From the NCBI RefSeq assembly GCF_011764485.1, contig NZ_AP022848.1, positions 896,001 to 960,000 on the forward strand: a DNA stretch of 64,000 nt, written 5' to 3'. Of the stretch, positions 1-64,000 are shown in pieces (within the stretch, counting starts at the first letter, position 1; each line of letters starts with the position of its first letter). The DNA comes from Bosea sp. ANAM02 (GTDB lineage Bacteria > Pseudomonadota > Alphaproteobacteria > Rhizobiales > Beijerinckiaceae). Position numbers and translations under genes: made by a program. The notes beneath the pieces were generated by a model. It saw only the letters and a list, made by a program, of their open reading frames with translations. It searched no databases and was not told where the DNA came from.

Positions 1-2
1 CG

Positions 3-272
3 CCGCTCCAGCCGGGCCAGGCGGGTGCGCCGGCTTTCGACCGGCAGGGGCGGCTCGTCGGCATCGTCACCGACAATCCTTCCGACAAGATCCTGATCGC
101 CGGCATCGCGCCGCAACGCAGCTACGCCTTTGCCGACGCCGCTTCAATCCAGTCATTGCTGGGCCGAGCCGGCGTCACGCTGCCGGCTGCTGCCGCTGGG
201 GCAGAGCTCAGCACAGGCGCGGTGGTCGAGCGTGTTTCCGGTGCGGTCCAGCCCATCACCTGCGGACTGTAG
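3..272 (+). CDS. C-terminal fragment of a trypsin-like (S1C-type) protein
   Basis: The 5' part lies outside the window; 89 codons remain before the TAG. The fragment carries a segment like the last strands of a chymotrypsin-fold protease (GQAGAPAFDRQGRLVGIV), resembling the usual GNSGGP...G.VVGI block. At the position of the nucleophilic serine there is alanine, so if the alignment is right the protein is a non-catalytic homologue. The rest is an Ala-rich C-terminal tail. The family call rests on one motif only. Downstream is a 130-bp gap and then a separately promoted transporter operon. Confidence 0.5.
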   Translation, partial: PLQPGQAGAPAFDRQGRLVGIVTDNPSDKILIAGIAPQRSYAFADAASIQSLLGRAGVTLPAAAAGAELSTGAVVERVSGAVQPITCGL

Positions 273-402
273 CCTCGACCGAAATGAGAGGTTGTCACTG
301 GCCGCGCGATCGGCTCAGATGACGCCCGTCGGATCAAGGGAGCCCCGTCGCGAACGAGGAGCGCCCGCACACTAAATCGATTTAGCGGAGGAGCTTGAAA
401 TC

Positions 403-1404
403 ATGAGCAATACGATCGACAGGCGCGGCCTGATCAAGGGCGCGGCCGCGGCGGGCGCCGCCGGCCTCATCGCCGCTCCGGCGATTGCCCAGGCCAAGTG
501 GCCGGCCCGTCCCATCACGCTGGTCTGCCCCTGGGGCGCCGGCGGCGGCACCGATGCGACGGCGCGAATCGTCGCGGCAATGCTGGAGAAGAGCCTTGGC
601 CAGCCCGTCAACGTGGTGAACCGTACCGGCGGATCGGGCGTGGTCGGCCATTCGGCGATCGCGACCGCGGCGCCCGATGGCTACACGATCGGCATGATCA
701 CGGTCGAGATCACCATGATGCATCATCAGGGGCTGACGGAATTGTCGCCGACCAGCTACACTCCGCTCGCCCTGATGAACGAGGATCCGCCGGGCGTCCA
801 GGTCGGCGCGTCGAGCCCTTACAAGGACATCAAGGCGCTGGCCGAGGCGATCAAGGCGGCTCCTCCCGGCAAGTTCAAGGCCTCGGGCACCGGCCAGGGC
901 GGCATCTGGCATCTCGCGCTGATCGGCTGGCTGATGTCGATGGGGCTGAAGCCGGACCATGTCGCCTGGGCTCCGTCGAACGGTGCAGCGCCGGCGATGC
1001 AGGATCTCGCCGCCGGTGGCATCGACATCGTCACCTGCTCCGTCCCGGAGGCCCGCGCCATGCTCGATGCCGGCAAGGCACGCTCGCTGGCGATCATGGC
1101 GAAGGCCCGCAATCCGCAGTTCAAGGATGTGCCGACGCTGAACGAGACATTGGGCGTGAACTACTCGGTCGGCGCCTGGCGCGGCATCGCCGGGCCAAAG
1201 GGGCTGCCGGACGCCGTGCAGAAGACGCTCATCGCCGAGCTCAAGAAAGCCTACGATTCCAAGGAATTCCAGGATTTCATGAATTCGCGTGGCTTCGGAA
1301 TGACCTTCGCCGACCAGGCCGGCTTCACCAAGTTCATGGCCGATGGCGACAAGGCCATGGGCACGGCCATGACCGCCGCGGGCCTCGCCAAGAAGGCGGG
1401 CTGA
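403..1404 (+). CDS. Tripartite tricarboxylate transporter substrate-binding protein (TctC/Bug family)
   Basis: A 333-aa periplasmic solute receptor of the TTT family, which delivers a carboxylate-type ligand to the TctAB membrane pair encoded just downstream. The N-terminus is a Tat-type signal (RRGLIKG at 7-13, a hydrophobic Ala/Gly stretch, then AIAQA). The mature part opens with the Bug signature WPARPITLVCPWGAGGGTD. A strong Shine-Dalgarno (GGAGGAG) lies about 10 bases before the ATG. The operon order receptor, TctB, TctA is typical. The ligand cannot be read from sequence, because Bug paralogues bind many different carboxylates. Confidence 0.93.
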   Translation: MSNTIDRRGLIKGAAAAGAAGLIAAPAIAQAKWPARPITLVCPWGAGGGTDATARIVAAMLEKSLGQPVNVVNRTGGSGVVGHSAIATAAPDGYTIGMITVEITMMHHQGLTELSPTSYTPLALMNEDPPGVQVGASSPYKDIKALAEAIKAAPPGKFKASGTGQGGIWHLALIGWLMSMGLKPDHVAWAPSNGAAPAMQDLAAGGIDIVTCSVPEARAMLDAGKARSLAIMAKARNPQFKDVPTLNETLGVNYSVGAWRGIAGPKGLPDAVQKTLIAELKKAYDSKEFQDFMNSRGFGMTFADQAGFTKFMADGDKAMGTAMTAAGLAKKAG

Positions 1405-1506
1405 GGCAGACAGCCGATGCACGACGGGCGGCAGCTCCGCCCGTCGTCGCGTCCGTGAGGTCCGTGTTCCGCCTGGCGGCAAGGCCGCCCCGACAAGGTC
1501 GATCCG

Positions 1507-1977
1507 ATGCGCTTCAACGACACTATCGTCGGCGCCACGTTCATCGTGCTGGCCGCGATCATGATCGCTCTGACGTTCTCATTCCCGGCCTTCCCGGGGC
1601 AAAACTACGGTCCCAGCCTGTTCCCGCGCATCCTCGGCACGGGGATCATCCTGTGCTCGCTGCTGCTGATCCTGCGCGAGCGGCGCCTGGCCACGCCCGT
1701 GCCGTGGCTGGTCCTGGCGGACTGGGTCCGGCAGCCGCGCAACATCGCCTCCTTCGGTCTGATGCTGGCGGCGATGCTGTTCTATCTTCTCGCCTCCGAC
1801 GCGCTCGGCTTCATTCCCTGCGCCTTCCTGATCCAGATCGTGCTGTTCCTCTGGTTCGGCGTCCGCCCGGTGACGGCCGTCGTCGTCGCGGTGGCGATGA
1901 CCGCGCTCGTCCACTGGTTCTTCAGCAGCATGATGCTCGTGCCCCTGCCGCGCGGCATCCTCGACAGCGTGCTCTGA
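1507..1977 (+). CDS. Tripartite tricarboxylate transporter small membrane subunit (TctB family)
   Basis: A 156-aa integral membrane protein with about four hydrophobic segments, the size expected for TctB, the poorly conserved small subunit of TTT importers. An AAGG Shine-Dalgarno-like element precedes the ATG. It sits 103 bp after the receptor gene and 10 bp before the TctA gene, which is the main support for the call. It presumably associates with TctA in the inner membrane. Confidence 0.88.
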   Translation: MRFNDTIVGATFIVLAAIMIALTFSFPAFPGQNYGPSLFPRILGTGIILCSLLLILRERRLATPVPWLVLADWVRQPRNIASFGLMLAAMLFYLLASDALGFIPCAFLIQIVLFLWFGVRPVTAVVVAVAMTALVHWFFSSMMLVPLPRGILDSVL

Positions 1978-1987
1978 GGAGACGGTC

Positions 1988-3505
1988 ATGCACGCGATTT
2001 CGACCGCTTTCGGCCTCGTCTTCGACATCCAGGTCCTGGGCGTCATCGTCGCCTCCGCGATGTTCGGGATGTTCGTCGGCGCCATGCCGGGCCTGACCGC
2101 GACGATGGCGACGGCGCTGCTGGTTCCCGTCACCTTCTTCATGGCGCCGGTGCCCGCGCTCGGCGCGATCGTGACGGCCACGGCGATGGCGATCTTCGCC
2201 GGCGACATCCCCGCCGCGATGCTGCGCATGCCCGGGACGCCGGCCTCGGCCGCCTATGCGGACGAGAGCTACGAGATGACCAAGAAGGGCCAGCTCGACC
2301 TGTGCATGGGTGTGAACCTGGTCTTCTCGGTGCTCGGTGGCATCTTCGGCGTGATCGTCCTGATCCTGCTCGCGCCGATCCTCGCCGAGGTGGCGATCAA
2401 TTTCTCGTCCTTCGAGTATTTCTGGCTGGCATGCCTGGGCCTGACCTGCGCGGTCTTCATCGGCACGGGCGATCCTGTGAAGGGGCTCCTGTCGCTTTTC
2501 GTCGGGCTCGCGATCGGCTGTATCGGCATCGACCCCGCCGCCGGGCAGCCGCGCTTCACCTTCGGCAATATCGACCTGCTCTCCGGCATCAATTTCATCC
2601 CGACGCTGATCGGCATGTTCGCCGTGTCCGAGCTGCTGCGCGGCGCCGTCTCGATGAAGGGCAGCGCGACGATGGTTCAGCAGCAGGTCGGCAACATGCT
2701 GGCCGGTGTCGGCGCGGTCTGGCGGAAATACTGGAAGAACTTCTTCCGTGGCTCGATCCTCGGCACCGTGATCGGCGCCCTGCCCGGCGCCGGGGCGGAT
2801 ATCGCGGCCTGGGTCTCCTATGCCCTGTCGAAGAAGCTGTCGAAGGAGCCGGAGAAATACGGGACGGGCCATATCGAAGGCATCGTCGATTCGACCTCCG
2901 CCAACAATTCCGCGCTCGGCGGGGCGTGGATTCCGGCGCTCGTCTTCGGGATCCCCGGCGACTCGATCACCGCCATCGTCATCGGCGTGCTCTACATGAA
3001 GGGGATGAACCCGGGCCCCAGCGTGTTCCTGCAGACGCCGGAGCTGATCTATGCCGTCTTCATCATCTTCATTCTCGCCAATATCCTGATGTTCCCGCTC
3101 GGCTGGGTGGCGATCAAGTCGGCGAAGCAGATCCTGCGGGTGCCGCGCAACATCCTGCTGCCGGTCATCCTGATCTTCTGCATGGTCGGCTCCTTCGCCA
3201 TGACCAATTCGCTCTACGGCGTCGTGCTCATGGTGGTGATGGGCATTTTCGGCTGGCTGCTGGAGGAGCATGGCGTGCCGGTGGCGCCGCTGATCCTCGG
3301 CCTCGTCCTCGGCGAGATGCTCGAGCAGAACTTCATGACATCGATGATCAAGTCGGACGGATCGTTCCTGGTCTTCTTCGAGCGGCCGATCGCCGGCGTA
3401 CTCGGGGTCAGCACGCTGGTGATCTGGGGCTTCATGATCTGGCGGATGCTGCCCCTCGGGCGGCGCGGCAGCGCCGTCCCGGCGGGAGAAACGGCGCCGC
3501 CCTGA
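1988..3505 (+). CDS. Tripartite tricarboxylate transporter large permease (TctA family)
   Basis: A 505-aa polytopic membrane protein, the transport subunit of the TTT system. The two characteristic inverted-repeat signatures are visible: GAMPGLTATMATALLVPVTF near residue 31 and GALPGAGADIAAWVSY near residue 260. The C-terminus has further hydrophobic helices and ends in a short polar tail. TGAGGAG precedes the ATG closely. The operon ends here; the next gene is convergent and 16 bp away, and no clear intrinsic terminator was seen in that gap. Confidence 0.95.
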   Translation: MHAISTAFGLVFDIQVLGVIVASAMFGMFVGAMPGLTATMATALLVPVTFFMAPVPALGAIVTATAMAIFAGDIPAAMLRMPGTPASAAYADESYEMTKKGQLDLCMGVNLVFSVLGGIFGVIVLILLAPILAEVAINFSSFEYFWLACLGLTCAVFIGTGDPVKGLLSLFVGLAIGCIGIDPAAGQPRFTFGNIDLLSGINFIPTLIGMFAVSELLRGAVSMKGSATMVQQQVGNMLAGVGAVWRKYWKNFFRGSILGTVIGALPGAGADIAAWVSYALSKKLSKEPEKYGTGHIEGIVDSTSANNSALGGAWIPALVFGIPGDSITAIVIGVLYMKGMNPGPSVFLQTPELIYAVFIIFILANILMFPLGWVAIKSAKQILRVPRNILLPVILIFCMVGSFAMTNSLYGVVLMVVMGIFGWLLEEHGVPVAPLILGLVLGEMLEQNFMTSMIKSDGSFLVFFERPIAGVLGVSTLVIWGFMIWRMLPLGRRGSAVPAGETAPP

Positions 3506-3521
3506 AGGGCGCGCCGGCTTC

Positions 3522-4268
3522 TTATTTCTTCAGGAAGGCCATGAAGGCGGCCATGGCTTCCGGCGATTTCAGGCGCTCGCCGAAATGGCGGGCTTCGGTC
3601 GCGATGGTCTCGGCCACGGCCTGCGCCGCGCCGCGCTTCAGCAGCATCTTGGTCAGGGCGAGCGATTCCGGCGGCAGCGCGGCCAGCGCCTTGGCCTTGG
3701 CGAGCCCGGCCTCCAGTGCCGTGCCGTCCTCGGTGACGGCGTTGACGATGCCGGCTGCGGCTGCGGTCTCGGAATCGAAGGCCTCGCCCAGCATCAGCAG
3801 TTCGGCCGCTTTCTTCGAGCCGGCGACCAGCGGCAAGAGATAGCTCGATCCGCCCTCGGGGCAGAGGCCCAGCGTCGCGAAGGGCAGGCGGAAGGTTGCC
3901 GAGCGGGCGGCGAAGGCGAGGTCGCAGTGCAGCAGCATCGTCGTGCCGATGCCGACGGCGAAGCCCTCGACCGCCGCGACGATCGGCTTCTTCGCCGTCG
4001 AGATCGCCTCCAGGAAATCGATGGCGACGCGCGGGCCTTCGCCCGCCGCGGCGGCCATGGCGAAATCCTTGATGTCGTTGCCGCTGGTGAAGGTGCCGCC
4101 GGCGCCGGTCAGCAGGATCGCGCGGACGGAGGCATCGGCCTCGGCGGCTGCGATCGCGGCGATCAGCCCGGCATAGCTCGCGCGGTCGAGCGCATTCTTG
4201 CGGTCGGGCCGGTTCATGGTGACCTGCACCACGCCGGCCGCGACGGTTTCGCTCAGCACTTCGCTCAT
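3522..4268 (-). CDS. Enoyl-CoA hydratase/isomerase family protein
   Basis: A 248-aa crotonase-fold protein. Visible family features are [12 protein letters not shown] near residue 17, the oxyanion-hole segment SGNDIKDFA, and [19 protein letters not shown] near residue 99. The usual Glu pair of true hydratases is only partly recognisable (LCPEGGSS), so it could be a hydratase or an isomerase. It probably acts in fatty-acid or branched acyl-CoA breakdown. It is divergent from the multifunctional beta-oxidation gene at 4460. GGGAG lies about 7 bases before the ATG. Confidence 0.9.
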
Positions 4269-4459
4269 CGGTCCGCTCCCTGATTGCCGAGCCGGGATCG
4301 CATGGGCCTTTGCCGGGGGTCAAGCGAGGCCGGATGCGCCTTTCGTCGCCGCCCGGCGCTTGACATCACGCGGGCGCGATCCTCCCCTGCGCGGCGAGAC
4401 GCCTTCGCTGCCTTCGCGTGCGGGTCGAGGCGCGCGGGACAGGGATTGCGGAGACGTCG

Positions 4460-6532
<2,073 letters not shown>

Positions 6533-6542
6533 TGCGGTAGGT

Positions 6543-6649
6543 TCGTCATGCTCGGGCTCGACCCGAGCATCTCTTGCCGGAAGTGGTACTGGCGCCTTTC
6601 TCAGCCTGAGATTCTCGGGTCTGCGCTTCGCTTCGCCCGGGAATGACGG
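6543..6649. repeat. Intergenic paired palindromic repeat, family A
   Basis: It starts with CGTCATGCTCGGGCT and its complement CCCGAGCAT, has a spacer, and closes with a second palindromic arm ending in GGGAATGACGG. The outer ends CGTCAT and ATGACG are themselves inverted. The closest relative in the window is the copy at 11866-11977, which shares the CTTCGCTTCGCCC core. It lies between the beta-oxidation gene and the DUF808 gene. Confidence 0.8.
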
Positions 6650-6704
6650 CAGGCGAAAGCCGCTCTATCCTCGCCCGATCCGATAACCTTCCGAGGAGAG
6701 CCGC

Positions 6705-7775
6705 TTGGCTTCGGGGCTGTTTGCGCTGCTGGACGACGTCGCCGGCATCGCCAAGATCGCGGCGTCCTCCGTCGACGATGTCGTCGCGCAGGCCGGCAAG
6801 GCCGGGGCCAAGGCTGCGGGCGTTGTCATCGACGATGCCGCGGTGACGCCGCGCTATGCCGTGGGCTTCGCGGCGGCGCGCGAATTGCCGATCATCTGGC
6901 GGATCGCGCTGGGCTCGCTGCGCAACAAGCTGCTCATTCTGCTGCCGGGCGCGCTCGTGCTGGCGCTGGTCGCGCCCTGGGCGATCACCCCGCTCCTGAT
7001 GGCAGGCGGCGTCTTCCTCTGTTTCGAGGGTGCCGAGAAGCTCCTGGAGCTGGTTGTGCCGCATGGCGCTCATGGCGAGGGCAAGGCCGGCGAGGCGATC
7101 GGCGATCCGGCGGCGCTCGAACAGCAGAAGATCGCCGGCGCGGTGAAGACCGATTTCATCCTCTCGGCCGAGATCATGGCGATCACGCTGGCCGGCGTCG
7201 CCGACCAGTCGTTCTGGATGAAGGCGGTGGTTCTTGCGATCGTCGGTATCGGCATCACCGTCGCGGTCTACGGCGTCGTCGCGCTGATCGTGAAGGCGGA
7301 CGATGCCGGCATGGCGCTCGCCGCCAACCAGCGGCCGGCGACGAGCCTGCTCGGCTTGCGGCGGCTGGAGGCGGGCGAGGCGGGAGCGCTGGACCGTGCC
7401 CTGTCCTGGCTGACGCAGCCCCTCGGACGCGGTCTCGTCGTCGCGATGCCGCATTTCCTAAGCCTGCTCGGTGTGGTCGGCACGGCCGCGATGCTCTGGG
7501 TCGGCGGCGGCATCATCATCCACGGACTGGAAGAATACGGCCTCAGCGGCCTCGGCCATGGCGTCCACGATCTCGCGGTCGCGGCAGGGCGAGCCTTGCC
7601 GGCAGCGCTGGCCGGTGCCGGCCAATGGCTCGCCGGGGCTGCGCTCGCAGCCGTGTTCGGCGTGATCGTCGGCGGCCTCGCCATCGTCGCGATGCACTGG
7701 CTGGTCGGGCCGGCGGTGAGGCTCTTCCGGAAGAGTGTCGGCAAGCCCCTGCCCGATGGCGGGCATGGTTCATAA
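6705..7775 (+). CDS. DUF808 family inner-membrane protein (YedI-like)
   Basis: A 356-aa integral membrane protein of the DUF808 family; the function is unknown. Visible family features are the start SGLFALLDDVAGIAK, the segment DDAAVTPRYAVGF near residue 43, and several hydrophobic segments including LLILLPGALVLALVAPWAI and the long C-terminal Gly/Ala-rich helices. The start is a TTG with a strong GAGGAG 6 bases upstream. It stands alone between two palindromic repeats, so it is probably monocistronic. Confidence 0.88.
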   Translation: MASGLFALLDDVAGIAKIAASSVDDVVAQAGKAGAKAAGVVIDDAAVTPRYAVGFAAARELPIIWRIALGSLRNKLLILLPGALVLALVAPWAITPLLMAGGVFLCFEGAEKLLELVVPHGAHGEGKAGEAIGDPAALEQQKIAGAVKTDFILSAEIMAITLAGVADQSFWMKAVVLAIVGIGITVAVYGVVALIVKADDAGMALAANQRPATSLLGLRRLEAGEAGALDRALSWLTQPLGRGLVVAMPHFLSLLGVVGTAAMLWVGGGIIIHGLEEYGLSGLGHGVHDLAVAAGRALPAALAGAGQWLAGAALAAVFGVIVGGLAIVAMHWLVGPAVRLFRKSVGKPLPDGGHGS

Positions 7776-7778
7776 CGC

Positions 7779-7870
7779 GTCATGCTCGCCCTTGTGGCGA
7801 GCATCGACGTCTTGAACTCGGTTCTCGATAAGGGAAGACGTGGATGGTCGGGACAAGCCCGACCATGACG
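7779..7870. repeat. Intergenic paired palindromic repeat, family A
   Basis: Two facing palindromes: CATGCTCGCC-CTTGT-GGCGAGCATC at the left and GGATGGTCGGG-ACAA-GCCCGACCATG at the right, bounded by CGTCAT and ATGACG. The middle contains GACGTCTTGAACTCG. It is close to the reverse complement of the copy at 14151-14243. It separates the convergent DUF808 and nitroreductase genes and could form a large hairpin in either transcript. Confidence 0.85.
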
Positions 7871-7875
7871 ACGGG

Positions 7876-8568
7876 CTAGGCCAGCCAGGTCGTGAAGCCC
7901 TCGACGGGCTCGCGCTCGGGCACGAGGCGGTTGGCCGGGGCGTCGGGATCGGCCTTGCCGATGGCGATGCCGCAGACTACGACCTCGTCCTCGGGGATCG
8001 CGAGTTCGCGCCGCACGATCGGGTGGAACTGCGCGAAGATCGCCTGCGGGCAGGAATCGAGCCCATGGCCTTGCGCGGCGATCAGCAGGGTCTGGATGAA
8101 CATGCCGAGATCGAGCCAGGAGCCGATCTCCAGATCGCGGTCGATGGTCAGCATCAGCGCGACCGGTGCGTCGAAGAAGCGCAGGTTCGCGGCGGTCTGG
8201 CGCTTCATGCCCTCGGTGTCGCCCCTGACGACGCCGAGCAGGCTGTAGAGGTCCCAGCCCACCTTGCGGCGGCGCGCCAGATAAGGCTCGCGGAACTGCG
8301 CGGGGTAATAGCGGTATTCCTCGACGCCGGGGCGCCCGCCGGCATCGAGCGCAGCGAGCAGCGCCGTCTCCAGCCGCGCCCGCGACTGAGGACCGATCAC
8401 CCGGAGCTTCCAGGGCTGCATATTGGTGCCGGAAGGGGCCTGCGCGGCGAGATCGATCAAGCGGCGGACGAGGGCGGGCTCGACCGGATCGGGCAGGAAG
8501 GCGCGGATGGCGCGACGCGTGCGGATGGCGCGTTCGATGTCTTGGTCAGGCGTCATCTCGTCGATCAT
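7876..8568 (-). CDS. Nitroreductase family protein
   Basis: A 230-aa FMN-dependent oxidoreductase of the nitroreductase fold. Features seen are RTRRAIRAFLPDPV near the N-terminus, the FMN-binding APSGTNMQPWKLRV segment, and near the C-terminus PEDEVVVCGIAIGKADPDAP. The ATG at 8568 has GGAGG 8 bases upstream and is preferred to the in-frame ATG at 8583. The substrate is not predictable. The FAD-oxidase gene lies upstream on the same strand with a 66-bp gap, so co-transcription is possible. Confidence 0.88.
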   Translation of the reverse strand: MIDEMTPDQDIERAIRTRRAIRAFLPDPVEPALVRRLIDLAAQAPSGTNMQPWKLRVIGPQSRARLETALLAALDAGGRPGVEEYRYYPAQFREPYLARRRKVGWDLYSLLGVVRGDTEGMKRQTAANLRFFDAPVALMLTIDRDLEIGSWLDLGMFIQTLLIAAQGHGLDSCPQAIFAQFHPIVRRELAIPEDEVVVCGIAIGKADPDAPANRLVPEREPVEGFTTWLA

Positions 8569-8634
8569 GCTCCGCGCCTCCATGCTCCGTCATGGCCGAT
8601 GAGTCTGGCAGAGCCGACGGCACGACGCCATAGC

Positions 8635-10020
8635 TCAGGCCGGCAAGATGCGCCCGCGATTGAGGATGTTGCCGGGGTCGAGCGTGCGCTTCAGCGTCGC
8701 CATCAGCGCGAGCTCGGCTTCCGAGCGGCTCATGCCGAGATAGGGCCGCTTCAGCACGCCGACGCCGTGCTCGGCCGAGATGCTGCCCTGCTTCTCGCGG
8801 ACCAGCTCGTAGACGATCTCGGCGAAGCCGGAGAGATCGCCCGTCTCGTCGTGGAGCGAGAGATGCAGGTTGCTGTCGGCGAGATGGCCGAAGACGATCG
8901 GGAAAGCCGTGGCACTGCGCGCCTTGACCCGCTGGCGCAGCAGCGCGACCGCGTCCGCCATAGTACCAAGGGGAATGCTGACATCGAAATGAACGCCGGG
9001 CGACAGGTCGCGATAGAACTCGTAATTCGCCTCGCGATAGGCCCAGAAGCGCTGCCGGTCGCGGCCGGATTGCGCGATCAGGGCATCGTCCAGCAGGCCT
9101 TCCTCCGCCAGCTCGGCGAGGGCTTCGGCGAAGATTTCCTCGCCCGTTCTGCCCGGCCCCATCGCGGCCTCGATGACGAGTACGACTTCCGGTTGCTCGG
9201 CAAAGGGAGCGGGCAGGCCGCCCTGTTCGGTCGCGGCCTTCATGTATTCCGACCACATCGCCTCGAAGGCGAGCAGGCCGCCGCCGAGCCTGCCTTCGAG
9301 ACGGTTGAGCGCCGCGAGCGCCTGGGCGACGCTGCCGGCGGCGCAGAGCGCGGTCTGCGTGCCGGTCACCGCCGGCTGCAGGGCGAGCAGCACGCGGGTG
9401 ACGACGCCGAGCGTGCCCTCGCTGCCGATGAAGAGCTGTGTCCAGTCATAACCGGCATTGTTCTTCACCACCTTCCTGAGATGGCTGACGATGCGGCCGT
9501 CGGCCATCACCGCTTCGAGGCCGAGCACGTTGCGGCGGGTCATGCCGTAGCGCAGCACCTGCACGCCGCCGGCATTGGTCGCGACATTGCCGCCGATGGT
9601 GCAGGTCCCGCGCGCGCCGAGGTCGACGCCATAGAGGAAGCCGGCGGCCGCAGCCTTCTCCTGCACGACGGCGAGCGGCGTGCCGGCGAGCACGGTCATG
9701 GTCCGCGTCACCGGGTCGATCTCATCGACGCCGGTCATCTTCTCGAGCGAGAGCGCGATCTCGCCGGCCTGCGGCGCCGCGCCGCCGGCGAGGCCGGTCA
9801 TGCCGCCCTGGACGACGACGGGGAGAGCATGCCGCGAGCAGATCGCCAGCACCGCGGCGACCTCCCGGGTCGTCCTGGGCATGACGAGGAGGGCCGGCAG
9901 GCCCTCCTCGGTCTTGGAAGCGTCCTTGCGGTTGCGGGCTGGGATCGCCTCGCCGCTGCGCAGGCCGCTGGAGCCGACCACCTCCGCCAGCGCCGCGAGC
10001 GCGTCGTCGGGAATGGTCAT
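8635..10020 (-). CDS. FAD-binding oxidoreductase (D-2-hydroxyacid dehydrogenase, GlcD/VAO family)
   Basis: A 461-aa flavoprotein of the vanillyl-alcohol-oxidase superfamily. The FAD_binding_4 domain (about 40-220) has VVVQGGMTGLAGGAAP and CTIGGNVATNAGG. The C-terminal FAD-oxidase cap has the conserved GHLADSNLHLS and, near the end, EHGVGVLKRPYL. This layout fits D-2-hydroxyglutarate, D-lactate or glycolate dehydrogenases that pass electrons to the quinone pool or an electron-transfer flavoprotein. GGAG lies 6 bases before the ATG. It is 19 bp downstream of lysK on the same strand, so it may be read from the lysK promoter. Confidence 0.9.
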   Translation of the reverse strand: MTIPDDALAALAEVVGSSGLRSGEAIPARNRKDASKTEEGLPALLVMPRTTREVAAVLAICSRHALPVVVQGGMTGLAGGAAPQAGEIALSLEKMTGVDEIDPVTRTMTVLAGTPLAVVQEKAAAAGFLYGVDLGARGTCTIGGNVATNAGGVQVLRYGMTRRNVLGLEAVMADGRIVSHLRKVVKNNAGYDWTQLFIGSEGTLGVVTRVLLALQPAVTGTQTALCAAGSVAQALAALNRLEGRLGGGLLAFEAMWSEYMKAATEQGGLPAPFAEQPEVVLVIEAAMGPGRTGEEIFAEALAELAEEGLLDDALIAQSGRDRQRFWAYREANYEFYRDLSPGVHFDVSIPLGTMADAVALLRQRVKARSATAFPIVFGHLADSNLHLSLHDETGDLSGFAEIVYELVREKQGSISAEHGVGVLKRPYLGMSRSEAELALMATLKRTLDPGNILNRGRILPA

Positions 10021-10039
10021 GGCAGGCTCCGTCGGCTCG

Positions 10040-11749
10040 TCAGTCGGCTTTGCGCGCCGCGAGGAAGGCGGCGTGTTCCCGAACCAGATCGCCGGCGAGC
10101 GCCTTGGCGATCAGGGCGCGGGTGTTGGGCAGGCCATAGATCGCCGCGAAGGAGCCGAAGCGCGGGCCCTGATCCTCGCCGAACATCACCTGGTAGATCG
10201 CCTTCCACCAGTCGCCGGACACGCCCGGCCGCTCCGGCGTCGCGTTCTTGGCGGTGAGGTTCTGGTAGCGCGGGATGGCGCGGGCGACGTCGAGCGCCGT
10301 ATCCTGGACCATCTCGGGCGTCGGATCGGCCGGCAGGGCGGCGAGCGCGGCGTCGAGCTTGGCGAAGGCGTCGCGCTCGACCTCGTCGGCCAAGCGGTAA
10401 CTCTTCGCCGGCTTCACGAAATCGCGGAAATAGGCGATCGCGTAGCCGACCAGCGCATCGAGGCGCGGATGGGTTTCCGGCGACATGCCCGGCGCATAGC
10501 GCTGAAGGAAGCCCCAGAGCACGGCCTTGTCCTCGGAATTCGCGACGGCGACGAGGTTCATCAGCAGGCCGAAGGTGACCTGCGTCCTGACCGCGTTGTC
10601 GCCCTCGCCCGAGGCGATGACCTCCGGCGCCGGGGGATTGCCGGCATGGATATGCCAGACCGGGTTGCCGAGCCGGTTCTTCCAGTCCTGCTTCTCGTAG
10701 CCGCCGAGGAACTGGAGATATTCGTCGATGGCGCGCGGGATTACGTCGAAATGCAGTTTCTTGGCCTCGCGCGGGCGCTGGAACATGTAGAGCGCCAGGC
10801 TCTCCGGCGGGCCATAGGTCAGCCAGTCCTCGATCGTCAGGCCGTTGCCCTTCGACTTCGAGATCTTCTGGCCCTGCTCGTCAAGGAAGAGCTCGTAGTT
10901 GAAGCCCTCCGGCGGGGTGCCGTCGAGCGCGCGCGCGATCTGCGAGGAGACCTTGACCGAGTCGATCAGGTCCTTGCCGGCCATCTCGTAGTCGACGCCG
11001 AGCGCGACCCAGCGCATTGCCCAGTCCGGCTTCCACTGCAGCTTCACATGGCCGCCGGTGACCGGCGAGACGAAGCGCTCCTTCGTGTCCGGATCGGTCC
11101 AGGCGATGGTGCCGGCCTCGACATCGACCTCGTCGATCGGCACCTGCATGACGACGCGTGTCTTCGGGTGGATCGGCAGGAAGGGCGAATAGGTCGCGGC
11201 CCGCTCCTCGCGCAGCGTCGGCAGCATGATCTTCATCATGGCGTCGTAGCGCGCGAGCATCTTGAGCAGCGTCGCGTCGAACTCGCCGGCGCGATACGAG
11301 TCGGTCGAGGACTTGAACTCGTAATCGAAGCCGAAGCTGTCGAGGAAGGCGCAGAGCCGCGCATTGTTGTGGCGGCCGAACGAGTCATGCGTGCCGAACG
11401 GGTCCGGCACCTCGGTCAGCGGCTTGCCGAGATTGGCGGCGAGCAGCTCCTTGTTCGGCACGTTGTCCGGCACCTTGCGCAGGCCGTCCATGTCGTCGGA
11501 AAAGGCGACGAGCCGGGTCGGGATCGTGTTGCCGGTCAGCACCTGGAAGGCATGGCGAACCATCGAGGTGCGCGCGACCTCGCCGAAGGTGCCGATATGC
11601 GGCAGGCCCGAGGGGCCGTAGCCGGTTTCGAAGATCACCGATTTCTTAGCCGTTTTCTCGATGCGGGCCACGAGCTTGCGCGCCTCCTCGAACGGCCAGG
11701 CGGCCGAACGCTGGGCGGCGTCAACGAGGGCTGCGTCGAAGGCGGGCAT
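10040..11749 (-). CDS. lysK: Lysine--tRNA ligase, class I
   Basis: A 569-aa class I lysyl-tRNA synthetase, the archaeal-type enzyme that replaces the class II LysS in many alphaproteobacteria. It charges tRNA-Lys in the cytoplasm. The class I signatures are present: [13 protein letters not shown] with the HIGH-like HIG at 51-53, and the KMSKS-like KISKSKGN at 295-302. The frame stays open far upstream, but the conserved protein begins at the ATG at 11749; the extra frame runs antisense through the amidohydrolase gene and is rejected. Confidence 0.95.
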
Positions 11750-11785
11750 TTGGGCGGGTATCCTCTCCGCGTCTGGTGGGCGACG

Positions 11786-11804
11786 AATTTGCAGTGCGCA
11801 AATT
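11786..11804. promoter_or_regulatory. Inverted repeat AATTTGC-N5-GCAAATT upstream of lysK
   Basis: A perfect 7+7 inverted repeat with a 5-base spacer, 37 bases upstream of the lysK start and about 280 bases before the amidohydrolase start. The size and AT-rich arms look like a repressor operator. The TTTGC/GCAAA half-sites resemble those reported for ScfR/PccR-type XRE regulators of short-chain acyl-CoA metabolism, but that link is inference. The rest of the 11750-12082 interval holds the repeat at 11866-11977 and a GGGCTTT-rich stretch with no gene. Confidence 0.4.
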
Positions 11805-11865
11805 GTTGTTTGCGGGCTTTCGCAGATTGCGAAGGGCCCCGTCAATGCGCGCGTGCTGGCAGGCT

Positions 11866-11977
11866 CGTCATGCTCGGGCTCGGCTCGAGCATCTCGGGCC
11901 GGAAAAGGTGCGTTGATGGTGCCCTGCCCTGTAAGAGATTCTCGGGTCTCAGCTTCGCTTCGCCCGAGAATGACGGC
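11866..11977. repeat. Intergenic paired palindromic repeat, family A
   Basis: It begins CGTCATGCTCGGGCT, with the complementary CGAGCAT a few bases later. It ends with a second inverted element, TTCTCGGGTCTCAG followed by CGCCCGAGAATGACGG. It shares the CTTCGCTTCGCCC core with the copy at 6543-6649. It lies between the divergent lysK and amidohydrolase genes. Confidence 0.8.
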
Positions 11978-12082
11978 TGGCTGAAGCGCTTGCCCGGTAT
12001 TCGTTTTCGATGGTTGCCGTGTCTGCCCTGCGGGATAGTCTGGACTCTTTCGTATCTGCCCACGCCTTGAAAGGATGCCGCC

Positions 12083-13234
12083 TTGGACCGCGACCTGCTC
12101 GACAAGCTGACCGCCTGGCGACGACATCTCCACGCCCATCCGGAACTCGGGCGCCACGAGAAGCTGACCAGCGCCTTCGTGCAGGAGAAGCTGACCGAGC
12201 TCGGCGTGCCCTTCGTCGCCAATGTCGGCGGTCACGGCGTGGTCGCGACGCTGACGCGCGGCTCCTCCGAGCGCACCGTCGGCCTGCGCGCCGACATGGA
12301 CGCGCTGCCGATCCAGGAGGCGAACGATCTCCCCTACAAGTCGAAGACGCCGAACGTGATGCATGCCTGCGGCCATGACGGGCACACCACCTCGCTGCTC
12401 GGCGCCGCGGCGCTTCTCAAGGCCGATGAAAGCTGGAGCGGCACGGTGCAGTTCGTCTTCCAGCCGGCGGAGGAGGGCGCGGGCGGCGCCCTGGCGATGC
12501 TCGAAGACGGTGTGCTGGAACGCTTCCCGATGGAGCGCGTCTTCGCGCTGCATAACTGGCCGGGGCTGGAAGCCGGCACCGTCGCGGTGCATCGCGGGCC
12601 GGTGATGTCCGAGCCCGGGCGCTTCAGGATCACGCTGACCGGCAAGGCCGGCCATGCGGCGCTGCCCGAGCAGACCCACGACCCGATCGTGGCGATGGGG
12701 CATCTCATCGTCGCGCTGCAGACCATCGTCTCGCGCAATGTCGACCCGATGGAATCGGCGGTGGTCTCGATCGGCCAGGTTCATGGCGGCCTCGCTTCCA
12801 ACCAGATCCCGACCAATGTCTTCATCGAAGGCACGTTCCGCACCTTCGTTCCGGCGGTACGCGACCGTTTGCTGGCGCGACTTGACGGCATCGCGCAGAA
12901 CATCGCCGCGACCTTCGAGATGACGGCCGAGGTCGAGACGATGCGCGGCGTCGCCACGATCAATACGCCTGCGGAAGAAGACATGGCCGCCGCAGCCGGC
13001 GAGGCTGCGGGGCTGCCCGTCCGGCGCGACGTGAAGGCTAGCACCACCGGCGAGGATTTCGCCTATTTCCTGGAGAAGCGCCCCGGCTGTTACATCTGGA
13101 TGGGCAACGGCCCCTCGGTGAACGGCGGCGACCTGCACAACGACCGCTACAATTTCAACGACGCGATCCTGCCGGCAGCTTCCGGCTGGCTCGCGGCGGT
13201 GGCGAAGCAGGCGCTGGCGAGCAACGCGCCCTGA
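12083..13234 (+). CDS. M20 family amidohydrolase (hippurate hydrolase/IAA-amino-acid hydrolase type)
   Basis: A 383-aa zinc- or manganese-dependent metallopeptidase of family M20D. Metal-site and catalytic motifs visible are [11 protein letters not shown] near residue 12, [13 protein letters not shown] near 71, [10 protein letters not shown] near 94 and QPAEEGAGG near 128. It probably removes an N-acyl group from an amino acid or cleaves a small amide in the cytoplasm; the substrate is not predictable. The start is a TTG with AAGGA 9 bases upstream. It is convergent with the binding-protein gene at 13254. Confidence 0.93.
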
Positions 13235-13253
13235 ATGACGGCGAGTTTCCGCC

Positions 13254-14081
13254 CTAATACGGGCTGATCGGGAAGAAGCGCAGGTAGAGACGGGCATAGG
13301 TCCCGTCGTCCCAGAGGCCCTGCAGCGCGTAATCGATGGCGCGCTTCAGGCCGGGGTCGTCCTTGCGCAGCAGGAAGGCGACGCCCTCGCCGAAATAGCG
13401 GCTTTCCAGATAGGGGCCGCCCGAGAAGGCGAACTCGCCGCCGCTGCCGGCGATCGCCAGCGACAGGGCGACGCCGTCGCCGAAGACATATTCCGCCTCG
13501 CCGCTGCGGAGCGCCGCGATCGCCGCGTTGAGATCAGCGCTTTCACGGCGCTGCGCGAAGGGCATGAGCTGTTCCAGAAAGGCCTGATGCGCGGTGCCGG
13601 AGACGACCGCGACGCGGCGTCCCTGAAGCGCGTTGCCGTCGAGCGCTGCGCGGGCATTGCCGCGCGTGGTGATGAAGCGCGCCGGTGCACGGAAATAGAG
13701 ATGGCTCGCGGCGAAACGCTCGCGCAGGGCCGGTGTCAGGTTCAGGGCGGCGGCGAGCACGTCGCCACGGCCTTCGGCGAGGGAATCGGCCAGCGTGTCG
13801 AAGCGGCGCGGCTGGATCGTGCAGGTCCAGGCCAGTTTCTCGCAGACGGCGCGGGCGAGCTCCACGGAGAAGCCGGTCAGCGCGCCGTCCGTGCCAGCGA
13901 AGTGGAATGGGGGGTAATCGTCATCGGCAAGGAAGCGCACGACGCGCGGCGGGCCGGGCTCCGGCCGGTCGATCCGGATGCGCGGGTCCCAGAGATTGGG
14001 AATGGCGATGCGCGGCGGCTCCTGCGCCAGGACCGTGGCGGCGGTGAGGAGCGAGGTCGCAAGAGTGAGCGCGCGAAGCAT
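13254..14081 (-). CDS. ABC transporter substrate-binding protein, family 3 (amino-acid type)
   Basis: A 275-aa periplasmic binding protein of the SBP_bac_3 type. It has a Sec signal ([20 protein letters not shown]), then the family features [28 protein letters not shown] near the start and the C-terminal [23 protein letters not shown]. The ATG at 14081 is chosen because the signal peptide starts there; the in-frame extension upstream is translated repeat sequence. No permease or ATPase lies beside it, so it is an orphan receptor or a family-3 sensor-like protein. Confidence 0.85.
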
Positions 14082-14150
14082 CGCGCCTATGTGGCGTGGG
14101 ATGCGAGCGTGGATCAAGGGGGCTTTGCGCCCGCAGGCTGGCAGGCTCGA

Positions 14151-14243
14151 CGTCATGGTCGGGCTTGTCCCGACCATCCACGTCTTCGCTGGTCGAAGGT
14201 CGAGTTCAAGACGTGGATGCTCGCCACAAGGGCGAGCATGACG
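14151..14243. repeat. Intergenic paired palindromic repeat, family A
   Basis: The left palindrome is CATGGTCGGGCTTGTCCCGACCAT and the right one is GATGCTCGCCACAAGGGCGAGCAT, with CACGTCTT and AAGACGTG inverted inside them. It is almost the reverse complement of the copy at 7779-7870. It lies between the family-3 binding protein and the uxuB-like gene, both on the minus strand, and when translated gives the VGTSPTMT-like peptide seen upstream of the binding-protein start. Confidence 0.88.
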
Positions 14244-14251
14244 CCGGAGGC

Positions 14252-15721
14252 TTAGCCGAGACTTGCCGCCGTCGCCTTCGCGCCCTTGTCGAGGAGCGAG
14301 GCGAGGTGAGCGGTCACCGGCTTCGTGAACCGCTGGTCGCCCGGGAGGTCTGCCCCGAAGATTGCCTCGATGCCGGTGAGGGCTTCGACGAGTGCTTTCG
14401 CATCACGTCCGGCGGCTTCCGTGCGGCGCTTCAATTCGGCGACAAGCGGATCGCGGACGTCGATGGCGGCGCCCTTCTCGTCGGTGCCGGTGACGTAGCG
14501 CATCCAGGCTGCGACGCCGAGCGCGAGATGGTCGATCGGAGCGCCCGCCTTCAATCGCTCGCGGATCGTGCCGAGCAGGCGCTGCGGCAGTTTCTGCGAC
14601 CCGTCCATGGCGATCTGCCAGGTGCGGTGGCGGATCGCCGGGTTCTGGAAGCGGGCGAGCAGCGCCTTGGCGTAATCCGCCAACACGACGCCTTGCGGAG
14701 CCGGCACGGTCGGCATGATCTCGGCCCAGAGACCTTCGAGCAAGCGGGCGAAGACGGGATCGCCGCTGGCCTCGGCCACCGTCTCATGGCCGGCGAGATA
14801 GCCGAGATAGGCAAGCGATGAATGCGCGCCGTTGAGCATGCGCAGCTTCATGAACTCGAAGGGCGCGACCTCCGAGACCATCTGGGCACCGACGTCGTGC
14901 CAGTCGGGCCTTCCATCTGCAAACGCATCCTCGATCGCCCATTGCCGGAAGGGCTCGCCGATGACGGGAGCGGCATCCTCTGCGCCGGTCAGCCGGGCGA
15001 CTTCGGCGATATCCGCATCCGTCGTGGCCGGCACGATGCGGTCGACCATCGTCGCCGGGAAGGCGCTATTGGCCTCGATCCAGGCGGCGAGCTTGTCGTC
15101 GATCAGCGCCGCGAAGTCGCGGACGAGGCCGCGCAGGACATGGCCGTTGGAGGGGAGGTTGTCGCAGCAGAGCGCGGTGAAGGGGCCAAGGCCCGCATCG
15201 CGGCGCGCCTTCAGGCCGGCGACGAGGATGCCGACGGCCGAGCGCGGCGTGTTGGGATTGGCGAGGTCATGGACGATGTCCGGATGGTCGGCCTTGAGCC
15301 TGCCGGTCGCCGGATCGTGGCAATAGCCCTTCTCGGTGACGGTGAGCGAGACGATGCGGGTCTCGGGGGCGGCCAGCCGGGCGATCAGGGCTGAGGGGCT
15401 TTCGGGCGCGACGAGCACGTCGAGCACCGACCCGATCACGCGCAGTTCCGGCCCGGTCGGGGCGAGCTTGAGCAGGGTGTAGAGCCCGCCCTGCGGCTTC
15501 AGCCGGTCGCGCTGGTCGGGGCGCTGGAGGCTGGCACCGACAATGCCCCAGGCGCCGAAGCGCTTCTCCAGCGCGTCCTCGGTATATTCGGCGAGGTGGC
15601 CGCGGGCGAAGGCACCGAGGCCGAGATGAACGATGCCGGGCTTGAGGGCCGAGCGGTCATAGGCCGGGCGGCGGATCGACGACGGCAATCCGGCGAGGGT
15701 GGAAGCGGAGAGGCGGGTCAC
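14252..15721 (-). CDS. uxuB: Mannitol dehydrogenase family protein (fructuronate reductase-like)
   Basis: A 489-aa NAD(P)-dependent polyol/uronate dehydrogenase. The N-terminal Rossmann part starts IVHLGLGAFARGHLAEYTED; the C-terminal domain carries the family's K-x4-N-x2-H catalytic signature (KLRMLNGAHSSLAYLGYL). Family members include D-mannonate oxidoreductase (UxuB), tagaturonate reductase (UxaB) and mannitol dehydrogenase. The overlap of 4 bp (ATGA) with uxaC upstream argues for fructuronate to mannonate reduction in hexuronate breakdown. The exact substrate stays open. Confidence 0.85.
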   Translation of the reverse strand: MTRLSASTLAGLPSSIRRPAYDRSALKPGIVHLGLGAFARGHLAEYTEDALEKRFGAWGIVGASLQRPDQRDRLKPQGGLYTLLKLAPTGPELRVIGSVLDVLVAPESPSALIARLAAPETRIVSLTVTEKGYCHDPATGRLKADHPDIVHDLANPNTPRSAVGILVAGLKARRDAGLGPFTALCCDNLPSNGHVLRGLVRDFAALIDDKLAAWIEANSAFPATMVDRIVPATTDADIAEVARLTGAEDAAPVIGEPFRQWAIEDAFADGRPDWHDVGAQMVSEVAPFEFMKLRMLNGAHSSLAYLGYLAGHETVAEASGDPVFARLLEGLWAEIMPTVPAPQGVVLADYAKALLARFQNPAIRHRTWQIAMDGSQKLPQRLLGTIRERLKAGAPIDHLALGVAAWMRYVTGTDEKGAAIDVRDPLVAELKRRTEAAGRDAKALVEALTGIEAIFGADLPGDQRFTKPVTAHLASLLDKGAKATAASLG

Positions 15722-17121
15722 AGCTTGTAGGCCTCCTTGGCGAGGCGATAGGCGAGATCATGGGCGACCTCGGCCGCCTCGTCCTCCTCCAGCCGGTGCT
15801 CGGCGACGAGCTTGGCGAGATAGGCGCAGTCGACGCGGCGCGCGACGTCATGCCGGGCGGGGATCGAGAGATAAGCGCGGGTATCGTCGTTGAAGCCGAC
15901 GGTGTTGTAGAAGCCGGCCGTCTCGGTCGTGAGTTCGCGGAAGCGCAGCATCGCTTCGGGCGCATCGAGGAACCACCAGCCCGGCCCGAGCCGCAGCGCC
16001 GGATAATGGCCGGCGAGCGGAGCGAGCTCGCGCGAATAGACGGTCTCGTCCAGCGTGAAGGCGATGACGGTGAGGTTGCGCTCATTGCCGACGGCGTCGA
16101 GCAGCGGCTTCAGCGCCTCGACATAATTGGTCTGGGTCGGGATGTCGCAGCCCATGTCGCGGCCGAAATGCTCGAACAGGACCGGGTTGTGGTTGCGCCA
16201 GGAGCCGGGGTGGATCTGGAGCACGAGCCCGTCATCGAGGCTCATCCTGGCCATCTCGGTCAGCATCTGGCCGCGGAACAGGTCGGCGTCCTTGGCCGAG
16301 ACCTTGCCCTTCAGGATCTTCGCATAGAGCTTCTCGGCCTCCGCGCCCGAGAGATTGGCGGTGCGGGCCGTGGCATGGCCATGGTCGGAGGAGGTGGCGC
16401 CGCGCTCCTTGAAATAGGCGCGCCGCTTGCGGTGGGCGGCGAGATAGCCGGTCCAGCTTCCGATATCCTCGCCCGTCAGCTCGCCGAATTTTTCGAGATT
16501 GTCCGAAAAGCTCTCGAATTCCGGGTCGACGACGCTGTCGGGCCGGTAGGCCGTAACGACCTTGCCGCCCCAGCCGGAATTGCTGATCATGTCGTGCCAG
16601 CGCAGATCGTCGAGCGCGCCCTCGGTCGTGCTGATCGCCTCGATGTTGAAGCGCTTGAACAGGGCGCGGGGCCGAAGCTCCGGCTCTTCCAGCTTGGCGG
16701 CGATCCTGTCGTAGATCCTGTCGGCATTCTCAGGCGTCAGGCGCTCGTTGATGCCGAAGACGTTCGAGGTCGCGTGCTCGAACCAGAGTCGCGTCGGCGT
16801 GCCCCGGAACAGGTGCCAGTGTTCGGCGAAGAGCTTCCAGATCCTGCGCGGATCGGTCTCGACCTCACCGCCATCCTTGCGCGCGATGCCAAGCTGCTCC
16901 AGCCGGACGCCCTGCGAATAGAGCATGCGGAAGATATAATGGTCCGGCTTGACGAAAAGGGTCGCCGGATCGGGAAAGGCGTTGTCCTCGGCATACCAGC
17001 GCGGATCGGTATGGCCATGCGGCGAGATGATCGGCAGGTCGCGAACCGTGGCGAAGAGCCGGCGCGCGATGCCGCGGGTCACCGGATCGGCGGGGAAGAG
17101 GCGATCGTCGTGCAGCAACAT
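15718..17121 (-). CDS. uxaC: Glucuronate isomerase
   Basis: A protein of 467 aa from the chosen start, family UxaC (uronate isomerase, amidohydrolase fold). It interconverts glucuronate/fructuronate or galacturonate/tagaturonate, the first step of hexuronate catabolism. The metal-site segment LPIISPHGHTDPRWYAED is near the N-terminus. The ATG at 17121 has GGAG 6 bases upstream; in-frame starts at 17127, 17133 and 17142 are possible. It is translationally coupled to uxuB. Transcription starts in the divergent region shared with the peptide-type binding protein. Confidence 0.93.
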   Translation of the reverse strand: MLLHDDRLFPADPVTRGIARRLFATVRDLPIISPHGHTDPRWYAEDNAFPDPATLFVKPDHYIFRMLYSQGVRLEQLGIARKDGGEVETDPRRIWKLFAEHWHLFRGTPTRLWFEHATSNVFGINERLTPENADRIYDRIAAKLEEPELRPRALFKRFNIEAISTTEGALDDLRWHDMISNSGWGGKVVTAYRPDSVVDPEFESFSDNLEKFGELTGEDIGSWTGYLAAHRKRRAYFKERGATSSDHGHATARTANLSGAEAEKLYAKILKGKVSAKDADLFRGQMLTEMARMSLDDGLVLQIHPGSWRNHNPVLFEHFGRDMGCDIPTQTNYVEALKPLLDAVGNERNLTVIAFTLDETVYSRELAPLAGHYPALRLGPGWWFLDAPEAMLRFRELTTETAGFYNTVGFNDDTRAYLSIPARHDVARRVDCAYLAKLVAEHRLEEDEAAEVAHDLAYRLAKEAYKL

Positions 17122-17179
17122 AGGCATCTCCATCGGTCGCACCGATCTCTAGAGCCGGCAAGGGCGGGGGTCAATTGTC

Positions 17180-17189
17180 TGGTATACTA
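17180..17189. promoter_or_regulatory. Possible GntR-family operator between uxaC and the binding-protein gene
   Basis: TGGTATACTA is a near-perfect palindrome in the 170-bp divergent region. It resembles the TGGTATACCA core bound by FadR-subfamily GntR regulators of hexuronate genes (UxuR/ExuR type). A second half-like GCGCCAGA follows. It is placed so that one regulator could control uxaC-uxuB and the ABC importer. No regulator gene is adjacent. The call is inference from motif and context. Confidence 0.35.
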
Positions 17190-17298
17190 GTGCGCCAGAT
17201 GCTCTTGCATGCCCAACGCGGATTGCGTTGGAAGCGGGCTTGCGTTCGGCCTGTTTCCCGCGTCATCTTCGCGCCGCAACGGCACCGGAGCGATGGAC

Positions 17299-18789
17299 AT
17301 GACGACGCGGCGTGAACTCCTGGCAGGGGCGGGACTGGCAGCGCTGGCGGCGCAGCTTCCCGTCGTCGCGCTGGCCCAGGCGAAAGACAGCGTGACCATC
17401 GCGCAGACGCTGGAGCCGCCGACGCTGGACCCGACCTCCGGCGCCGCGCAGGCGATTCGCGAGGTGACGCTGCAGAACATCTTCGAGGGTCTGGTCAAGA
17501 TCGACCGGACCGGCAAAATCCAGCCCTGCCTCGCCGAAAGCTGGCAGATCGCCGACGACAACGTGACCTATCGCTTCAAGCTGCGGCAGGGCGCCAAGTT
17601 CCACGACGACACGCCCTTCACCTCCGAGCAGGTGAAATTCTCGTTCGAGCGCGCGGTCGCACCCGATTCGACCAACGCCCAGCGCCAGCTCTTCGCGCCG
17701 ATCGCCGAGATCGCGACGCCGGACCCGGCGACCGTGGTGATCAAGCTGAAGCAGCCGACGGCGAATTTCCTCTTCGGCCTCGCCTGGGGCGACGCTGTGA
17801 TCGTGGCACCGGCCACGGCGGCCAACAACAAGACCAACCCGGTCGGCACCGGCCCGTTCAAGTTCGTGCGCTGGAACCGCGGCGACCGGCTCGAACTCGC
17901 CCGCAACGACGGCTACTGGGGCGAGAAGCCGGCGCTGGCCAAGGCAACCTTCCGCTTCATGTCCGATCCGCAGGCACAGGTCGCGGCGCTGCGGGCCGGC
18001 GATGTCGACGCCCATACCAATCTCTCGGCGCCGGAGGCGGTGCCGCAGCTCAAGGCCGATGCGAAGCTCAAGGTCACGATCGGCGGCACCGAGGGCGAGA
18101 CGGTGCTCGCCACCAACAACGCCAAGCCACCCTTCGACAATCTGAAGGTCCGGCAGGCGATTGCGTACGCGCTCGACCGCAAGGCCATCGCGCTCGGCGT
18201 CTACGGCTTCGACGTCACCCTGATCGGCAGCCATTTCTCGCCGCTGCATCCGGCCTATGTCGACCTGACCGGCACCTATCCCTACGATCCCGCCAAGGCG
18301 AAGGCGCTGCTCAAGGAGGCCGGCTTCCCGAACGGCTTCAACTGCACGCTGAAGCTGCCGCCGCCTTCCTATGCCCGCCGCTCCGGCGAGATCGTCGCGG
18401 CGCTGCTCGCGCAGGTCGGCATCAACGCGGCGATCGAACCGCTCGAATTCCCGCAATGGCTGGAGCGCGTCTTCCGCAACAAGGACTACGACCTCAGCAT
18501 CATCGCCCATACCGAGCCGCTCGACATCGATATCTACGCGCGCGACACGTATTACTTCCAGTACAAGGACCCGTCGTTCAAGGAGTTGATCGCCAAGATC
18601 GCGGTGACCCTGCCGGAAGCGGAGCGCAACGCGCTCTACAAGCAGGCGCAGGAGAAGCTGGCGCGCGACGCGGTCAACGGCTTCCTCTTCATCCTGCCCA
18701 AGATCACGGTGGCGAACGCGGCGCTGGAGGGCATGTGGACCGACTGGCCGCTGCCGGTGACGCCGCTGGCGGAATTGCGCTGGCGGTGA
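17299..18789 (+). CDS. ABC transporter substrate-binding protein, family 5 (peptide/nickel type)
   Basis: A 496-aa periplasmic receptor of the DppA/OppA family. The N-terminus is a Tat-like signal (TTRRELLAGAG, then a hydrophobic stretch to VALAQA). Family features include TLEPPTLDPTSGA, ESWQIADDNVTYRFKLRQGAKFHDD and GTGPFKFVRW. GGAG lies 8 bases before the ATG at 17299; an ATG six bases upstream is also possible. With the two downstream permeases it forms an importer for peptides or, given the uronate genes next door, perhaps an oligosaccharide; the ligand is not shown by sequence. Confidence 0.92.
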   Translation: MTTRRELLAGAGLAALAAQLPVVALAQAKDSVTIAQTLEPPTLDPTSGAAQAIREVTLQNIFEGLVKIDRTGKIQPCLAESWQIADDNVTYRFKLRQGAKFHDDTPFTSEQVKFSFERAVAPDSTNAQRQLFAPIAEIATPDPATVVIKLKQPTANFLFGLAWGDAVIVAPATAANNKTNPVGTGPFKFVRWNRGDRLELARNDGYWGEKPALAKATFRFMSDPQAQVAALRAGDVDAHTNLSAPEAVPQLKADAKLKVTIGGTEGETVLATNNAKPPFDNLKVRQAIAYALDRKAIALGVYGFDVTLIGSHFSPLHPAYVDLTGTYPYDPAKAKALLKEAGFPNGFNCTLKLPPPSYARRSGEIVAALLAQVGINAAIEPLEFPQWLERVFRNKDYDLSIIAHTEPLDIDIYARDTYYFQYKDPSFKELIAKIAVTLPEAERNALYKQAQEKLARDAVNGFLFILPKITVANAALEGMWTDWPLPVTPLAELRWR

Positions 18790-18795
18790 TCCCAT

Positions 18796-18923
18796 CGTCA
18801 TGGATCCGGCCGGGTCATCCCGGGCGACCGGAGGGAGACCCGGGATCCATGCCTGAGCCTTTGCCGGGCATGCTCCGGCATGGATCCCGGATCGGCGCGG
18901 CTGCGCCGCTTGTCCGGGATGAC
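18796..18923. repeat. Intergenic palindromic repeat cluster, family B (GTCATCCCGG type)
   Basis: It holds several nested inverted elements built on ATGGATCC/GGATCCAT and TCATCCCGG/CCGGGATGA: TCCCGGGCGACCGG...GACCCGGGATCCATG, then GGGCATGCTCCGGCATGGATCCCGG, closing with TGTCCGGGATGACC. It lies inside the ABC importer operon, between the receptor gene and the first permease. It may act as an mRNA stabiliser that lets the receptor be made in excess. Confidence 0.8.
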
Positions 18924-18943
18924 CGTGCGGAGAGGTACAGGTC

Positions 18944-19888
18944 GTGATCGGCTACATACTGCGCCGGCTCGTCGCGCTGGGGCTGACCCTGCTCGCGGCA
19001 GCGCTGGTGATTTTCGTCGTGCTCGAAATCCTGCCTGGCGACCCGGCGGCGGTGACGCTCGGCCTCAACGCCGCGCCCGAGGCGCTGGCGGCCTTGCGCG
19101 CCGAGATGGGGCTCGACAAGCCGGCGGTGCTGCGTTTCTTCCTCTGGCTGGGCGGGCTCGTCACCGGCGATCTCGGCCAGAGCTACACCTATCGCGTGCC
19201 GGTCCTGCAGCTCATCGCCGAGCGCACGGCGGTGACGCTGCCGCTCGCGCTGATGGCGATCGCGCTGGCGATGGCGATCGGCATACCGCTCGGCATGCTC
19301 GCGGCCTCGCGCCATGGCCGGCTGGCCGATGCCGGCGTGATGGCCTTCGCGCAGGCCGGGCTCGCCATCCCGAATTTCTGGTTCGGCCTGCTGCTCGTGC
19401 TCGTGTTCGCGGTCGGGCTCGGCTGGCTGCCGGCCGGCGGCTTTCCAGGCTGGCAGTCAGGCTTCGGAACCGCGCTGAAGGCCCTGCTGATGCCGGCGCT
19501 GGCGCTCGCCCTGCCGCAGGCGGCGATCATCGCGCGGGTGACGCGCTCCTCGATGCTCGACACGCTGCAGGAGGATTTCGTCCGTACCGCCCGCGCCAAG
19601 GGTCTGAGCGAGGGCACGACGATGCGTCGGCATGCGCTGCGCAATGCGCTGATCCCGGTGGTCACCATTCTCGGGCTTCAGTTCTCGGTGCTGATCGCCG
19701 GCGCCATCATCATCGAGAACGTCTTCGCCCTGCCGGGGCTGGGGCGGCTGGTCTTCCAGGCCATCGCCCAGCATGACCTGATCGTGGTCAAGGACCTCGT
19801 CATGCTGTTCGCGGGTCTCGCGATCCTGATCAATTTCGCGGTCGAGCTGCTCTACGGGCTGATCGATCCGCGCCTGAGGCAGTCATGA
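18944..19888 (+). CDS. ABC transporter permease (DppB type)
   Basis: A 314-aa membrane protein with about six hydrophobic segments. The N-terminal ILRRLVALGLTLL...LEILPGDPAAVTLG is the classical start of the DppB/OppB family. The EAA-type cytoplasmic loop near residue 205 reads TARAKGLSEGTTMRRHALRNALIP. The start is GTG with GGAG about 11 bases upstream. It ends in a 4-bp ATGA overlap with the second permease. Confidence 0.93.
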   Translation: MIGYILRRLVALGLTLLAAALVIFVVLEILPGDPAAVTLGLNAAPEALAALRAEMGLDKPAVLRFFLWLGGLVTGDLGQSYTYRVPVLQLIAERTAVTLPLALMAIALAMAIGIPLGMLAASRHGRLADAGVMAFAQAGLAIPNFWFGLLLVLVFAVGLGWLPAGGFPGWQSGFGTALKALLMPALALALPQAAIIARVTRSSMLDTLQEDFVRTARAKGLSEGTTMRRHALRNALIPVVTILGLQFSVLIAGAIIIENVFALPGLGRLVFQAIAQHDLIVVKDLVMLFAGLAILINFAVELLYGLIDPRLRQS

Positions 19889-20745
19889 GCGCGGTTTTGG
19901 ACAAGGCGCCGGGCGGCAAGCGGCACTGGTGGCTGGCGCCGTCCTTCGTGATCGGCGCGGTGCTGGCTGCGCTCGTCGTCGCGGCGGCGCTGATCTCCTA
20001 TGTCTGGACGCCGTACCAGCCGACGCAGATGATGATCCTGAACCGGCTCAAGGGACCCTCCGCCGTGAACTGGTTCGGCACCGACCAGTTCGGTCGCGAC
20101 GTCTTCTCGATGATCATGGTCGGTGCGCGCAATTCGCTTGCGGTGGGGCTGGGCGCGGTCGGCATCGGCATGGTCGCGGGCACGGCGCTGGGGCTCACGG
20201 CTTCGGTCCGGCGCGACGGCTATCTCGATCACATCATCATGCGCACGGCCGATTTCACCCATGCCTTTCCGGCCGTGCTGACCGCGATCATGATGACCGC
20301 GATCGCGGGACCGGGCATGCTCAACGCGATCGTCGCGATCGCCGTGCTGAACCTGCCCTATTTCGCACGGCTGGCACGCGGCGCGGCCCTGCAGGTCTGG
20401 GCGCAGGACTTCATCCAGGCGGCGCGGGCGGCCGGGCTCAACAACCGGCAGATCACGTTGCGCCATGTCCTGCCGAACATCGCCGGCATCCTCGTGGTGC
20501 AGGCGACGATCCAGTTCGCGCTCGCGGTGCTGGCCGAGGCCGGGCTGTCCTATCTCGGATTGGGCACGCAGCCGCCGAACCCCTCCTGGGGGCGGATGCT
20601 GAACGAGGCGCAGACCTTCATGGCGGCGCAGCCCTGGCTCGCGATCTTCCCGGGCGCCGCCATCGCCTTGACTGTGCTCGGCTTCAACCTGCTCGGCGAC
20701 GGCCTGCGCGATGCGGTCGACCCGCGCTTGCGGCGGGCCCGGTAA
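19885..20745 (+). CDS. ABC transporter permease (DppC type)
   Basis: A 286-aa membrane protein, partner of the upstream DppB-type permease. Family features: FGTDQFGRDVFSMIMVGARNSL near residue 65, the EAA loop QAARAAGLNNRQITLRHVLPN near 180, and the end PWLAIFPGAAIALTVLGFNLLGDGLRDAVDPR. The operon stops here; the next gene is convergent and 17 bp away. The two ATPase subunits that normally follow (DppD/DppF type) are missing, so they must be supplied from elsewhere. Confidence 0.93.
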   Translation: MSAVLDKAPGGKRHWWLAPSFVIGAVLAALVVAAALISYVWTPYQPTQMMILNRLKGPSAVNWFGTDQFGRDVFSMIMVGARNSLAVGLGAVGIGMVAGTALGLTASVRRDGYLDHIIMRTADFTHAFPAVLTAIMMTAIAGPGMLNAIVAIAVLNLPYFARLARGAALQVWAQDFIQAARAAGLNNRQITLRHVLPNIAGILVVQATIQFALAVLAEAGLSYLGLGTQPPNPSWGRMLNEAQTFMAAQPWLAIFPGAAIALTVLGFNLLGDGLRDAVDPRLRRAR

Positions 20746-20762
20746 AGGGCGCTCCAACAGGG

Positions 20763-21689
20763 TCAGCGCCCGGCGCGGGGATGGGCGGCGTCATAAGCCG
20801 CCATCAGGCGCGCCGAATCGATGCGGGTATAGATTTGCGTCGTCGAGAGCGAGGCATGGCCGAGCAGCTCCTGGATGGCGCGCAGGTCGCCGCCCCGCCC
20901 CAGCAGATGCGTCGCGAAGGAATGGCGCAGGGAATGCGGCGTGGCCGAGGAAGGCAGTCCGAGCGCGCCGCGCAAGCCCTCGACCGCGAGCTGGATGATG
21001 CGCGGCGAGAGCGGGCCGCCCTTGGCGCCGACGAAGAGCGGCCCCTCCGGCTGGAGCCGCCAGGGGCAGAGCTTGAGATATTCGGCGATGGCCGCGATCA
21101 CCACGGGCAGTACCGGCACCATCCGCGTCTTGCTCCCTTTGCCGATGACGGTCAGCGTATCGCCGGCCTGAAGCGGCGCCTGGGCGCGGGCGAGCGAGAG
21201 CGCCTCCGAGATGCGCAACCCGCTGCCATAGAGCAGGCCGAACACGGCGGCGTCGCGAGCGAGAATCCACTGTTCGCGTTCCTCGCCGGCGCGGGTATCG
21301 GCTTGGGTGACGGCTCGGGCGGCGCTGGGTTCGAGCGGGCGCGGCAGCGACTTGCCGAGGCGGGGGCCACGCGTCGCGGCGAAGGCGGCGGCGCTGAGCT
21401 TGCCCTGGCGCTCGCCGAAGCGGGCGAAGGAACGCAGCGCCGCGAGCTGGCGCATCAGGGTGCGGTTGCCGACATCGTCGCGGCGGCGCTGGCCGAGGAA
21501 GGCGCGCAGGTCGACGGGCTTCAGCGCGGCGATGTCGGACAGGGAGGGCGCGCCGCCGAGATGCCCGGTCAGGAAGGCGTGGAACTGGCCGAGATCGCGG
21601 GCATAGGCCTCCAGCGTCTTCGGGGACAGGCGCCGTTCGGCTGCGAGGTGGGAGAGCCAGTCGCGCCGGAAGGAGTCGAAATCGGTCAT
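20763..21689 (-). CDS. xerC: Tyrosine recombinase XerC
   Basis: A 308-aa site-specific recombinase that with XerD resolves chromosome dimers at dif. The N-terminal SAM-like core-binding domain starts DFDSFRRDWLSHLAAERRLS. The catalytic domain shows GSGLRISEAL (Arg I), TPHSLRHSFATHLL (His-x-x-Arg), LGHASLSTTQIYT (His and nucleophile Tyr). The ATG at 21689 is chosen because the frame upstream is repeat DNA. It is divergent from priA, a common arrangement in Hyphomicrobiales. Confidence 0.92.
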   Translation of the reverse strand: MTDFDSFRRDWLSHLAAERRLSPKTLEAYARDLGQFHAFLTGHLGGAPSLSDIAALKPVDLRAFLGQRRRDDVGNRTLMRQLAALRSFARFGERQGKLSAAAFAATRGPRLGKSLPRPLEPSAARAVTQADTRAGEEREQWILARDAAVFGLLYGSGLRISEALSLARAQAPLQAGDTLTVIGKGSKTRMVPVLPVVIAAIAEYLKLCPWRLQPEGPLFVGAKGGPLSPRIIQLAVEGLRGALGLPSSATPHSLRHSFATHLLGRGGDLRAIQELLGHASLSTTQIYTRIDSARLMAAYDAAHPRAGR

Positions 21690-21707
21690 GCGCAGGATCG
21701 CCTCAGC

Positions 21708-21789
21708 CGTCATGCTCGGGCTTGACCCGAGCATCTCGTCCCGCGCCAGCTCGTCCTGAGATGGTCGGGTCAAGCCCGACCATGACGGC
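21708..21789. repeat. Intergenic paired palindromic repeat, family A
   Basis: CGTCATGCTCGGGCTTGACCCGAGCAT is followed 25 bases later by GATGGTCGGGTCAAGCCCGACCATGACGG. Each half is a palindrome with a TTGA/TCAA centre, and the two halves face each other, so the whole can fold into one large or two smaller hairpins. It lies between the divergent xerC and priA genes. Confidence 0.88.
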
Positions 21790-21852
21790 AGGTGTAGCGC
21801 TCCCGCCTTAACAGGTCGCGAATCGGTGCTAGACACTGGCGCAGGAAACACG

Positions 21853-21898
21853 CCGTCATCCGGACAAGCCGCGTCAGCGGCGCCGATCCGGGATGACA
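21853..21898. repeat. Short palindromic repeat, family B
   Basis: CGTCATCCGGACAAGC and GATCCGGGATGACA flank a CGCGTCAGCGGCGCC centre. The ends match the closing element of the cluster at 18796-18923. It ends only 17 bases before the priA start, so it would lie in the priA leader mRNA. Confidence 0.7.
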
Positions 21899-21915
21899 CG
21901 GCAATATTTGTGGCG

Positions 21916-24117
21916 ATGGCGCAGTTCGATCTGATCGACGATACCGAAGAGACGGGGCAGGGCGGCACGGTCGACGTGCTGATCCCGCTCGGGCTCGACC
22001 AGGCCTATAGCTATGCCGTGCCGGCCGGGCTCGTGCTCGAGCCCGGCGATGTCGTGCAGGTGCCGCTCGGGCCGCGCGAGACCGTCGGCGTCGTCTGGGA
22101 TGCCGGGTCCGGGCGCGGCGGCAATCTCAAGAAGGTGACCGGCAAATACGACATGCCGCCGCTCGATCCGGCGCTGCGCAAGCTCGTCGACTGGGTCGCC
22201 TGGTATACGCTCGCGCCGAAAGGCTCCGTATTGGCGCTGGCCCTGCGCCGCCAGCCGGACGATACGCCGGAGCGGCCGAAGCTCGGCGTCAGGCTGGCCG
22301 GCCCGCCGCCGGGACGGATGACGCCGGCACGGGCGCGGGCCATCGCGGCAGCCGAGGGCGGTTTGCTGATCGGCAAATCCGCACTGGCGGAAGCGGCCTC
22401 GGTCAGCGCGGCGGTGATCGATTCTCTCGTCGATGCCGGCACCTTTATCGTCGAGCCCCTACCGCGCGAGGCGATCGCGGCTATGCCCGATCCCGACCAT
22501 GCCGTGCCGGAACTCTCGGAAGGACAGGGCGAGGTTGCGCAGGCGCTGGTTGCATCCGTGCAGGCGAAGGCCTTCGGCGTCTCGCTGCTCGAAGGCGTCA
22601 CCGGCTCGGGCAAAACGGAGGTCTATTTCGAGGCGGTCGCCGAGGCGATCCGGTTGGGGCGGCAGAGCCTGATCCTGATGCCGGAGATCGCGCTGACGGC
22701 GCAGTTCATCGATCGGTTCGAGGCGCGTTTCGGCGTCAGGCCCGGCCTCTGGCACTCGGCCGTGACCGGCCGCAGGCGCGAGCGTTTGCAGGCGGCGATC
22801 GCTTCCGGCGAGGCCAAGGTGGTGGCGGGCGCCCGCTCGGCCTTGTTCCTGCCCTATAGCGATCTCGGCCTCATCGTCGTCGATGAGGAGCATGAAAGCG
22901 CCTATAAGCAGGAGGACGGCGTCTCCTATCATGCCCGCGACATGGCGGTGGTGCGGGGCCGGATCGAGAACGCGCCGGTGGTTCTGGCATCGGCGACCCC
23001 CTCGCTGGAGACCAGGGTCAATGCCGAGCGCGGGCGCTATGCCCATCTCAAGCTGCCCGAGCGCTTCGGCGGGCGCGAATTGCCCCAGCTCGGCCTCGTC
23101 GACCTGCGCCGCGACAAGCCGGAGCGGGGACGCTGGCTCTCGGGCGCGCTGATCAAGGCGGTCGAGGCCAATCTGGAGGCCAGGGAGCAGTCGCTGCTCT
23201 TCCTCAACCGGCGCGGCTATGCCCCGCTGACGCTGTGCCGCGATTGCGGCCATCGCTTCCAGTGCCCGAACTGCTCGGCCTGGCTGGTCGATCATCGCTT
23301 CCGGCGGGCGCTGGTCTGCCATCATTGCGGCCATGTCGAGCGCCGGCCGCATGAATGCCCGGCCTGTCACCAGCCGGAGAGCCTGATCGCCTGCGGGCCG
23401 GGCGTCGAGCGGCTGGCCGAGGAGGTCGCGACGCTTTTTCCACAGGCGCGTTCGATCGTGCTCTCCAGCGATTTTCCAGGCGGCACGGAAAGGCTGAAGA
23501 CGGAGCTCATGGCCGTGGCCGAGGGCGAATTCGACATCGTCATCGGCACGCAGCTCGTCGCCAAGGGCCATAATTTCCCGGGCATGACGCTGGTCGGCGT
23601 GATCGACGCCGATCTCGGCCTGACATCCGGCGATCCGCGCGCGGCGGAGCGGACTTTTCAGGCGCTGCGGCAGGTCACGGGCCGTGCAGGGCGGGGCGAG
23701 AAGCCCGGTCGCGCCCTGCTTCAGACGCATGACCCCGAGCATCCCGTGCTGAAAGCCCTGATCTCGGGCGATCCGGAGCGGTTTTATGCCGCAGAGGAGG
23801 CCTCGCGGGAGGCGGCGGGCCTGCCGCCCTTCGGGCGCCTCGCGGCGCTGATCGTCTCGGCCAACAGCCAGGCGGAGGCCGAGAGCCATGCCAGGGCGTT
23901 GGCGCGCTGCGCGGAAGCCGGCGACGGAATCATGGTGCTGGGGCCGGCGGAGGCGCCGCTTGCGGTGCTGCGCGGGCGCCATCGCATGCGCCTGATCGTC
24001 AAGACGGCACGCGAGATCAATCTGCAGGATTACCTGCGCGCCTGGCTGAAACGGGCGCCCCGGCCCAAGGGCTCGGTCAGGGTCGCGGTCGATGTCGATC
24101 CGCAAAGCTTCCTTTGA
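21916..24117 (+). CDS. priA: Primosomal protein N' (replication restart helicase PriA)
   Basis: A 733-aa superfamily 2 DNA helicase that reloads the replisome at stalled forks. Visible motifs are Walker A GVTGSGKTEVYFE near 227, Walker B VDEEHESAYKQEDG near 322, ASATPSLETR near 358, and the inserted zinc-binding region at 441-482 with CRDCGHRFQCPNCS and CHHCGHVERRPHECPACH. The ATG at 21916 is preferred; 30 in-frame codons upstream are repeat-derived. It precedes the ATP synthase operon, as in related genomes. Confidence 0.95.
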   Translation: MAQFDLIDDTEETGQGGTVDVLIPLGLDQAYSYAVPAGLVLEPGDVVQVPLGPRETVGVVWDAGSGRGGNLKKVTGKYDMPPLDPALRKLVDWVAWYTLAPKGSVLALALRRQPDDTPERPKLGVRLAGPPPGRMTPARARAIAAAEGGLLIGKSALAEAASVSAAVIDSLVDAGTFIVEPLPREAIAAMPDPDHAVPELSEGQGEVAQALVASVQAKAFGVSLLEGVTGSGKTEVYFEAVAEAIRLGRQSLILMPEIALTAQFIDRFEARFGVRPGLWHSAVTGRRRERLQAAIASGEAKVVAGARSALFLPYSDLGLIVVDEEHESAYKQEDGVSYHARDMAVVRGRIENAPVVLASATPSLETRVNAERGRYAHLKLPERFGGRELPQLGLVDLRRDKPERGRWLSGALIKAVEANLEAREQSLLFLNRRGYAPLTLCRDCGHRFQCPNCSAWLVDHRFRRALVCHHCGHVERRPHECPACHQPESLIACGPGVERLAEEVATLFPQARSIVLSSDFPGGTERLKTELMAVAEGEFDIVIGTQLVAKGHNFPGMTLVGVIDADLGLTSGDPRAAERTFQALRQVTGRAGRGEKPGRALLQTHDPEHPVLKALISGDPERFYAAEEASREAAGLPPFGRLAALIVSANSQAEAESHARALARCAEAGDGIMVLGPAEAPLAVLRGRHRMRLIVKTAREINLQDYLRAWLKRAPRPKGSVRVAVDVDPQSFL

Positions 24118-24326
24118 ACGGCTGAAAGGCGCGGCAAAATCGCCGCTTATGAAGGGCAATCAGCGATTGCGCGGCCCGGAACCACATGCTAGTGCACCGC
24201 CACATTTCGGTCGCGAAGTCGTCTTGCCGGCTTCGCGCCTATGATACTCGCAGCGCCGGAACCATGCACTCCACCTTCGCCTCAGAAGGTCGCCGGTGTG
24301 GTTCCTTGAAACGAGAGACGGGAAGC

Positions 24327-24896
24327 GTGGCTGAAGGCGGATCGCAGGGGACATTGGTGTCGGGCGTAGCTCAGCGCTATGCCACCGCTCTGTTCGAGCT
24401 GGCGGAGGAGGCGGGTGCGATCGACACCGTCGCGGCCGCTCTGGATAGCTTCAACGGCCTGCTCGCCGAGAGCGAGGACCTGACCCGCCTGATCGAGAGC
24501 CCGGCCTTTACTGCCGAAGAGCAGGTCGCGGCAATCAAGGCCGTGCTCGCCAAGGCCGGCATCACCGGTATCGCCGCCAATTTCATCGGCCTCGTTGCCA
24601 GCAAGCGCCGTCTCTTCGCGCTGCCGGGCATGATCGCCGGCTACAAGCGCCTGGTCGCCGAGGCCAAGGGCATCGTCTCCGCCGAGGTGACGGTCGCCGA
24701 AGAGCCCACAGCCAAGCGCGTCGACGAGATCCGCGCGGCGCTGAAGGGCGTCGCCGGCAAGGATGTCGACGTCTCGATCAAGATCGATCCGGCCCTGATC
24801 GGCGGGCTCATCGTCAAGATGGGCTCCCGCATGGTCGACGCCTCGCTGAAAACCAAACTCAACTCAATTCGTCTTGCCATGAAAGAGGTCGGCTGA
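24327..24896 (+). CDS. atpH: F1 ATP synthase subunit delta
   Basis: A 189-aa subunit linking F1 to the b stalk of F1Fo ATP synthase. Family features: [13 protein letters not shown] near residue 14, [15 protein letters not shown], and the C-terminal [25 protein letters not shown]. The GTG at 24327 has GGAAG 3 bases upstream and gives the normal length; the frame is open 47 codons further up without similarity. It overlaps atpA by one base (TGATG), which suggests translational coupling. The 210 bp before it should hold the operon promoter. Confidence 0.94.
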
Positions 24897-26428
24897 TGGA
24901 CATCCGCCCCGCTGAAATCTCCGCCATCCTGAAGGCCCAGATCTCGAATTTCGGGTCGGAAGCTTCGGTCACCGAAGTCGGCCAGGTTCTCTCCGTCGGT
25001 GACGGCATCGCCCGCGTCTACGGCCTCGACAAGGTCCAGGCCGGTGAGATGGTCGAGTTCGAGACCGGTGTGCGCGGCATGGCGCTCAATCTCGAGAGCG
25101 ACAATGTCGGCGTCGTGATCTTCGGTTCCGACCGCGACATCAAGGAAGGCCAGACCGTCAAGCGCACCGGCGCCATCGTCGACGTCCCCGTCGGCAAGGA
25201 GCTGCTCGGCCGCGTCGTCGACGCTCTCGGCAACCCGATCGACGGCAAGGGCCCGATCAAGGCCGCCAAGCGCGCCCGCGTCGACGTCAAGGCCCCCGGC
25301 ATCATCCCGCGCAAGTCGGTGCACGAGCCGATGGCGACCGGCCTCAAGGCCATCGACGCCCTGATCCCGATCGGCCGCGGCCAGCGCGAGCTCATCATCG
25401 GCGACCGTCAGACCGGCAAGACCGCCGTCGCGCTCGACACGATCCTGAACCAGAAGTCGCTGAACGGCGCCGACGCTCCCGAGAGCCAGAAGCTCTACTG
25501 CGTCTACGTCGCCGTCGGCCAGAAGCGTTCGACCGTCGCCCAGTTCGTGAAGGTCCTCGAAGAGCGCGGCGCTCTGGAGTACTCGATCGTCGTCGCGGCC
25601 ACCGCTTCGGACGCAGCCCCGATGCAGTTCCTGGCGCCCTTCGCCGGTTGCGCCATGGGCGAGTTCTTCCGCGACAACGGCATGCATGCCGTCATCATCT
25701 ATGACGATCTGTCCAAGCAGGCCGTCGCCTATCGCCAGATGTCGCTGCTGCTGCGCCGCCCGCCGGGCCGCGAAGCCTATCCGGGCGACGTGTTCTATCT
25801 CCATTCCCGCCTGCTCGAGCGCGCGGCGAAGATGGGCGAGGCCGCCGGCCTCGGTTCGCTGACGGCGCTGCCGGTCATCGAGACCCAGGCGAACGACGTG
25901 TCCGCCTACATCCCGACCAACGTGATCTCGATCACCGACGGTCAGATCTTCCTGGAGACGGACCTGTTCTACCAGGGCATCCGCCCGGCCGTGAACGTCG
26001 GCCTCTCGGTGTCGCGCGTCGGCTCCTCGGCGCAGACCAAGGCCACCAAGAAGGTCGCCGGCAAGATCAAGGGCGAGCTCGCCCAGTATCGCGAGATGGC
26101 CGCCTTCGCCCAGTTCGGCTCGGACCTCGACGCGGTCACGCAGCGCCTGCTCAACCGCGGCGCCCGCCTGACCGAACTCCTGAAGCAGCCGCAGTTCTCG
26201 CCGCTGAAGATGGAAGAGCAGGTCGTCGTGATCTATGCCGGCGTGAACGGCTATCTCGACGCGCTGCCGGTCACCAAGGTCCGCGCCTTCGAGGACGGTC
26301 TGCTCTCGCTGGTCCGCTCGAAGCATGCCGATATGCTGAACGAGATCGGCTCGACCAAGGACCTGTCGGACGCCAACGCCGCCAAGCTCAAGGACATCGT
26401 CGCGGGCTTCGCGAAGTCCTTCGCCTGA
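24896..26428 (+). CDS. atpA: F1 ATP synthase subunit alpha
   Basis: A 510-aa non-catalytic nucleotide-binding subunit of the F1 hexamer. Walker [17 protein letters not shown] starts at residue 169. The C-terminus has the signature region [17 protein letters not shown] with the arginine-finger-type segment. It follows atpH with a 1-base overlap. The next cistron atpG is separated by 136 bp containing a palindromic repeat pair. Confidence 0.98.
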
Positions 26429-26436
26429 TCTGCAGG

Positions 26437-26550
26437 CGTCATGGTCGGGCTTGTCCCGGCCATCCACGTCTTCGCCGCGAAGGCGGCGAGCGTGGGAGAT
26501 GAGACCGAGGTTCAAGACGTAGATGGTCGACACAAGGTCGACCATGACGG
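26437..26550. repeat. Paired palindromic repeat, family A, between atpA and atpG
   Basis: Left palindrome CGTCATGGTCGGGCTTGTCCCGGCCAT; right palindrome GATGGTCGACACAAGGTCGACCATGACGG; inside are CACGTCTT and AAGACGTA inverted. It occupies nearly the whole gap between two cistrons of the ATP synthase operon and ends 15 bases before the atpG ATG. A hairpin here could set mRNA processing or relative expression. Confidence 0.88.
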
Positions 26551-26564
26551 GGTGAGAGCGCCAC

Positions 26565-27434
26565 ATGCCTTCTTTGAAGGACCTTAGAAACCGCATCGCC
26601 TCGGTGAAGGCGACGCAGAAGATCACCAAGGCCATGCAGATGGTCGCGGCTGCCAAGCTGCGCCGGGCGCAGTCGGCCGCCGAGGCCGCGCGCCCCTATG
26701 CCGAGCGCATGGAGACGGTGCTGTCGAACCTCGCTTCCGGCGTGTCCGGTTCGAGCGCGCCGCGCCTGATCGCCGGCACGGGCTCGGACAAGGTGCATCT
26801 GCTGCTGGTGCTGACCGCCGAGCGCGGCCTGTGCGGCGCCTTCAACTCGTCGATCGCGCGCCTCGCCCGCGACAAGGCGAATGCGCTGAAGGCCGAGGGC
26901 AAGACGGTCAAGATCATCTGCGTCGGCAAGAAGGGCTACGACATCCTGCGCCGCCAGTTCGCGGCCGAGATCATCGAGTTCATCGATCTGCGCGAGTTCA
27001 AGCAGGTCGGCTTCGTCAATGCCGAGGCGATCGCCCAGAACGTGCTGGCCCGCTTCGCCAATGGCGAGTTCGACGTCGCGACGCTGTTCTTCTCGAAGTT
27101 CCGCTCGGTGATCGCCCAGATCCCGACGGCGCAGCGCATCATCCCGGCCGAAATCCCGGAAGGGACGAAGCAGAGCGACGCCGTCTACGATTACGAGCCG
27201 GACGAGGGCGAGATCCTGGAAGCGCTGCTGCCGCGCAATCTGACCGTCCAGATCCTGCGCGGTCTGCTGGAGAACGCCGCGTCCGAACAGGGCGCGCGCA
27301 TGTCGGCGATGGATTCCGCCACGCGTAACGCCGGCGAGATGATCAAGAAGCAGACGCAGCTCTACAACCGCTCGCGCCAGGCGATGATCACGAAGGAACT
27401 GATCGAGATCATCTCCGGCGCGGAAGCGCTCTAA
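26565..27434 (+). CDS. atpG: F1 ATP synthase subunit gamma
   Basis: A 289-aa central-shaft subunit. The N-terminus [23 protein letters not shown] and the C-terminus with [25 protein letters not shown] are the conserved coiled-coil ends that insert into the alpha/beta hexamer. Normal family length. GGTGAGAG precedes the ATG. Confidence 0.97.
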
Positions 27435-27493
27435 CCGCCTATACTTCGTCGGTGGCGCGAGCCGCCGGCAGCCGTCATATCCGAATGCGCTAG

Positions 27494-28996
<1,503 letters not shown>

Positions 28997-29006
28997 GCGA
29001 CCGAAC

Positions 29007-29089
29007 GCGTCATCCCCGGGCTTGCCCGGGGATCTCATGACCAGAAACCGCTGGTTTCCGAGATGGCCGGGTCAAGCCCGGCCATGACG
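29007..29089. repeat. Paired palindromic repeat, family A, between atpD and atpC
   Basis: CGTCATCCCCGGGCTTGCCCGGGGATCTCATGA at the left, an inner CAGAAACCGCTGGTTTCCG element, then GATGGCCGGGTCAAGCCCGGCCATGACG at the right. It fills most of the 112-bp gap between atpD and atpC and ends 19 bases before the atpC start. It is the second such insertion in this operon. Confidence 0.88.
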
Positions 29090-29108
29090 AGCCGGGGAGA
29101 ATGAAACG

Positions 29109-29522
29109 ATGGCCACCTTCAAGTTCGAACTCGTCTCGCCGGAGCGCATCCTGTTCTCGGGCGACGTCATCAGCGTCATCGTCCCCTCGGTCGAGGGCGA
29201 GATGACCGTGCTCGCGGGCCATGCGCCGCTCGTCGCGACGCTGAAGGCCGGCATCGTCTTCGTCCAGACGACGGATCAGAACGGCAAGGAATTCTTCGTC
29301 AATGGCGGCCTCGTCGAGGTCAACCAGGCATCGACGACGATCCTGGCCGAGCAGGGCCGCTTCATCGAGGATGTCGACACCGCCGTGCTCGACGCCGAAA
29401 TCCTGACCGCCGAGACCCGTCTCGCCGGCTCGCATAATGACGACGAGAAGAAGCGCCTGCACGACACGCTGGTGCAGTTGCGCGAATTCAAGCACGTCTT
29501 CGAGCAGCGCAAGGCGGCGTGA
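29109..29522 (+). CDS. atpC: F1 ATP synthase subunit epsilon
   Basis: A 137-aa subunit that couples the gamma shaft to the c-ring and can inhibit ATP hydrolysis. The beta-sandwich part begins TFKFELVSPERILFSGDV and contains VPSVEGEMTVLAGHAPLVATLK; the C-terminus is an alpha-helical EKKRLHDTLVQLREFKHVF. GGGGAG precedes the ATG. It is the last gene of the operon, followed by an intrinsic terminator 25 bp after the stop. Confidence 0.96.
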   Translation: MATFKFELVSPERILFSGDVISVIVPSVEGEMTVLAGHAPLVATLKAGIVFVQTTDQNGKEFFVNGGLVEVNQASTTILAEQGRFIEDVDTAVLDAEILTAETRLAGSHNDDEKKRLHDTLVQLREFKHVFEQRKAA

Positions 29523-29546
29523 TCAGCCGTTCAGCTTTGGAATGCG

Positions 29547-29572
29547 AAAGGGCCGCGCGAGCGGCCCTTTTT
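29547..29572 (+). terminator. Rho-independent terminator after atpC
   Basis: A perfect 10-bp stem AAAGGGCCGC / GCGGCCCTTT with a GCGA loop and a run of five T. The stop codon of the minus-strand VOC gene begins at its right edge, and the A-run on the other arm lets it serve that gene too. Confidence 0.9.
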
Positions 29573-29952
29573 CATGCGTAGCTGATGAATTCCAGCAGCG
29601 ATCCGTCGGGATCGCGGAAATAAAGGCTGGTGCCGTGGCCACCCCGGCCGAAGCGCTGCACCGGCCCTAGCTCGATCGCCACCTTTCGCCGTTCGAGATG
29701 GCTGATCGCTTCGGCGATCGGCCCCGGCCAGACGAAGCAGAGATCGCTGCCGCCCGGCGGGACCGGTAGGCGCGCGACCGGCGTCCCGTCGACGCCCGGC
29801 CCGTGGCAGTTCAGTTGCGCTCGCCCGATGCGATAGGCGAAGCCGTTGCCGATCGCGATAATCTCGGCGCCGATGACGTCGTGGTAGAAGGCGTTGGAGC
29901 GTTCCCAGTCCGAGACATGGATCACGCAATGGTCGAGCTCGACGAGGCTCAT
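29572..29952 (-). CDS. VOC family protein (glyoxalase/dioxygenase superfamily)
   Basis: A 126-aa small metal-dependent protein of the vicinal-oxygen-chelate fold. The N-terminal half starts VELDHCVIHVSDWERSNAFYHDV, and the second half ends FRDPDGSLLEFISYA, with the conserved DPDG and the metal-ligand Glu in LLEF. It could be a glyoxalase-like or resistance-type enzyme; the substrate is unknown. Its ATG overlaps the rppH stop by 4 bp (ATGA), so the two are co-translated. Confidence 0.88.
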   Translation of the reverse strand: MSLVELDHCVIHVSDWERSNAFYHDVIGAEIIAIGNGFAYRIGRAQLNCHGPGVDGTPVARLPVPPGGSDLCFVWPGPIAEAISHLERRKVAIELGPVQRFGRGGHGTSLYFRDPDGSLLEFISYA

Positions 29953-30467
29953 CTCGATCGTCCTTCTCCGATGATGGGGGAAGCGAAAGCGGCGAAGGCC
30001 TGCACCACCTTCTCGTAGACCGGGCGCTTGAACGGCACGATCAGGCCCGGCATGTCCGCAAGGGGGCGCCAGCGCCATTCGCTGAACTCCGGCGGCTCGT
30101 CGCCATTGGGCTTGCCGATATCCATCGCGCGTTCGTCGCCACTGAAGCGGAAGGCGACCCAACGCTGGCGCTGGCCGCGGAAGGCGGCGAGCTTGTGCCA
30201 GGGGCCGTCATACGGCGGGAAATCGTAGCTCCACCATTCCTCGGTCACGGCGAGCAATGCGGCCTGCGTGACGCCGGTCTCCTCTTCCAGCTCGCGGCGG
30301 GCGGCGACGACGATGTCCTCGTCCGGGTCGATGCCGCCTTGCGGCATCTGCCATTCGAAGCCGGGCAGGACGATCTCGGGACCGGCGCTATGCGAGCGGC
30401 CAGCAAAGACGAAGCCCTGCGCATTGAACAGGGCGATGCCGACATTGGGACGGTAGGGGAGGCTCAT
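29949..30467 (-). CDS. rppH: RNA pyrophosphohydrolase
   Basis: A 172-aa Nudix hydrolase that removes pyrophosphate from the 5' end of mRNA and so starts decay. The N-terminus YRPNVGIALFNAQGFVFAG and the intact Nudix box GGIDPDEDIVVAARRELEEE (residues about 44-63, then TGV) fit the RppH/IalA family closely. Length is typical. It is the first gene of a two-gene unit with the VOC protein. Confidence 0.93.
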   Translation of the reverse strand: MSLPYRPNVGIALFNAQGFVFAGRSHSAGPEIVLPGFEWQMPQGGIDPDEDIVVAARRELEEETGVTQAALLAVTEEWWSYDFPPYDGPWHKLAAFRGQRQRWVAFRFSGDERAMDIGKPNGDEPPEFSEWRWRPLADMPGLIVPFKRPVYEKVVQAFAAFASPIIGEGRSR

Positions 30468-30513
30468 GGCGCGAGCATAGGGCGACGTTGCGCGAAGCGG
30501 AACGGGTAGCGGT

Positions 30514-30819
30514 TCAGTCGTTCGGCTTGGGCACGACGCAGGCGAGCAGCCCGGGGAAGCGCTGCTCGATATCGTCGCGGCGCAGCGCGTTCATCCGGGT
30601 CACGCCCTCGTTGCGGGTGCGGATCAGGCCGGCTTCGCGCAGCACGCGGAAATGATGCGAGACGCTCGATTTCGGCCGGTCGCCTTCCAGCGCCTGGCAG
30701 CTCTGCTCGCCCTCGACCGCAAGCCGACGGACGACCTCCAGCCGGAAAGGGTCGCTCAAGGCATGGAAGACGTCTTCAAGTGCGATGTCTTCGGAGGCGG
30801 GCAGGCGGGCATGACGCAT
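30514..30819 (-). CDS. ArsR-family transcriptional regulator
   Basis: A 101-aa winged-helix repressor. The helix-turn-helix region reads HALSDPFRLEVVRRLA and PKSSVSHHFRVLREAGLIRTR. No obvious thiol metal-binding motif is seen (ELCVCDL-type is absent; a single Cys lies in QSCQAL), so it may sense something other than a metal. The ATG at 30819 is preferred over one at 30855. It is divergent from the OYE-type reductase at 30912, a standard repressor-target layout. Confidence 0.88.
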   Translation of the reverse strand: MRHARLPASEDIALEDVFHALSDPFRLEVVRRLAVEGEQSCQALEGDRPKSSVSHHFRVLREAGLIRTRNEGVTRMNALRRDDIEQRFPGLLACVVPKPND

Positions 30820-30857
30820 GATCAGGACTCTATCACAGGGTTTTGAACTTGCCAAAA

Positions 30858-30880
30858 TTCGAAAAATATCGAACTATCGA
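30858..30880. promoter_or_regulatory. Candidate ArsR operator in the arsR/OYE divergent promoter
   Basis: TTCGA-AAAATA-TCGAA is a perfect 5+5 inverted repeat at 30858-30873, and TATCGA recurs at 30875-30880 after an earlier copy at 30868-30873. The segment is AT-rich against a GC-rich background and sits in the 92-bp gap between the divergent starts, so it could control both genes. Confidence 0.5.
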
Positions 30881-30911
30881 AACATAGAAACTCACTGCGC
30901 GGAGCCGCATC

Positions 30912-32012
30912 ATGCCTGGCCTGTTCGATCCCTTCAGCCTGAAGGACGTCACCCTTCGCAACCGCATCGTCGCCTCGCCGATGTGCCAGTACATGGCGCA
31001 GGACGGCGTCGCCAATGAATGGCACCGGGCGCATCTCGCCGGGCTGGCGCGCGGCGGCACCGGCCTCGTGGTGATCGAGGCGACCGGCGTCTCGCCGGAA
31101 GGCCGGATCACGCCCGGTTGCCTCGGGCTCTGGAATGACGGGCAGGCTGAGGCGCTGGCGCCGATCATCGCCGAGATGCGCAAGGCCGGCGCGGTCACCG
31201 GCATCCAGATCGGCCATGCCGGGCGCAAGGCCAGTGCCAACCTGCCCTGGGAAGGCGACGACCATATTCCGGCCAATGACGCGCGCGGCTGGGAGACGAT
31301 CGCGCCGTCTGCGGTCGCGCATGGCGGCGGGCTGCCGCGCGTGCCGCGCGCGATGACCACGGCCGATATCGAGCGCGTGCGCAACGATTTCGTCGCCGCG
31401 GCGGAGCGTGCCCGCGATATCGGGATCGAGTGGCTGAAGCTGCATTTCGCCCATGGCTATCTCGCGCAGAACTTCCTCTCACCGCATGCCAACAAGCGCG
31501 ACGACGCCTATGGCGGCAGCTTCGAGAACCGCAGCCGCTTCCTGATCGAGACCCTGGCCGCCGTGCGCAAGGTCTGGCCAGAGAACCGCCCGCTCTCGGC
31601 CCGGCTCGGCGTGATCGAATATGACGGGCGCGACGAGGAGACGCTCGCCGAGGCGATCGAACTGGTGAAGCGGTTGAAGGACGAGGGGCTCGATTTCATC
31701 GATGTCAGCGTCGGCTTCTCGACCAATGAAGCGAAGATTCCGTGGGGGCCGGCCTTCCTGGCGCCGGTCGCCGAGCGCGTGCGCCGCGAGACCGGACTGC
31801 CAGCCTCGACGAGCTGGTATATCAGCAAGCCCGAGCAGGCCGATGCGTTGGTGCGCGAGGGCAAGGTCGACCTGGTTACGCTGGGCCGGCCGCTGCTCGC
31901 CGAGCCGCACTGGCCCTATGCGGCGGCGCAGGCGCTCGGCGTCGCGAATCCGGCCTGGGCGACCCTGCCGCCGCCCTATGCGCATTGGCTGGCCCGGTAT
32001 CGCGCTGCCTGA
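30912..32012 (+). CDS. NADH:flavin oxidoreductase, old yellow enzyme family (YqjM/XenA type)
   Basis: A 366-aa FMN-dependent ene-reductase with a TIM barrel. Family features are LFDPFSLKDVTLRNRIVASPMCQYMAQDG at the start (Cys in the YqjM active-site position), HFAHGYLAQNFLSPHANKR near 178 and DLVTLGRPLLAEPHWP near the C-terminus. It reduces activated alkenes or similar electrophiles. Together with the divergent ArsR gene it looks like an inducible detoxification pair. Confidence 0.92.
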   Translation: MPGLFDPFSLKDVTLRNRIVASPMCQYMAQDGVANEWHRAHLAGLARGGTGLVVIEATGVSPEGRITPGCLGLWNDGQAEALAPIIAEMRKAGAVTGIQIGHAGRKASANLPWEGDDHIPANDARGWETIAPSAVAHGGGLPRVPRAMTTADIERVRNDFVAAAERARDIGIEWLKLHFAHGYLAQNFLSPHANKRDDAYGGSFENRSRFLIETLAAVRKVWPENRPLSARLGVIEYDGRDEETLAEAIELVKRLKDEGLDFIDVSVGFSTNEAKIPWGPAFLAPVAERVRRETGLPASTSWYISKPEQADALVREGKVDLVTLGRPLLAEPHWPYAAAQALGVANPAWATLPPPYAHWLARYRAA

Positions 32013-32041
32013 GGCGCTCTGTCCGAGGCAGATACCATGTG

Positions 32042-32071
32042 AGGAGGGGCCTTTGGGCCCCTCCTTCGTTT
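32042..32071 (+). terminator. Rho-independent terminator after the OYE gene
   Basis: A perfect 10-bp stem AGGAGGGGCC / GGCCCCTCCT with a TTTG loop, then TCGTTT. It lies 30 bases after the stop codon. The remaining bases to 32268 are a probable promoter region of the next gene and show no further gene. Confidence 0.8.
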
Positions 32072-32268
32072 GCAGGAGGGAGTTGAGCCGCTCCGTTGCC
32101 AGAATGATGCCGGCCTTTGCCTGATCCGAAGAGGCAAGGATCGGCCGCGGTCGGAAATCGCAATGGAACTTCCGTCATGTTGACGGCATTTCAACATCTT
32201 ATGATGTCAGGAAGAGCGGAGGCACGGATATGCCGTGCTCCAGCCGTCCAGACACCCGGAGGCCCGTC

Positions 32269-33333
32269 ATGCCGATCGCTTCGCCCTCCCGTTCCTCGAT
32301 GCTGAGCCGGCGCCGGTTCGGTCAGCTCGCGATGATGGGGATGGCGGTTGCCGGCTTCACGGGGATCCATGCCGCTCGCGCTCAGGGCAGCACGGCGATC
32401 CGCTTCGCGCTGGATCGGCGCTTCGATGCGCTGGCGGCGCCGTTCCTGGCGGCACAGGACAAGGGTTATTTCGGCGCCGAGGGGCTCGATGTCGTGATCG
32501 AGCCGGGCAATGGCGCGCGCGCCATGCTCCAGCGGCTGGCATCGGGTGCGCAGGATGCCGGCTTCGGCGATATCAATGCGCTGATCCGGTTCCGCGACGA
32601 GAACCCGAATGCCGATCTCAAGGCGGTGATGATCGTCCATGACCGGCCGGGCTATGCCCTGATCGGCCGCAAGAGCCGGGGGATCACCACCGCGCCGACG
32701 AGCCTCGAAGGCCGCAAGCTCGGCACGGCCAGCATCGATGCCAGCTTCGCGCAATGGCCGCTCTTCAAGAGCCTCAACAAGATCGACGACAGCAAGATCC
32801 GGATCGAGACCATCGGCCTGCCGGTGCGCGAGCCGATGCTGGCCTCGGGCGAGATCGATGCGCTCTTCGCCTTCGGCGCTTCGACCGCCGTCTCCTTGCG
32901 GGCGCGCGGCGTGCCGGCCGACGATATCGTGCTGATGGACATGGCCGAGCATGGCCTCCTGCTCTACGGCAGCGCGGTGATCGTCTCCGGCAAGCTGATC
33001 GCGAGCAAGCCGGATGCGGTGCGCGGGCTCGTGCGCGCCGTGATGCGCGGCATCCGCGATGTCGCCGTCAATCCGGGCGCCGGGGCGCAGTTCGTGCTGC
33101 GCCGCAACGAAAGCGCCCAGATCGAGGTTGAGCGCGACAAGCTTGCTGCCGTGATCGAGCGCAATGTGCTGACGCCCTATGTCCGGGCTCACGGGCTGGG
33201 TGGTATCGACCGCGAGCGCTGGGCGCAGGCGCTGGGCCAGCTCGCCCAGGCGAGCGCGTTCCGCGACAAGGGGCGGGCGGGCGACGCCTTTACCGACGCT
33301 TATCTGCCGCCGGCATCCGAACGCATGTTCTGA
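32269..33333 (+). CDS. ABC transporter substrate-binding protein, NitT/TauT type
   Basis: A 354-aa periplasmic receptor of the SsuA/THI5-like family for sulfonates, nitrate-like anions or pyrimidine precursors. The N-terminus has a Tat motif (SRRRFGQL) and a hydrophobic stretch ending HAARAQ. Family features are AAQDKGYFGAEGLDVVIEPG and LASGAQDAGFGDINALI. GGAGG lies 7 bases before the ATG at 32269. No permease or ATPase gene is next to it, so it is an orphan receptor within this window. Confidence 0.88.
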   Translation: MPIASPSRSSMLSRRRFGQLAMMGMAVAGFTGIHAARAQGSTAIRFALDRRFDALAAPFLAAQDKGYFGAEGLDVVIEPGNGARAMLQRLASGAQDAGFGDINALIRFRDENPNADLKAVMIVHDRPGYALIGRKSRGITTAPTSLEGRKLGTASIDASFAQWPLFKSLNKIDDSKIRIETIGLPVREPMLASGEIDALFAFGASTAVSLRARGVPADDIVLMDMAEHGLLLYGSAVIVSGKLIASKPDAVRGLVRAVMRGIRDVAVNPGAGAQFVLRRNESAQIEVERDKLAAVIERNVLTPYVRAHGLGGIDRERWAQALGQLAQASAFRDKGRAGDAFTDAYLPPASERMF

Positions 33334-33426
33334 GCGCATCGTTACGCTGGGAGATGATACGCAAGACGTGGGTGACAGGGGGGAACGGCCTGCCTATCGT
33401 GCCGCGCCTCCCACCGGACATCCATT

Positions 33427-35046
33427 TTGATCCTGCCAGACCTGCCCGATTACGCCGCGCTGCGCGAGAGCTTCCGCTGGCGTATTCCCGATCGCTACAA
33501 CATCGCCGTAGACGTCTGCGACCGCTGGGCTGCTACCGCGCCCGACCGTCCGGCGATCATCGAGGTCTCCACGGACTGGCAGGTGAGCCCGGTCAGCTTC
33601 GGCTGGCTGCGCGAGCATTCCAACCGCCTCGCGAACGCCCTGCGCGCACGCGGTGTCGGCCGGGGCGACCGTATTGCGATCCTGCTGCCGCAGGGGCGGG
33701 CGGTGCTGACCGCGCATCTCGCCGCCTACAAGCTCGGCGCCATCGCCGTGCCATTGGCCGCCCTGTTCGGCGTCGATGCGCTGGCCTATCGGCTGACCGA
33801 CTCAGGCGCGAAGGTCGTGGTGACCAATGCCGGCGGGCTGGCGAAGCTTGGCCAGATCACGCAACCGCTGCCGGAGCTTGCCTTGCGCATCTCGACCGAC
33901 GGTGCCGATGGCACGGTCGAAGGCTGGGATGCGCTGCTGGCCGAAGGCAGCCCCGATTTCACCCCGGTCGAGACCACGCCCGACGATCCCGCGCTGATGA
34001 TCTACACCTCGGGGACGACGGGCAATCCGAAGGGCGCACTGCATGGCCATCGCGTCCTGCCTGGCCATCTGCCGGGCGTGCAGATGCCGCATGAATTCAT
34101 GCCGCGGCCGGGCGATCTCGCCTGGACGCCGGCCGACTGGGCCTGGGCCGGCGGGCTGCTCAACATGCTGCTGCCGGCGCTGCATTTCGGCGTCGCGGTG
34201 GTGGCGCGGCCGGTGACGCGCTTCGAGCCTGAGGAGGCCTATCGGCTGATCCAGGATCTCGGCATCCGCAACGCCTTCGTGCCGCCGACGGCGCTCAGGA
34301 TGATGCGCGGCGCCGGCAGCCCGCAGGGGCGCTGGAATCTCAACCTACGCACGGTCGCTGCGGCCGGCGAGGCGCTCGGCGCCGAGACCTTGGAATGGGG
34401 GCGCGAGGCGCTCGGCCTCACGATCAACGAGGCCTATGGCCAGACCGAATGCAATCTTGTGCTGGCATCGAGCGCGGCGATCGGCGTCAGCCGCCCCGGC
34501 ACCATCGGCAAGGCGGTGCCCGGCCATGAGGTCGCGATCATCCGGCCGGACGGCACGGCCTGCGCGACCGGCGAGGAGGGGCAGATCGCGGTGCGTCGGC
34601 CCGACCCGGTGATGTTCCTGGAATACTGGCGCAATCCGGAGGCGACGGCGGCCAAGTTCGTGGGCGACTGGATGACGACCGGCGACGAAGGCGTCGCGGA
34701 CGAGGAGGGCTATGTCCGCTTCATCGGCCGCGACGACGACGTCATCACCTCCTCGGGTTATCGCATCGGACCCGGCGAGATCGAGGATTGCCTGCTGCGC
34801 CATCCGGCCGTGGCGCTGGCGGCTGCCGTCGGCAAGCCCGACCCGCTGCGCACCGAGATCGTCAAGGCCTTCGTGGTGCTGAAACCGGGTCATGGCGGCT
34901 CGAAGGCCCTGGTCTCGGAGCTGCAGAGCTTCGTGCGGGCGCGGCTCTCCGCCCATGAATATCCGCGCGAGATCGCCTTCCGCGATGAGCTGCCGCTGAC
35001 GACGACCGGCAAGATCATCCGTCGACTGCTGCGGGCCGAGGCCTGA
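33427..35046 (+). CDS. Acyl-CoA synthetase (AMP-binding family)
   Basis: A 539-aa ANL-superfamily enzyme that activates a carboxylic acid to its CoA thioester through an acyl-adenylate. Motifs: IYTSGTTGNPKGALHGHRVL near 196, EAYGQTECNLVL near 337, DWMTTGDEGVADEEG near 417 and the catalytic-lysine segment LPLTTTGKIIRR at the C-terminus. The TTG start at 33427 has no clear Shine-Dalgarno and is the least certain part of the call. Its last 32 bases overlap the convergent GNAT-like gene. Confidence 0.9.
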   Translation: MILPDLPDYAALRESFRWRIPDRYNIAVDVCDRWAATAPDRPAIIEVSTDWQVSPVSFGWLREHSNRLANALRARGVGRGDRIAILLPQGRAVLTAHLAAYKLGAIAVPLAALFGVDALAYRLTDSGAKVVVTNAGGLAKLGQITQPLPELALRISTDGADGTVEGWDALLAEGSPDFTPVETTPDDPALMIYTSGTTGNPKGALHGHRVLPGHLPGVQMPHEFMPRPGDLAWTPADWAWAGGLLNMLLPALHFGVAVVARPVTRFEPEEAYRLIQDLGIRNAFVPPTALRMMRGAGSPQGRWNLNLRTVAAAGEALGAETLEWGREALGLTINEAYGQTECNLVLASSAAIGVSRPGTIGKAVPGHEVAIIRPDGTACATGEEGQIAVRRPDPVMFLEYWRNPEATAAKFVGDWMTTGDEGVADEEGYVRFIGRDDDVITSSGYRIGPGEIEDCLLRHPAVALAAAVGKPDPLRTEIVKAFVVLKPGHGGSKALVSELQSFVRARLSAHEYPREIAFRDELPLTTTGKIIRRLLRAEA

Positions 35047-36166
35047 ACAGCGCGCGGGCCATGCGCTCGCGCATTCGGATGGCGAGGTCGGCCGGCCGGC
35101 GCGGGCGTTGTCGTGGATGCCGGGTCAGGGCGATCGTGCCGAAGGCCTCGTCGCGGGCGCCGAAGAGCGGCAGGCCACCGGGCAGGAGGATCTGCCGCGC
35201 GGGCTGCGCCTTGCGCATCATCGCAAGCAGCATCGGCAAGGGCTCCAGCTCGGCATAGGTCTCGTCGCCGACGCCGTGATAAAGCCAGCAGGACGCGCCC
35301 TTGCCGAGCGTGAGCGCGGCGGCGATCGGCCTCTCGTCCAGCACCAGCACGGCGATGCGGCAGAGTCTCTGCCGGCCGAGCTCGCGGCTCATGCTGCGCA
35401 GGAAGCCGACCTCGCGGGTGTTCTGCAGTGTCGCCCTGCCGGCTCGGCCGCGCGAGCCGGAGGCCTCGATCGCGAGCAGGATCTCGACGGCGTCGCGCCG
35501 GTCGGCCTGGTTCGTGGCCTCGGCGAGGATGAGGCGGCCCCTGTCCCGCAGGGTTTCGTCGGAGGAGGCGATGCGGGTGGTGGGCGGCAGTTCGAGCCTG
35601 CGCCCGACGAGGGGCTGCCAGCCGATCGCCACGCCATGGCGCTCCGCGACGCGCGCGAGCGTCGCGGCGAAGGCGCCGGCGGGGTCGATGCCAGGCAGGG
35701 CGAACGTTGCGACGGCATGGCTGCGACCGCGCCAGCCGCGCAGGAAGGCGGCGAGGGCAGGGGCGGCGAAGGTACCGTCGATCAGCGGCGTACCGTTGAG
35801 CAGGCGCGGATCGGCGAAGCCTTCGAGCGTATCGGCTGCCAGGAGATGCCGGCGCGTCCGGCAGGGGACGAGACCGACGAGGCGGCGGCGTTCCGAGCCC
35901 GGATTGCCCTGCCAGAGCAGCATGACCTCAGTATCGCGGAAGGAGACGAGATGCTGCGCGGCGGCGAGCGCGAAGCCCGGCTCGAGGCAGGGATTGGCTT
36001 CGAGCGCGCGGCCGGCGAGATCGGCCCATTCGTCCCGGATGGCCTCGCAGGCGCCGAGCGCCCGCAATTCGCTGTAGATCGCCGCGTCGGGATGGGGCGG
36101 AGGCAGGTTCGGCAGGGCCGTCGCCGTGCTGCCGTCGGTCGCCGCCAGAGCTCTGATCGTGCCCAT
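35015..36166 (-). CDS. GNAT-like acetyltransferase (CelD/BcsL-type)
   Basis: A 383-aa protein whose C-terminal half resembles the GNAT/FemAB-like domain found in CelD/BcsL proteins (VLDERPIAAALTLGKGASCWLYHGVGDE). This family is often linked to cell-envelope or exopolysaccharide modification. The N-terminal half is less conserved. It overlaps the acyl-CoA synthetase tail-to-tail by 32 bp. On the same strand upstream is the CobW gene, but a 268-bp gap with palindromes makes co-transcription doubtful. The specific acceptor is unknown. Confidence 0.7.
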   Translation of the reverse strand: MGTIRALAATDGSTATALPNLPPPHPDAAIYSELRALGACEAIRDEWADLAGRALEANPCLEPGFALAAAQHLVSFRDTEVMLLWQGNPGSERRRLVGLVPCRTRRHLLAADTLEGFADPRLLNGTPLIDGTFAAPALAAFLRGWRGRSHAVATFALPGIDPAGAFAATLARVAERHGVAIGWQPLVGRRLELPPTTRIASSDETLRDRGRLILAEATNQADRRDAVEILLAIEASGSRGRAGRATLQNTREVGFLRSMSRELGRQRLCRIAVLVLDERPIAAALTLGKGASCWLYHGVGDETYAELEPLPMLLAMMRKAQPARQILLPGGLPLFGARDEAFGTIALTRHPRQRPRRPADLAIRMRERMARALFRPRPAAVDG

Positions 36167-36215
36167 CTGCCCGTACCCTTCCTGGATCGTTCCGGCGCAT
36201 GGCTGTGCCGGAATG

Positions 36216-36239
36216 GCAAGGCGCGCGGGCGCGCCTTGC
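36216..36239. repeat. Perfect 11-bp palindrome
   Basis: GCAAGGCGCGC and its exact complement are separated by GG. It lies just upstream of the GNAT-like gene. Without a following T-run on either strand it is not a standard terminator; it may be an isolated repeat arm. Confidence 0.5.
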
Positions 36240-36292
36240 GGCTTGCAGGATCGGGTTCAAGAAACGGGCCGGGGGACGCATCCGGAAGTTGA

Positions 36293-36411
36293 GCCCTCAT
36301 CCTCAGGAGCCGCGCAAGCGGCGTCTCGAAGGATGTTCCAGATACCCCGGGAGCCTCTTGAAGCATCCTTCGAGACGCGATCCTTGCGGATCGCTCCTCA
36401 GGATGAGGGCT
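36293..36411. repeat. Intergenic palindromic repeat, family C (CCTCATCCTGAGG type)
   Basis: The ends are GAGCCCTCATCCTCAGGAGC and GCTCCTCAGGATGAGGGCTC, exact inverted arms of about 20 bases. Inside, CGTCTCGAAGGATG and CATCCTTCGAGACGC are also inverted. The only other copy in the window is at 47052-47167. It lies between the cobW and GNAT-like genes. Confidence 0.88.
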
Positions 36412-36434
36412 CGCGGGATATCTCAGGCAGGCTC

Positions 36435-37535
36435 TCAGGCGGTCTGCGGCTGCGCGGCGGCCTGTCCGAGGAAGGCCGACCAGAGCTTGCGGACCGTGTC
36501 CTCCTCGATATCCCTGACGATCAGGACGAGGCGGGAGCGATGGTCCGCATCCGGCCAGGCGTCGAGCTGGAGCGGCGGATGCAGGATCTGCTGGACGGCG
36601 TGGACGAGGAGCGGCCGGCCGGGCTCTCCGGCGATGTCCACCAGCCCCTTCAGGCGCAGCAGGCGCGGGCCGTGGATCGAGCGCAGCAGGGTCCAGAACA
36701 GGTCGAAGGTGGTGCGGGCGACCGGCTGGTCGGCGGTCAGGACGAAGGCGCGGATCGAGGCGTCATGGCGGTTGACGTCATGCGGGTCATGACCATGGGC
36801 GTGGTCGTGCCCGTGATGGTGGTGGTGATGGTCGTGATCATGGTGGTGGTGCCCGGGCAGCGCGTCCTCGGCCAGCCAGTGCCGCAGGGCGTGGGGCTGC
36901 TTCGCGAGATCGTAAAGGCCGGCGCCGATCAGGTCGTTGGCGGGCGCGTCCGGCGGCAGGATGGCGATGCCGGGATTGAGGCCGTCGAGGCGCTGCCGCA
37001 GGGAGGCGACGGCGTCCGGTGTGGCCAGCTCGGCCTTGGTCAGGACGAGCCGGTCGGCGGCGACGACCTGCCGGCGGGCCTCCTCATGGGCGTCGAGCGT
37101 CGCCATGCCGTTGACGGCGTCGACCAGCGTGACGACGCCGTCGAGCCGGAAGCGCATGGCGAGATAGGGGTGGTTGATCAGGACGTTGAGGATCGGGGCG
37201 GGATCGGCGAGGCCGGTGGTTTCGATCACCAGGCGCGAAAAGGGCGCGATGCGGCCATTGTCGCGGCCACGCAGCAGATCCTCCAGCGTGACGATGAGGT
37301 CGTCGCGGATGGTGCAGCAGAGGCAGCCGGATTCGAGGAGGATCATGTTCTCCTCGACCCCCTCGATCATCAGGTGGTCGAGGCCGATCTCGCCGAACTC
37401 GTTGACGAGTACGAGCGTGCCGGTGAGCGCCGGGTCCTTCAGCAGGCGGTTCAGCAAGGTGGTCTTGCCGGCGCCGAGGAAGCCGGTGAGCAGCGTGAGC
37501 GGGACGGGGAGGGGGCGGGCAGGGTCGCCGGTCAT
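36435..37535 (-). CDS. CobW/COG0523 family GTP-binding metallochaperone
   Basis: A 366-aa G3E GTPase. Features: Walker A GFLGAGKT at 18-25, the metal-binding CLCC at 71-74, VIETTGLADP near 103, TKAE near 166, then a His-rich linker at 229-252 (two runs rich in H/D/G), and the C-terminal CobW_C domain. Such proteins deliver zinc or cobalt to target enzymes. No metal-uptake or cobalamin gene adjoins it and no obvious Zur site was seen, so the metal and client are open. Confidence 0.9.
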   Translation of the reverse strand: MTGDPARPLPVPLTLLTGFLGAGKTTLLNRLLKDPALTGTLVLVNEFGEIGLDHLMIEGVEENMILLESGCLCCTIRDDLIVTLEDLLRGRDNGRIAPFSRLVIETTGLADPAPILNVLINHPYLAMRFRLDGVVTLVDAVNGMATLDAHEEARRQVVAADRLVLTKAELATPDAVASLRQRLDGLNPGIAILPPDAPANDLIGAGLYDLAKQPHALRHWLAEDALPGHHHHDHDHHHHHHGHDHAHGHDPHDVNRHDASIRAFVLTADQPVARTTFDLFWTLLRSIHGPRLLRLKGLVDIAGEPGRPLLVHAVQQILHPPLQLDAWPDADHRSRLVLIVRDIEEDTVRKLWSAFLGQAAAQPQTA

Positions 37536-37552
37536 GGGTCGTTGAGCCTCTA

Positions 37553-37626
37553 GGACATCGGATCAATCCGATGTCCTATCAATGGGATCGGTCATCTTCT
37601 CCGTGCCCGAAGGGCACGGGATGACC
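37553..37626. repeat. Two tandem hairpins between the DMT transporter and cobW genes
   Basis: The first is a perfect 11-bp palindrome GGACATCGGAT-CA-ATCCGATGTCC (37553-37576). The second at 37590-37626 nests CCGTGCCC-GAA-GGGCACGG inside GGTCATC/GATGACC. The second touches the stop codon of the minus-strand transporter gene and may help end its transcript. Confidence 0.7.
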
Positions 37627-38537
37627 TAGGCAGGCATCACGCTCCGCCTCGTTTGTTCTAATATTACATTAGTGGCGATGGCGGCGATGACAAGGGCGCA
37701 GCCGGCATATTGCAGGGAGCCCAGTCGCTCGGCGAGGACGAAGGCGGCGATCAGCACGGCGAAGACGGGCTCGGCGCAGAAGGCGAGGCCGGCAGGGCCG
37801 GGCGAGACGCGGGCGAGAGCGAGAATCTGGAAGAGGAAGCCGACGATATAGCCGCCATAGGTGATGGCGACCGCGATCGGCGCAAGCAGGAAGGTCTGTG
37901 GCGGCAGGAAGCCGCCGGTGACGAGCAGCACCAGCGTCGCCACCGGCAGGATGACGACATGTGACCAGAACAGCTTGGGCAGGGTCGGCGTTTCCTTGCA
38001 GCGCGCGGCGGCGAAGAACTGCGCGGCGGCACTGACGCTCGCCAGCATGGCGAGCGCGAGCCCGCGTGGGTCGAGCCCGTGCCGGTCCGGCCCGACGACG
38101 AGCGCGATGCCGAGAAAGGCGGCGAGTGCGACCGCCAGCCTGTCGGCCCGGAAGGGGGCCGGTGTGAAGATCGGCTCGGCCAGCACGATCAGGACGGGGA
38201 AGGTATAGAAGACCACCGCCGCGACCGAGACCGGGACGAAGGCGACCGAGGAGAGATAGGCGATGCCGACCAGCGCCGTCGCCAGGCCGAAGAGCAGCAC
38301 GGGCTGCCGCTCGCTGCGCTTCAGGGCGAGCGAGGCGCGCCAAACGAAAGCGGCGCCGCCGGCAAGGGCCAGCATCAGCAGGACGCGGTAGAAGACGAGG
38401 AGCGGGCCGCTGAGGCCCGCCTGGCCGGCGATCTGGGCGCTGACGATGTTGGTGCCGAAAGCAGCGGCCGAAATGAGCGCCAGCATGAGCCCCTGGCGTT
38501 CGCTGCTTCGGTCCCGGTCAGGGCTGCCCAGGTCCAA
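37626..38537 (-). CDS. DMT superfamily transporter (EamA family)
   Basis: A 303-aa inner-membrane protein with about ten hydrophobic segments arranged as two EamA repeats. Examples are LMLALISAAAFGTNIVSAQ at the start and PGPAGLAFCAEPVFAVLIAAFVLAERL in the second repeat, the typical drug/metabolite exporter signature. Substrate unknown. It is 7 bp from the D,D-carboxypeptidase gene on the same strand, so the two are probably co-transcribed. Confidence 0.9.
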   Translation of the reverse strand: MDLGSPDRDRSSERQGLMLALISAAAFGTNIVSAQIAGQAGLSGPLLVFYRVLLMLALAGGAAFVWRASLALKRSERQPVLLFGLATALVGIAYLSSVAFVPVSVAAVVFYTFPVLIVLAEPIFTPAPFRADRLAVALAAFLGIALVVGPDRHGLDPRGLALAMLASVSAAAQFFAAARCKETPTLPKLFWSHVVILPVATLVLLVTGGFLPPQTFLLAPIAVAITYGGYIVGFLFQILALARVSPGPAGLAFCAEPVFAVLIAAFVLAERLGSLQYAGCALVIAAIATNVILEQTRRSVMPA

Positions 38538-38544
38538 TCAGGTC

Positions 38545-40134
38545 TCAGGCGTCGTTGGCGGGCTTGGCCTTGGCGCCCGCTGCGGGTTTCGCCGCCTGGG
38601 GCTTCACGGCAGCCTGAGAGGGCTTGGCCTTGGCCGGCTTGGCGCGGGCCGGCGGAATCTTGAGCGGCTGGGCCTTCGCGGGCTGGCTCTTGGCGGCCTG
38701 CGCCTTGCCGGGGCGGGCATTGCGCGCCGCCGGCTTGATGCCTGCGGCTGCGCCGGGGCGCAGGCTCGCGGCATTGGCCGCGCCGGGCTGCACCGAGCCC
38801 TGGAGGCGCAGGGGGCCTCCCTCGAAGGCATCCGTCGCGGGCTGGAGCGGGGTGCTCGCCGGCGCGAAGGCGGTGGTGCCGCGCGGAATCGCGCCATTGC
38901 TGGAGGCCGTGCGGCGGGTCGGCGGCACGACGAGGCCGGCAGCGACGGGTGCTTCCGGCTCGATGGTCGGCGTGCCGCGGGCAATGCGCGAACTGGGCTG
39001 CGCAGTGACGTTGGCCGCCAGCGGAGCGGAAGCCGAGCCGGGGCTGCGGCCGAAGGAGACCTGAACCGGGACGGTTTCGGCGCGGGGGCCGAGCACGATA
39101 CGGCCGCGCGGCGAGCGGGTCGCGACCGAGCCGGACGATTGCGGGGCCGACTGGGCATTGAAGATCGCGAAGCGCCCGCCATCGGGAGCGTTGGCGTCCC
39201 CGGTGGAGACGCCTGCCGCGATCGGGCCGGAAACGTCGGCATCGTCGGCAAGGGCGGTGCCGCCGCCACGATTGCGAACATCGTCGCAGATATTGGGCGC
39301 GCGGGCGCCGCTCGGCGGCATCGAGGCGACGCTGTAGCCGGTGCCGCCCCAGGCGGCGAAGCCTTCGTCGAGGAGCTGGGCAGCCCTGACCGTGCGGTCG
39401 GTGCCGGAAAGCGAGCCGAGGACGATGGCGATGAGCGTGCGTCCGCCGCGGCTGGCGGTCGCGACGACGTTGAAGCCGGAGGCGCAGGTGAAGCCGGTCT
39501 TCATGCCGCCGATGCCGGAATAGCGGCCGACCAGCCCGTTTGTGTTGTGCATCACCTGCTTGCCGAGCTGCACGGCCGAGGTGCCCCAGTAATCGGAATA
39601 GCGCGAGAAGTCGTGCATCAGCGCCATGGCAAGCACAGCGAGATCGCGGGCGCTGGTCTGCTGGTCCGGGTGGTCCCAGCCATTGGGATTGACGAAGCGG
39701 GTGTCGCGCATGCCGAGGCGCTGCGCCTCCGCATTCATCATGGCGACGAAGGTCGGGACGTCGCCGCCGACACCCTCGGCCACGACATAGGCGATGTCGT
39801 TGGCCGATTTCACCATCATGATGCGCAAGGCGTTGTCGAGCGTGATCTCGGAGCCCGGCTTGGCATAGACCTTCACGCGCGGCTGGCTCGCGGCGAGCTT
39901 CGAGACCGGGATCGCCGTCTCCAGCCCGAGGCGCCCTTCCCGCACCGCTTTCAGCGCGAGATAGAGCGTCATCATCTTGGTGGTGGAGGCCGGGCGCCAG
40001 GCCTGGCTTCCGTTCTCGCTCGACAGCACGGCTCCGCTGGAGGCGTCGACGACGAGGCTCGTCCCAGCCGAGGCCGATCCGGTCAGAACGGCGCCAAGGA
40101 CGAAAGCGGCGGCTGCGAGGCGGGAAGCGATCAT
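38545..40134 (-). CDS. D-alanyl-D-alanine carboxypeptidase (PBP5/6-like, S11 family)
   Basis: A 529-aa penicillin-binding protein that trims the terminal D-Ala of peptidoglycan stem peptides in the periplasm. The N-terminal signal ends SASA. The three active-site motifs are STTK at 50-53, SAN at 110-112 and KTG at 212-214. After about residue 260 the protein continues as a long low-complexity region rich in Ala, Pro and Lys (for example PAKAKPSQAAVKPQAAKP near the end), with no SPOR domain seen. The ATG at 40134 starts the signal peptide; the frame upstream is rejected. Confidence 0.92.
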   Translation of the reverse strand: MIASRLAAAAFVLGAVLTGSASAGTSLVVDASSGAVLSSENGSQAWRPASTTKMMTLYLALKAVREGRLGLETAIPVSKLAASQPRVKVYAKPGSEITLDNALRIMMVKSANDIAYVVAEGVGGDVPTFVAMMNAEAQRLGMRDTRFVNPNGWDHPDQQTSARDLAVLAMALMHDFSRYSDYWGTSAVQLGKQVMHNTNGLVGRYSGIGGMKTGFTCASGFNVVATASRGGRTLIAIVLGSLSGTDRTVRAAQLLDEGFAAWGGTGYSVASMPPSGARAPNICDDVRNRGGGTALADDADVSGPIAAGVSTGDANAPDGGRFAIFNAQSAPQSSGSVATRSPRGRIVLGPRAETVPVQVSFGRSPGSASAPLAANVTAQPSSRIARGTPTIEPEAPVAAGLVVPPTRRTASSNGAIPRGTTAFAPASTPLQPATDAFEGGPLRLQGSVQPGAANAASLRPGAAAGIKPAARNARPGKAQAAKSQPAKAQPLKIPPARAKPAKAKPSQAAVKPQAAKPAAGAKAKPANDA

Positions 40135-40343
40135 CGGGCGGGTCTGAACCTGTCTTGCTCGAAGCGGGCGGGTAGCATCTTGCGGATGGCGCAGGGGTTC
40201 AACGCGACGCATGCGGCAATTTCGAGACGGCCGCCACATTCGCCCGTCCGTGGATGCATACCTACCCCTTGCGGAGCGATTTGCCTAGCTGCGGCGTAAG
40301 GTCCACAAGCGAGGGGTTCCCTCGCTTTTCCAAGGCTTGTCGC

Positions 40344-41249
40344 GTGGCTTTCGGCCTTCTCTGGATACCGGCGACCATCGCCGCCTCGCTGCTGCAGACC
40401 GCGCGCAACCTGGCGCAACGCTCGCTCACCGACATCATCGGCGTGGTCGGCGCGACGCAGGTGCGTTTCCTGTTCGGCCTGCCCTTTGCGATGCTGTTCC
40501 TGGCGCTCGCCTGCCTCGGCCTTCAGCGCCTGCCGCCTGCGATCGGCATGGCCTCGCTCGGCTACACGCTCTGGGGCGCGCTGACGCAGATCGCCGCGAC
40601 CGCGCTGATGCTGGCGGCGATGCGTGAGCGCTCCTTCGCGGTGACCACCGCCTATACCAAGACCGAGCCGGTACAGGTCGCGCTGTTCGGCGCCCTCCTG
40701 CTCGGCGACGCGCTGACGCCGATGAAGTTCCTGGCGATCGCGATCGCGACGGCCGGCGTCATCGTGGTGTCGTGGAAGCCCGGCGAGAAACTGACCCGCG
40801 CGGGCCTGCGGCCGGCCGTGCTCGGCATCGTCTCCGGCGCCTTCTTCGCGCTCTCGGCGATCGGTTTCCGCGGCGGCATCCAGGCGCTGCCGGAGGGCGA
40901 GTTCCTGATCCGTGCCTCGACCATCCTGGTGCTCGGCCTCGGGCTCCAGACGCTGGTGCTGGTCGTCTACATGCTCGTCGCCGACCGGGGGGCGCTGGTG
41001 CTCAGCCTGAAGAGCTGGCGCCGTTCGCTCTCGGCCGGCTTTCTCGGCGCGGCGGCCTCGCAATTCTGGTTCATCGGCTTCTCGCTGACGACGGCGGCGA
41101 ATGTCCGCACGCTGGCGCTGATCGAGGTGCCTCTGGCGCAGATCGCCTCGCGCAAACTGTTCGCCGAGGGCACGAGCCGGCGCGAGATGCTGGGCATGGC
41201 GATGATCGTCGGCGGGGTCGGGTTGCTGCTCTCGCTGGCGTTGCAGTGA
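40344..41249 (+). CDS. DMT superfamily transporter (EamA family)
   Basis: A 301-aa inner-membrane protein with about ten hydrophobic segments. A conserved EamA element in the first repeat is AYTKTEPVQVALFGALLLGD, and in the second repeat ALIEVPLAQIASRKLF. The GTG at 40344 has AAGG 8 bases upstream and opens the first helix; an in-frame ATG 30 codons upstream gives a polar leader and is less likely. It is divergent from the carboxypeptidase gene. Substrate unknown. Confidence 0.87.
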   Translation: MAFGLLWIPATIAASLLQTARNLAQRSLTDIIGVVGATQVRFLFGLPFAMLFLALACLGLQRLPPAIGMASLGYTLWGALTQIAATALMLAAMRERSFAVTTAYTKTEPVQVALFGALLLGDALTPMKFLAIAIATAGVIVVSWKPGEKLTRAGLRPAVLGIVSGAFFALSAIGFRGGIQALPEGEFLIRASTILVLGLGLQTLVLVVYMLVADRGALVLSLKSWRRSLSAGFLGAAASQFWFIGFSLTTAANVRTLALIEVPLAQIASRKLFAEGTSRREMLGMAMIVGGVGLLLSLALQ

Positions 41250-41383
41250 CCGGGCCGGCCGGCTAGTGCTGGGAAAGGCCTGCCAGCCGATCCGTGCACG
41301 GCCATCATGCGCGGATACCGGCTTGCCGGGCGGCGCAAGGCTGCCAAGATAACGTGTAGCTGCACAGTAAGGGAGATTTCGCC

Positions 41384-42553
41384 ATGAGCGCTGCGATCGT
41401 CGGCTGGGCCCATACACCGTTCGGCAAGCAGGATGCCGAGACCGTCGAAAGCCTGATCGTGCGGGTCGCGGTCGAAGCCCTCGTCGATGCCGGGATCACC
41501 GCCGACGAGGTCGACGAGATCGTGCTCGGCCACTACAACGCCGGCTTCTCGGCGCAGGACTTCACGGCCTCGCTGGTGCTCCAGGCCGATCCGGCGCTGC
41601 GCTTCAAGCCGACGACACGCGTCGAGAACGCCTGCGCCACCGGCTCGGCTGCCGTCCATCAGGGCGTGCGCGCGATCAAGGCCGGCGATGCCAAGGTCGT
41701 GCTCATCGTCGGCGTCGAGCAGATGACCAAGACGCCCGGCCCCGAGATCGGCAAGAACCTGCTCAAGGCTTCCTACCTTCCGGAGGACAGCGAGGTGCAG
41801 GGCGGCTTCGCCGGTGTCTTCGGCAAGATCGCGGCCGCCTATTTCCAGCGCCATGGCGACCAGTCCGACGCGCTCGCGATGATCGCGGCCAAGAACCACA
41901 AGAACGGCGTCGACAATCCCTATGCGCAGATGCGCAAGGATCTCGGCTATGCGTTCTGCCGCGAGGAGAGCGAGAAGAACCCCTATGTCGCCGGGCCGCT
42001 GAAGCGCACCGACTGCTCGCTGGTCTCCGACGGCGCCGCCGCGCTGGTGCTGGCCGACGAGGAGACCGCGCTCAGGATGCGCCGCGCCGTCGGTTTCCGC
42101 GGAATGGCCCATGTCCAGGATTTCCTGCCGATGTCGAAGCGCGACATCCTGAAGTTCGAGGGCGGCGCGCTCGCCTGGAAGCAGGCGCTGGCCAAGGCCG
42201 GCGTGACGCTCGACGACCTCTCCTTCGTCGAGACGCATGACTGCTTCACCGTCGCCGAACTGATCGAATACGAGGCGATGGGCCTGACCAAGGAAGGCGA
42301 CGGCGCCCGCGCCATCAAGGAAGGCTGGACGCTGAAGGACGGCAAGCTGCCGGTGAATGTCTCCGGCGGCCTCAAGGCCAAGGGCCATCCGATCGGCGCC
42401 ACCGGCGTGTCCATGCATGTGCTCTCGGCCATGCAGCTCGCCGGCGAGGCGCCGGAGGGCATGCAGCTCGAGAGCCCGCGCCTCGGCGGTATCTTCAACA
42501 TGGGCGGGGCGGCCGTCGCCAACTACGTTTCCGTGCTCGAACGGATCAAGTGA
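41384..42553 (+). CDS. Thiolase family protein (acetyl-CoA acetyltransferase / SCP2-type)
   Basis: A 389-aa thiolase-fold enzyme. The nucleophilic Cys lies in VENACATGSAAVH near residue 86, the catalytic His in VETHDCF near 286 and in GGLKAKGHPIGATG near 330. The divergence from biosynthetic thiolases and the lack of a C-terminal CxG motif fit the SCP-x/SCP2-like thiolase group. It probably acts on acyl-CoA chains in degradation or condensation. AGGGAG lies 8 bases before the ATG. Confidence 0.9.
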   Translation: MSAAIVGWAHTPFGKQDAETVESLIVRVAVEALVDAGITADEVDEIVLGHYNAGFSAQDFTASLVLQADPALRFKPTTRVENACATGSAAVHQGVRAIKAGDAKVVLIVGVEQMTKTPGPEIGKNLLKASYLPEDSEVQGGFAGVFGKIAAAYFQRHGDQSDALAMIAAKNHKNGVDNPYAQMRKDLGYAFCREESEKNPYVAGPLKRTDCSLVSDGAAALVLADEETALRMRRAVGFRGMAHVQDFLPMSKRDILKFEGGALAWKQALAKAGVTLDDLSFVETHDCFTVAELIEYEAMGLTKEGDGARAIKEGWTLKDGKLPVNVSGGLKAKGHPIGATGVSMHVLSAMQLAGEAPEGMQLESPRLGGIFNMGGAAVANYVSVLERIK

Positions 42554-42626
42554 AACGGGCTCTTCGGGCGGAGCGGTTGTGGGAGACCGGCGCGTCGTCC
42601 AGCCTGCCAGGTGAAGGCGGGTTGTC

Positions 42627-43835
42627 TTGACGAGCTTCTTCGTTCTGCTGCTGGCCTATATCCTGAGCCAGTTCTTCCGCGCCTTTCTGGCCGTGATCTC
42701 GGGTGATCTCACCCGGGATCTCGGTCTCGACCAGGGGCAGCTCGGCAGTTTGCAGGCGGCCTGGCTGATCGCATTCGCACTCTCGCAATTCCCGGTGGGT
42801 TATGCGCTCGATCGGATCGGGCCACGGCGGACGCTGGCCGGTTTCCTTTTGATCGCTCTCGCCGGGACGATCATCTTCGGCCTGTCGCGAGGCTATCTCT
42901 CCGCCCTGACCGCACTCGCACTGATTGGCATCGGTTGCGCGCCGATCCTGATGTCCGGTTTCTACTTGGCTGCGCGGCTCTATTCACCCCAGCACTTCGC
43001 CACGATGTCGTCCTTTCTGATCGGGCTCGGCTCCATCGGCGATCCGCTCAGCGGTGCGCCGCTCGCCTATTTCCTGGCGGCCTATGGCTGGCGCGCGACC
43101 GTGTTCGGCCTGTCCGGTATCGTGGCTCTGACGGCACTGCTGGTGCTGCTGCTGCTGAAGGACCCTCCGCCGCTGCCCGGCGCGACCCAACAGCATGTCT
43201 CGCTCCTGGGCGGAATCCGGCAGATCGTATCGAAGCGGCCGCTCTGGCTGATCTTCCCGTTCACCTTCGTAAGCTATGGCGTCACGATTTCTATTCGCGG
43301 CCTGTGGATCGCGCCCTATCTTCAGAGCGTGCACGGTTTCGACCTTGCCGCGACGAGCTACGCGGCGATGGCCATGGGAGGCATCATTGCTGCAGGAGCG
43401 CTGCTGGTGCTGCCGCTCTATCGGCGGATCGGTGCCAAGCCGACGGTCATCGCCTGTGCCCTGGCCGTGATCCTGGCCTGCTTCGCGTTGGCGCTGTGGG
43501 GGGAGGCGTCATCCCGTCTCGCGGTGGGGCTGCTCCTCGTCATCGGCCTGTTCGGCGTCACCTATGCCGTGGTGATGGCGCATGCGCGCGCCTTCATGTC
43601 CGCTCAGGAGATCGGTCGCGGCGTCACCTTCATGAACTTCGTCTTCATGGGCGGCGCAGGGGTGATGCAGTGGCTGTCGGGGCGCCTGGTGAATGCTCTA
43701 GGCGGGCAGGGCTCCGATGCGCCGGCGACCTTCGGCTGGCTGTTCGTCTTCATGGGCGCCATGCTTGCCGCGGCGCTGGCCATCTACATCGCCGCGCCGT
43801 CGGAACCGAAACCCATCGCCTCCGCAGCAGCTTAA
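42627..43835 (+). CDS. Major facilitator superfamily transporter
   Basis: A 402-aa inner-membrane protein with 12 predicted hydrophobic segments. The MFS motif A between helices 2 and 3 reads PVGYALDRIGPRRTLAG. The start is a TTG at 42627; the first helix begins immediately. Substrate unknown. It follows the thiolase gene by 73 bp and ends 1 base from the convergent bolA stop. Confidence 0.88.
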   Translation: MTSFFVLLLAYILSQFFRAFLAVISGDLTRDLGLDQGQLGSLQAAWLIAFALSQFPVGYALDRIGPRRTLAGFLLIALAGTIIFGLSRGYLSALTALALIGIGCAPILMSGFYLAARLYSPQHFATMSSFLIGLGSIGDPLSGAPLAYFLAAYGWRATVFGLSGIVALTALLVLLLLKDPPPLPGATQQHVSLLGGIRQIVSKRPLWLIFPFTFVSYGVTISIRGLWIAPYLQSVHGFDLAATSYAAMAMGGIIAAGALLVLPLYRRIGAKPTVIACALAVILACFALALWGEASSRLAVGLLLVIGLFGVTYAVVMAHARAFMSAQEIGRGVTFMNFVFMGGAGVMQWLSGRLVNALGGQGSDAPATFGWLFVFMGAMLAAALAIYIAAPSEPKPIASAAA

Positions 43836-43836
43836 C

Positions 43837-44109
43837 TCAACCCTCGCCCGGAGCCTTCGCCGCGATCGCCAGGGCATGCACCCGGTCCGCCAGCTCCTGC
43901 GCCAGCGCGGTGTTGACGAGGCGGTGGCGCTCGAGCCGGGACTTGCCGGAAAAGGCTTCCGACACGATATTGACGCGGAAGTGAGTCTCGCCGCCCTCGC
44001 GCCAGCCGCCATGGCCCTGATGCTGGTGCGATTCATCGATGACCTTCAGCGCCTGTGGCGCAAAGGCCGCTGTCAGCTTTTGCGTGATTCTTTCACTGAT
44101 CGAGGTCAT
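43837..44109 (-). CDS. bolA: BolA family protein
   Basis: A 90-aa protein of the BolA/IbaG fold, which works with monothiol glutaredoxins in iron-sulfur handling. Family features: ITQKLTAAFAPQALKVIDESHQH and GETHFRVNIVSEAFSGKSRLERHRLVN. The ATG at 44109 gives normal length. It is divergent from the J-domain gene, an order seen in many Hyphomicrobiales genomes. Confidence 0.92.
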   Translation of the reverse strand: MTSISERITQKLTAAFAPQALKVIDESHQHQGHGGWREGGETHFRVNIVSEAFSGKSRLERHRLVNTALAQELADRVHALAIAAKAPGEG

Positions 44110-44204
44110 GATCGCGCCACCGTTGCCATGATTGTTCGTCGGTCCGGCGATGTGCTGCATCGCACTTGCCGGCCCTAGCTCCTGCGTCTCATAACCCGTC
44201 GACG

Positions 44205-44822
44205 ATGAACATCAACTCACGCCTTTTCGACAGCATCAGGATCGGAGCGTCCGAAGCGGAGGCGCCGCTGGAGAGCGATGCGCCGCGCTGCGACCATCCG
44301 GGCTGCGCCCGCGCGGGCGAGTTCCGCGCGCCGAAGGGGCGCGGCCGCGAGGGCCAGTTCTTCCTGTTCTGCATGGAGCATGTGAAGGCCTATAACGCGA
44401 CCTACAACTATTTCGCCGGCATGGATGACGAGGCGCTCGCCGCCTACCAGAAGCAGGAAGAGATCGGCCATCGGCCGACCTGGAAGCTCGGCGTCAATTC
44501 CAAGGCGGCGCGGATGTCGCAGCGCGGGCGCAAGGCGAACGGCGAATCAGGCGCCGACATGCACGACGCCTTCAACCTGTTCGGCGCCCGCAACAAGCAG
44601 CAGGCGGCCCAGCCGGAATCACGCGTCGGCATCGTGGCGCGCAAGGCGCTGGACACGCTCGGCCTGGACGATACGGCTGATTCCGCCGCGATCAAGGCGC
44701 GTTACAAGGAACTGGTGAAGCGCTTCCACCCCGACGCCAATGGCGGCGACCGCTCGCGCGAGGGCACGCTCCAGGAGATCCTGAAGGCCTATCAACAGTT
44801 GAAGAGCGTGGGGATGGTGTAG
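44205..44822 (+). CDS. J-domain protein (DnaJ-like, C-terminal J domain)
   Basis: A 205-aa protein. The N-terminal half has paired Cys/His residues (CDHPGC near 29 and FCMEH near 55) that could bind zinc. The C-terminal J domain (about 148-202) has the HPD motif at 175-177 in KRFHPDANGGDR and so should stimulate an Hsp70. The ATG at 44205 is preferred; a further 13 codons upstream are not conserved in character. It is divergent from bolA. Confidence 0.88.
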   Translation: MNINSRLFDSIRIGASEAEAPLESDAPRCDHPGCARAGEFRAPKGRGREGQFFLFCMEHVKAYNATYNYFAGMDDEALAAYQKQEEIGHRPTWKLGVNSKAARMSQRGRKANGESGADMHDAFNLFGARNKQQAAQPESRVGIVARKALDTLGLDDTADSAAIKARYKELVKRFHPDANGGDRSREGTLQEILKAYQQLKSVGMV

Positions 44823-44825
44823 CGC

Positions 44826-44955
44826 TGTCATCCCGTGTGCGTTGCGGCACGCAGTGCTGTGACGCAGGCACGGGACCGTGCGACGAGAAGGCGCCTTTTC
44901 CGGGTGACGGTCCCGCATCTGCGCAGCGGCACTAACGTGCCGCAGCGCGTGCGGG
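44826..44955. repeat. Palindromic intergenic region with a long hairpin
   Basis: A long imperfect hairpin spans 44912-44955: CCCGCA pairs with TGCGGG at the ends, and GCGGCAC-TAAC-GTGCCGC forms the tip. The left part, starting GTCATCCCGTG, resembles family B. It separates the convergent J-domain and ethylmalonyl-CoA mutase genes and may act as a two-way terminator or processing site. Confidence 0.55.
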
Positions 44956-44962
44956 AAGACAG

Positions 44963-46948
44963 TTACCCCTTCGCCGCCAGCCCCGCGACATCGGCGATGA
45001 TGCCGTCCAGCGCGAAATCCTTCGGCGTATAGACCCGTGCCACGCCCATGTTGCGCAAGGCGTTCTCGTCGTCGGGCGGGATGATGCCGCCGACCACCAC
45101 GGGCACGTCCATGCCGGCGACGCGCAGGCGCGCGGTGACGTCGCGCACCAGCGGCAGATGCGAGCCCGACAGGATCGAGAGCCCGATGATATCGGCCTGC
45201 TGCTCCCGGGCCTCGCTGACGATTTCCTCCGGCGTCTGGCGGATGCCACCGTAGCTGACGCTCATTCCGGCATCGCGGGCGCGCACGGCGATCTGCTCGG
45301 CGCCGTTGGAATGGCCGTCGAGGCCCGGCTTGCCGACGAGGAAGCGCGGGGCGCGGCCGAGACGCTCGGTGGCCTTCTCGACGGCGGCCTTCGCCGTGGC
45401 GAGACCGGTGGCATCGCCGAGCCTGGTCGTGTCGACGCCGGTGGGCGCACGGTACTCGCCGAAGATCTCGCGCAGGGTCTGCGCCCATTCGCCGGTCGTG
45501 ACGCCGGCTTTGGCGCAGGCGATCGAAGCCGGCATGACGTTGCGGTTCTCGCGGGCGCTGGCGGCAAGCTCGGCCAGCGCCGCCTCGGCCGCCTTTCCGT
45601 CGCGGGCCGAGCGCCAGGCCTTGAGCCGGGCGATGGCCTCGGTCTCGACCGAATCCGGCACGGTGACGACAGCGCCGTCGCCGGCCGAGAGCGGGGAGGG
45701 CTCGCTATTGGTGAATTTGTTGACGCCGACGACGACCTGCTCGCCGCGCTCGATCGCCTCGATGCGGCGCGCGCCGTTCTCGACCAGCGCCTGTTTCATA
45801 TAGCCGCTTTCGACGGCGGCGAGCGCGCCGCCCATGTCGTCGATCTTGGCGAGTTCCTCCAGCGCGGCAGCCTTGAGCTCGTGCACCTTGGCGTCGACCA
45901 CGGTCGAGCCGTCGAAGATGTCGCCGAATTCGAGCAGGTCGGTCTCATAGGCCAGCACCTGCTGCATGCGCAGCGACCATTGCTGGTCGAAGGGGCGGGG
46001 AAGTCCCAGCGCCTCGTTCCAGGCCGGGAGCTGCACGGCCCGCGCGCGGGCCTTCTTCGACAGCGTCACCGCCAGCATCTCGATCAGGATGCGATAGACG
46101 TTGTTCTCCGGCTGCGGCTCGGTCAGCCCCAGCGAATTGACCTGCACGCCATAGCGGAACCGCCGCATTTGTTCGTCGGCAATGCCATACCTGCCTAAGG
46201 TGATCTCGTCCCAGAGCTCGACGAAAGCCCGCATCTTGCAGAGCTCGGTGACGAAGCGCATGCCGGCATTCACGAAGAAGGAGATGCGCCCGACCGTGCC
46301 GGGGAACTCTTCCGCCGAGACCTCAGGGCGAGCGCGGATCGAATCGAGCAGGGCGATGGCCGTCGCCAGCGCGAAGGAGAGTTCCTGCACCGGCGAGGCG
46401 CCCGCCTCCTGCAGATGGTAGGAGCAGACGTTGGTCGGGTTCCATTTCGGCAGTTCGCTGGCCGTGAACACGACGATGTCGGTGGTGAGCTGCATCGAGG
46501 GGCGCGGCGGGAAGACATAGGTGCCGCGCGACAGGTATTCCTTGACGAGGTCGTTCTGCGTCGTGCCCTGCAGCAGCTTGCGGTCGGCGCCCTGCTCGTC
46601 GGCGACGGCGATGTAGAGCGAGAGCAGCCAGGCCGCCGTCGCGTTGATCGTCATCGAAGTGTTCATCTGCGCCAGCGGGATCTGGTCGAACAATGCCCGC
46701 ATGTCGCCGAGATGGGAGATCGGCACGCCGACCTTGCCGACCTCGCCGCGGGCCAGCACATGATCCGGGTCGTAGCCGGTCTGGGTCGGCAGGTCGAAGG
46801 CGACGGAGAGTCCGGTCTGGCCCTTGGCGAGATTGGTCCGATAGAGCCTGTTGGATTCGGCCGCGTCGGAATGGCCGGCATAGGTCCGGAAGATCCACGG
46901 CTTGTCGCGCTGGGCCGTTTCCCGGCCGCCTCGTTCCGTCGCGGTCAT
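44963..46948 (-). CDS. ecm: Ethylmalonyl-CoA mutase (MeaA-type, coenzyme B12 dependent)
   Basis: A 661-aa single-chain acyl-CoA mutase. The N-terminal TIM barrel (about 1-500) has RTYAGHSDAAESNRLYR and SVAFDLPTQTGYDPDH. The C-terminal B12-binding domain has DGHSNGAEQIA near 544 (the base-off DxHxxG motif) and the later SGSH and VVVGGIIP. Length and sequence fit MeaA/Ecm rather than the two-subunit methylmalonyl-CoA mutase. It converts (2R)-ethylmalonyl-CoA to methylsuccinyl-CoA in the ethylmalonyl-CoA pathway. The ATG at 46948 has a G-rich Shine-Dalgarno directly upstream. Confidence 0.9.
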   Translation of the reverse strand: MTATERGGRETAQRDKPWIFRTYAGHSDAAESNRLYRTNLAKGQTGLSVAFDLPTQTGYDPDHVLARGEVGKVGVPISHLGDMRALFDQIPLAQMNTSMTINATAAWLLSLYIAVADEQGADRKLLQGTTQNDLVKEYLSRGTYVFPPRPSMQLTTDIVVFTASELPKWNPTNVCSYHLQEAGASPVQELSFALATAIALLDSIRARPEVSAEEFPGTVGRISFFVNAGMRFVTELCKMRAFVELWDEITLGRYGIADEQMRRFRYGVQVNSLGLTEPQPENNVYRILIEMLAVTLSKKARARAVQLPAWNEALGLPRPFDQQWSLRMQQVLAYETDLLEFGDIFDGSTVVDAKVHELKAAALEELAKIDDMGGALAAVESGYMKQALVENGARRIEAIERGEQVVVGVNKFTNSEPSPLSAGDGAVVTVPDSVETEAIARLKAWRSARDGKAAEAALAELAASARENRNVMPASIACAKAGVTTGEWAQTLREIFGEYRAPTGVDTTRLGDATGLATAKAAVEKATERLGRAPRFLVGKPGLDGHSNGAEQIAVRARDAGMSVSYGGIRQTPEEIVSEAREQQADIIGLSILSGSHLPLVRDVTARLRVAGMDVPVVVGGIIPPDDENALRNMGVARVYTPKDFALDGIIADVAGLAAKG

Positions 46949-47051
46949 GGCGTCCCCCCGTCTTGCAGAGCAATCTGAATGTTGCACTGCGGCGAAGATA
47001 ACGCCAGAGCTTTGGCGCTGTCCCCTGCGACGTTAGGCTGACGCGTTTTTC

Positions 47052-47167
47052 AGCCCTCATCCTGAGGAGCGGCGAAACGGCGTCTCGAAGGATAGTCCAG
47101 ATATCTCCGGAGCCTCCCGAACCATCCTCCGAGACGCAGCTTGCGGCTGCTCCTCAGGATGAGGGCT
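47052..47167. repeat. Intergenic palindromic repeat, family C (CCTCATCCTGAGG type)
   Basis: CAGCCCTCATCCTGAGGAGC and GCTCCTCAGGATGAGGGCTG form the outer arms. Inside, CGTCTCGAAGGATAG and CATCCTCCGAGACGC are inverted, the same layout as at 36293-36411. It lies between the mutase gene and the SleB-type gene. Confidence 0.88.
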
Positions 47168-47196
47168 GCGGAGGTTGTGTTGTCGGGAACCCGCGA

Positions 47197-48114
47197 TTAT
47201 CGCGAGGACAGGCTGCCGCGGATATCGGACGTCCGCAGCAATGCCACGCGTCGGTCGTCCCTGGGCGGGGCGACGAAGGCACGCAAGGGCGCCCTGGGCA
47301 GGTCGAGATCGAGAGGGCGGCCCGGCGGCAGCGGCGCGTTCTTGACCATTGTCACGATCGGGCTTTCGAGCGCGGGCAGCTTCGGCGCGGGCGCCTCGGG
47401 TGCGAAGGCGAGCGGGGCCGAGGCGAAGGAGGTCGCCGTAGTTGCCGACGAGGACGCCGTCGTGAGCGGGATGGCGGTGGTGGAGGCCGAGGCGAGCTGG
47501 ATCGTCGGCTCCTCGATACGGCGGCGCTCGGGACGTTCGCCCTTGACGTAGAAGGCGTTGCCGCCGGCCACGGTCACGTAATGCATGTTCTTGTAGCCGA
47601 AGCGCAGGCCGGCCATGTGGAAATGCTTGGCCGCGCCGACAGACTCGTTGCGGCGGCCGTTGAGGATGTCCTCGGCGATGGCTTCGACCTTCGGCAGGAC
47701 ATGGTCCGTCATCGGGCGGGTCAGCACGCCGGCGGCGAACTGGCGTGGCGCTCCGACCACGCCGCAGATCGTCTCGGGATATTTCGCCGATTCGACCCGG
47801 TTCATCACGACCGTGCCCACGCCGAGCAGGCCGGATTCGCTCGAGCGGTTCGATTCGAAATACATCGCGCGGACGAGGCATTCCTTCTCGCGCGGATCGG
47901 CCTTGGCCAGGGCGACCGCATGCCTGCGGGCCTTGGCGGGTTCCTTCACGGCGGGAGCGGCAGCAGCGGAGGTCGCGGCCGTCTCGACCGGGGACAGGCT
48001 GCAGGCGCCGAGGGCCGGCGCCGCGAGCGCGATCAGAAGCGGGATCGCCTTGCTGCCATGCCGGGATGACTCACCGGAACGAAGACCATGCGCAGCGATC
48101 GCGGTCCGCTTCAT
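47197..48114 (-). CDS. Cell-wall hydrolase (SleB/Hydrolase_2 domain), probable lipoprotein
   Basis: A 305-aa exported protein. The signal-like stretch IPLLIALAAPALGACSL contains a lipobox (LGAC). The hydrolase domain, residues about 80-190, shows ECLVRAMYFESNRSSESGLL, VGTVVMNRVES and FHMAGLRFGYKNMHYVTVAG, the pattern of SleB-like peptidoglycan hydrolases. The C-terminus is a low-complexity Ser/Ala/Pro-rich tail. The ATG at 48114 has GGAGG 7 bases upstream. Confidence 0.87.
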   Translation of the reverse strand: MKRTAIAAHGLRSGESSRHGSKAIPLLIALAAPALGACSLSPVETAATSAAAAPAVKEPAKARRHAVALAKADPREKECLVRAMYFESNRSSESGLLGVGTVVMNRVESAKYPETICGVVGAPRQFAAGVLTRPMTDHVLPKVEAIAEDILNGRRNESVGAAKHFHMAGLRFGYKNMHYVTVAGGNAFYVKGERPERRRIEEPTIQLASASTTAIPLTTASSSATTATSFASAPLAFAPEAPAPKLPALESPIVTMVKNAPLPPGRPLDLDLPRAPLRAFVAPPRDDRRVALLRTSDIRGSLSSR

Positions 48115-48427
48115 GCGGCAACCTCCAGAGTTCCGGATCCGTGATCGCCGACGGCGGCAAACCGGGATTGCCGGCAAGGAACCGCGAATTCCTTAACAGG
48201 AAGTTCGTTCGAGGCGGAAGGGGGTAAACGGCGCAAACGGCCTCGCCGTGCCTCCCCCAGGAAGGCGTCCGGCTGATAGCGCCTTGTTTCAACACGGAAA
48301 CCGCCAAGGAGCCGCGCCGAAAATTTTCGCCCGAGCAGCCTCACGCAAGCTATCAAAACCGTCATCCCGGCTCTGGCGAAAGTCGATGCGAGCGCGGTTC
48401 CGTGATCACAACGGACGAAAGCGGGTG
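48115..48427. other. Intergenic stretch upstream of the SleB-type gene
   Basis: 313 bp without a convincing gene. It holds the Shine-Dalgarno of the SleB-type gene at the left, an AAGGAACCGCGAATTCCTT inverted element near 48178-48196, and a family-B-like CGTCATCCCGGCTCTGG near 48361. The promoter of the SleB-type gene is expected here. Nothing else was recognised. Confidence 0.4.
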
Positions 48428-48904
48428 TCAGTTCCCGGAGCCCGGCAGGCGCGGCAGCGGCAGGAAGTCGACGCCTTCTTCATGCAGCATCCTGGCATCG
48501 TCCGGCGTCGCCTCGCCATAGATCGCGCGCTCTTCCGCCTCGCCGTGATGGATCTTCAGCGCCTCGTCGGCGAAGCGCTTGCCGACATGCTCGGCATTCT
48601 CGCTGACCTGACGGTGCAGCGCAGTCACCATCTCGCGGAAGGCCTTTTCCTTCTCGCTCATCAGGGCGACCGGCGCAGGGGCGGGGGCCGCCGGGGCGGA
48701 AGCTTTCACCACCGGCTGCGGCGCCTTCGGGCCGAGATCGGTGCGGGCGACATTGGGCGCCATGACCGCGCGCTCGACCTTCGCGCTGTTGCAGACGGGA
48801 CAGGTGACGAAGCCGCGTTTCGCCTGATCCTCGAAGCCGGCCGAGGAGGCGAACCAGCTTTCGAATTCATGCGCGCTGTCGCAGGTGAGGGCGTAACGGA
48901 TCAT
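48428..48904 (-). CDS. DUF1178 family protein
   Basis: A 158-aa protein of unknown function common in alphaproteobacteria. The N-terminus MIRYALTCDSAHEFESWFAS and the following CPVCNSAKVERAVMAP (a CxxC half-site) define the family. The middle is Ala/Pro-rich and the C-terminus contains GEATPDDARMLHEEGVDFLPLP. The ATG at 48904 is used because the conserved domain begins there. It is downstream of grxC and comF on the same strand, probably one operon. Confidence 0.9.
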   Translation of the reverse strand: MIRYALTCDSAHEFESWFASSAGFEDQAKRGFVTCPVCNSAKVERAVMAPNVARTDLGPKAPQPVVKASAPAAPAPAPVALMSEKEKAFREMVTALHRQVSENAEHVGKRFADEALKIHHGEAEERAIYGEATPDDARMLHEEGVDFLPLPRLPGSGN

Positions 48905-48959
48905 GACGTCATCAATGGTGGCGCAAGGTCGCCAAGGCAAACGGATCTGCCGAGGGGCG

Positions 48960-49217
48960 TCAGGCGGCCAGGAGCTTGTCGAGCTCGCCGCGGGCGTCGA
49001 GCGCATGGATATCGTCGGAGCCGCCGACATGCCGCTCGCCGATGAAGATCTGCGGAACCGAGGTGCGCCCGCCGGCGCGTGCGGTCATCGCCTGACGCAG
49101 CTCCGGCTTGCCGTCGACATCGATCTCGGTGAAGGCGACGCCCTTGCGCGTCAGCAGCGCCTTGGCGGCGTTGCAGTAGGGGCACCAGGGAGTGGTGTAG
49201 ATCGTGACCGGTGGCAT
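48960..49217 (-). CDS. grxC: Glutaredoxin 3
   Basis: An 85-aa dithiol glutaredoxin with the active site WCPYC at residues about 11-15, the cis-proline segment TSVPQIF and the GSDDIHAL glutathione-binding motif. It reduces disulfides with glutathione in the cytoplasm. The ATG at 49217 gives normal length; 17 codons of open frame upstream are not part of the fold. Confidence 0.95.
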   Translation of the reverse strand: MPPVTIYTTPWCPYCNAAKALLTRKGVAFTEIDVDGKPELRQAMTARAGGRTSVPQIFIGERHVGGSDDIHALDARGELDKLLAA

Positions 49218-49245
49218 GAGGACGTGTCTCTTGTTGCGATGGCCC

Positions 49246-50124
49246 TCATGTAGTGACTTCCCGGCCATCCGTCACGACCCGGGCGAAGGTCAGCACGTCG
49301 ACGGCGCTCGCGCCCGCCCGCAGCAGGGCGCGCGAGGCGGCATTGACCGTGGCACCCGTGGTCAGCACGTCGTCGACCAGCAGGATGCGCCGGCCCTCGA
49401 CCAGGCTGCGCATCGCCGCGGATACGTGAAACGCGCCTTGCAGGTTCTCGGCGCGCTGGGCGCGCGTCAGCCCGACCTGCTGGCGCGTCCGCCTGATCCG
49501 GGTCAGAGCTTTGGTGGCGAGCGGCAGCCCGGTCTCGCGGGAGACGATGCGGGCCAATGCCGCAGCCTGGTTGAAGCGCCGGCGCCAGAGCCGGGTTCGA
49601 TGCAAGGGGACCGGCATGACGAGGTCGGCATCGGCTGCGAGCTCGCGCCCGGCCTGCACCATCATCCGGCCGAGCGTCAGCGAAAGCTCGACGCGGTCGC
49701 CGTATTTCAGACGATGGACCAGGTCCCGCGCCGTGCCGTCGAAGCGGCAGACGGCGCGCGCCCGGGCGAAGACCGGCGGATCGGCGATCGCCGCTGGCGA
49801 GAGCAGACCGGCGCCGAGATCGACGGCAAAGGGTGTCCCGAGGCGCTCGCAATACGGGCGCTCGATGAAGCCGATGCCGCGCCAGCAGGCCGGGCACAGC
49901 GCCTGCGCCTCGCCTGTCGCAGCCTGGCAGGCAATGCAGGTCGGCGGGTAGACGATGCCGATCAAGCCGCGCAGGCCGGTTCGAAGGGACGAGCGGGTGC
50001 GTGTCGCAGTGCCGTGCAGGAAGGCCGTTGCCCATCGCGGCATTCCCGTCGTGCCGGCCATCGGCGAGACGTGCCTCGAACCGGGCGCATCGTCGTCCGG
50101 CCTGTCGATACGCCACTCCGCCAT
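49246..50124 (-). CDS. ComF family phosphoribosyltransferase-like protein
   Basis: A 292-aa protein of the ComF/GntX family. It has an N-terminal zinc-ribbon-like part (PPTCIAC and ALCPACW), and a C-terminal PRTase domain with VMPVPLHRTRLWRRRFNQAA and the PRPP-binding ILLVDDVLTTGAT. Roles in DNA uptake are known for ComF in naturally competent species; elsewhere the function is unclear. It heads the comF-grxC-DUF1178 series. A shorter start at Met-22 is possible. Confidence 0.9.
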   Translation of the reverse strand: MAEWRIDRPDDDAPGSRHVSPMAGTTGMPRWATAFLHGTATRTRSSLRTGLRGLIGIVYPPTCIACQAATGEAQALCPACWRGIGFIERPYCERLGTPFAVDLGAGLLSPAAIADPPVFARARAVCRFDGTARDLVHRLKYGDRVELSLTLGRMMVQAGRELAADADLVMPVPLHRTRLWRRRFNQAAALARIVSRETGLPLATKALTRIRRTRQQVGLTRAQRAENLQGAFHVSAAMRSLVEGRRILLVDDVLTTGATVNAASRALLRAGASAVDVLTFARVVTDGREVTT

Positions 50125-50487
50125 GGTGCGCCGCTATCCGATCGCGCAAGCGGCCGGGTGCGAGCCGGCCGGGATCGCAGCAGCATCGGGCTTCATGCCG
50201 CGGAGAGCAAGTGCGGGGCTGGCTGCCGGGAAATCCGCGCTTTCCAAGAGCGTTCATCTGCGGATGCGACCCACACGTGCCGCTCACGCGGCGCGGCTCA
50301 CCGGATATCGAGGACGTTTTCAACAACCCGCGGGGTGTGCCGAATGGGCACCTTAGGGGATTTGTCGAATGATCGCATGTTCTTCCGCAGGCATTTGCGC
50401 CGACCGGATATCTTTATGTCGCGGCGCTGCAAAAAGCTGTTGCAGGCCAGCGGTTGTCCGACTACATAGGCGCCCTCGGCCAGCGCT
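50125..50487. other. Intergenic stretch between comF and tRNA-Glu
   Basis: 363 bp without a gene that I can support. It should hold the comF promoter (leftward) and the tRNA promoter (rightward). A 42-codon plus-strand frame from an ATG near 50342 to the TAG near 50469, encoding a basic peptide rich in Arg and Cys, has no family resemblance and is not called. Confidence 0.4.
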
Positions 50488-50563
50488 GCTCCCTTCGTCT
50501 AGCGGTCTAGGACGTCGCCCTCTCACGGCGAAAACAGGGGTTCGAGTCCCCTAGGGAGCGCCA
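50488..50563 (+). tRNA. tRNA-Glu (CTC)
   Basis: A 76-base cloverleaf with an encoded CCA. The acceptor stem GCTCCCT pairs with AGGGAGC, followed by G and CCA. The anticodon loop CTCTCAC gives anticodon CTC, read as GAG. The T loop is GGTTCGAGTCCC. Its 3' end is the likely integration point of the element that follows, since an integrase gene starts 1.5 kb away and points toward it. Confidence 0.95.
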
Positions 50564-50593
50564 AAGCCTAATGATTTCAATAACTTATTAGGC

Positions 50594-50627
50594 GGTTCGC
50601 CAAGGTGGTTCGCCACCCGGTTAGCCA
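50594..50627. repeat. Three direct repeats, possible integrase arm sites
   Basis: GGTTCGCCA at 50594-50602 and 50607-50615, then GGTTAGCCA at 50619-50627, spaced 12-13 bases apart, 31 bases after the tRNA end. The position beside a presumed attL and the near-helical spacing fit arm-type binding sites of a lambda-like integrase. A 7-bp inverted repeat GCCTAAT/ATTAGGC lies at 50566-50593. Confidence 0.4.
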
Positions 50628-50644
50628 GGCGGCGAATTGAGCCA

Positions 50645-50875
50645 TCAGACAGGACCTGCCGAGAAGTTCTGACCAGCGATGGCGATGGCGTTTCCGATAG
50701 CGCCGAGCCTGTTGTGGACGGCCTTCTCAACTTGGCCATAGCCCTTAGCCTGCACCTCGATGTCGATGAGAATATCGTCAAGCCCGTCGATTTTGATCTC
50801 GACTTCGGCCTTATAGGTTCCATTGCCGATATCGTAAATCGATGGAATTGAAATCTTTGCGTTTGGAGTAGTCAT
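50645..50875 (-). CDS. Hypothetical protein, 76 aa
   Basis: I do not recognise this protein. It has a beta-rich look (ISIPSIYDIGNGTYKAEVEI and DDILIDIEVQAKGYGQVE), no signal peptide and no membrane segment. Base composition is visibly more AT-rich than the chromosome to the left. It lies between the putative attL and the integrase gene and is read in the same direction as the integrase, but behind a weak hairpin. Confidence 0.6.
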   Translation of the reverse strand: MTTPNAKISIPSIYDIGNGTYKAEVEIKIDGLDDILIDIEVQAKGYGQVEKAVHNRLGAIGNAIAIAGQNFSAGPV

Positions 50876-50928
50876 TTCAGGCTTTACCTTGATTGGTTGA
50901 GGCTTTGTTGTAGCAAATGCAGCGCAAG

Positions 50929-50950
50929 AAGACGATTTGTTTTGCGTCTT
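50929..50950 (-). terminator. Weak stem-loop after the integrase gene
   Basis: AAGACG and CGTCTT are inverted with a 10-base A/T-rich loop, 8 bases beyond the integrase stop on the minus strand. The stem is only 6 bp, so this is a weak candidate terminator. Confidence 0.3.
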
Positions 50951-50957
50951 TTCGAGG

Positions 50958-52040
50958 TCACCGCGCCTTGTTTCGTGGCGTCACCATCCGCGTAACCTTC
51001 CGCATGCCAGCTTGGGCCAGCCGCTCCTGTTCGGCCTCTTTCGAATATAGCTCGGCGTGCTTGATGTCTGTGTGACCGAGCGTGTCCATAATCTGCCGCG
51101 TGGTCGCGCCGCTCTCTGCCAGCATTTTCCCGAGCGTCTTGCGCAGGCCGTGAAGCGTGTATCCAGCGGGCATGCCGGCTGATTTGGTCCAGTCTCGCAT
51201 GCGGCCTGTCAGGGACTTCTTCGAAAACGGTTCGCCATAGGCGGTTTTGAGGATGGTCGGGCCAGATAAGTCTGCGCCGTCGAGCACTTCGCGCAGCATA
51301 GGCGTGATCTCAAGCACCAGGTCTCGGCCGGTCTTCCCCTGTGTCAGGCGAACCTTCTCACCGTCAATCGTATCGGGCGTCAGGTCGGCAATGTCGCCCC
51401 GCCGATTACCGAGCCAGAGCGCGAGCGCATACGCCAGCCGCGGCGTGGTCCCGATCGGCCAGCGTTTCTCAAATTTCGCCCGCATCGATTCGGGCCATGC
51501 CTTCCAGCCGACATATCCGGGCCGATGCTTGATCTTGTAGGTCGGGTCGCTCTCGATCCATTCCTCGTCGAGTGCAACCAGGATCATGCGACGCAGCACC
51601 GTCAGCAGATGGCGGGCCGCGTGCGGCGTGTCGCTCATGCCGGCGATGATCATCTTCACGTGTCGGCGCCGCAGATCCTCGACGGGCATGTCGGCCCAGC
51701 AGACGCCCTCTCCCTCGACGATTTCCGCGTTGAGGAACTTGTCGGCGATCTTGGATTGGCGGGCGCGGGTTTCCGGATCGAGCCTTCCCCATTCGGGGAG
51801 GGATGTCGGGACCATGCGCCACGCTGCTTTCAACGACCGCGGAACAGAGGCATGCGGAAGCATGACCACCTCGGCCGAGCGCGGCTCGCGCCCCTCGATG
51901 GCGGCGTCATAGGCTTCCTCGAATTCGGGATGCCCCGGCTCGTGCGGCAGGGAGATCGTTTTGCCAGCGCGGCGAAACCGCCATCGCCAGCGGCCATGGC
52001 GGTCCTTATATCGACCCGCATTCGGATATTCGTCGCGCAT
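50958..52040 (-). CDS. Phage integrase, tyrosine recombinase
   Basis: A 360-aa site-specific recombinase. The N-terminal part has an AP2/arm-type flavour (RYKDRHGRWRWRFRRAGK), typical of phage integrases that read tRNA sites. The catalytic domain contains WLGNRRGDIADLT (Arg I), LTQGKTGRDLVLEI (Lys strand), TLHGLRKTLGKMLAE (His-x-x-Arg) and LGHTDIKHAELYSKE (His and nucleophilic Tyr). The ATG at 52040 is chosen because a longer version would overlap the gene upstream. It should integrate and, with an excisionase, excise the element at tRNA-Glu. Confidence 0.93.
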   Translation of the reverse strand: MRDEYPNAGRYKDRHGRWRWRFRRAGKTISLPHEPGHPEFEEAYDAAIEGREPRSAEVVMLPHASVPRSLKAAWRMVPTSLPEWGRLDPETRARQSKIADKFLNAEIVEGEGVCWADMPVEDLRRRHVKMIIAGMSDTPHAARHLLTVLRRMILVALDEEWIESDPTYKIKHRPGYVGWKAWPESMRAKFEKRWPIGTTPRLAYALALWLGNRRGDIADLTPDTIDGEKVRLTQGKTGRDLVLEITPMLREVLDGADLSGPTILKTAYGEPFSKKSLTGRMRDWTKSAGMPAGYTLHGLRKTLGKMLAESGATTRQIMDTLGHTDIKHAELYSKEAEQERLAQAGMRKVTRMVTPRNKAR

Positions 52041-52050
52041 GGCGATGACG

Positions 52051-52311
52051 CTAGCGGGCGGAGGCCGCTCTCCGCAAGACGGCATCGATCTTGTTTTCCC
52101 TCACTTCGCCGAGCTCACTGAAGGCCATGTCGAGCATGACGCGGTCCCAAAGGACACGCCCGTCGATCCGCTTCGGTTGTGGCATGCGCCGGTCGGCGAC
52201 GAGCTGGTCGAACTTCGTCGGGCCGACGCCGATGTAGTAGGCCGCCTCCTCGCGGCAAAGGCCGCGAGGAGCCCAAGCAATTCCGTCGGTTTTTCCGGTT
52301 GCTCTCGGCAT
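52051..52311 (-). CDS. Helix-turn-helix protein, probable excisionase/AlpA-like
   Basis: An 86-aa protein with a MerR-like winged-helix segment: LCREEAAYYIGVGPTKFDQL followed by VADRRMPQPKRIDGRVLWDR. This pattern is seen in AlpA and phage excisionases. It ends 10 bp before the integrase start on the same strand, the classic xis-int layout. It may bind the arm region and direct excision. Function is inferred from fold and position. Confidence 0.75.
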   Translation of the reverse strand: MPRATGKTDGIAWAPRGLCREEAAYYIGVGPTKFDQLVADRRMPQPKRIDGRVLWDRVMLDMAFSELGEVRENKIDAVLRRAASAR

Positions 52312-52313
52312 GG

Positions 52314-52535
52314 TCAGAAAGGAATGTCGGCGTGGGTGACGTAGGGATATTTGAGCTTGTGGCTGAGCACGGTGGCCTGTGCGTCGATCGTGGCCTTGGC
52401 CTTGTCGAGTTCGATCCGAAGGTCGGCTGCGCGCTGCCTCTCCTGATGGTACCAGGTACGATAATCATCGAGGGTCGGCTTCGGGTCCGGCTTGCAGCGC
52501 GGTGACGTGTTCGGTGCGGCAGCGGGCTTCGCCAT
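52314..52535 (-). CDS. Hypothetical prophage protein, 73 aa
   Basis: A small protein with a Pro-rich start and a helix likely to form a coiled coil (TWYHQERQRAADLRIELDKA). It ends in HADIPF, similar in character to the acidic DDDIPF tip of the SSB encoded just upstream, but this may be chance. A good Shine-Dalgarno AGGAGG lies before the ATG. It lies between the ssb and HTH genes in the leftward operon. No family recognised. Confidence 0.7.
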   Translation of the reverse strand: MAKPAAAPNTSPRCKPDPKPTLDDYRTWYHQERQRAADLRIELDKAKATIDAQATVLSHKLKYPYVTHADIPF

Positions 52536-52544
52536 GGTTTCCTC

Positions 52545-53042
52545 CTAGAACGGAATATCATCATCCAGGTGGCTGCTGCCGCCCTGCGCTGACTTGCTCG
52601 AGGAATCGCCGGACCTGGCCGATCCGTAGCCCTGGCCGCTGTCGCGATTGCGCATCGTACCGTAGTCGTCTGGGCTCGGTGGATCGCGCTCCGCCTTGTC
52701 GAGGAGCGTGAGCTCGCCGCGAAAGCGCTGGAGCACGACCTCGGTGGTGTATTTCTCGACGCCCTGCTGGTCAGTCCACTTCCGTGTCTGAAGCTGGCCC
52801 TCGAGGTATACCTTCGAGCCTTTCTTCAGAAACTGCTCCGCGACCTTGGCCAGCGCCTCATTGAAGATGACGATGCTGTGCCACTCGGTGCGTTCCTTGC
52901 GCTCGCCCGATTGCTTGTCGCGCCAGGTCTCCGAGGTGGCGAGGCGCAGGCTGGCGACGGGCTCGCCGCTGCCGAGGCGGCGGATCTCGGGATCGCGCCC
53001 GAGATTGCCGACGAGAATGACCTTGTTGACGCTGCCGGCCAT
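52545..53042 (-). CDS. ssb: Single-stranded DNA-binding protein
   Basis: A 165-aa OB-fold protein. The N-terminus [20 protein letters not shown] and [20 protein letters not shown] are standard SSB features, and the C-terminus ends DDDIPF, the tip that recruits partner proteins. A Gly/Ser-rich linker joins them. As a prophage copy it probably serves phage replication or recombination, next to a phage DnaN. Confidence 0.95.
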
Positions 53043-53045
53043 GGC

Positions 53046-53342
53046 TCAAGCCTCGCCATCGGTGCGGGCGACGGGGAGGATTGTCTCGCCCCGCGCATGT
53101 AGCATCATGCAGAAGTTGGCCACGTCGACCGGGTCGCCCTTCTCGACGTGCTCACGAAGCAACTTGCTGAGATGCTCCTGCGAGCAATCGTCTTTATCCT
53201 GCCAGCCGCCTCGGCCTTTCAGTCGGGCGGCTGCAAGCTTCGCCTTCATCGCCTCCTTCAGCCTCTTGATGCCTGCCTTGTTGGCGATCTGGTCGCGCTC
53301 TGCGCGCTCCCATGGCCGTTCGAAATCCATGCTGCTGCCCAT
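53046..53342 (-). CDS. Hypothetical phage protein, 98 aa (GDPVDVANF motif)
   Basis: A small protein with a basic helical first half (KRLKEAMKAKLAAARLKG) and a distinctive second half, CSQEHLSKLLREHVEKGDPV followed by DVANFCMMLHARGE. I know this second pattern from many short phage proteins, where it stands alone, and part of it resembles MazG-type all-helical pyrophosphohydrolases, but I cannot assign an activity. It follows the 75-aa gene with a 1-base gap and is 3 bp from ssb. Confidence 0.75.
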   Translation of the reverse strand: MGSSMDFERPWERAERDQIANKAGIKRLKEAMKAKLAAARLKGRGGWQDKDDCSQEHLSKLLREHVEKGDPVDVANFCMMLHARGETILPVARTDGEA

Positions 53343-53343
53343 G

Positions 53344-53571
53344 TCAGGCTCGAATCTGGCTGAAGAGGTCGCCGGTCTCGCGCTGCACCGCCTGGGCGCG
53401 CAGGAGCGGGGCGGCGATGCGGCGGTTCAGTTCGGCGCGCAGCAGCGCTGCGGTTGCCTTGACGAAGTCGGCGCGGGCCTCGGCCACGCCGCCGCGATGG
53501 CGGCGCGCCTTCTTGTCGAGTGACAGTCGAGCCTCTGCTTGGCGCCGGCGTAATGTCTTGAGTTTCGCCAT
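53344..53571 (-). CDS. Hypothetical prophage protein, 75 aa
   Basis: A highly basic helical protein (KLKTLRRRQAEARLSLDKKA at the start) with no recognised domain. Its ATG overlaps the DUF5131 stop by one base and its TGA is next to the following start, so it fits a translationally coupled chain. It is called on position and on an open frame filling the gap. Confidence 0.65.
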   Translation of the reverse strand: MAKLKTLRRRQAEARLSLDKKARRHRGGVAEARADFVKATAALLRAELNRRIAAPLLRAQAVQRETGDLFSQIRA

Positions 53572-54656
53572 CACGCCGCCCTCGGCATGGCGTTGTGCTC
53601 GACACCGTCGAGCAGGCGGCCGGCGATCGCTTTGGTGGCGCGCAGGCGCGTGCCGCAGCCTGGCGCCCAGACCTTGCCGTTCGCCATCGTCTGGCCGGCC
53701 GGGATATGGCTGCCCCACTGCTTGAAGAAGAATGCCGTTCCGGCAGCGGCGCACTGGTCGCGGATCTGCTGCGCCCATCCGGCCAGCATCTCGCGGGGGC
53801 CATTTTCGCCCCCGACGATGACCCAGTCGAGCACGGGATGCATGTGGCCGCCCGTCGGCATCTCGTACAGATCGAACCAGTCGAGAAATTCGGCTTCCCA
53901 GTCCGCCGACGTGCCGCGCCAGCGCTCGATCTCATCGATCCATGGTGCGGGCTTCAGCGCGTTCATCTCGCCATCGCCATAGGGCAGGTGGTGAAAGTCG
54001 ATCAGGTCGAGGAGTGGCTCGGCCGAGACGAAGCGGACCGCGGCGGGCATCAGCAGCAAGTGCGGCACGCGGTCGATTGCGCGATCCTGATCCTCGGCTG
54101 AGACGCCCTTCCAGACATTCGTCAGCGGCCAACGGCCGAGATGAACGTGCGGCCCAGAAGGCGCGAGAGTCTCGAGCATGCCGGGTGCAATCAGGGTCAC
54201 GTCGAGGCGCATCATCAGCGCCATATCGCAGACGATCTCATGGACCCGCTGCGGTGTGTTGCGATCGGAGCAGTAGCGGCGCATCCGCTCGGCGCGCTTC
54301 GTCAGGACCTGGAAGGTGTGCTGCGGCGCCAGCGCCATGACGGCGAAGACGCGGTCGATCCATGCGTCCGGCACGTCCTCATGGAAGAGATCGCCATGGG
54401 CGCAGACGAAGACCATGCGCGGGCGCTTCCAGCGCAGCGGCTGGGTCAGCCATTCCTCGTTGAAGCGGACCGTGCCGTTCCACACCGGACCGGCCTTCGT
54501 CTCGCGCGTCAGGCCTGCGCGGCTGGGATGATGCTGTAGGCGCGTGCCCGCCAGCTTCATCGCATAGCAGTTGGTGCAGCCGGGCGAGACGACGCTGCAG
54601 CCCGTGATCGGGTTCCAGGTCGCGTCCGTCCATTCGATCTTAGTCGCGTCAGCCAT
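53571..54656 (-). CDS. DUF5131 family protein (phage Gp37/Gp68)
   Basis: A 361-aa protein of the phage Gp37/Gp68 family, function unknown. The signature start KIEWTDATWNPITGC is followed by a cysteine cluster, C20-x6-C27-x2-C30 (GCSVVSPGCTNCYAM), that could hold an iron-sulfur cluster in the manner of radical-SAM enzymes. Further conserved features are TFQVLTKRAERM near 113, DWVIVGGENGPRE near 277 and FFFKQWGSH near 313. The mid-operon position suggests a role in DNA or nucleotide modification, which is inference. Confidence 0.88.
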   Translation of the reverse strand: MADATKIEWTDATWNPITGCSVVSPGCTNCYAMKLAGTRLQHHPSRAGLTRETKAGPVWNGTVRFNEEWLTQPLRWKRPRMVFVCAHGDLFHEDVPDAWIDRVFAVMALAPQHTFQVLTKRAERMRRYCSDRNTPQRVHEIVCDMALMMRLDVTLIAPGMLETLAPSGPHVHLGRWPLTNVWKGVSAEDQDRAIDRVPHLLLMPAAVRFVSAEPLLDLIDFHHLPYGDGEMNALKPAPWIDEIERWRGTSADWEAEFLDWFDLYEMPTGGHMHPVLDWVIVGGENGPREMLAGWAQQIRDQCAAAGTAFFFKQWGSHIPAGQTMANGKVWAPGCGTRLRATKAIAGRLLDGVEHNAMPRAA

Positions 54657-54658
54657 GG

Positions 54659-55576
54659 CTATGCTGCCTTCATCTGAACGATGCTGGCGAGGTCGCCGAC
54701 GGTCACGATCGCTTCGGCCTCGGTGTCGCTGATGGAGATGTCGCGTTCCATCTCGATGTTGGTGAGGATCTCGATCGCGTCGAGGCTGTCCGCGCCGAGA
54801 TCGTCCGAGAGGCGAGCGTCGGCGGTAACCTTCTCACGGTCGACGCCCAGCGCGTCGACGAGGATGCGGGCGATGTCGTCTGGCACCACCACGTCAGAGC
54901 GGCCCTCGTTTCTGTCCGGCTGATCGATCGGGTGGCGCAAATGCTCGATCGCCTTCTCGGGATCAGCGGTGCGCCAGTCGGGCCACTTCCGGGCCTCGTT
55001 TTTCTTCTGCTTGGTGGTGATGGCCTCGACGATCTTCGCGGGCTCCCAACCGGCGCGCCAAGCGCCGTCGAAGGCCAAGATGATCACGTCGACCCATTCC
55101 TCGATATCGTCGGGCTGGGCCTCGATCTCGGCCAGTTCCTTACGGATGTGGTCGATCACGCCCTTGGTGCGCGCCCCCGGACCGAAGGTCTTGTGGCTGA
55201 AAGCGCGCTGACGCTCCAAGTGCGCGACTAGGTCAAAGCCGCCGGCTTCGTAGAACTCATGCGCCTCGCGCCAAACGAGTTCGCGGTAACCTTCCTGCGG
55301 CAGTCCGATATTGTGGACGGCCTTGTGAGCGGAAAGCTCCTGTTCGGCTTTCACAGCGCGCGAGAGCAGTTCCTCGACCGGCTTGACGACCTGCCGACCG
55401 ATCGCGTCGCCGATCCTTGCGGCAGCGGCACAATGCACCTTGTCCTTGCCATAAGTGGTGACGTGCTCGCCGCAGCCTTCGCCGACGGTTCGTGCATAGA
55501 TGATGACCTGGTCGGCCGCATGCGCCTTACAGATGCGCTCGGCTGTCGCGATTGAGATTGGCTTCGGCAGGGCCAT
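54659..55576 (-). CDS. Fusion protein: phage N-terminal region, MazG/DUF550-like domain and acyl carrier protein domain
   Basis: A 305-aa protein with three parts. Residues 1-65 form a phage-type N-terminal region (ATAERICKAHAADQVIIYAR). Residues about 95-200 resemble DUF550/MazG nucleotide pyrophosphohydrolases: FSHKTFGPGARTKGVIDHIR, then E147-x2-E150 and E160-x2-D163 in the metal-binding pattern. Residues about 228-305 are an acyl carrier protein with LSDDLGADSLDAIEILTNIE; Ser264 of the DSL motif is the expected phosphopantetheine site. The frame is continuous. A phage protein joining nucleotide cleavage and acyl transfer is unusual; the joint role is unknown. AAGAGG precedes the ATG. Confidence 0.85.
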   Translation of the reverse strand: MALPKPISIATAERICKAHAADQVIIYARTVGEGCGEHVTTYGKDKVHCAAAARIGDAIGRQVVKPVEELLSRAVKAEQELSAHKAVHNIGLPQEGYRELVWREAHEFYEAGGFDLVAHLERQRAFSHKTFGPGARTKGVIDHIRKELAEIEAQPDDIEEWVDVIILAFDGAWRAGWEPAKIVEAITTKQKKNEARKWPDWRTADPEKAIEHLRHPIDQPDRNEGRSDVVVPDDIARILVDALGVDREKVTADARLSDDLGADSLDAIEILTNIEMERDISISDTEAEAIVTVGDLASIVQMKAA

Positions 55577-55618
55577 GTGAACCTCTTCTTTCCGCTGTGA
55601 GCGTGAGCGAGCAGCGCG

Positions 55619-56731
55619 CTAGACGCGCATCGGCATGAGCACGACGAGGAGGCTGTCGCCTTCGCGCCGCTGGAGGATGGCGGGGGCGCCGGGCTCGGAG
55701 AGCTTGAGCTGGAGGCTGTCGCCGCCCAACACTCCAAGGATGTCGAGCAGGTAGCGGGCGTTGAAGCCGATCTCGATCGCCGTGCCGTCATAGTCCGGCG
55801 TCAGCTCCTCGGTGGCCGAGCCGCTGTCGGGGTTGGTGACCGAGAGCGTCAGGCTGCCCGGCGTCAGCCCCAGCTTCACGGCGCGGCCGCGCTCGCTGGA
55901 GATGGTGGCGACGCGGTCGATCGCCTGCTTGAAGGCCTCGGCCGCCAGCGTCGCGACCTTGTCGTTGCCGGACGGGATGACGCGCTGATAGTCCGGGAAG
56001 GTCCCGTCGATCAGCTTCGAGGTCAGGGTGGTGGCGCCGGCGGTGACGCGGATCTTGGTCGGCGACAGCTCGATCGTCAGATCGCCCTCGGCCTCCTTCG
56101 CGATCTTCGCCAGCTCGGCCACGGTCTTGCGCGGCACGATGACGGCGGGCATGGCCTCGGCACCGGCGGGGGCAGGGAGTTGCAGGCGCGAAAGCTTGTG
56201 GCCATCGGTGGCGACGGCGCGCAGCACGGTGGCGCCCTCGACCGCCATCGCGTGCATGTGGATACCGTTCAGGTAATAGCGGGTCTCCTCCGTCGAGATG
56301 GCGAAGCTGGTCACCTCGACGATCTGGGCCAGCGTCTTCGCCGGCAGGGCGAAGCTGCAGGTGAATTCGCCATCGGCGATATCGGGGAAGTCCGATTCCG
56401 GCAGGGTCTGCAGCGTAAAGCGCGACGGGCCGGATTTCAGGGCCATGCCTTTTTCGCCACCGTCGAGCGTGATTGCGGCTTCGGCCGGGAGCTTGCGCAC
56501 GATATCGCTGAGCGTGTGCGCCGGCAGGGTGATGGCGCCGGCCTCCGCAACCTCGCACGGCACGCTGGTCTCGACCTTGATGTCGAGATCCGTGGCGCAG
56601 AGCGCGAGCTTGCCGCCGTCGGCACGCAGCAGGATGTTTGACAGGACGGGGATGGTGTTGCGGCGCTCGACGACGCGGGAGAGCGAAGCCAAGGCGGGCG
56701 CGAGCACATCGCGCGGGATGGTGATCTTCAT
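55619..56731 (-). CDS. dnaN: DNA polymerase III subunit beta (sliding clamp), prophage copy
   Basis: A 370-aa full-length bacterial-type clamp with three repeats. Visible: RVVERRNTIPVLSNILLRA near 19, ATDGHKLSRLQLP near 173, LIDGTFPDYQRVIPSGND near 240 and the C-terminal LVVLMPMRV. It would encircle DNA and tether a polymerase. The chromosome's own dnaN should lie elsewhere near the origin, so this appears to be a phage-borne second clamp. A UUCG-type hairpin lies directly upstream. Confidence 0.93.
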   Translation of the reverse strand: MKITIPRDVLAPALASLSRVVERRNTIPVLSNILLRADGGKLALCATDLDIKVETSVPCEVAEAGAITLPAHTLSDIVRKLPAEAAITLDGGEKGMALKSGPSRFTLQTLPESDFPDIADGEFTCSFALPAKTLAQIVEVTSFAISTEETRYYLNGIHMHAMAVEGATVLRAVATDGHKLSRLQLPAPAGAEAMPAVIVPRKTVAELAKIAKEAEGDLTIELSPTKIRVTAGATTLTSKLIDGTFPDYQRVIPSGNDKVATLAAEAFKQAIDRVATISSERGRAVKLGLTPGSLTLSVTNPDSGSATEELTPDYDGTAIEIGFNARYLLDILGVLGGDSLQLKLSEPGAPAILQRREGDSLLVVLMPMRV

Positions 56732-56756
56732 AGGTCGCTCTCGCGGTGAGGAAAGA

Positions 56757-56776
56757 GGCGGGGCCGAAGCCCCGCC
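56757..56776 (-). terminator. Strong stem-loop between the DUF2303 gene and dnaN
   Basis: On the minus strand the RNA reads GGCGGGGC-UUCG-GCCCCGCC, an 8-bp all-GC/GC-rich stem with the extra-stable UUCG loop, followed by CUCUUUCCUC. The T-run is poor, so it may be an attenuator, an RNase-resistant 5' end for dnaN, or a weak terminator. Confidence 0.55.
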
Positions 56777-56792
56777 AGGTGAGGCCGGGAGA

Positions 56793-57761
56793 TCAGGCCT
56801 CGGGAGAACCTTCGAAGGTTGGGAGGGCGGTCTGAGCGGCGACCGTGATCAGGTCGTCGCGCACGCGCTCGGTGACGTGCAGGTCCGGCCGATAGAGCTG
56901 ATAACGCCAGAGGATCTTTTGGCCCGATTTGCGGTAGCGCAGGCGCGCTGGGATCGTGATCTTCTCCCCCATGAAGAAGGGCGCGATCGACAGCATGAAA
57001 AGGCCCTGGACCTTGAGTGGCTGGCCGTTGCCGTCGATATGCTGCTCATCGAACTGGATCGAAGCCTCGCCCGTCGCCAGGTTGACGACATTCTTGACGA
57101 TGCTTTCGACGTTGACCTGAAGGCCGCGCGAGAGCTGGATCAGTTGGGCCGGGGTCGCGATCGTCGTGGCGAAGTCGCGCTCGAGATTGATGCGCTCATG
57201 ATCGTTCGGCGCCGTCAGATCGGCGATTCGATCCTCGAGGAACGCCGCGAATTCGCGCTGTTCCATCTCCTCGCCATTGCCCTTGATCCAGACCTTCCAT
57301 TCCTCCGACAGGGGAAAGGCATAATGGATGCGGTGCTTGAGATTATCAGCGGCGCCGCCGCTCGCCTTATCGTGGTAGTCAACGACCGCGGTGAAGGCCG
57401 GGCCTTTCCAGTCCGTATTGGCGAAAACCGCCGTGTGATCCGTCTTGTGACGGTCGGTTAGGTCGATGAAGGACTGCAGTGTCAGGGCCGTCGCGATGCC
57501 GCGCTTGGCTGCCGGCTTGGTCCGGAAGGCTTCTACGATCTGCGTCGCGGCCGACACTGAGCGGTTCTGCGGATCGATGATGACCGGAACCGCCTTCGGG
57601 ACGCCGGGGCCGAGATCAGGCAGCGAGACTTCCACAATCTCGGGCCGCTGGCTCTTCTTGGTGAGTTCGACAACGGCGGCGATGCCCTTGTCGGAATTGG
57701 GCAGGGCGCCCTCGTGATAGGCTTCGAGGGTGGCGGGTTCGAGTTCGGTAACCTTGGCCAT
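56793..57761 (-). CDS. DUF2303 family phage protein
   Basis: A 322-aa protein of the YfdQ/DUF2303 family, found in many temperate phages; function unknown. Features include QSFIDLTDRHKTDHTAVFA, AFTAVVDYHDKA near 125, a central FAAFLEDRIADL, and RLRYRKSGQKILWRYQLYRP near the C-terminus. In other phages it sits in the recombination or early region, as here. It is preceded by a good Shine-Dalgarno and followed by the dnaN leader hairpin. Confidence 0.9.
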   Translation of the reverse strand: MAKVTELEPATLEAYHEGALPNSDKGIAAVVELTKKSQRPEIVEVSLPDLGPGVPKAVPVIIDPQNRSVSAATQIVEAFRTKPAAKRGIATALTLQSFIDLTDRHKTDHTAVFANTDWKGPAFTAVVDYHDKASGGAADNLKHRIHYAFPLSEEWKVWIKGNGEEMEQREFAAFLEDRIADLTAPNDHERINLERDFATTIATPAQLIQLSRGLQVNVESIVKNVVNLATGEASIQFDEQHIDGNGQPLKVQGLFMLSIAPFFMGEKITIPARLRYRKSGQKILWRYQLYRPDLHVTERVRDDLITVAAQTALPTFEGSPEA

Positions 57762-57791
57762 GGCTGGCTTTCCTTTGCTTGCGGGAGGGGA

Positions 57792-58130
57792 TCAGGCGCT
57801 GGCGGAAACGCCGCGCGGGCCGGCGAACATGTCGGTCTGCTGGGGATGCTCGGGCGAGAGAGAGCCGTCGTCGGTGACCCAGTAGAAGGACGAGCCGCGC
57901 GGCTTCTTCGGCAGCTCGGGCACGATGTCCGTTTCGATCGTGACGGTGCCCTGCTCGACGGTGAGGTGGAACGCGACCTTGACCTTGCCCTTGACCTTGG
58001 CCTTCGGGCGGTTGCCGGCCATCTCCTTGAGCTTGGCCAGAGAGTCCGTGATGGCGTTGCCGAGATCGGCGGCGAACTCGCCACCTTCCAGCACGCCGAC
58101 AATGGTCTGCGCGTCGCGGATCTTCTTCAT
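57792..58130 (-). CDS. Hypothetical prophage protein, 112 aa
   Basis: A protein with an alternating hydrophobic pattern in KVKVAFHLTVEQGTVTIETD, suggesting a beta sheet, and a Lys-rich KAKVKGKVK stretch before it. It ends with a flexible tail (GSLSPEHPQQTDMFAGP). I do not assign a family with confidence. It is 30 bp upstream of the DUF2303 gene and often such a protein accompanies DUF2303 in phages, which suggests a shared function. Confidence 0.75.
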   Translation of the reverse strand: MKKIRDAQTIVGVLEGGEFAADLGNAITDSLAKLKEMAGNRPKAKVKGKVKVAFHLTVEQGTVTIETDIVPELPKKPRGSSFYWVTDDGSLSPEHPQQTDMFAGPRGVSASA

Positions 58131-58135
58131 TTGGC

Positions 58136-58840
58136 TCAGGCCTCCATAGGCTGGCGAGGGAGCCGCCCGCCGGCGCGGCGCGTGCTCGGGGGCAGGTCGG
58201 ACTTCGGCTTCGGCGCGGGGCGGGCGAGAACGGCCTCGCTCCAGCGGTCGAAGCGGGTGAGCCATTGCTCGGTGGCGCGTGCCGGGGAGAGCGGGACGAT
58301 GCGATGCTTGAGCTTCAGCGTCCCGTAGCTTTCGACGCCCCACGGCCGGGGCGGCCGAGCGAGGAGGTGGTCGCGCTCCGCCAGCATCAGCCGAACATCG
58401 GTCAGCGCGACCGTACGGGCGATCTCCACCGGCAACGGCCAAGGCAGCCCCGCGAGCCGATGCAGCCAAGCGTCGATCGGCGCGCAGAGCTCACGCTTGA
58501 TCGCCTTGATTGAGACGCCCGATCCCGGCGCGAGCCGATCAGCGGCTGCCTGCATGGCCACCATGATCGGCGTAGCCCAGTCGCCGATGATGGCTTCGTG
58601 GCCGTCATGCAACAGGAAGGCGAGCGCTGCCGCCGGATCATGGCTCGCAGCGTAGATCGTATCGGCGCCGATGCAGCAGTGCTGCGCGACCGGATAGATG
58701 ATGCCGCTCGGCATCTGGTTCGCGTAGCGGCCGGTCATGCCCAACGGCGTCGCGATGTCGCGCCGCAGGTCGAGGCCATCCGGCGGGATGGGAGCCAGCA
58801 GGTCGAGGGGGCGGCCGGAGGCAGTCTGGGACCAGATCAT
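58136..58840 (-). CDS. HD-domain phosphohydrolase (YfdR/YfbR-like)
   Basis: A 234-aa protein with the metal-binding residues of the HD superfamily: H54 in YPVAQHCCIGAD, H78-D79 in FLLHDGHEA, and D148 in VALTDVR. This H...HD...D pattern fits YfbR-like 5'-nucleotidases and the phage YfdR group, which act on deoxynucleotides. It probably tunes the dNTP pool during phage growth. It overlaps the 86-aa gene by 4 bp, so it is translationally coupled. Confidence 0.83.
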   Translation of the reverse strand: MIWSQTASGRPLDLLAPIPPDGLDLRRDIATPLGMTGRYANQMPSGIIYPVAQHCCIGADTIYAASHDPAAALAFLLHDGHEAIIGDWATPIMVAMQAAADRLAPGSGVSIKAIKRELCAPIDAWLHRLAGLPWPLPVEIARTVALTDVRLMLAERDHLLARPPRPWGVESYGTLKLKHRIVPLSPARATEQWLTRFDRWSEAVLARPAPKPKSDLPPSTRRAGGRLPRQPMEA

Positions 58841-59097
58841 CGCGCGGCCCTCGCCTTGAGCCTGGCAAGGGTTTCGCCGAGCCGAACCGTTGCTTCTAGG
58901 GTGCAGCGCGCCTCGTCCGCGATCTGCATGATGGTGGCTTCCAGGCCGTCGAGCGGCATGTTGCGGCGCATGGCACCCGACAGGGCGCTGGCCCGCATCA
59001 GCATGTCGCCGGCACGGTGGCAGAGCGTGTCTGCCTCGTGGATCGTCTCTGCCGGGAGCGGATCATTCGCGAGGATGACGGGGGAGATGCTCACCAT
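58837..59097 (-). CDS. Hypothetical prophage protein, 86 aa
   Basis: A helical protein without a recognised domain (ETIHEADTLCHRAGDMLMRA and IMQIADEARCTLEATVRLGE). It could form a helical bundle. It overlaps its neighbours on both sides (4 and 7 bp), which supports that it is translated. Confidence 0.65.
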   Translation of the reverse strand: MVSISPVILANDPLPAETIHEADTLCHRAGDMLMRASALSGAMRRNMPLDGLEATIMQIADEARCTLEATVRLGETLARLKARAAR

Positions 59098-59222
59098 GGC
59101 GAGGCGCTCCAGATCGCCGCCAGCGCGTAGATCACGGGCGCGCAGGCAAGAGTGATCAAGCCGAGCATGATCAGCCAGACCAGCAGGATCATGCCGAGAT
59201 GCGGCGCAGCTTCGGCCTTCAT
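59091..59222 (-). CDS. Small membrane protein, 43 aa
   Basis: A short protein with one long hydrophobic segment (MILLVWLIMLGLITLACAPV, residues 11-30) after a polar start. The ATG at 59222 overlaps the upstream gene's stop by 4 bp and its own end overlaps the next start. Single-span phage proteins of this size include holin-like, superinfection-exclusion and anti-host factors; none can be chosen here. Confidence 0.6.
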   Translation of the reverse strand: MKAEAAPHLGMILLVWLIMLGLITLACAPVIYALAAIWSASPW

Positions 59223-59455
59223 TTCAGCGCCTCCGCGATGGCGACGCATCCGATGCCTGCCTCGGTGGCGAGCTCCTCGAATGCTCGGCTGAGCTGCTTG
59301 GCCTCGACCGCGGCGGCGAGAGCGTCCGCCCCTACCGTCACGTTGCGGCCATCGCGGATGTTGGCGAGCAGCAGCTCGGCCCGGCGTGCGAGCCAAGCGG
59401 CGCCCTTTACGGCCGCTTCTGCGTCGTTGCGGAGATGTGCGACGGTCGGGATCAT
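59219..59455 (-). CDS. Hypothetical prophage protein, 78 aa
   Basis: An Ala-rich helical protein (VAHLRNDAEAAVKGAAWLAR) without a recognised domain. It has 4-bp ATGA overlaps with the genes on both sides, which supports coupled translation. Confidence 0.65.
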   Translation of the reverse strand: MIPTVAHLRNDAEAAVKGAAWLARRAELLLANIRDGRNVTVGADALAAAVEAKQLSRAFEELATEAGIGCVAIAEALK

Positions 59456-59526
59456 CCGCGCCTCCTTTCGGTTCGGCTGAGGGCGGATACCGCCAGATAG
59501 GTTGCGAGGAGCCAGACGCCGGCCAT
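59452..59526 (-). CDS. Possible 24-aa membrane peptide
   Basis: A very short frame with a hydrophobic core (GVWLLATYLAVSAL) and a basic tail RTERRRG. Its TGA overlaps the next ATG by 4 bp, in line with the neighbouring overlaps, and AGGAGG within its 3' end serves the next gene. It may be a real peptide or only a leader that couples translation. Confidence 0.3.
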   Translation of the reverse strand: MAGVWLLATYLAVSALSRTERRRG

Positions 59527-59528
59527 GG

Positions 59529-59882
59529 TCAGAGGCCCAGCATCTGGCGCGCGATCAGCGCGATGGGGACGGCGAGACAGGCGATGGAAGCGGCCATCTC
59601 GCGAGGGCTGACCGCGCGACCGCGCCTGCGGGGCCGCTTCGAGCTCGGCAGGGTGGAAAAGGCAGCAGCCGCATAGGCGCGGACATGTTCAGGACGCCAG
59701 CCGAGCCGGATCAGATCGTCCGTATCGATGACGGCATCTTCGCCCCGGTCCTTGACCAGGCGGCTGATATCCTCGGCCATGCGCTGGCGCACCGCGCCGG
59801 CATCGACCATGCGGTTGCGGGGCTGGGGCCAGATGAACCCGTCATGGGTCGGGGTGCGGTGGTCGACCGTCGGCGAATGCAT
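59529..59882 (-). CDS. Hypothetical prophage protein, 117 aa, with C-terminal hydrophobic segment
   Basis: The first gene of the leftward operon. The middle DLIRLGWRPEHVRAYAAAAF looks like a small helical domain, followed by a basic stretch RPRRRG and a hydrophobic end (MAASIACLAVPIALIARQML) that could anchor it in the membrane. The ATG at 59882 has GGAGG 5 bases upstream and is preferred to the in-frame ATG at 59894. A putative repressor operator lies 30 bases upstream. Confidence 0.7.
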   Translation of the reverse strand: MHSPTVDHRTPTHDGFIWPQPRNRMVDAGAVRQRMAEDISRLVKDRGEDAVIDTDDLIRLGWRPEHVRAYAAAAFSTLPSSKRPRRRGRAVSPREMAASIACLAVPIALIARQMLGL

Positions 59883-59911
59883 GGTTGCCTCCATCGGTTG
59901 AATGGCGGCAT

Positions 59912-59930
59912 CGTACCGATAAACGCTACA
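59912..59930. promoter_or_regulatory. Putative phage repressor operator, left
   Basis: CGTACCG-ATAAA-CGCTACA is an imperfect 19-bp palindrome in front of the leftward operon. Its GTACCGATAAACG core is the exact reverse complement of bases 61448-61460 at the repressor/Cro switch, 1.5 kb away. The shared 13-mer, in two promoter regions of one prophage, fits an OL/OR arrangement bound by the S24 repressor. Confidence 0.6.
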
Positions 59931-60009
59931 CTGTCAACAGGGTTCGGATTTAAAATCGGGACAGAACAAATTGCGATGTCTCCGGAACCGAATCAGATAC
60001 TAACAAATC

Positions 60010-60024
60010 GTTCTTGCTCTGTTC
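60010..60024. promoter_or_regulatory. LexA (SOS) box, GTTC-N7-GTTC
   Basis: GTTCTTGCTCTGTTC matches exactly the direct-repeat LexA site of alphaproteobacteria. It is 43 bases upstream of the rightward gene at 60068 and 128 bases from the leftward operon start. The surroundings are AT-rich and promoter-like. It should keep the adjacent rightward gene(s) off until DNA damage. Confidence 0.7.
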
Positions 60025-60067
60025 TCATTCGTGAGTCAGATTGTCGCGGTCCGAGGAGAGGATCGTC

Positions 60068-60286
60068 ATGACCGCAATGAGCCTGGCAGCAAGCTTCAAG
60101 ATTTTCCTGAAATGCGAGAACTGCCGCCGCCCGAGCAGCGTGAGGCTCGATGTTCCGGATGTCGACGATGCGCCTTGCGACGTCGAAGAGCTGGTCGATA
60201 GCGCCTTCCTGCAGCGTCAGGTGTTCACCTGCGAGATCTGCGAGAGCGCGATCGGGACCATCATTGGCATCAATCGTGTGGAGTAG
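60068..60286 (+). CDS. Small protein with two CxxC motifs, 72 aa
   Basis: It carries CENC near residue 18 and CEIC near residue 57, a spacing that could build one zinc ribbon. Between them is an acidic stretch (LDVPDVDDAPCDVEELVDSA). A GAGGAG Shine-Dalgarno lies before the ATG at 60068; an in-frame TTG at 60041 is less likely. It is the first rightward gene behind the LexA box and is 5 bp from the next gene. Confidence 0.72.
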   Translation: MTAMSLAASFKIFLKCENCRRPSSVRLDVPDVDDAPCDVEELVDSAFLQRQVFTCEICESAIGTIIGINRVE

Positions 60287-60291
60287 CGTCG

Positions 60292-60657
60292 ATGACTGAG
60301 AGGGTAGTGGTTCGTGTCGTTTCCGCCGGCCAGGTCGACGCTGCTGAGCGGCTCGCCATCACAGCGCTCGGCTGGATCAGCGCCGATATCGACAGGATCG
60401 GTGGGTTCATCGATCGGACGGGTATCAGGGCGGACCGGATCCGTCAGGCTGCCGGTTCGCGCGACTTCCTGCTCGGTGTGCTCGAGCATGTCATGTCAGA
60501 CGAAGAGTGGCTCCTGATGCCATTTTGTGCCGTTAGCAAGGCTTCGCCGCGCGAGGTCTGCGAGGCGCGGGATGTTCTCGCATCGCCATATCGCATCAAG
60601 CACGGAAGCGCGGAGAACCTGGTGCCGAAGATCCTGCCGCGGCGCGGCTTCTCCTAG
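60292..60657 (+). CDS. DUF3572-like protein
   Basis: A 121-aa protein. The core ERLAITALGWISADIDRIGG followed by DRTGIRADRIRQAA and FLLGVLEHVMSDEEWLL matches the pattern of DUF3572, a small family usually encoded on the chromosome of Hyphomicrobiales. About 40 further residues form a C-terminal extension. It follows the CxxC gene by 5 bp and ends with a 4-base tail-to-tail overlap with the repressor gene. Function unknown. Confidence 0.65.
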   Translation: MTERVVVRVVSAGQVDAAERLAITALGWISADIDRIGGFIDRTGIRADRIRQAAGSRDFLLGVLEHVMSDEEWLLMPFCAVSKASPREVCEARDVLASPYRIKHGSAENLVPKILPRRGFS

Positions 60658-61421
60658 AGCGGGATTTCGTTCGAAATCCGCCTGACGAGTGCCAGGATCT
60701 GGAAGGTTTCGCCGTCATCGGCCTGGTAGTCGACCGGGACGATGATGGGCTTGTGCTTCGGATTGCTGGATCGCGGATGGAACTCCATCCGGTCTTCATA
60801 CAACTCAAGCTGCTTGATCGACCATTCGCGCAGATGCCCGCCGTCCCTGGTGCGTTCGACCACGACCGTCATGCCATCGCGCAGCGGCACTCGACCATTC
60901 AGGTCGCCGAAGTCGACGCAAATGACCTTGTCGCCAGGAAGGATCGGTCGCGGCTGCAGCTTGTTCATGCTGTCGCCGGCGACAGTGAATGAGACCTGCC
61001 GCGCCCAGGGGAACTTGGGGTCGGGCAGGTCGAAGGTCGGATCCTCCTCGATATCGGTGAAGTCCGGCGCGGCGCGAAAGGCGCCCGCCTCGACGATGCC
61101 GGCGTTGGCGATCGCTGTCAGGCCTTCCTTCGTGCGCGTGAGTTCGGGCTCGTCGTTCGCTGGTCCCGGGAGCGGGGACGGCACGTCGAGGATGTCCGCG
61201 ATGGCGAGCATTTCCTGGCCGCTGATCTCGCGGCTGCCGAGGACCATCTTGTTGACGGCTGAGCGTGGGATCGAGCGCGAGAGCGCTTCGGTCAGCCTGC
61301 GCGCGAGCTCTGCCTGGCTCATCTTGCGGAGCTCAAGCGAGGCGACAAGCCAGTCCTTCAGGCGATCCTTCAGCATGTCGGGACGATAGATTCCCAGCGT
61401 CGCGATGTCGCGATCTGCCAT
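60654..61421 (-). CDS. LexA-like phage repressor (HTH plus S24 peptidase)
   Basis: A 255-aa CI-type repressor. Residues about 20-80 form an XRE-type DNA-binding domain (KMSQAELARRLTEALSRSIP, SAVNKMVLGSREISGQEMLA). The linker has an Ala112-Gly113 pair in EAGAFRA, the expected self-cleavage site. The C-terminal S24 domain has catalytic Ser151 in VAGDSMNK and the probable lysine K203 in SIKQLELYED. RecA-activated self-cleavage would induce the prophage. The ATG at 61421 is preferred; its first bases overlap an operator half-site. Confidence 0.9.
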   Translation of the reverse strand: MADRDIATLGIYRPDMLKDRLKDWLVASLELRKMSQAELARRLTEALSRSIPRSAVNKMVLGSREISGQEMLAIADILDVPSPLPGPANDEPELTRTKEGLTAIANAGIVEAGAFRAAPDFTDIEEDPTFDLPDPKFPWARQVSFTVAGDSMNKLQPRPILPGDKVICVDFGDLNGRVPLRDGMTVVVERTRDGGHLREWSIKQLELYEDRMEFHPRSSNPKHKPIIVPVDYQADDGETFQILALVRRISNEIPL

Positions 61422-61461
61422 CGGTACATCCGCGCTTGCAATTGTATCGTTTATCGGTACA
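61420..61461. promoter_or_regulatory. Putative operators at the repressor/Cro switch
   Basis: TGTATCG-TTTAT-CGGTACA at 61443-61461 is a 19-bp palindrome with one mismatch. A second half-site ATCGGTACAT at 61420-61429 repeats its right arm and covers the repressor start codon. The region is the 49-bp gap between the divergent repressor and Cro-like genes. Binding would give autoregulation of the repressor and control of the rightward promoter. Confidence 0.6.
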
Positions 61462-61470
61462 TTGCAGATC

Positions 61471-61704
61471 ATGGAACCTGCCTCCTCCATTATCGATCGC
61501 CTGGGTGGCGTCGCTCGGGTCGCCGAGATCGTCGGCGTCCACCGCGTTCGCGTCAGCAACTGGAAGCGCCCGAAATCAGCGGGCGGCACCGGCGGCCGCG
61601 TGCCCCAATCGCATCATGTGAAGCTTCTGGCGGCGGCCGAACGCTTGGGCGTCGCTCTCTCTGCCGCAGATTTCCTCGTTACGTCCGAGGGCGTCTCTCC
61701 ATGA
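61471..61704 (+). CDS. Cro-like helix-turn-helix regulator, 77 aa
   Basis: A small DNA-binding protein with IIDRLGGVARVAEIVGVHRV followed by RVSNWKRPKSAGG, the helix-turn-helix pattern of YdaS/Cro-type phage regulators. It is divergent from the S24 repressor across the operator region, the place of cro. It should favour the lytic programme. Confidence 0.85.
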   Translation: MEPASSIIDRLGGVARVAEIVGVHRVRVSNWKRPKSAGGTGGRVPQSHHVKLLAAAERLGVALSAADFLVTSEGVSP

Positions 61705-61805
61705 CGGCCCTTCATCGCATTCGACAGGTTCAGCAGCGCGTGCCGCAGGCGGCTCTTCGCCGCGTCCTGCCGTGCTCGCCGCGCCTGTTCTTCCTGCTCG
61801 TCCAT
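61614..61805 (-). CDS. Questionable 63-aa frame antisense to the Cro-like gene
   Basis: A minus-strand frame with a plausible helical start (DEQEEQARRARQDAAKSRLR) and a basic tail. It fills the 185-bp gap between the Cro-like and CII-like genes but overlaps the Cro-like gene by 91 bp. Reason to mention it: the gap has no other content. It may well be spurious. Confidence 0.25.
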   Translation of the reverse strand: MDEQEEQARRARQDAAKSRLRHALLNLSNAMKGRHGETPSDVTRKSAAERATPKRSAAARSFT

Positions 61806-61889
61806 GGTGTTCCTCCGCCGTGACCTGACCCGTCGGACTGTCCCTCATCTCTCCCGTTTTCCCTACGAAAATGCATAGGAGCATTTTTC

Positions 61890-62390
61890 GTGAGCGCTCC
61901 CGCTTTGCCCGAAGAAGGCCACTCCGACGGCCTCGTCACCATGATGAAAACTGCGGTCAGGGCGCTCGTGCTCGCCTGCGCCGCCCCTGGCGAGACCGGT
62001 CCCGAGCGTGTCGAGCGCATGACGGGCTTCTCTCGCGGCGCGATCAGCCGGTGGTGCGGCGACAATTATCGCGACCTGCCGCCGCTCGATGTCGTGTTTC
62101 AGCTAGAGAGCCGCATCGGCAAACCGATCGTCTCGCGCATGCTGGCGTCGCTGACCGGCCACGAGGTTCGGCCCGTCGAGGATCGCGACGGCACGCAGGT
62201 GACGGACCTGATGGCCGGCGTGCTGCGCTCGACCGGCAGTCATGCTCGCTTCGTCGCCAAGGCCGCCGAGGCGATGGAAGACGACAAGATCACGCCGGGC
62301 GAAGCGAAAGAGCTGCTTTCCAAGATCCTCAAGCATCAGCAGGACATGGCGGAGATCGCCAAGCTTCTCGCGCTCAAGGCCGGGGTCTGA
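61890..62390 (+). CDS. CII-like phage regulatory protein
   Basis: A 166-aa protein. The N-terminal half contains ERVERMTGFSRGAISRWCGD, a helix-turn-helix that may recognise DNA, then DVVFQLESRIGKPIVSRMLA. The C-terminal half is helical (DDKITPGEAKELLSKILKHQ). Proteins of this size and place, two genes from the repressor, are annotated as phage CII-type regulators. The start is GTG with AGGAG upstream. Confidence 0.7.
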   Translation: MSAPALPEEGHSDGLVTMMKTAVRALVLACAAPGETGPERVERMTGFSRGAISRWCGDNYRDLPPLDVVFQLESRIGKPIVSRMLASLTGHEVRPVEDRDGTQVTDLMAGVLRSTGSHARFVAKAAEAMEDDKITPGEAKELLSKILKHQQDMAEIAKLLALKAGV

Positions 62391-62393
62391 GCG

Positions 62394-62630
62394 ATGCTGC
62401 CGATCGGAGACCTGCAGCCCGTATCGCCGGAACTTCGCGGCCTGCTCGCGGCCATCACCGAGCAGGCGCATCGTCTGCGCAGCCGCGGCCGGCATGACCG
62501 AGCCGAGACCTTGCTGCGGCGTGCTGCGGAGAAGCGCGTGCTGCCGCCCCATGTGCGGCAGGGCATGCACGCCCTCGCCGACCTTTTCCACGCCCATCCG
62601 GACAATCCGGTCAGCCTCGGCGTCGTCTGA
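62394..62630 (+). CDS. Hypothetical prophage protein, 78 aa
   Basis: A helical, Arg-rich protein (AAITEQAHRLRSRGRHDRAE, LRRAAEKRVLPPHVRQGMHA) with no recognised family. It starts 3 bp after the CII-like gene and its TGA overlaps the next ATG by one base. It belongs to the early rightward transcript. Confidence 0.65.
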   Translation: MLPIGDLQPVSPELRGLLAAITEQAHRLRSRGRHDRAETLLRRAAEKRVLPPHVRQGMHALADLFHAHPDNPVSLGVV

Positions 62631-62869
62631 TGAAGCGCCCCTTCCGCATCGAGCGCGTCGGGCGCCACCGCAAGGCCGCAGCTCGCGGCGTGGCCCGCCT
62701 GGGCTTTCCGGCATCCGTCATCGCCAGCGTCCTGCGGATCAAGCGCTCGACTGCGCAGGCGATCGTCGAGGGGCGATTGGCGCCTGCCGCCCTCTGGTCC
62801 GCCGCCGAGCAGGCGCTTTTCGCGAAGGGAGAAGTTGATGCATCTCGCCGCCATCATCGCGGAGCTTGA
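62630..62869 (+). CDS. Hypothetical prophage protein, 79 aa, possible HTH
   Basis: It begins with a basic stretch (KRPFRIERVGRHRKAAARG) and continues LGFPASVIASVLRIKRSTAQ, which could be a helix-turn-helix. No family recognised. Its 3' end overlaps the next gene by 32 bp in another frame, which is long for coupled genes but occurs in phages. Confidence 0.55.
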   Translation: MKRPFRIERVGRHRKAAARGVARLGFPASVIASVLRIKRSTAQAIVEGRLAPAALWSAAEQALFAKGEVDASRRHHRGA

Positions 62870-63080
62870 AGGCGCGGCGCAGCAAGAAGCTGCCGGCATT
62901 CATGTGCTGGAGACGACGCGCTTTGAGCCCGAGCTCGGCGCCGTCGCGGTCTCTTGCCTTGATGCCTCGCGCCGTCGCGCCGAGGCGCTGACCCAGGCGG
63001 CGAAGCGCCTGCGCGTGCTGCTTCAGGGGGACTTTGCCTCCGCCGATCCGCGCCGTCCGAACCAGACGGTGCCGGCATGA
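62838..63080 (+). CDS. Hypothetical prophage protein, 80 aa
   Basis: A helical protein (HLAAIIAELEGAAQQEAAGI, LDASRRRAEALTQAAKRLRV). The ATG at 62838 has GGGAG 6 bases upstream and is preferred to the TTG at 62835. It overlaps the helicase start by 4 bp (ATGA), which supports both starts. No family recognised. Confidence 0.65.
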   Translation: MHLAAIIAELEGAAQQEAAGIHVLETTRFEPELGAVAVSCLDASRRRAEALTQAAKRLRVLLQGDFASADPRRPNQTVPA

Positions 63081-64000
63081 GCGAAGCTTATCTCGCCTTC
63101 CTCAAAGCCAAGGCCTGCATCGCCGTCGCTGGCGGCATCGAGGTCGCCGATCACGAGATCAACCCGATCCTGCTGCCGCATCAGCGCATCATGGTGCGTT
63201 GGGCGCTGCGCCTCGGCCGAGCCGGTCTGTTCGCCGCCTTCGGGCTCGGCAAGACCTTCATGCAAATCGAGTTCTGCCGGCTTCTTGTCGAGAAGCTGGG
63301 CGAAAGCGCGCTGATCGTGATCCCGCTTGGGGTGCGGCAGGAGTTCATGCGCGATGCCCGGACGCTGGCGACGGCGGAGCACGAGAAGATCTCGGCCGAG
63401 ACGAAGGCGGCGCACGCGCTCTGGATCAAGGGCCGCCCCGACCGCGTGCCCTCGCTCAGCTTCATCCGCAGCGTGACGGAGGCCGGCGAGCGCGGCATCT
63501 ACCTGACCAATTACGAGACCGTGCGCGACGGTAAGCTCGACCCTCGCGCGTTCGGTGCCGCGTCGCTCGACGAGGCCTCGTGTCTACGCGGCTTCGGCGG
63601 CTCGAAGACCTTCCGCGAGTTCATGCGCCTGTTCGACGGCATCCGCTTCAAGCTGGTGGCGACGGCGACGCCGAGCCCGAACGAATACATCGAGCTGCTG
63701 GCCTATTCCGCATTCCTCGAGGTGATGGATGTCGGCGAGGCGAAGACCCGGTTCTTCAAGCGCAACTCGGAAAAGGCGGACAGCCTCACCATCCATCCGC
63801 ACAAGGAGCGCGAGTTCTGGCTGTGGGTATCGAGCTGGGCGCTGTTCGTGCAGCGGCCGAGCGATCTCGGCTGCGACGATGCCGGCTATGACCTGCCACC
63901 GCTGACGGTCCATCAGCATAGCGTTGCGAGCGACCTCGCGACCCGCGAGACCGAGCGTGACGGCCAGGGCATCCTGATCGCGAAGGACGCCCTCGGCGTC
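63077..64000 (+). CDS. Phage DEAD/SNF2-type helicase, N-terminal part
   Basis: 308 codons are visible and the frame continues past the right edge. Superfamily 2 motifs: LLPHQRIMVRWALRLGRAGL (Q-motif region), Walker A FAAFGLGKTFMQ near residue 58, VIPLGVRQEF (Ia), Walker-B-like SLDEASCLRGF near 167 in place of a standard DEAD/DEAH box, and VATATPSPNEY (motif III) near 194. It is probably an early replication or recombination helicase of the prophage. The C-terminal half cannot be checked here. Confidence 0.85.
   Translation, partial: MSEAYLAFLKAKACIAVAGGIEVADHEINPILLPHQRIMVRWALRLGRAGLFAAFGLGKTFMQIEFCRLLVEKLGESALIVIPLGVRQEFMRDARTLATAEHEKISAETKAAHALWIKGRPDRVPSLSFIRSVTEAGERGIYLTNYETVRDGKLDPRAFGAASLDEASCLRGFGGSKTFREFMRLFDGIRFKLVATATPSPNEYIELLAYSAFLEVMDVGEAKTRFFKRNSEKADSLTIHPHKEREFWLWVSSWALFVQRPSDLGCDDAGYDLPPLTVHQHSVASDLATRETERDGQGILIAKDALGV

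Follow-up and report, generated by a model that had tools for sequence, protein, structure and literature searches.

Within a prophage of Bosea sp. ANAM02 we found a single gene whose product joins a phage nucleotide pyrophosphohydrolase domain (DUF550) to an acyl carrier protein (ACP) domain, and joins of this kind, between an enzyme of the MazG superfamily and an ACP, recur in 26 of the 153 proteins in our set (3 DUF550+ACP, 2 MazG+ACP and 21 of a second, MazG-like family). Carrier proteins belong to the chemistry of lipids and polyketides, and the MazG/DUF550 enzymes of phages to that of nucleotide pools. The observed part consists of the two domains, their intact motifs, a probable tether between them and the recurrence with MazG-type partners. 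As an explanation we favour, tentatively and at somewhat less than even confidence, a nucleotide-pool enzyme of the prophage whose ACP arm is modified by the host and serves in docking or control.

Positions given below without the word genome refer to the window, i.e. the whole stretch of 64,000 nucleotides that was analysed. The fusion gene lies on the minus strand and reads from ATG to TAG in one frame, so the unbroken frame of 305 codons claimed in the preliminary description was borne out; frame 1 of the plus strand is interrupted by stops across 54659-55576. The gene and its parts are as follows:

54659..55576, minus strand: DUF550-ACP fusion gene, 305 aa
55397..55564, minus strand: N-terminal region, residues 5-60, phrog_38816-like (PHROGs, 4e-18)
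54941..55204, minus strand: dATP/dGTP pyrophosphohydrolase domain PF04447 (former DUF550), residues 125-212 (Pfam, 1.6e-25, 89.6 bits)
55088..55138, minus strand: metal-binding motif E147-x2-E150 ... E160-x2-D163 (letters checked; conserved in relatives)
54887..54931, minus strand: linker, residues 216-230 (low pLDDT; GRSD junction as in MazG-ACP fusions)
54683..54877, minus strand: ACP domain PF00550 (PP-binding), residues 234-298 (Pfam, 1.3e-10, 41.8 bits)
54785..54787, minus strand: codon of Ser264, predicted phosphopantetheine site in GADSLDAIE (letters checked; conserved Ser)

Both Pfam scores exceed the curated cut-offs (23 bits for PF04447, 20.8 bits for PF00550). The DUF550/MazG-like enzyme part and the complete C-terminal ACP, first proposed from the letters and the translation, were thus recovered by HMM search, and E147, E150, E160, D163 and S264 are all present as originally named. 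The N-terminal region, described as phage-like, agrees with the phrog_38816 match, and a region like residues 5-60 was also aligned in the homologues P0002, P0003, P0005 and P0008. GC3 is alike in the N-terminal part (0.73), DUF550 (0.85), the linker (0.80) and the ACP (0.87), which fits one coding frame. With both domains in one frame of like GC3 and an architecture that recurs, an assembly error or frame accident could be discarded.

In the enzyme part, which matches phrog_4826 in PHROGs (1.9e-53), the four residues E147, E150, E160 and D163 show no variation across all 14 aligned relatives; we take the pattern E-x2-E ... E-x2-D to be the metal-ligand motif. A profile of these 14 relatives gave one match up to E 10, a weak one (E 0.0052) that spans the catalytic region of MazZ from phage S-2L (7ody). 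Comparison by hhalign of DUF550 with two MazG-type sets gave nothing useful (probabilities of 1.6 and 0.5, versus 61 with E 8e-5 for the two sets against each other), and the kinship of DUF550 with MazG therefore rests on the 7ody match and on published work. Foldseek searches with both models returned carrier proteins only, the ACP chains filling the lists and the DUF550 part being barely sampled. The same catalytic domain (DUF550/PF04447) is found in phage enzymes such as the DUF550-DUF5664 protein of SH-Ab 15497, in P. aeruginosa phages and in Microcystis phage yong2; the latter is 88.1% identical to the fusion protein over residues 114-214, and its DUF550 gene also adjoins a DUF5131 gene. 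From this sequence relationship, the reaction expected of the domain is cleavage of dATP/dGTP to the dNMP and pyrophosphate, the dATP/dGTP activity being that given for the SH-Ab 15497 protein in the excerpts of PMC8342488 and PMC12884076.

The C-terminus matches phrog_5934, annotated 'acyl carrier protein' (PHROGs, 5.4e-15), and the nearest sequences of solved structures are bacterial ACPs (best E 3.8e-13). The modelled ACP fits solved ACPs at 0.7-2.2 A among the 50 Foldseek matches listed, including the AcpS complexes 4dxe and 1f80, and in the model the carrier serine sits in DSL at the start of helix II of a four-helix fold. This serine is invariant in 6/6 and in 10/10 aligned ACPs. The NCBIfam cut-offs for single-gene ACPs were not reached (NF002148, 68.8 vs 71; TIGR00517, 63.2 vs 70.45), and scores near but below the cut-off are as for a divergent fused domain. 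A recent capture of the host's acpP is unlikely, as the fused ACP is only 41% identical to host AcpP at the protein level and 70% identical in DNA over 114 bases. Bacterial AcpP-type ACPs have the same fold and the DSLD motif; the fusion protein differs from them by its hydrolase and by the absence of adjoining fab genes. The host genome encodes two phosphopantetheinyl transferases (PF01648), both outside the prophage, and Ser264 is predicted to receive 4'-phosphopantetheine from one of them.

An AlphaFold2 model of the 305-aa protein (50 sequences) had a mean pLDDT of 83.2 and a pTM of 0.42. Means over ten residues were 92-97 for residues 121-190, 80-87 for 191-210, only 51-61 for 211-230 and again 93-96 in the ACP. 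Low values between two confident domains make a flexible tether between the DUF550 core and the ACP likely; no confident contact between ACP and hydrolase was predicted.

The gene had been placed in a prophage, a setting that the surrounding features corroborate:

50488..50563, plus strand: tRNA-Glu
50958..52085, minus strand: tyrosine-type phage integrase (Pfam, PHROGs)
52545..53042, minus strand: SSB (Pfam)
53046-53342: small gene, phrog_8298
53571..54656, minus strand: DUF5131 (phrog_2045), next gene downstream of the fusion (Pfam, PHROGs)
55619..56731, minus strand: phage sliding clamp (DnaN-like), upstream gene (Pfam, PHROGs)
56793..57761, minus strand: DUF2303 (Pfam)
58136..58840, minus strand: dNMP phosphatase-like protein (phrog_318; without Pfam match)

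The last 19 bases of the tRNA-Glu (50545-50563), which occur once inside the window, are repeated at genome 997019-997037. Together with the integrase this sets the bounds of the element: judged by its sequence, the repeat is attL/attR of a prophage of ~50.5 kb (genome 946545-997037) that extends past the window. On the minus strand around the fusion lie the integrase, SSB, DUF5131, the sliding clamp, DUF2303 and the dNMP phosphatase-like protein, the last of which we take to be of the HD type. Only 2 bases separate the end of the fusion gene from the start of DUF5131. The fusion is thus flanked by the sliding clamp and DUF5131 genes and by no fab genes, i.e. it does not belong to a fabG-acpP-fabF cluster. 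The order HD-SSB-DUF2303-clamp-DUF550-DUF5131 is shared with a Paracoccus prophage (L062) and a Notoacmeibacter prophage (L063), and is partial or rearranged at two further loci (L108, L111); at all four the DUF550 protein is without an ACP. Of 58 DUF550 genome loci, 11 have a DUF5131 gene in their flanks; the 58 were collected by scanning a genome collection (84,980 species by description) with two peptide patterns, so that DUF550 genes lacking the patterns are outside this count. The DUF5131 protein at 53571-54656 has strong matches to the PADLOC candidate models PDC-M41B and PDC-M30B.

Several further genes occupy the far part of the prophage. A dNMP kinase (phrog_139, 6.6e-46; PF21448 at 26.7 bits, slightly below cut-off) lies at genome 992968-993690 (L044 6968-7690) and possibly partners the dNTP pyrophosphohydrolase. 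Near attR, on the minus strand at genome 994492-995837 (L044 8492-9837), are a DarT1-type ssDNA ADP-ribosyltransferase (PF14487, 60.9 bits) and a NADAR antitoxin (PF22397, 311.2 bits), together a toxin-antitoxin pair of a type that has been associated with defence against phages. A protein of the SRAP family (PF02586, 207.6 bits) is encoded beside attR at genome 996041-996769 (L044 10041-10769).

Other contigs also carry the join as single DUF550+ACP or MazG-type+ACP proteins, and not as the separate genes or assembly error that would have spoken against the preliminary description. Among the 120 listed of 788 homologues, at least three are DUF550+ACP proteins: P0001, which is the Bosea protein itself, P0004 (249 aa) and P0006 (282 aa), the latter two with N-termini that differ from that of P0001. 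On the DUF550 side the fusion is nevertheless a rare form. Leaving aside the copy in the window itself, the fetched flanks of the 58 genome loci contained no ACP match, nor did those of 12 viral DUF550 loci (0/12), and we dropped the idea that DUF550 habitually has an ACP gene beside it. No single place in any of 158 matched phage records covered 80% of the fusion protein, and among the 60 phage matches listed the alignment stops at residue 246 or earlier. The fused ACP had no close relative at 1e-5 in 50,697 phage records, and none in viral contigs.

With residues 222-305 as the query and proteins of 168-534 aa considered, five of 126 candidates matched, namely P0001, P0004, P0121, P0122 and P0123. 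P0004 occurs on 2 and P0122 on 3 of the contigs listed. P0121 and P0122 (189 aa each) carry an N-terminal MazG-type domain and no DUF550; they score 22.0 and 20.1 bits against MazG PF03819 (cut-off 22), and their enzyme part matches phrog_229 'MazG-like pyrophosphatase'. The GRSD junction is common to P0001, P0004, P0121 and P0122. Within this group the ACPs are 83% identical between P0001 and P0121 and likewise 83% between P0004 and P0122, compared with 65-70% across the pairs (70% between P0001 and P0122). Thus, in each of two pairs, one ACP lineage is attached to DUF550 in one protein and to MazG in the other. In one genome of the order (G524, locus L207) a MazG gene that lacks an ACP adjoins what by eye is an integrase gene, which makes an exchange of DUF550 and MazG at a like place plausible. 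When 397 genomes of the order were searched with P0122 (E up to 1e-17), no MazG-ACP protein was found, only the MazG alone of G524 and the window's own ACP. The ACP of P0006 is 36-43% identical to the other ACPs of this first group and follows a different linker, and this protein may represent a third fusion event by sequence. P0123, in which the ACP follows a Cys-rich N-terminus, had no match in viral contigs.

A second family emerged from viral contigs, which we scanned with an ACP alignment (406 of 465 pattern matches were confirmed by tblastn, and 80 were kept). Two contigs of 257 and 251 kb (L196, L197) encode the same protein of 279 aa, in which a MazG-like N-terminus is followed by an ACP and then by a C-terminal tail. 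Used as a query, it retrieved 30 proteins: 21 MazG-like+ACP, 2 MazG-like without ACP and 7 ACPs without the MazG-like part, of which one (P0144) is probably cut short. The tail behind the ACP has at least 36 residues in 20 of the 21 fusions, while P0139 ends after the ACP. All eight N-termini tested (those of 7 of the 21 fusions and of the ACP-less P0146) matched phrog_1247 'MazG-like pyrophosphatase' (best 1.7e-14), and E34, E37, E61 and D64 are invariant in them (8/8); the motifs E-x-G-E and GE[VI]AD are present in 21/21 fusions. A profile of these N-termini matched YpjD (2gta, E 0.0021), which we take to be MazG kin, and the nucleotide pyrophosphohydrolase 5ie9 (E 0.043). PF03819 was detected in three of six fusions tested at 11.3-13.4 bits, below the cut-off, and NCBIfam returned nothing useful for this family. 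DSLD is invariant in all 17 aligned ACPs of the second family. Four of these ACPs, when compared with the first group, are 27-40% identical, and this low identity, together with the position of the ACP ahead of a tail, argues for a separate fusion event. On the 257-kb contig, the surroundings of the MazG-ACP gene (L200 9394-11220) include genes that by eye we took to be exonuclease-like, tRNA 2'-phosphotransferase-like and GroES-like.

For both groups together, we infer at least two fusion events from the sequences of the 26 fusion proteins. The count was made with our own profiles, built partly from the matched proteins, and the Pfam, PHROGs and PDB matches are independent of them. All 26 carry the DSLD motif, and this conservation bears on a passive explanation of the join, namely that small genes easily become attached to DUF550 genes in these mosaic phages, that the ACP works or does not work by itself and that its attachment only co-expresses or solubilises the enzyme. 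Several observations would suit such a passive arrangement. P0003 is 85% identical to the Bosea protein through the N-terminal part and DUF550 and ends before the ACP, and P0146 and P0147 lack an ACP while retaining the MazG-like part and, by eye, also the tail. DUF550 also accepts various other domains, such as DUF5664 in Z phages (excerpt of PMC12884076), and the domain of the small gene at 53046-53342 (phrog_8298) stands in frame and N-terminal to DUF550 at 4 of the 58 loci (L087, L090, L091, L093) and in P0106, and C-terminal to it in P0052. However, partners from the MazG superfamily recur in 26 proteins and none of them has lost the carrier motif, although identity falls to about 42% in the second family, and the ACP is C-terminal in one group while a further tail follows it in 20 of 21 members of the other. 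We regard a passive join as unlikely, if still a serious contender. The N-terminal placement of the phrog_8298 domain at 4/58 loci led us to drop the idea that the C-terminus of DUF550 is a common fusion site, though the mixture of fusion partners continues to favour the passive explanation.

Viral contigs that span many G+C contents widely carry ACP genes that stand alone (the 406 confirmed matches), some of these contigs being host DNA, as indicated by neighbours that by eye resemble fab operons of the host (L133, L150). The neighbours of stand-alone phage ACPs are varied, with no common one by eye. Among 1500 genes called at the 80 ACP loci there was one weak MazG match (L199, E 0.0073) besides the fusions. 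For the list of neighbours, we set aside 11 of the 80 loci, in which no ACP ORF had been called, and reduced the remaining 69 to 55 by similarity. In four of these 55 the ACP carries about 75 or more extra residues (L121, L134, L189, L196), and in one of the four the addition is an NTP-pyrophosphohydrolase; shorter extensions in this sample may be start-codon errors. The N-termini of L121 and L134 are without a Pfam match. At L189 (5896-6366) the ACP is joined to a DnaJ-type zinc domain (25.8 bits, below cut-off), so that the Cys-rich, zinc-finger-like region lies on one side of the ACP in P0123 and on the other in L189. Phage ACPs are thus fused to other things too, and fusion alone need not mean shared function. 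The commonness of free ACPs would be in keeping with a decoy role, in which the tail uses up the phosphopantetheine or AcpS of the host, or competes with its acyl-ACP, and so slows lipid synthesis during infection, separately from the hydrolase; two co-isolated cyanophages carrying an ACP plus its synthase point the same way (excerpt of PMC3037559). Yet a free ACP would suffice for this purpose, and the recurrent NTP-pyrophosphohydrolase partners would be left unaccounted for, making such a role improbable.

The gene content of the prophage bears on two further possibilities. The hydrolase could supply dAMP/dGMP to which an ACP-bound acyl or aminoacyl group is added before a phage dNMP kinase returns the modified nucleotide to the pool, and the dNMP kinase (phrog_139), the dNMP-phosphatase-like protein and the adjoining DUF5131 gene would be in keeping with this scheme. 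However, a Pfam profile search of genome 946545-997037 found neither an acyl/aminoacyl-activating enzyme of PF00501 (all 21 matches of the genome lie elsewhere) nor an acetyltransferase of PF13302, and neither family occurs in G774, the viral contig of 257 kb, possibly a fragment. Nor does the prophage encode PurZ, the sole PF00709 (PurA/PurZ) match of the whole genome being located outside it at 1320582-1321835. A role in nucleotide modification is weakened by the lack of PurZ and of a PF00501 enzyme, and we consider it quite improbable. The same PF00501 result speaks against a carrier of an NRPS/PKS-like assembly line. A 2-aminoadenine (Z-genome) pathway of the MazZ/DUF550 + PurZ + DatZ type, suggested by the use of DUF550 in Z phages (excerpts of PMC12884076 and PMC8342488), is extremely improbable in a prophage without PurZ and was rejected.

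We return to the hydrolase with a host-modified arm. Its DUF550 part would lower dATP/dGTP, as does the DUF550 protein of phage SH-Ab 15497, and its AcpP-like ACP would be loaded or bound by fatty-acid enzymes of the host. The tethered holo- or acyl-ACP arm could then dock the hydrolase to an ACP-binding protein of the host; alternatively, hydrolase activity might follow the acyl-ACP state of the cell, by analogy with ACP-SpoT. That the arm binds host ACP partners or reports the acyl-ACP state is suggested by its predicted modification by the host and by the absence from the prophage of an activating enzyme of the searched families. Modification, acyl loading and docking or control are all steps that we infer. 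In the SpoT case ACP makes contact through helix II, according to the excerpt of PMC3340395, and an ACP thereby meets a nucleotide enzyme outside lipid synthesis, but there is no fusion there and both enzyme and substrate are different. The MazG of one cyanophage has dGTP and dCTP as its preferred substrates and leaves (p)ppGpp uncut (excerpt of PMC6850273), so the parallel with SpoT does not reach that substrate.

Each part of the protein has known counterparts. Unlike DUF550 systems of the SH-Ab 15497 type, the Bosea prophage has no PurZ. MazZ of S-2L is likewise an all-alpha NTP-pyrophosphohydrolase, the likeness being that of E 0.005 over the catalytic region, but it is a chain of 111 residues without ACP whose partner genes are purZ and datZ (excerpt of PMC8342488). 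Phage-borne ACPs are described in the excerpts for roseophage prophages with fabG-acpP-fabF (PMC8224337), where they are separate genes read as lipid-synthesis genes, and for the cyanophages with ACP and ACPS (PMC3037559), where they are again separate genes and not the tail of an enzyme. We found no description of a MazG/DUF550-ACP fusion in the open PMC literature, a scope that excludes subscription papers and preprints. As far as we have seen, therefore, the parts are known, and what is new is that they are joined, that the join recurs and that partners are exchanged.

That the join recurs with two enzyme subfamilies, both in a temperate phage and on viral contigs of very large size, points to some benefit for phages in connecting nucleotide and carrier chemistry, and the fusion may help to explain why stand-alone ACP genes are so common in phage contigs. 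It is possible, though on balance we doubt it, that phages have added an ACP to MazG-superfamily enzymes independently at least twice and thereby coupled the nucleotide pool to the acyl-ACP state via a phosphopantetheine-dependent switch or docking arm. A single serine offers a handle on whether infection ties the supply of DNA precursors to the lipid state of the host. If true, covalent phosphopantetheine-dependent control of a nucleotide hydrolase would be a principle that we have not seen described for these enzymes.
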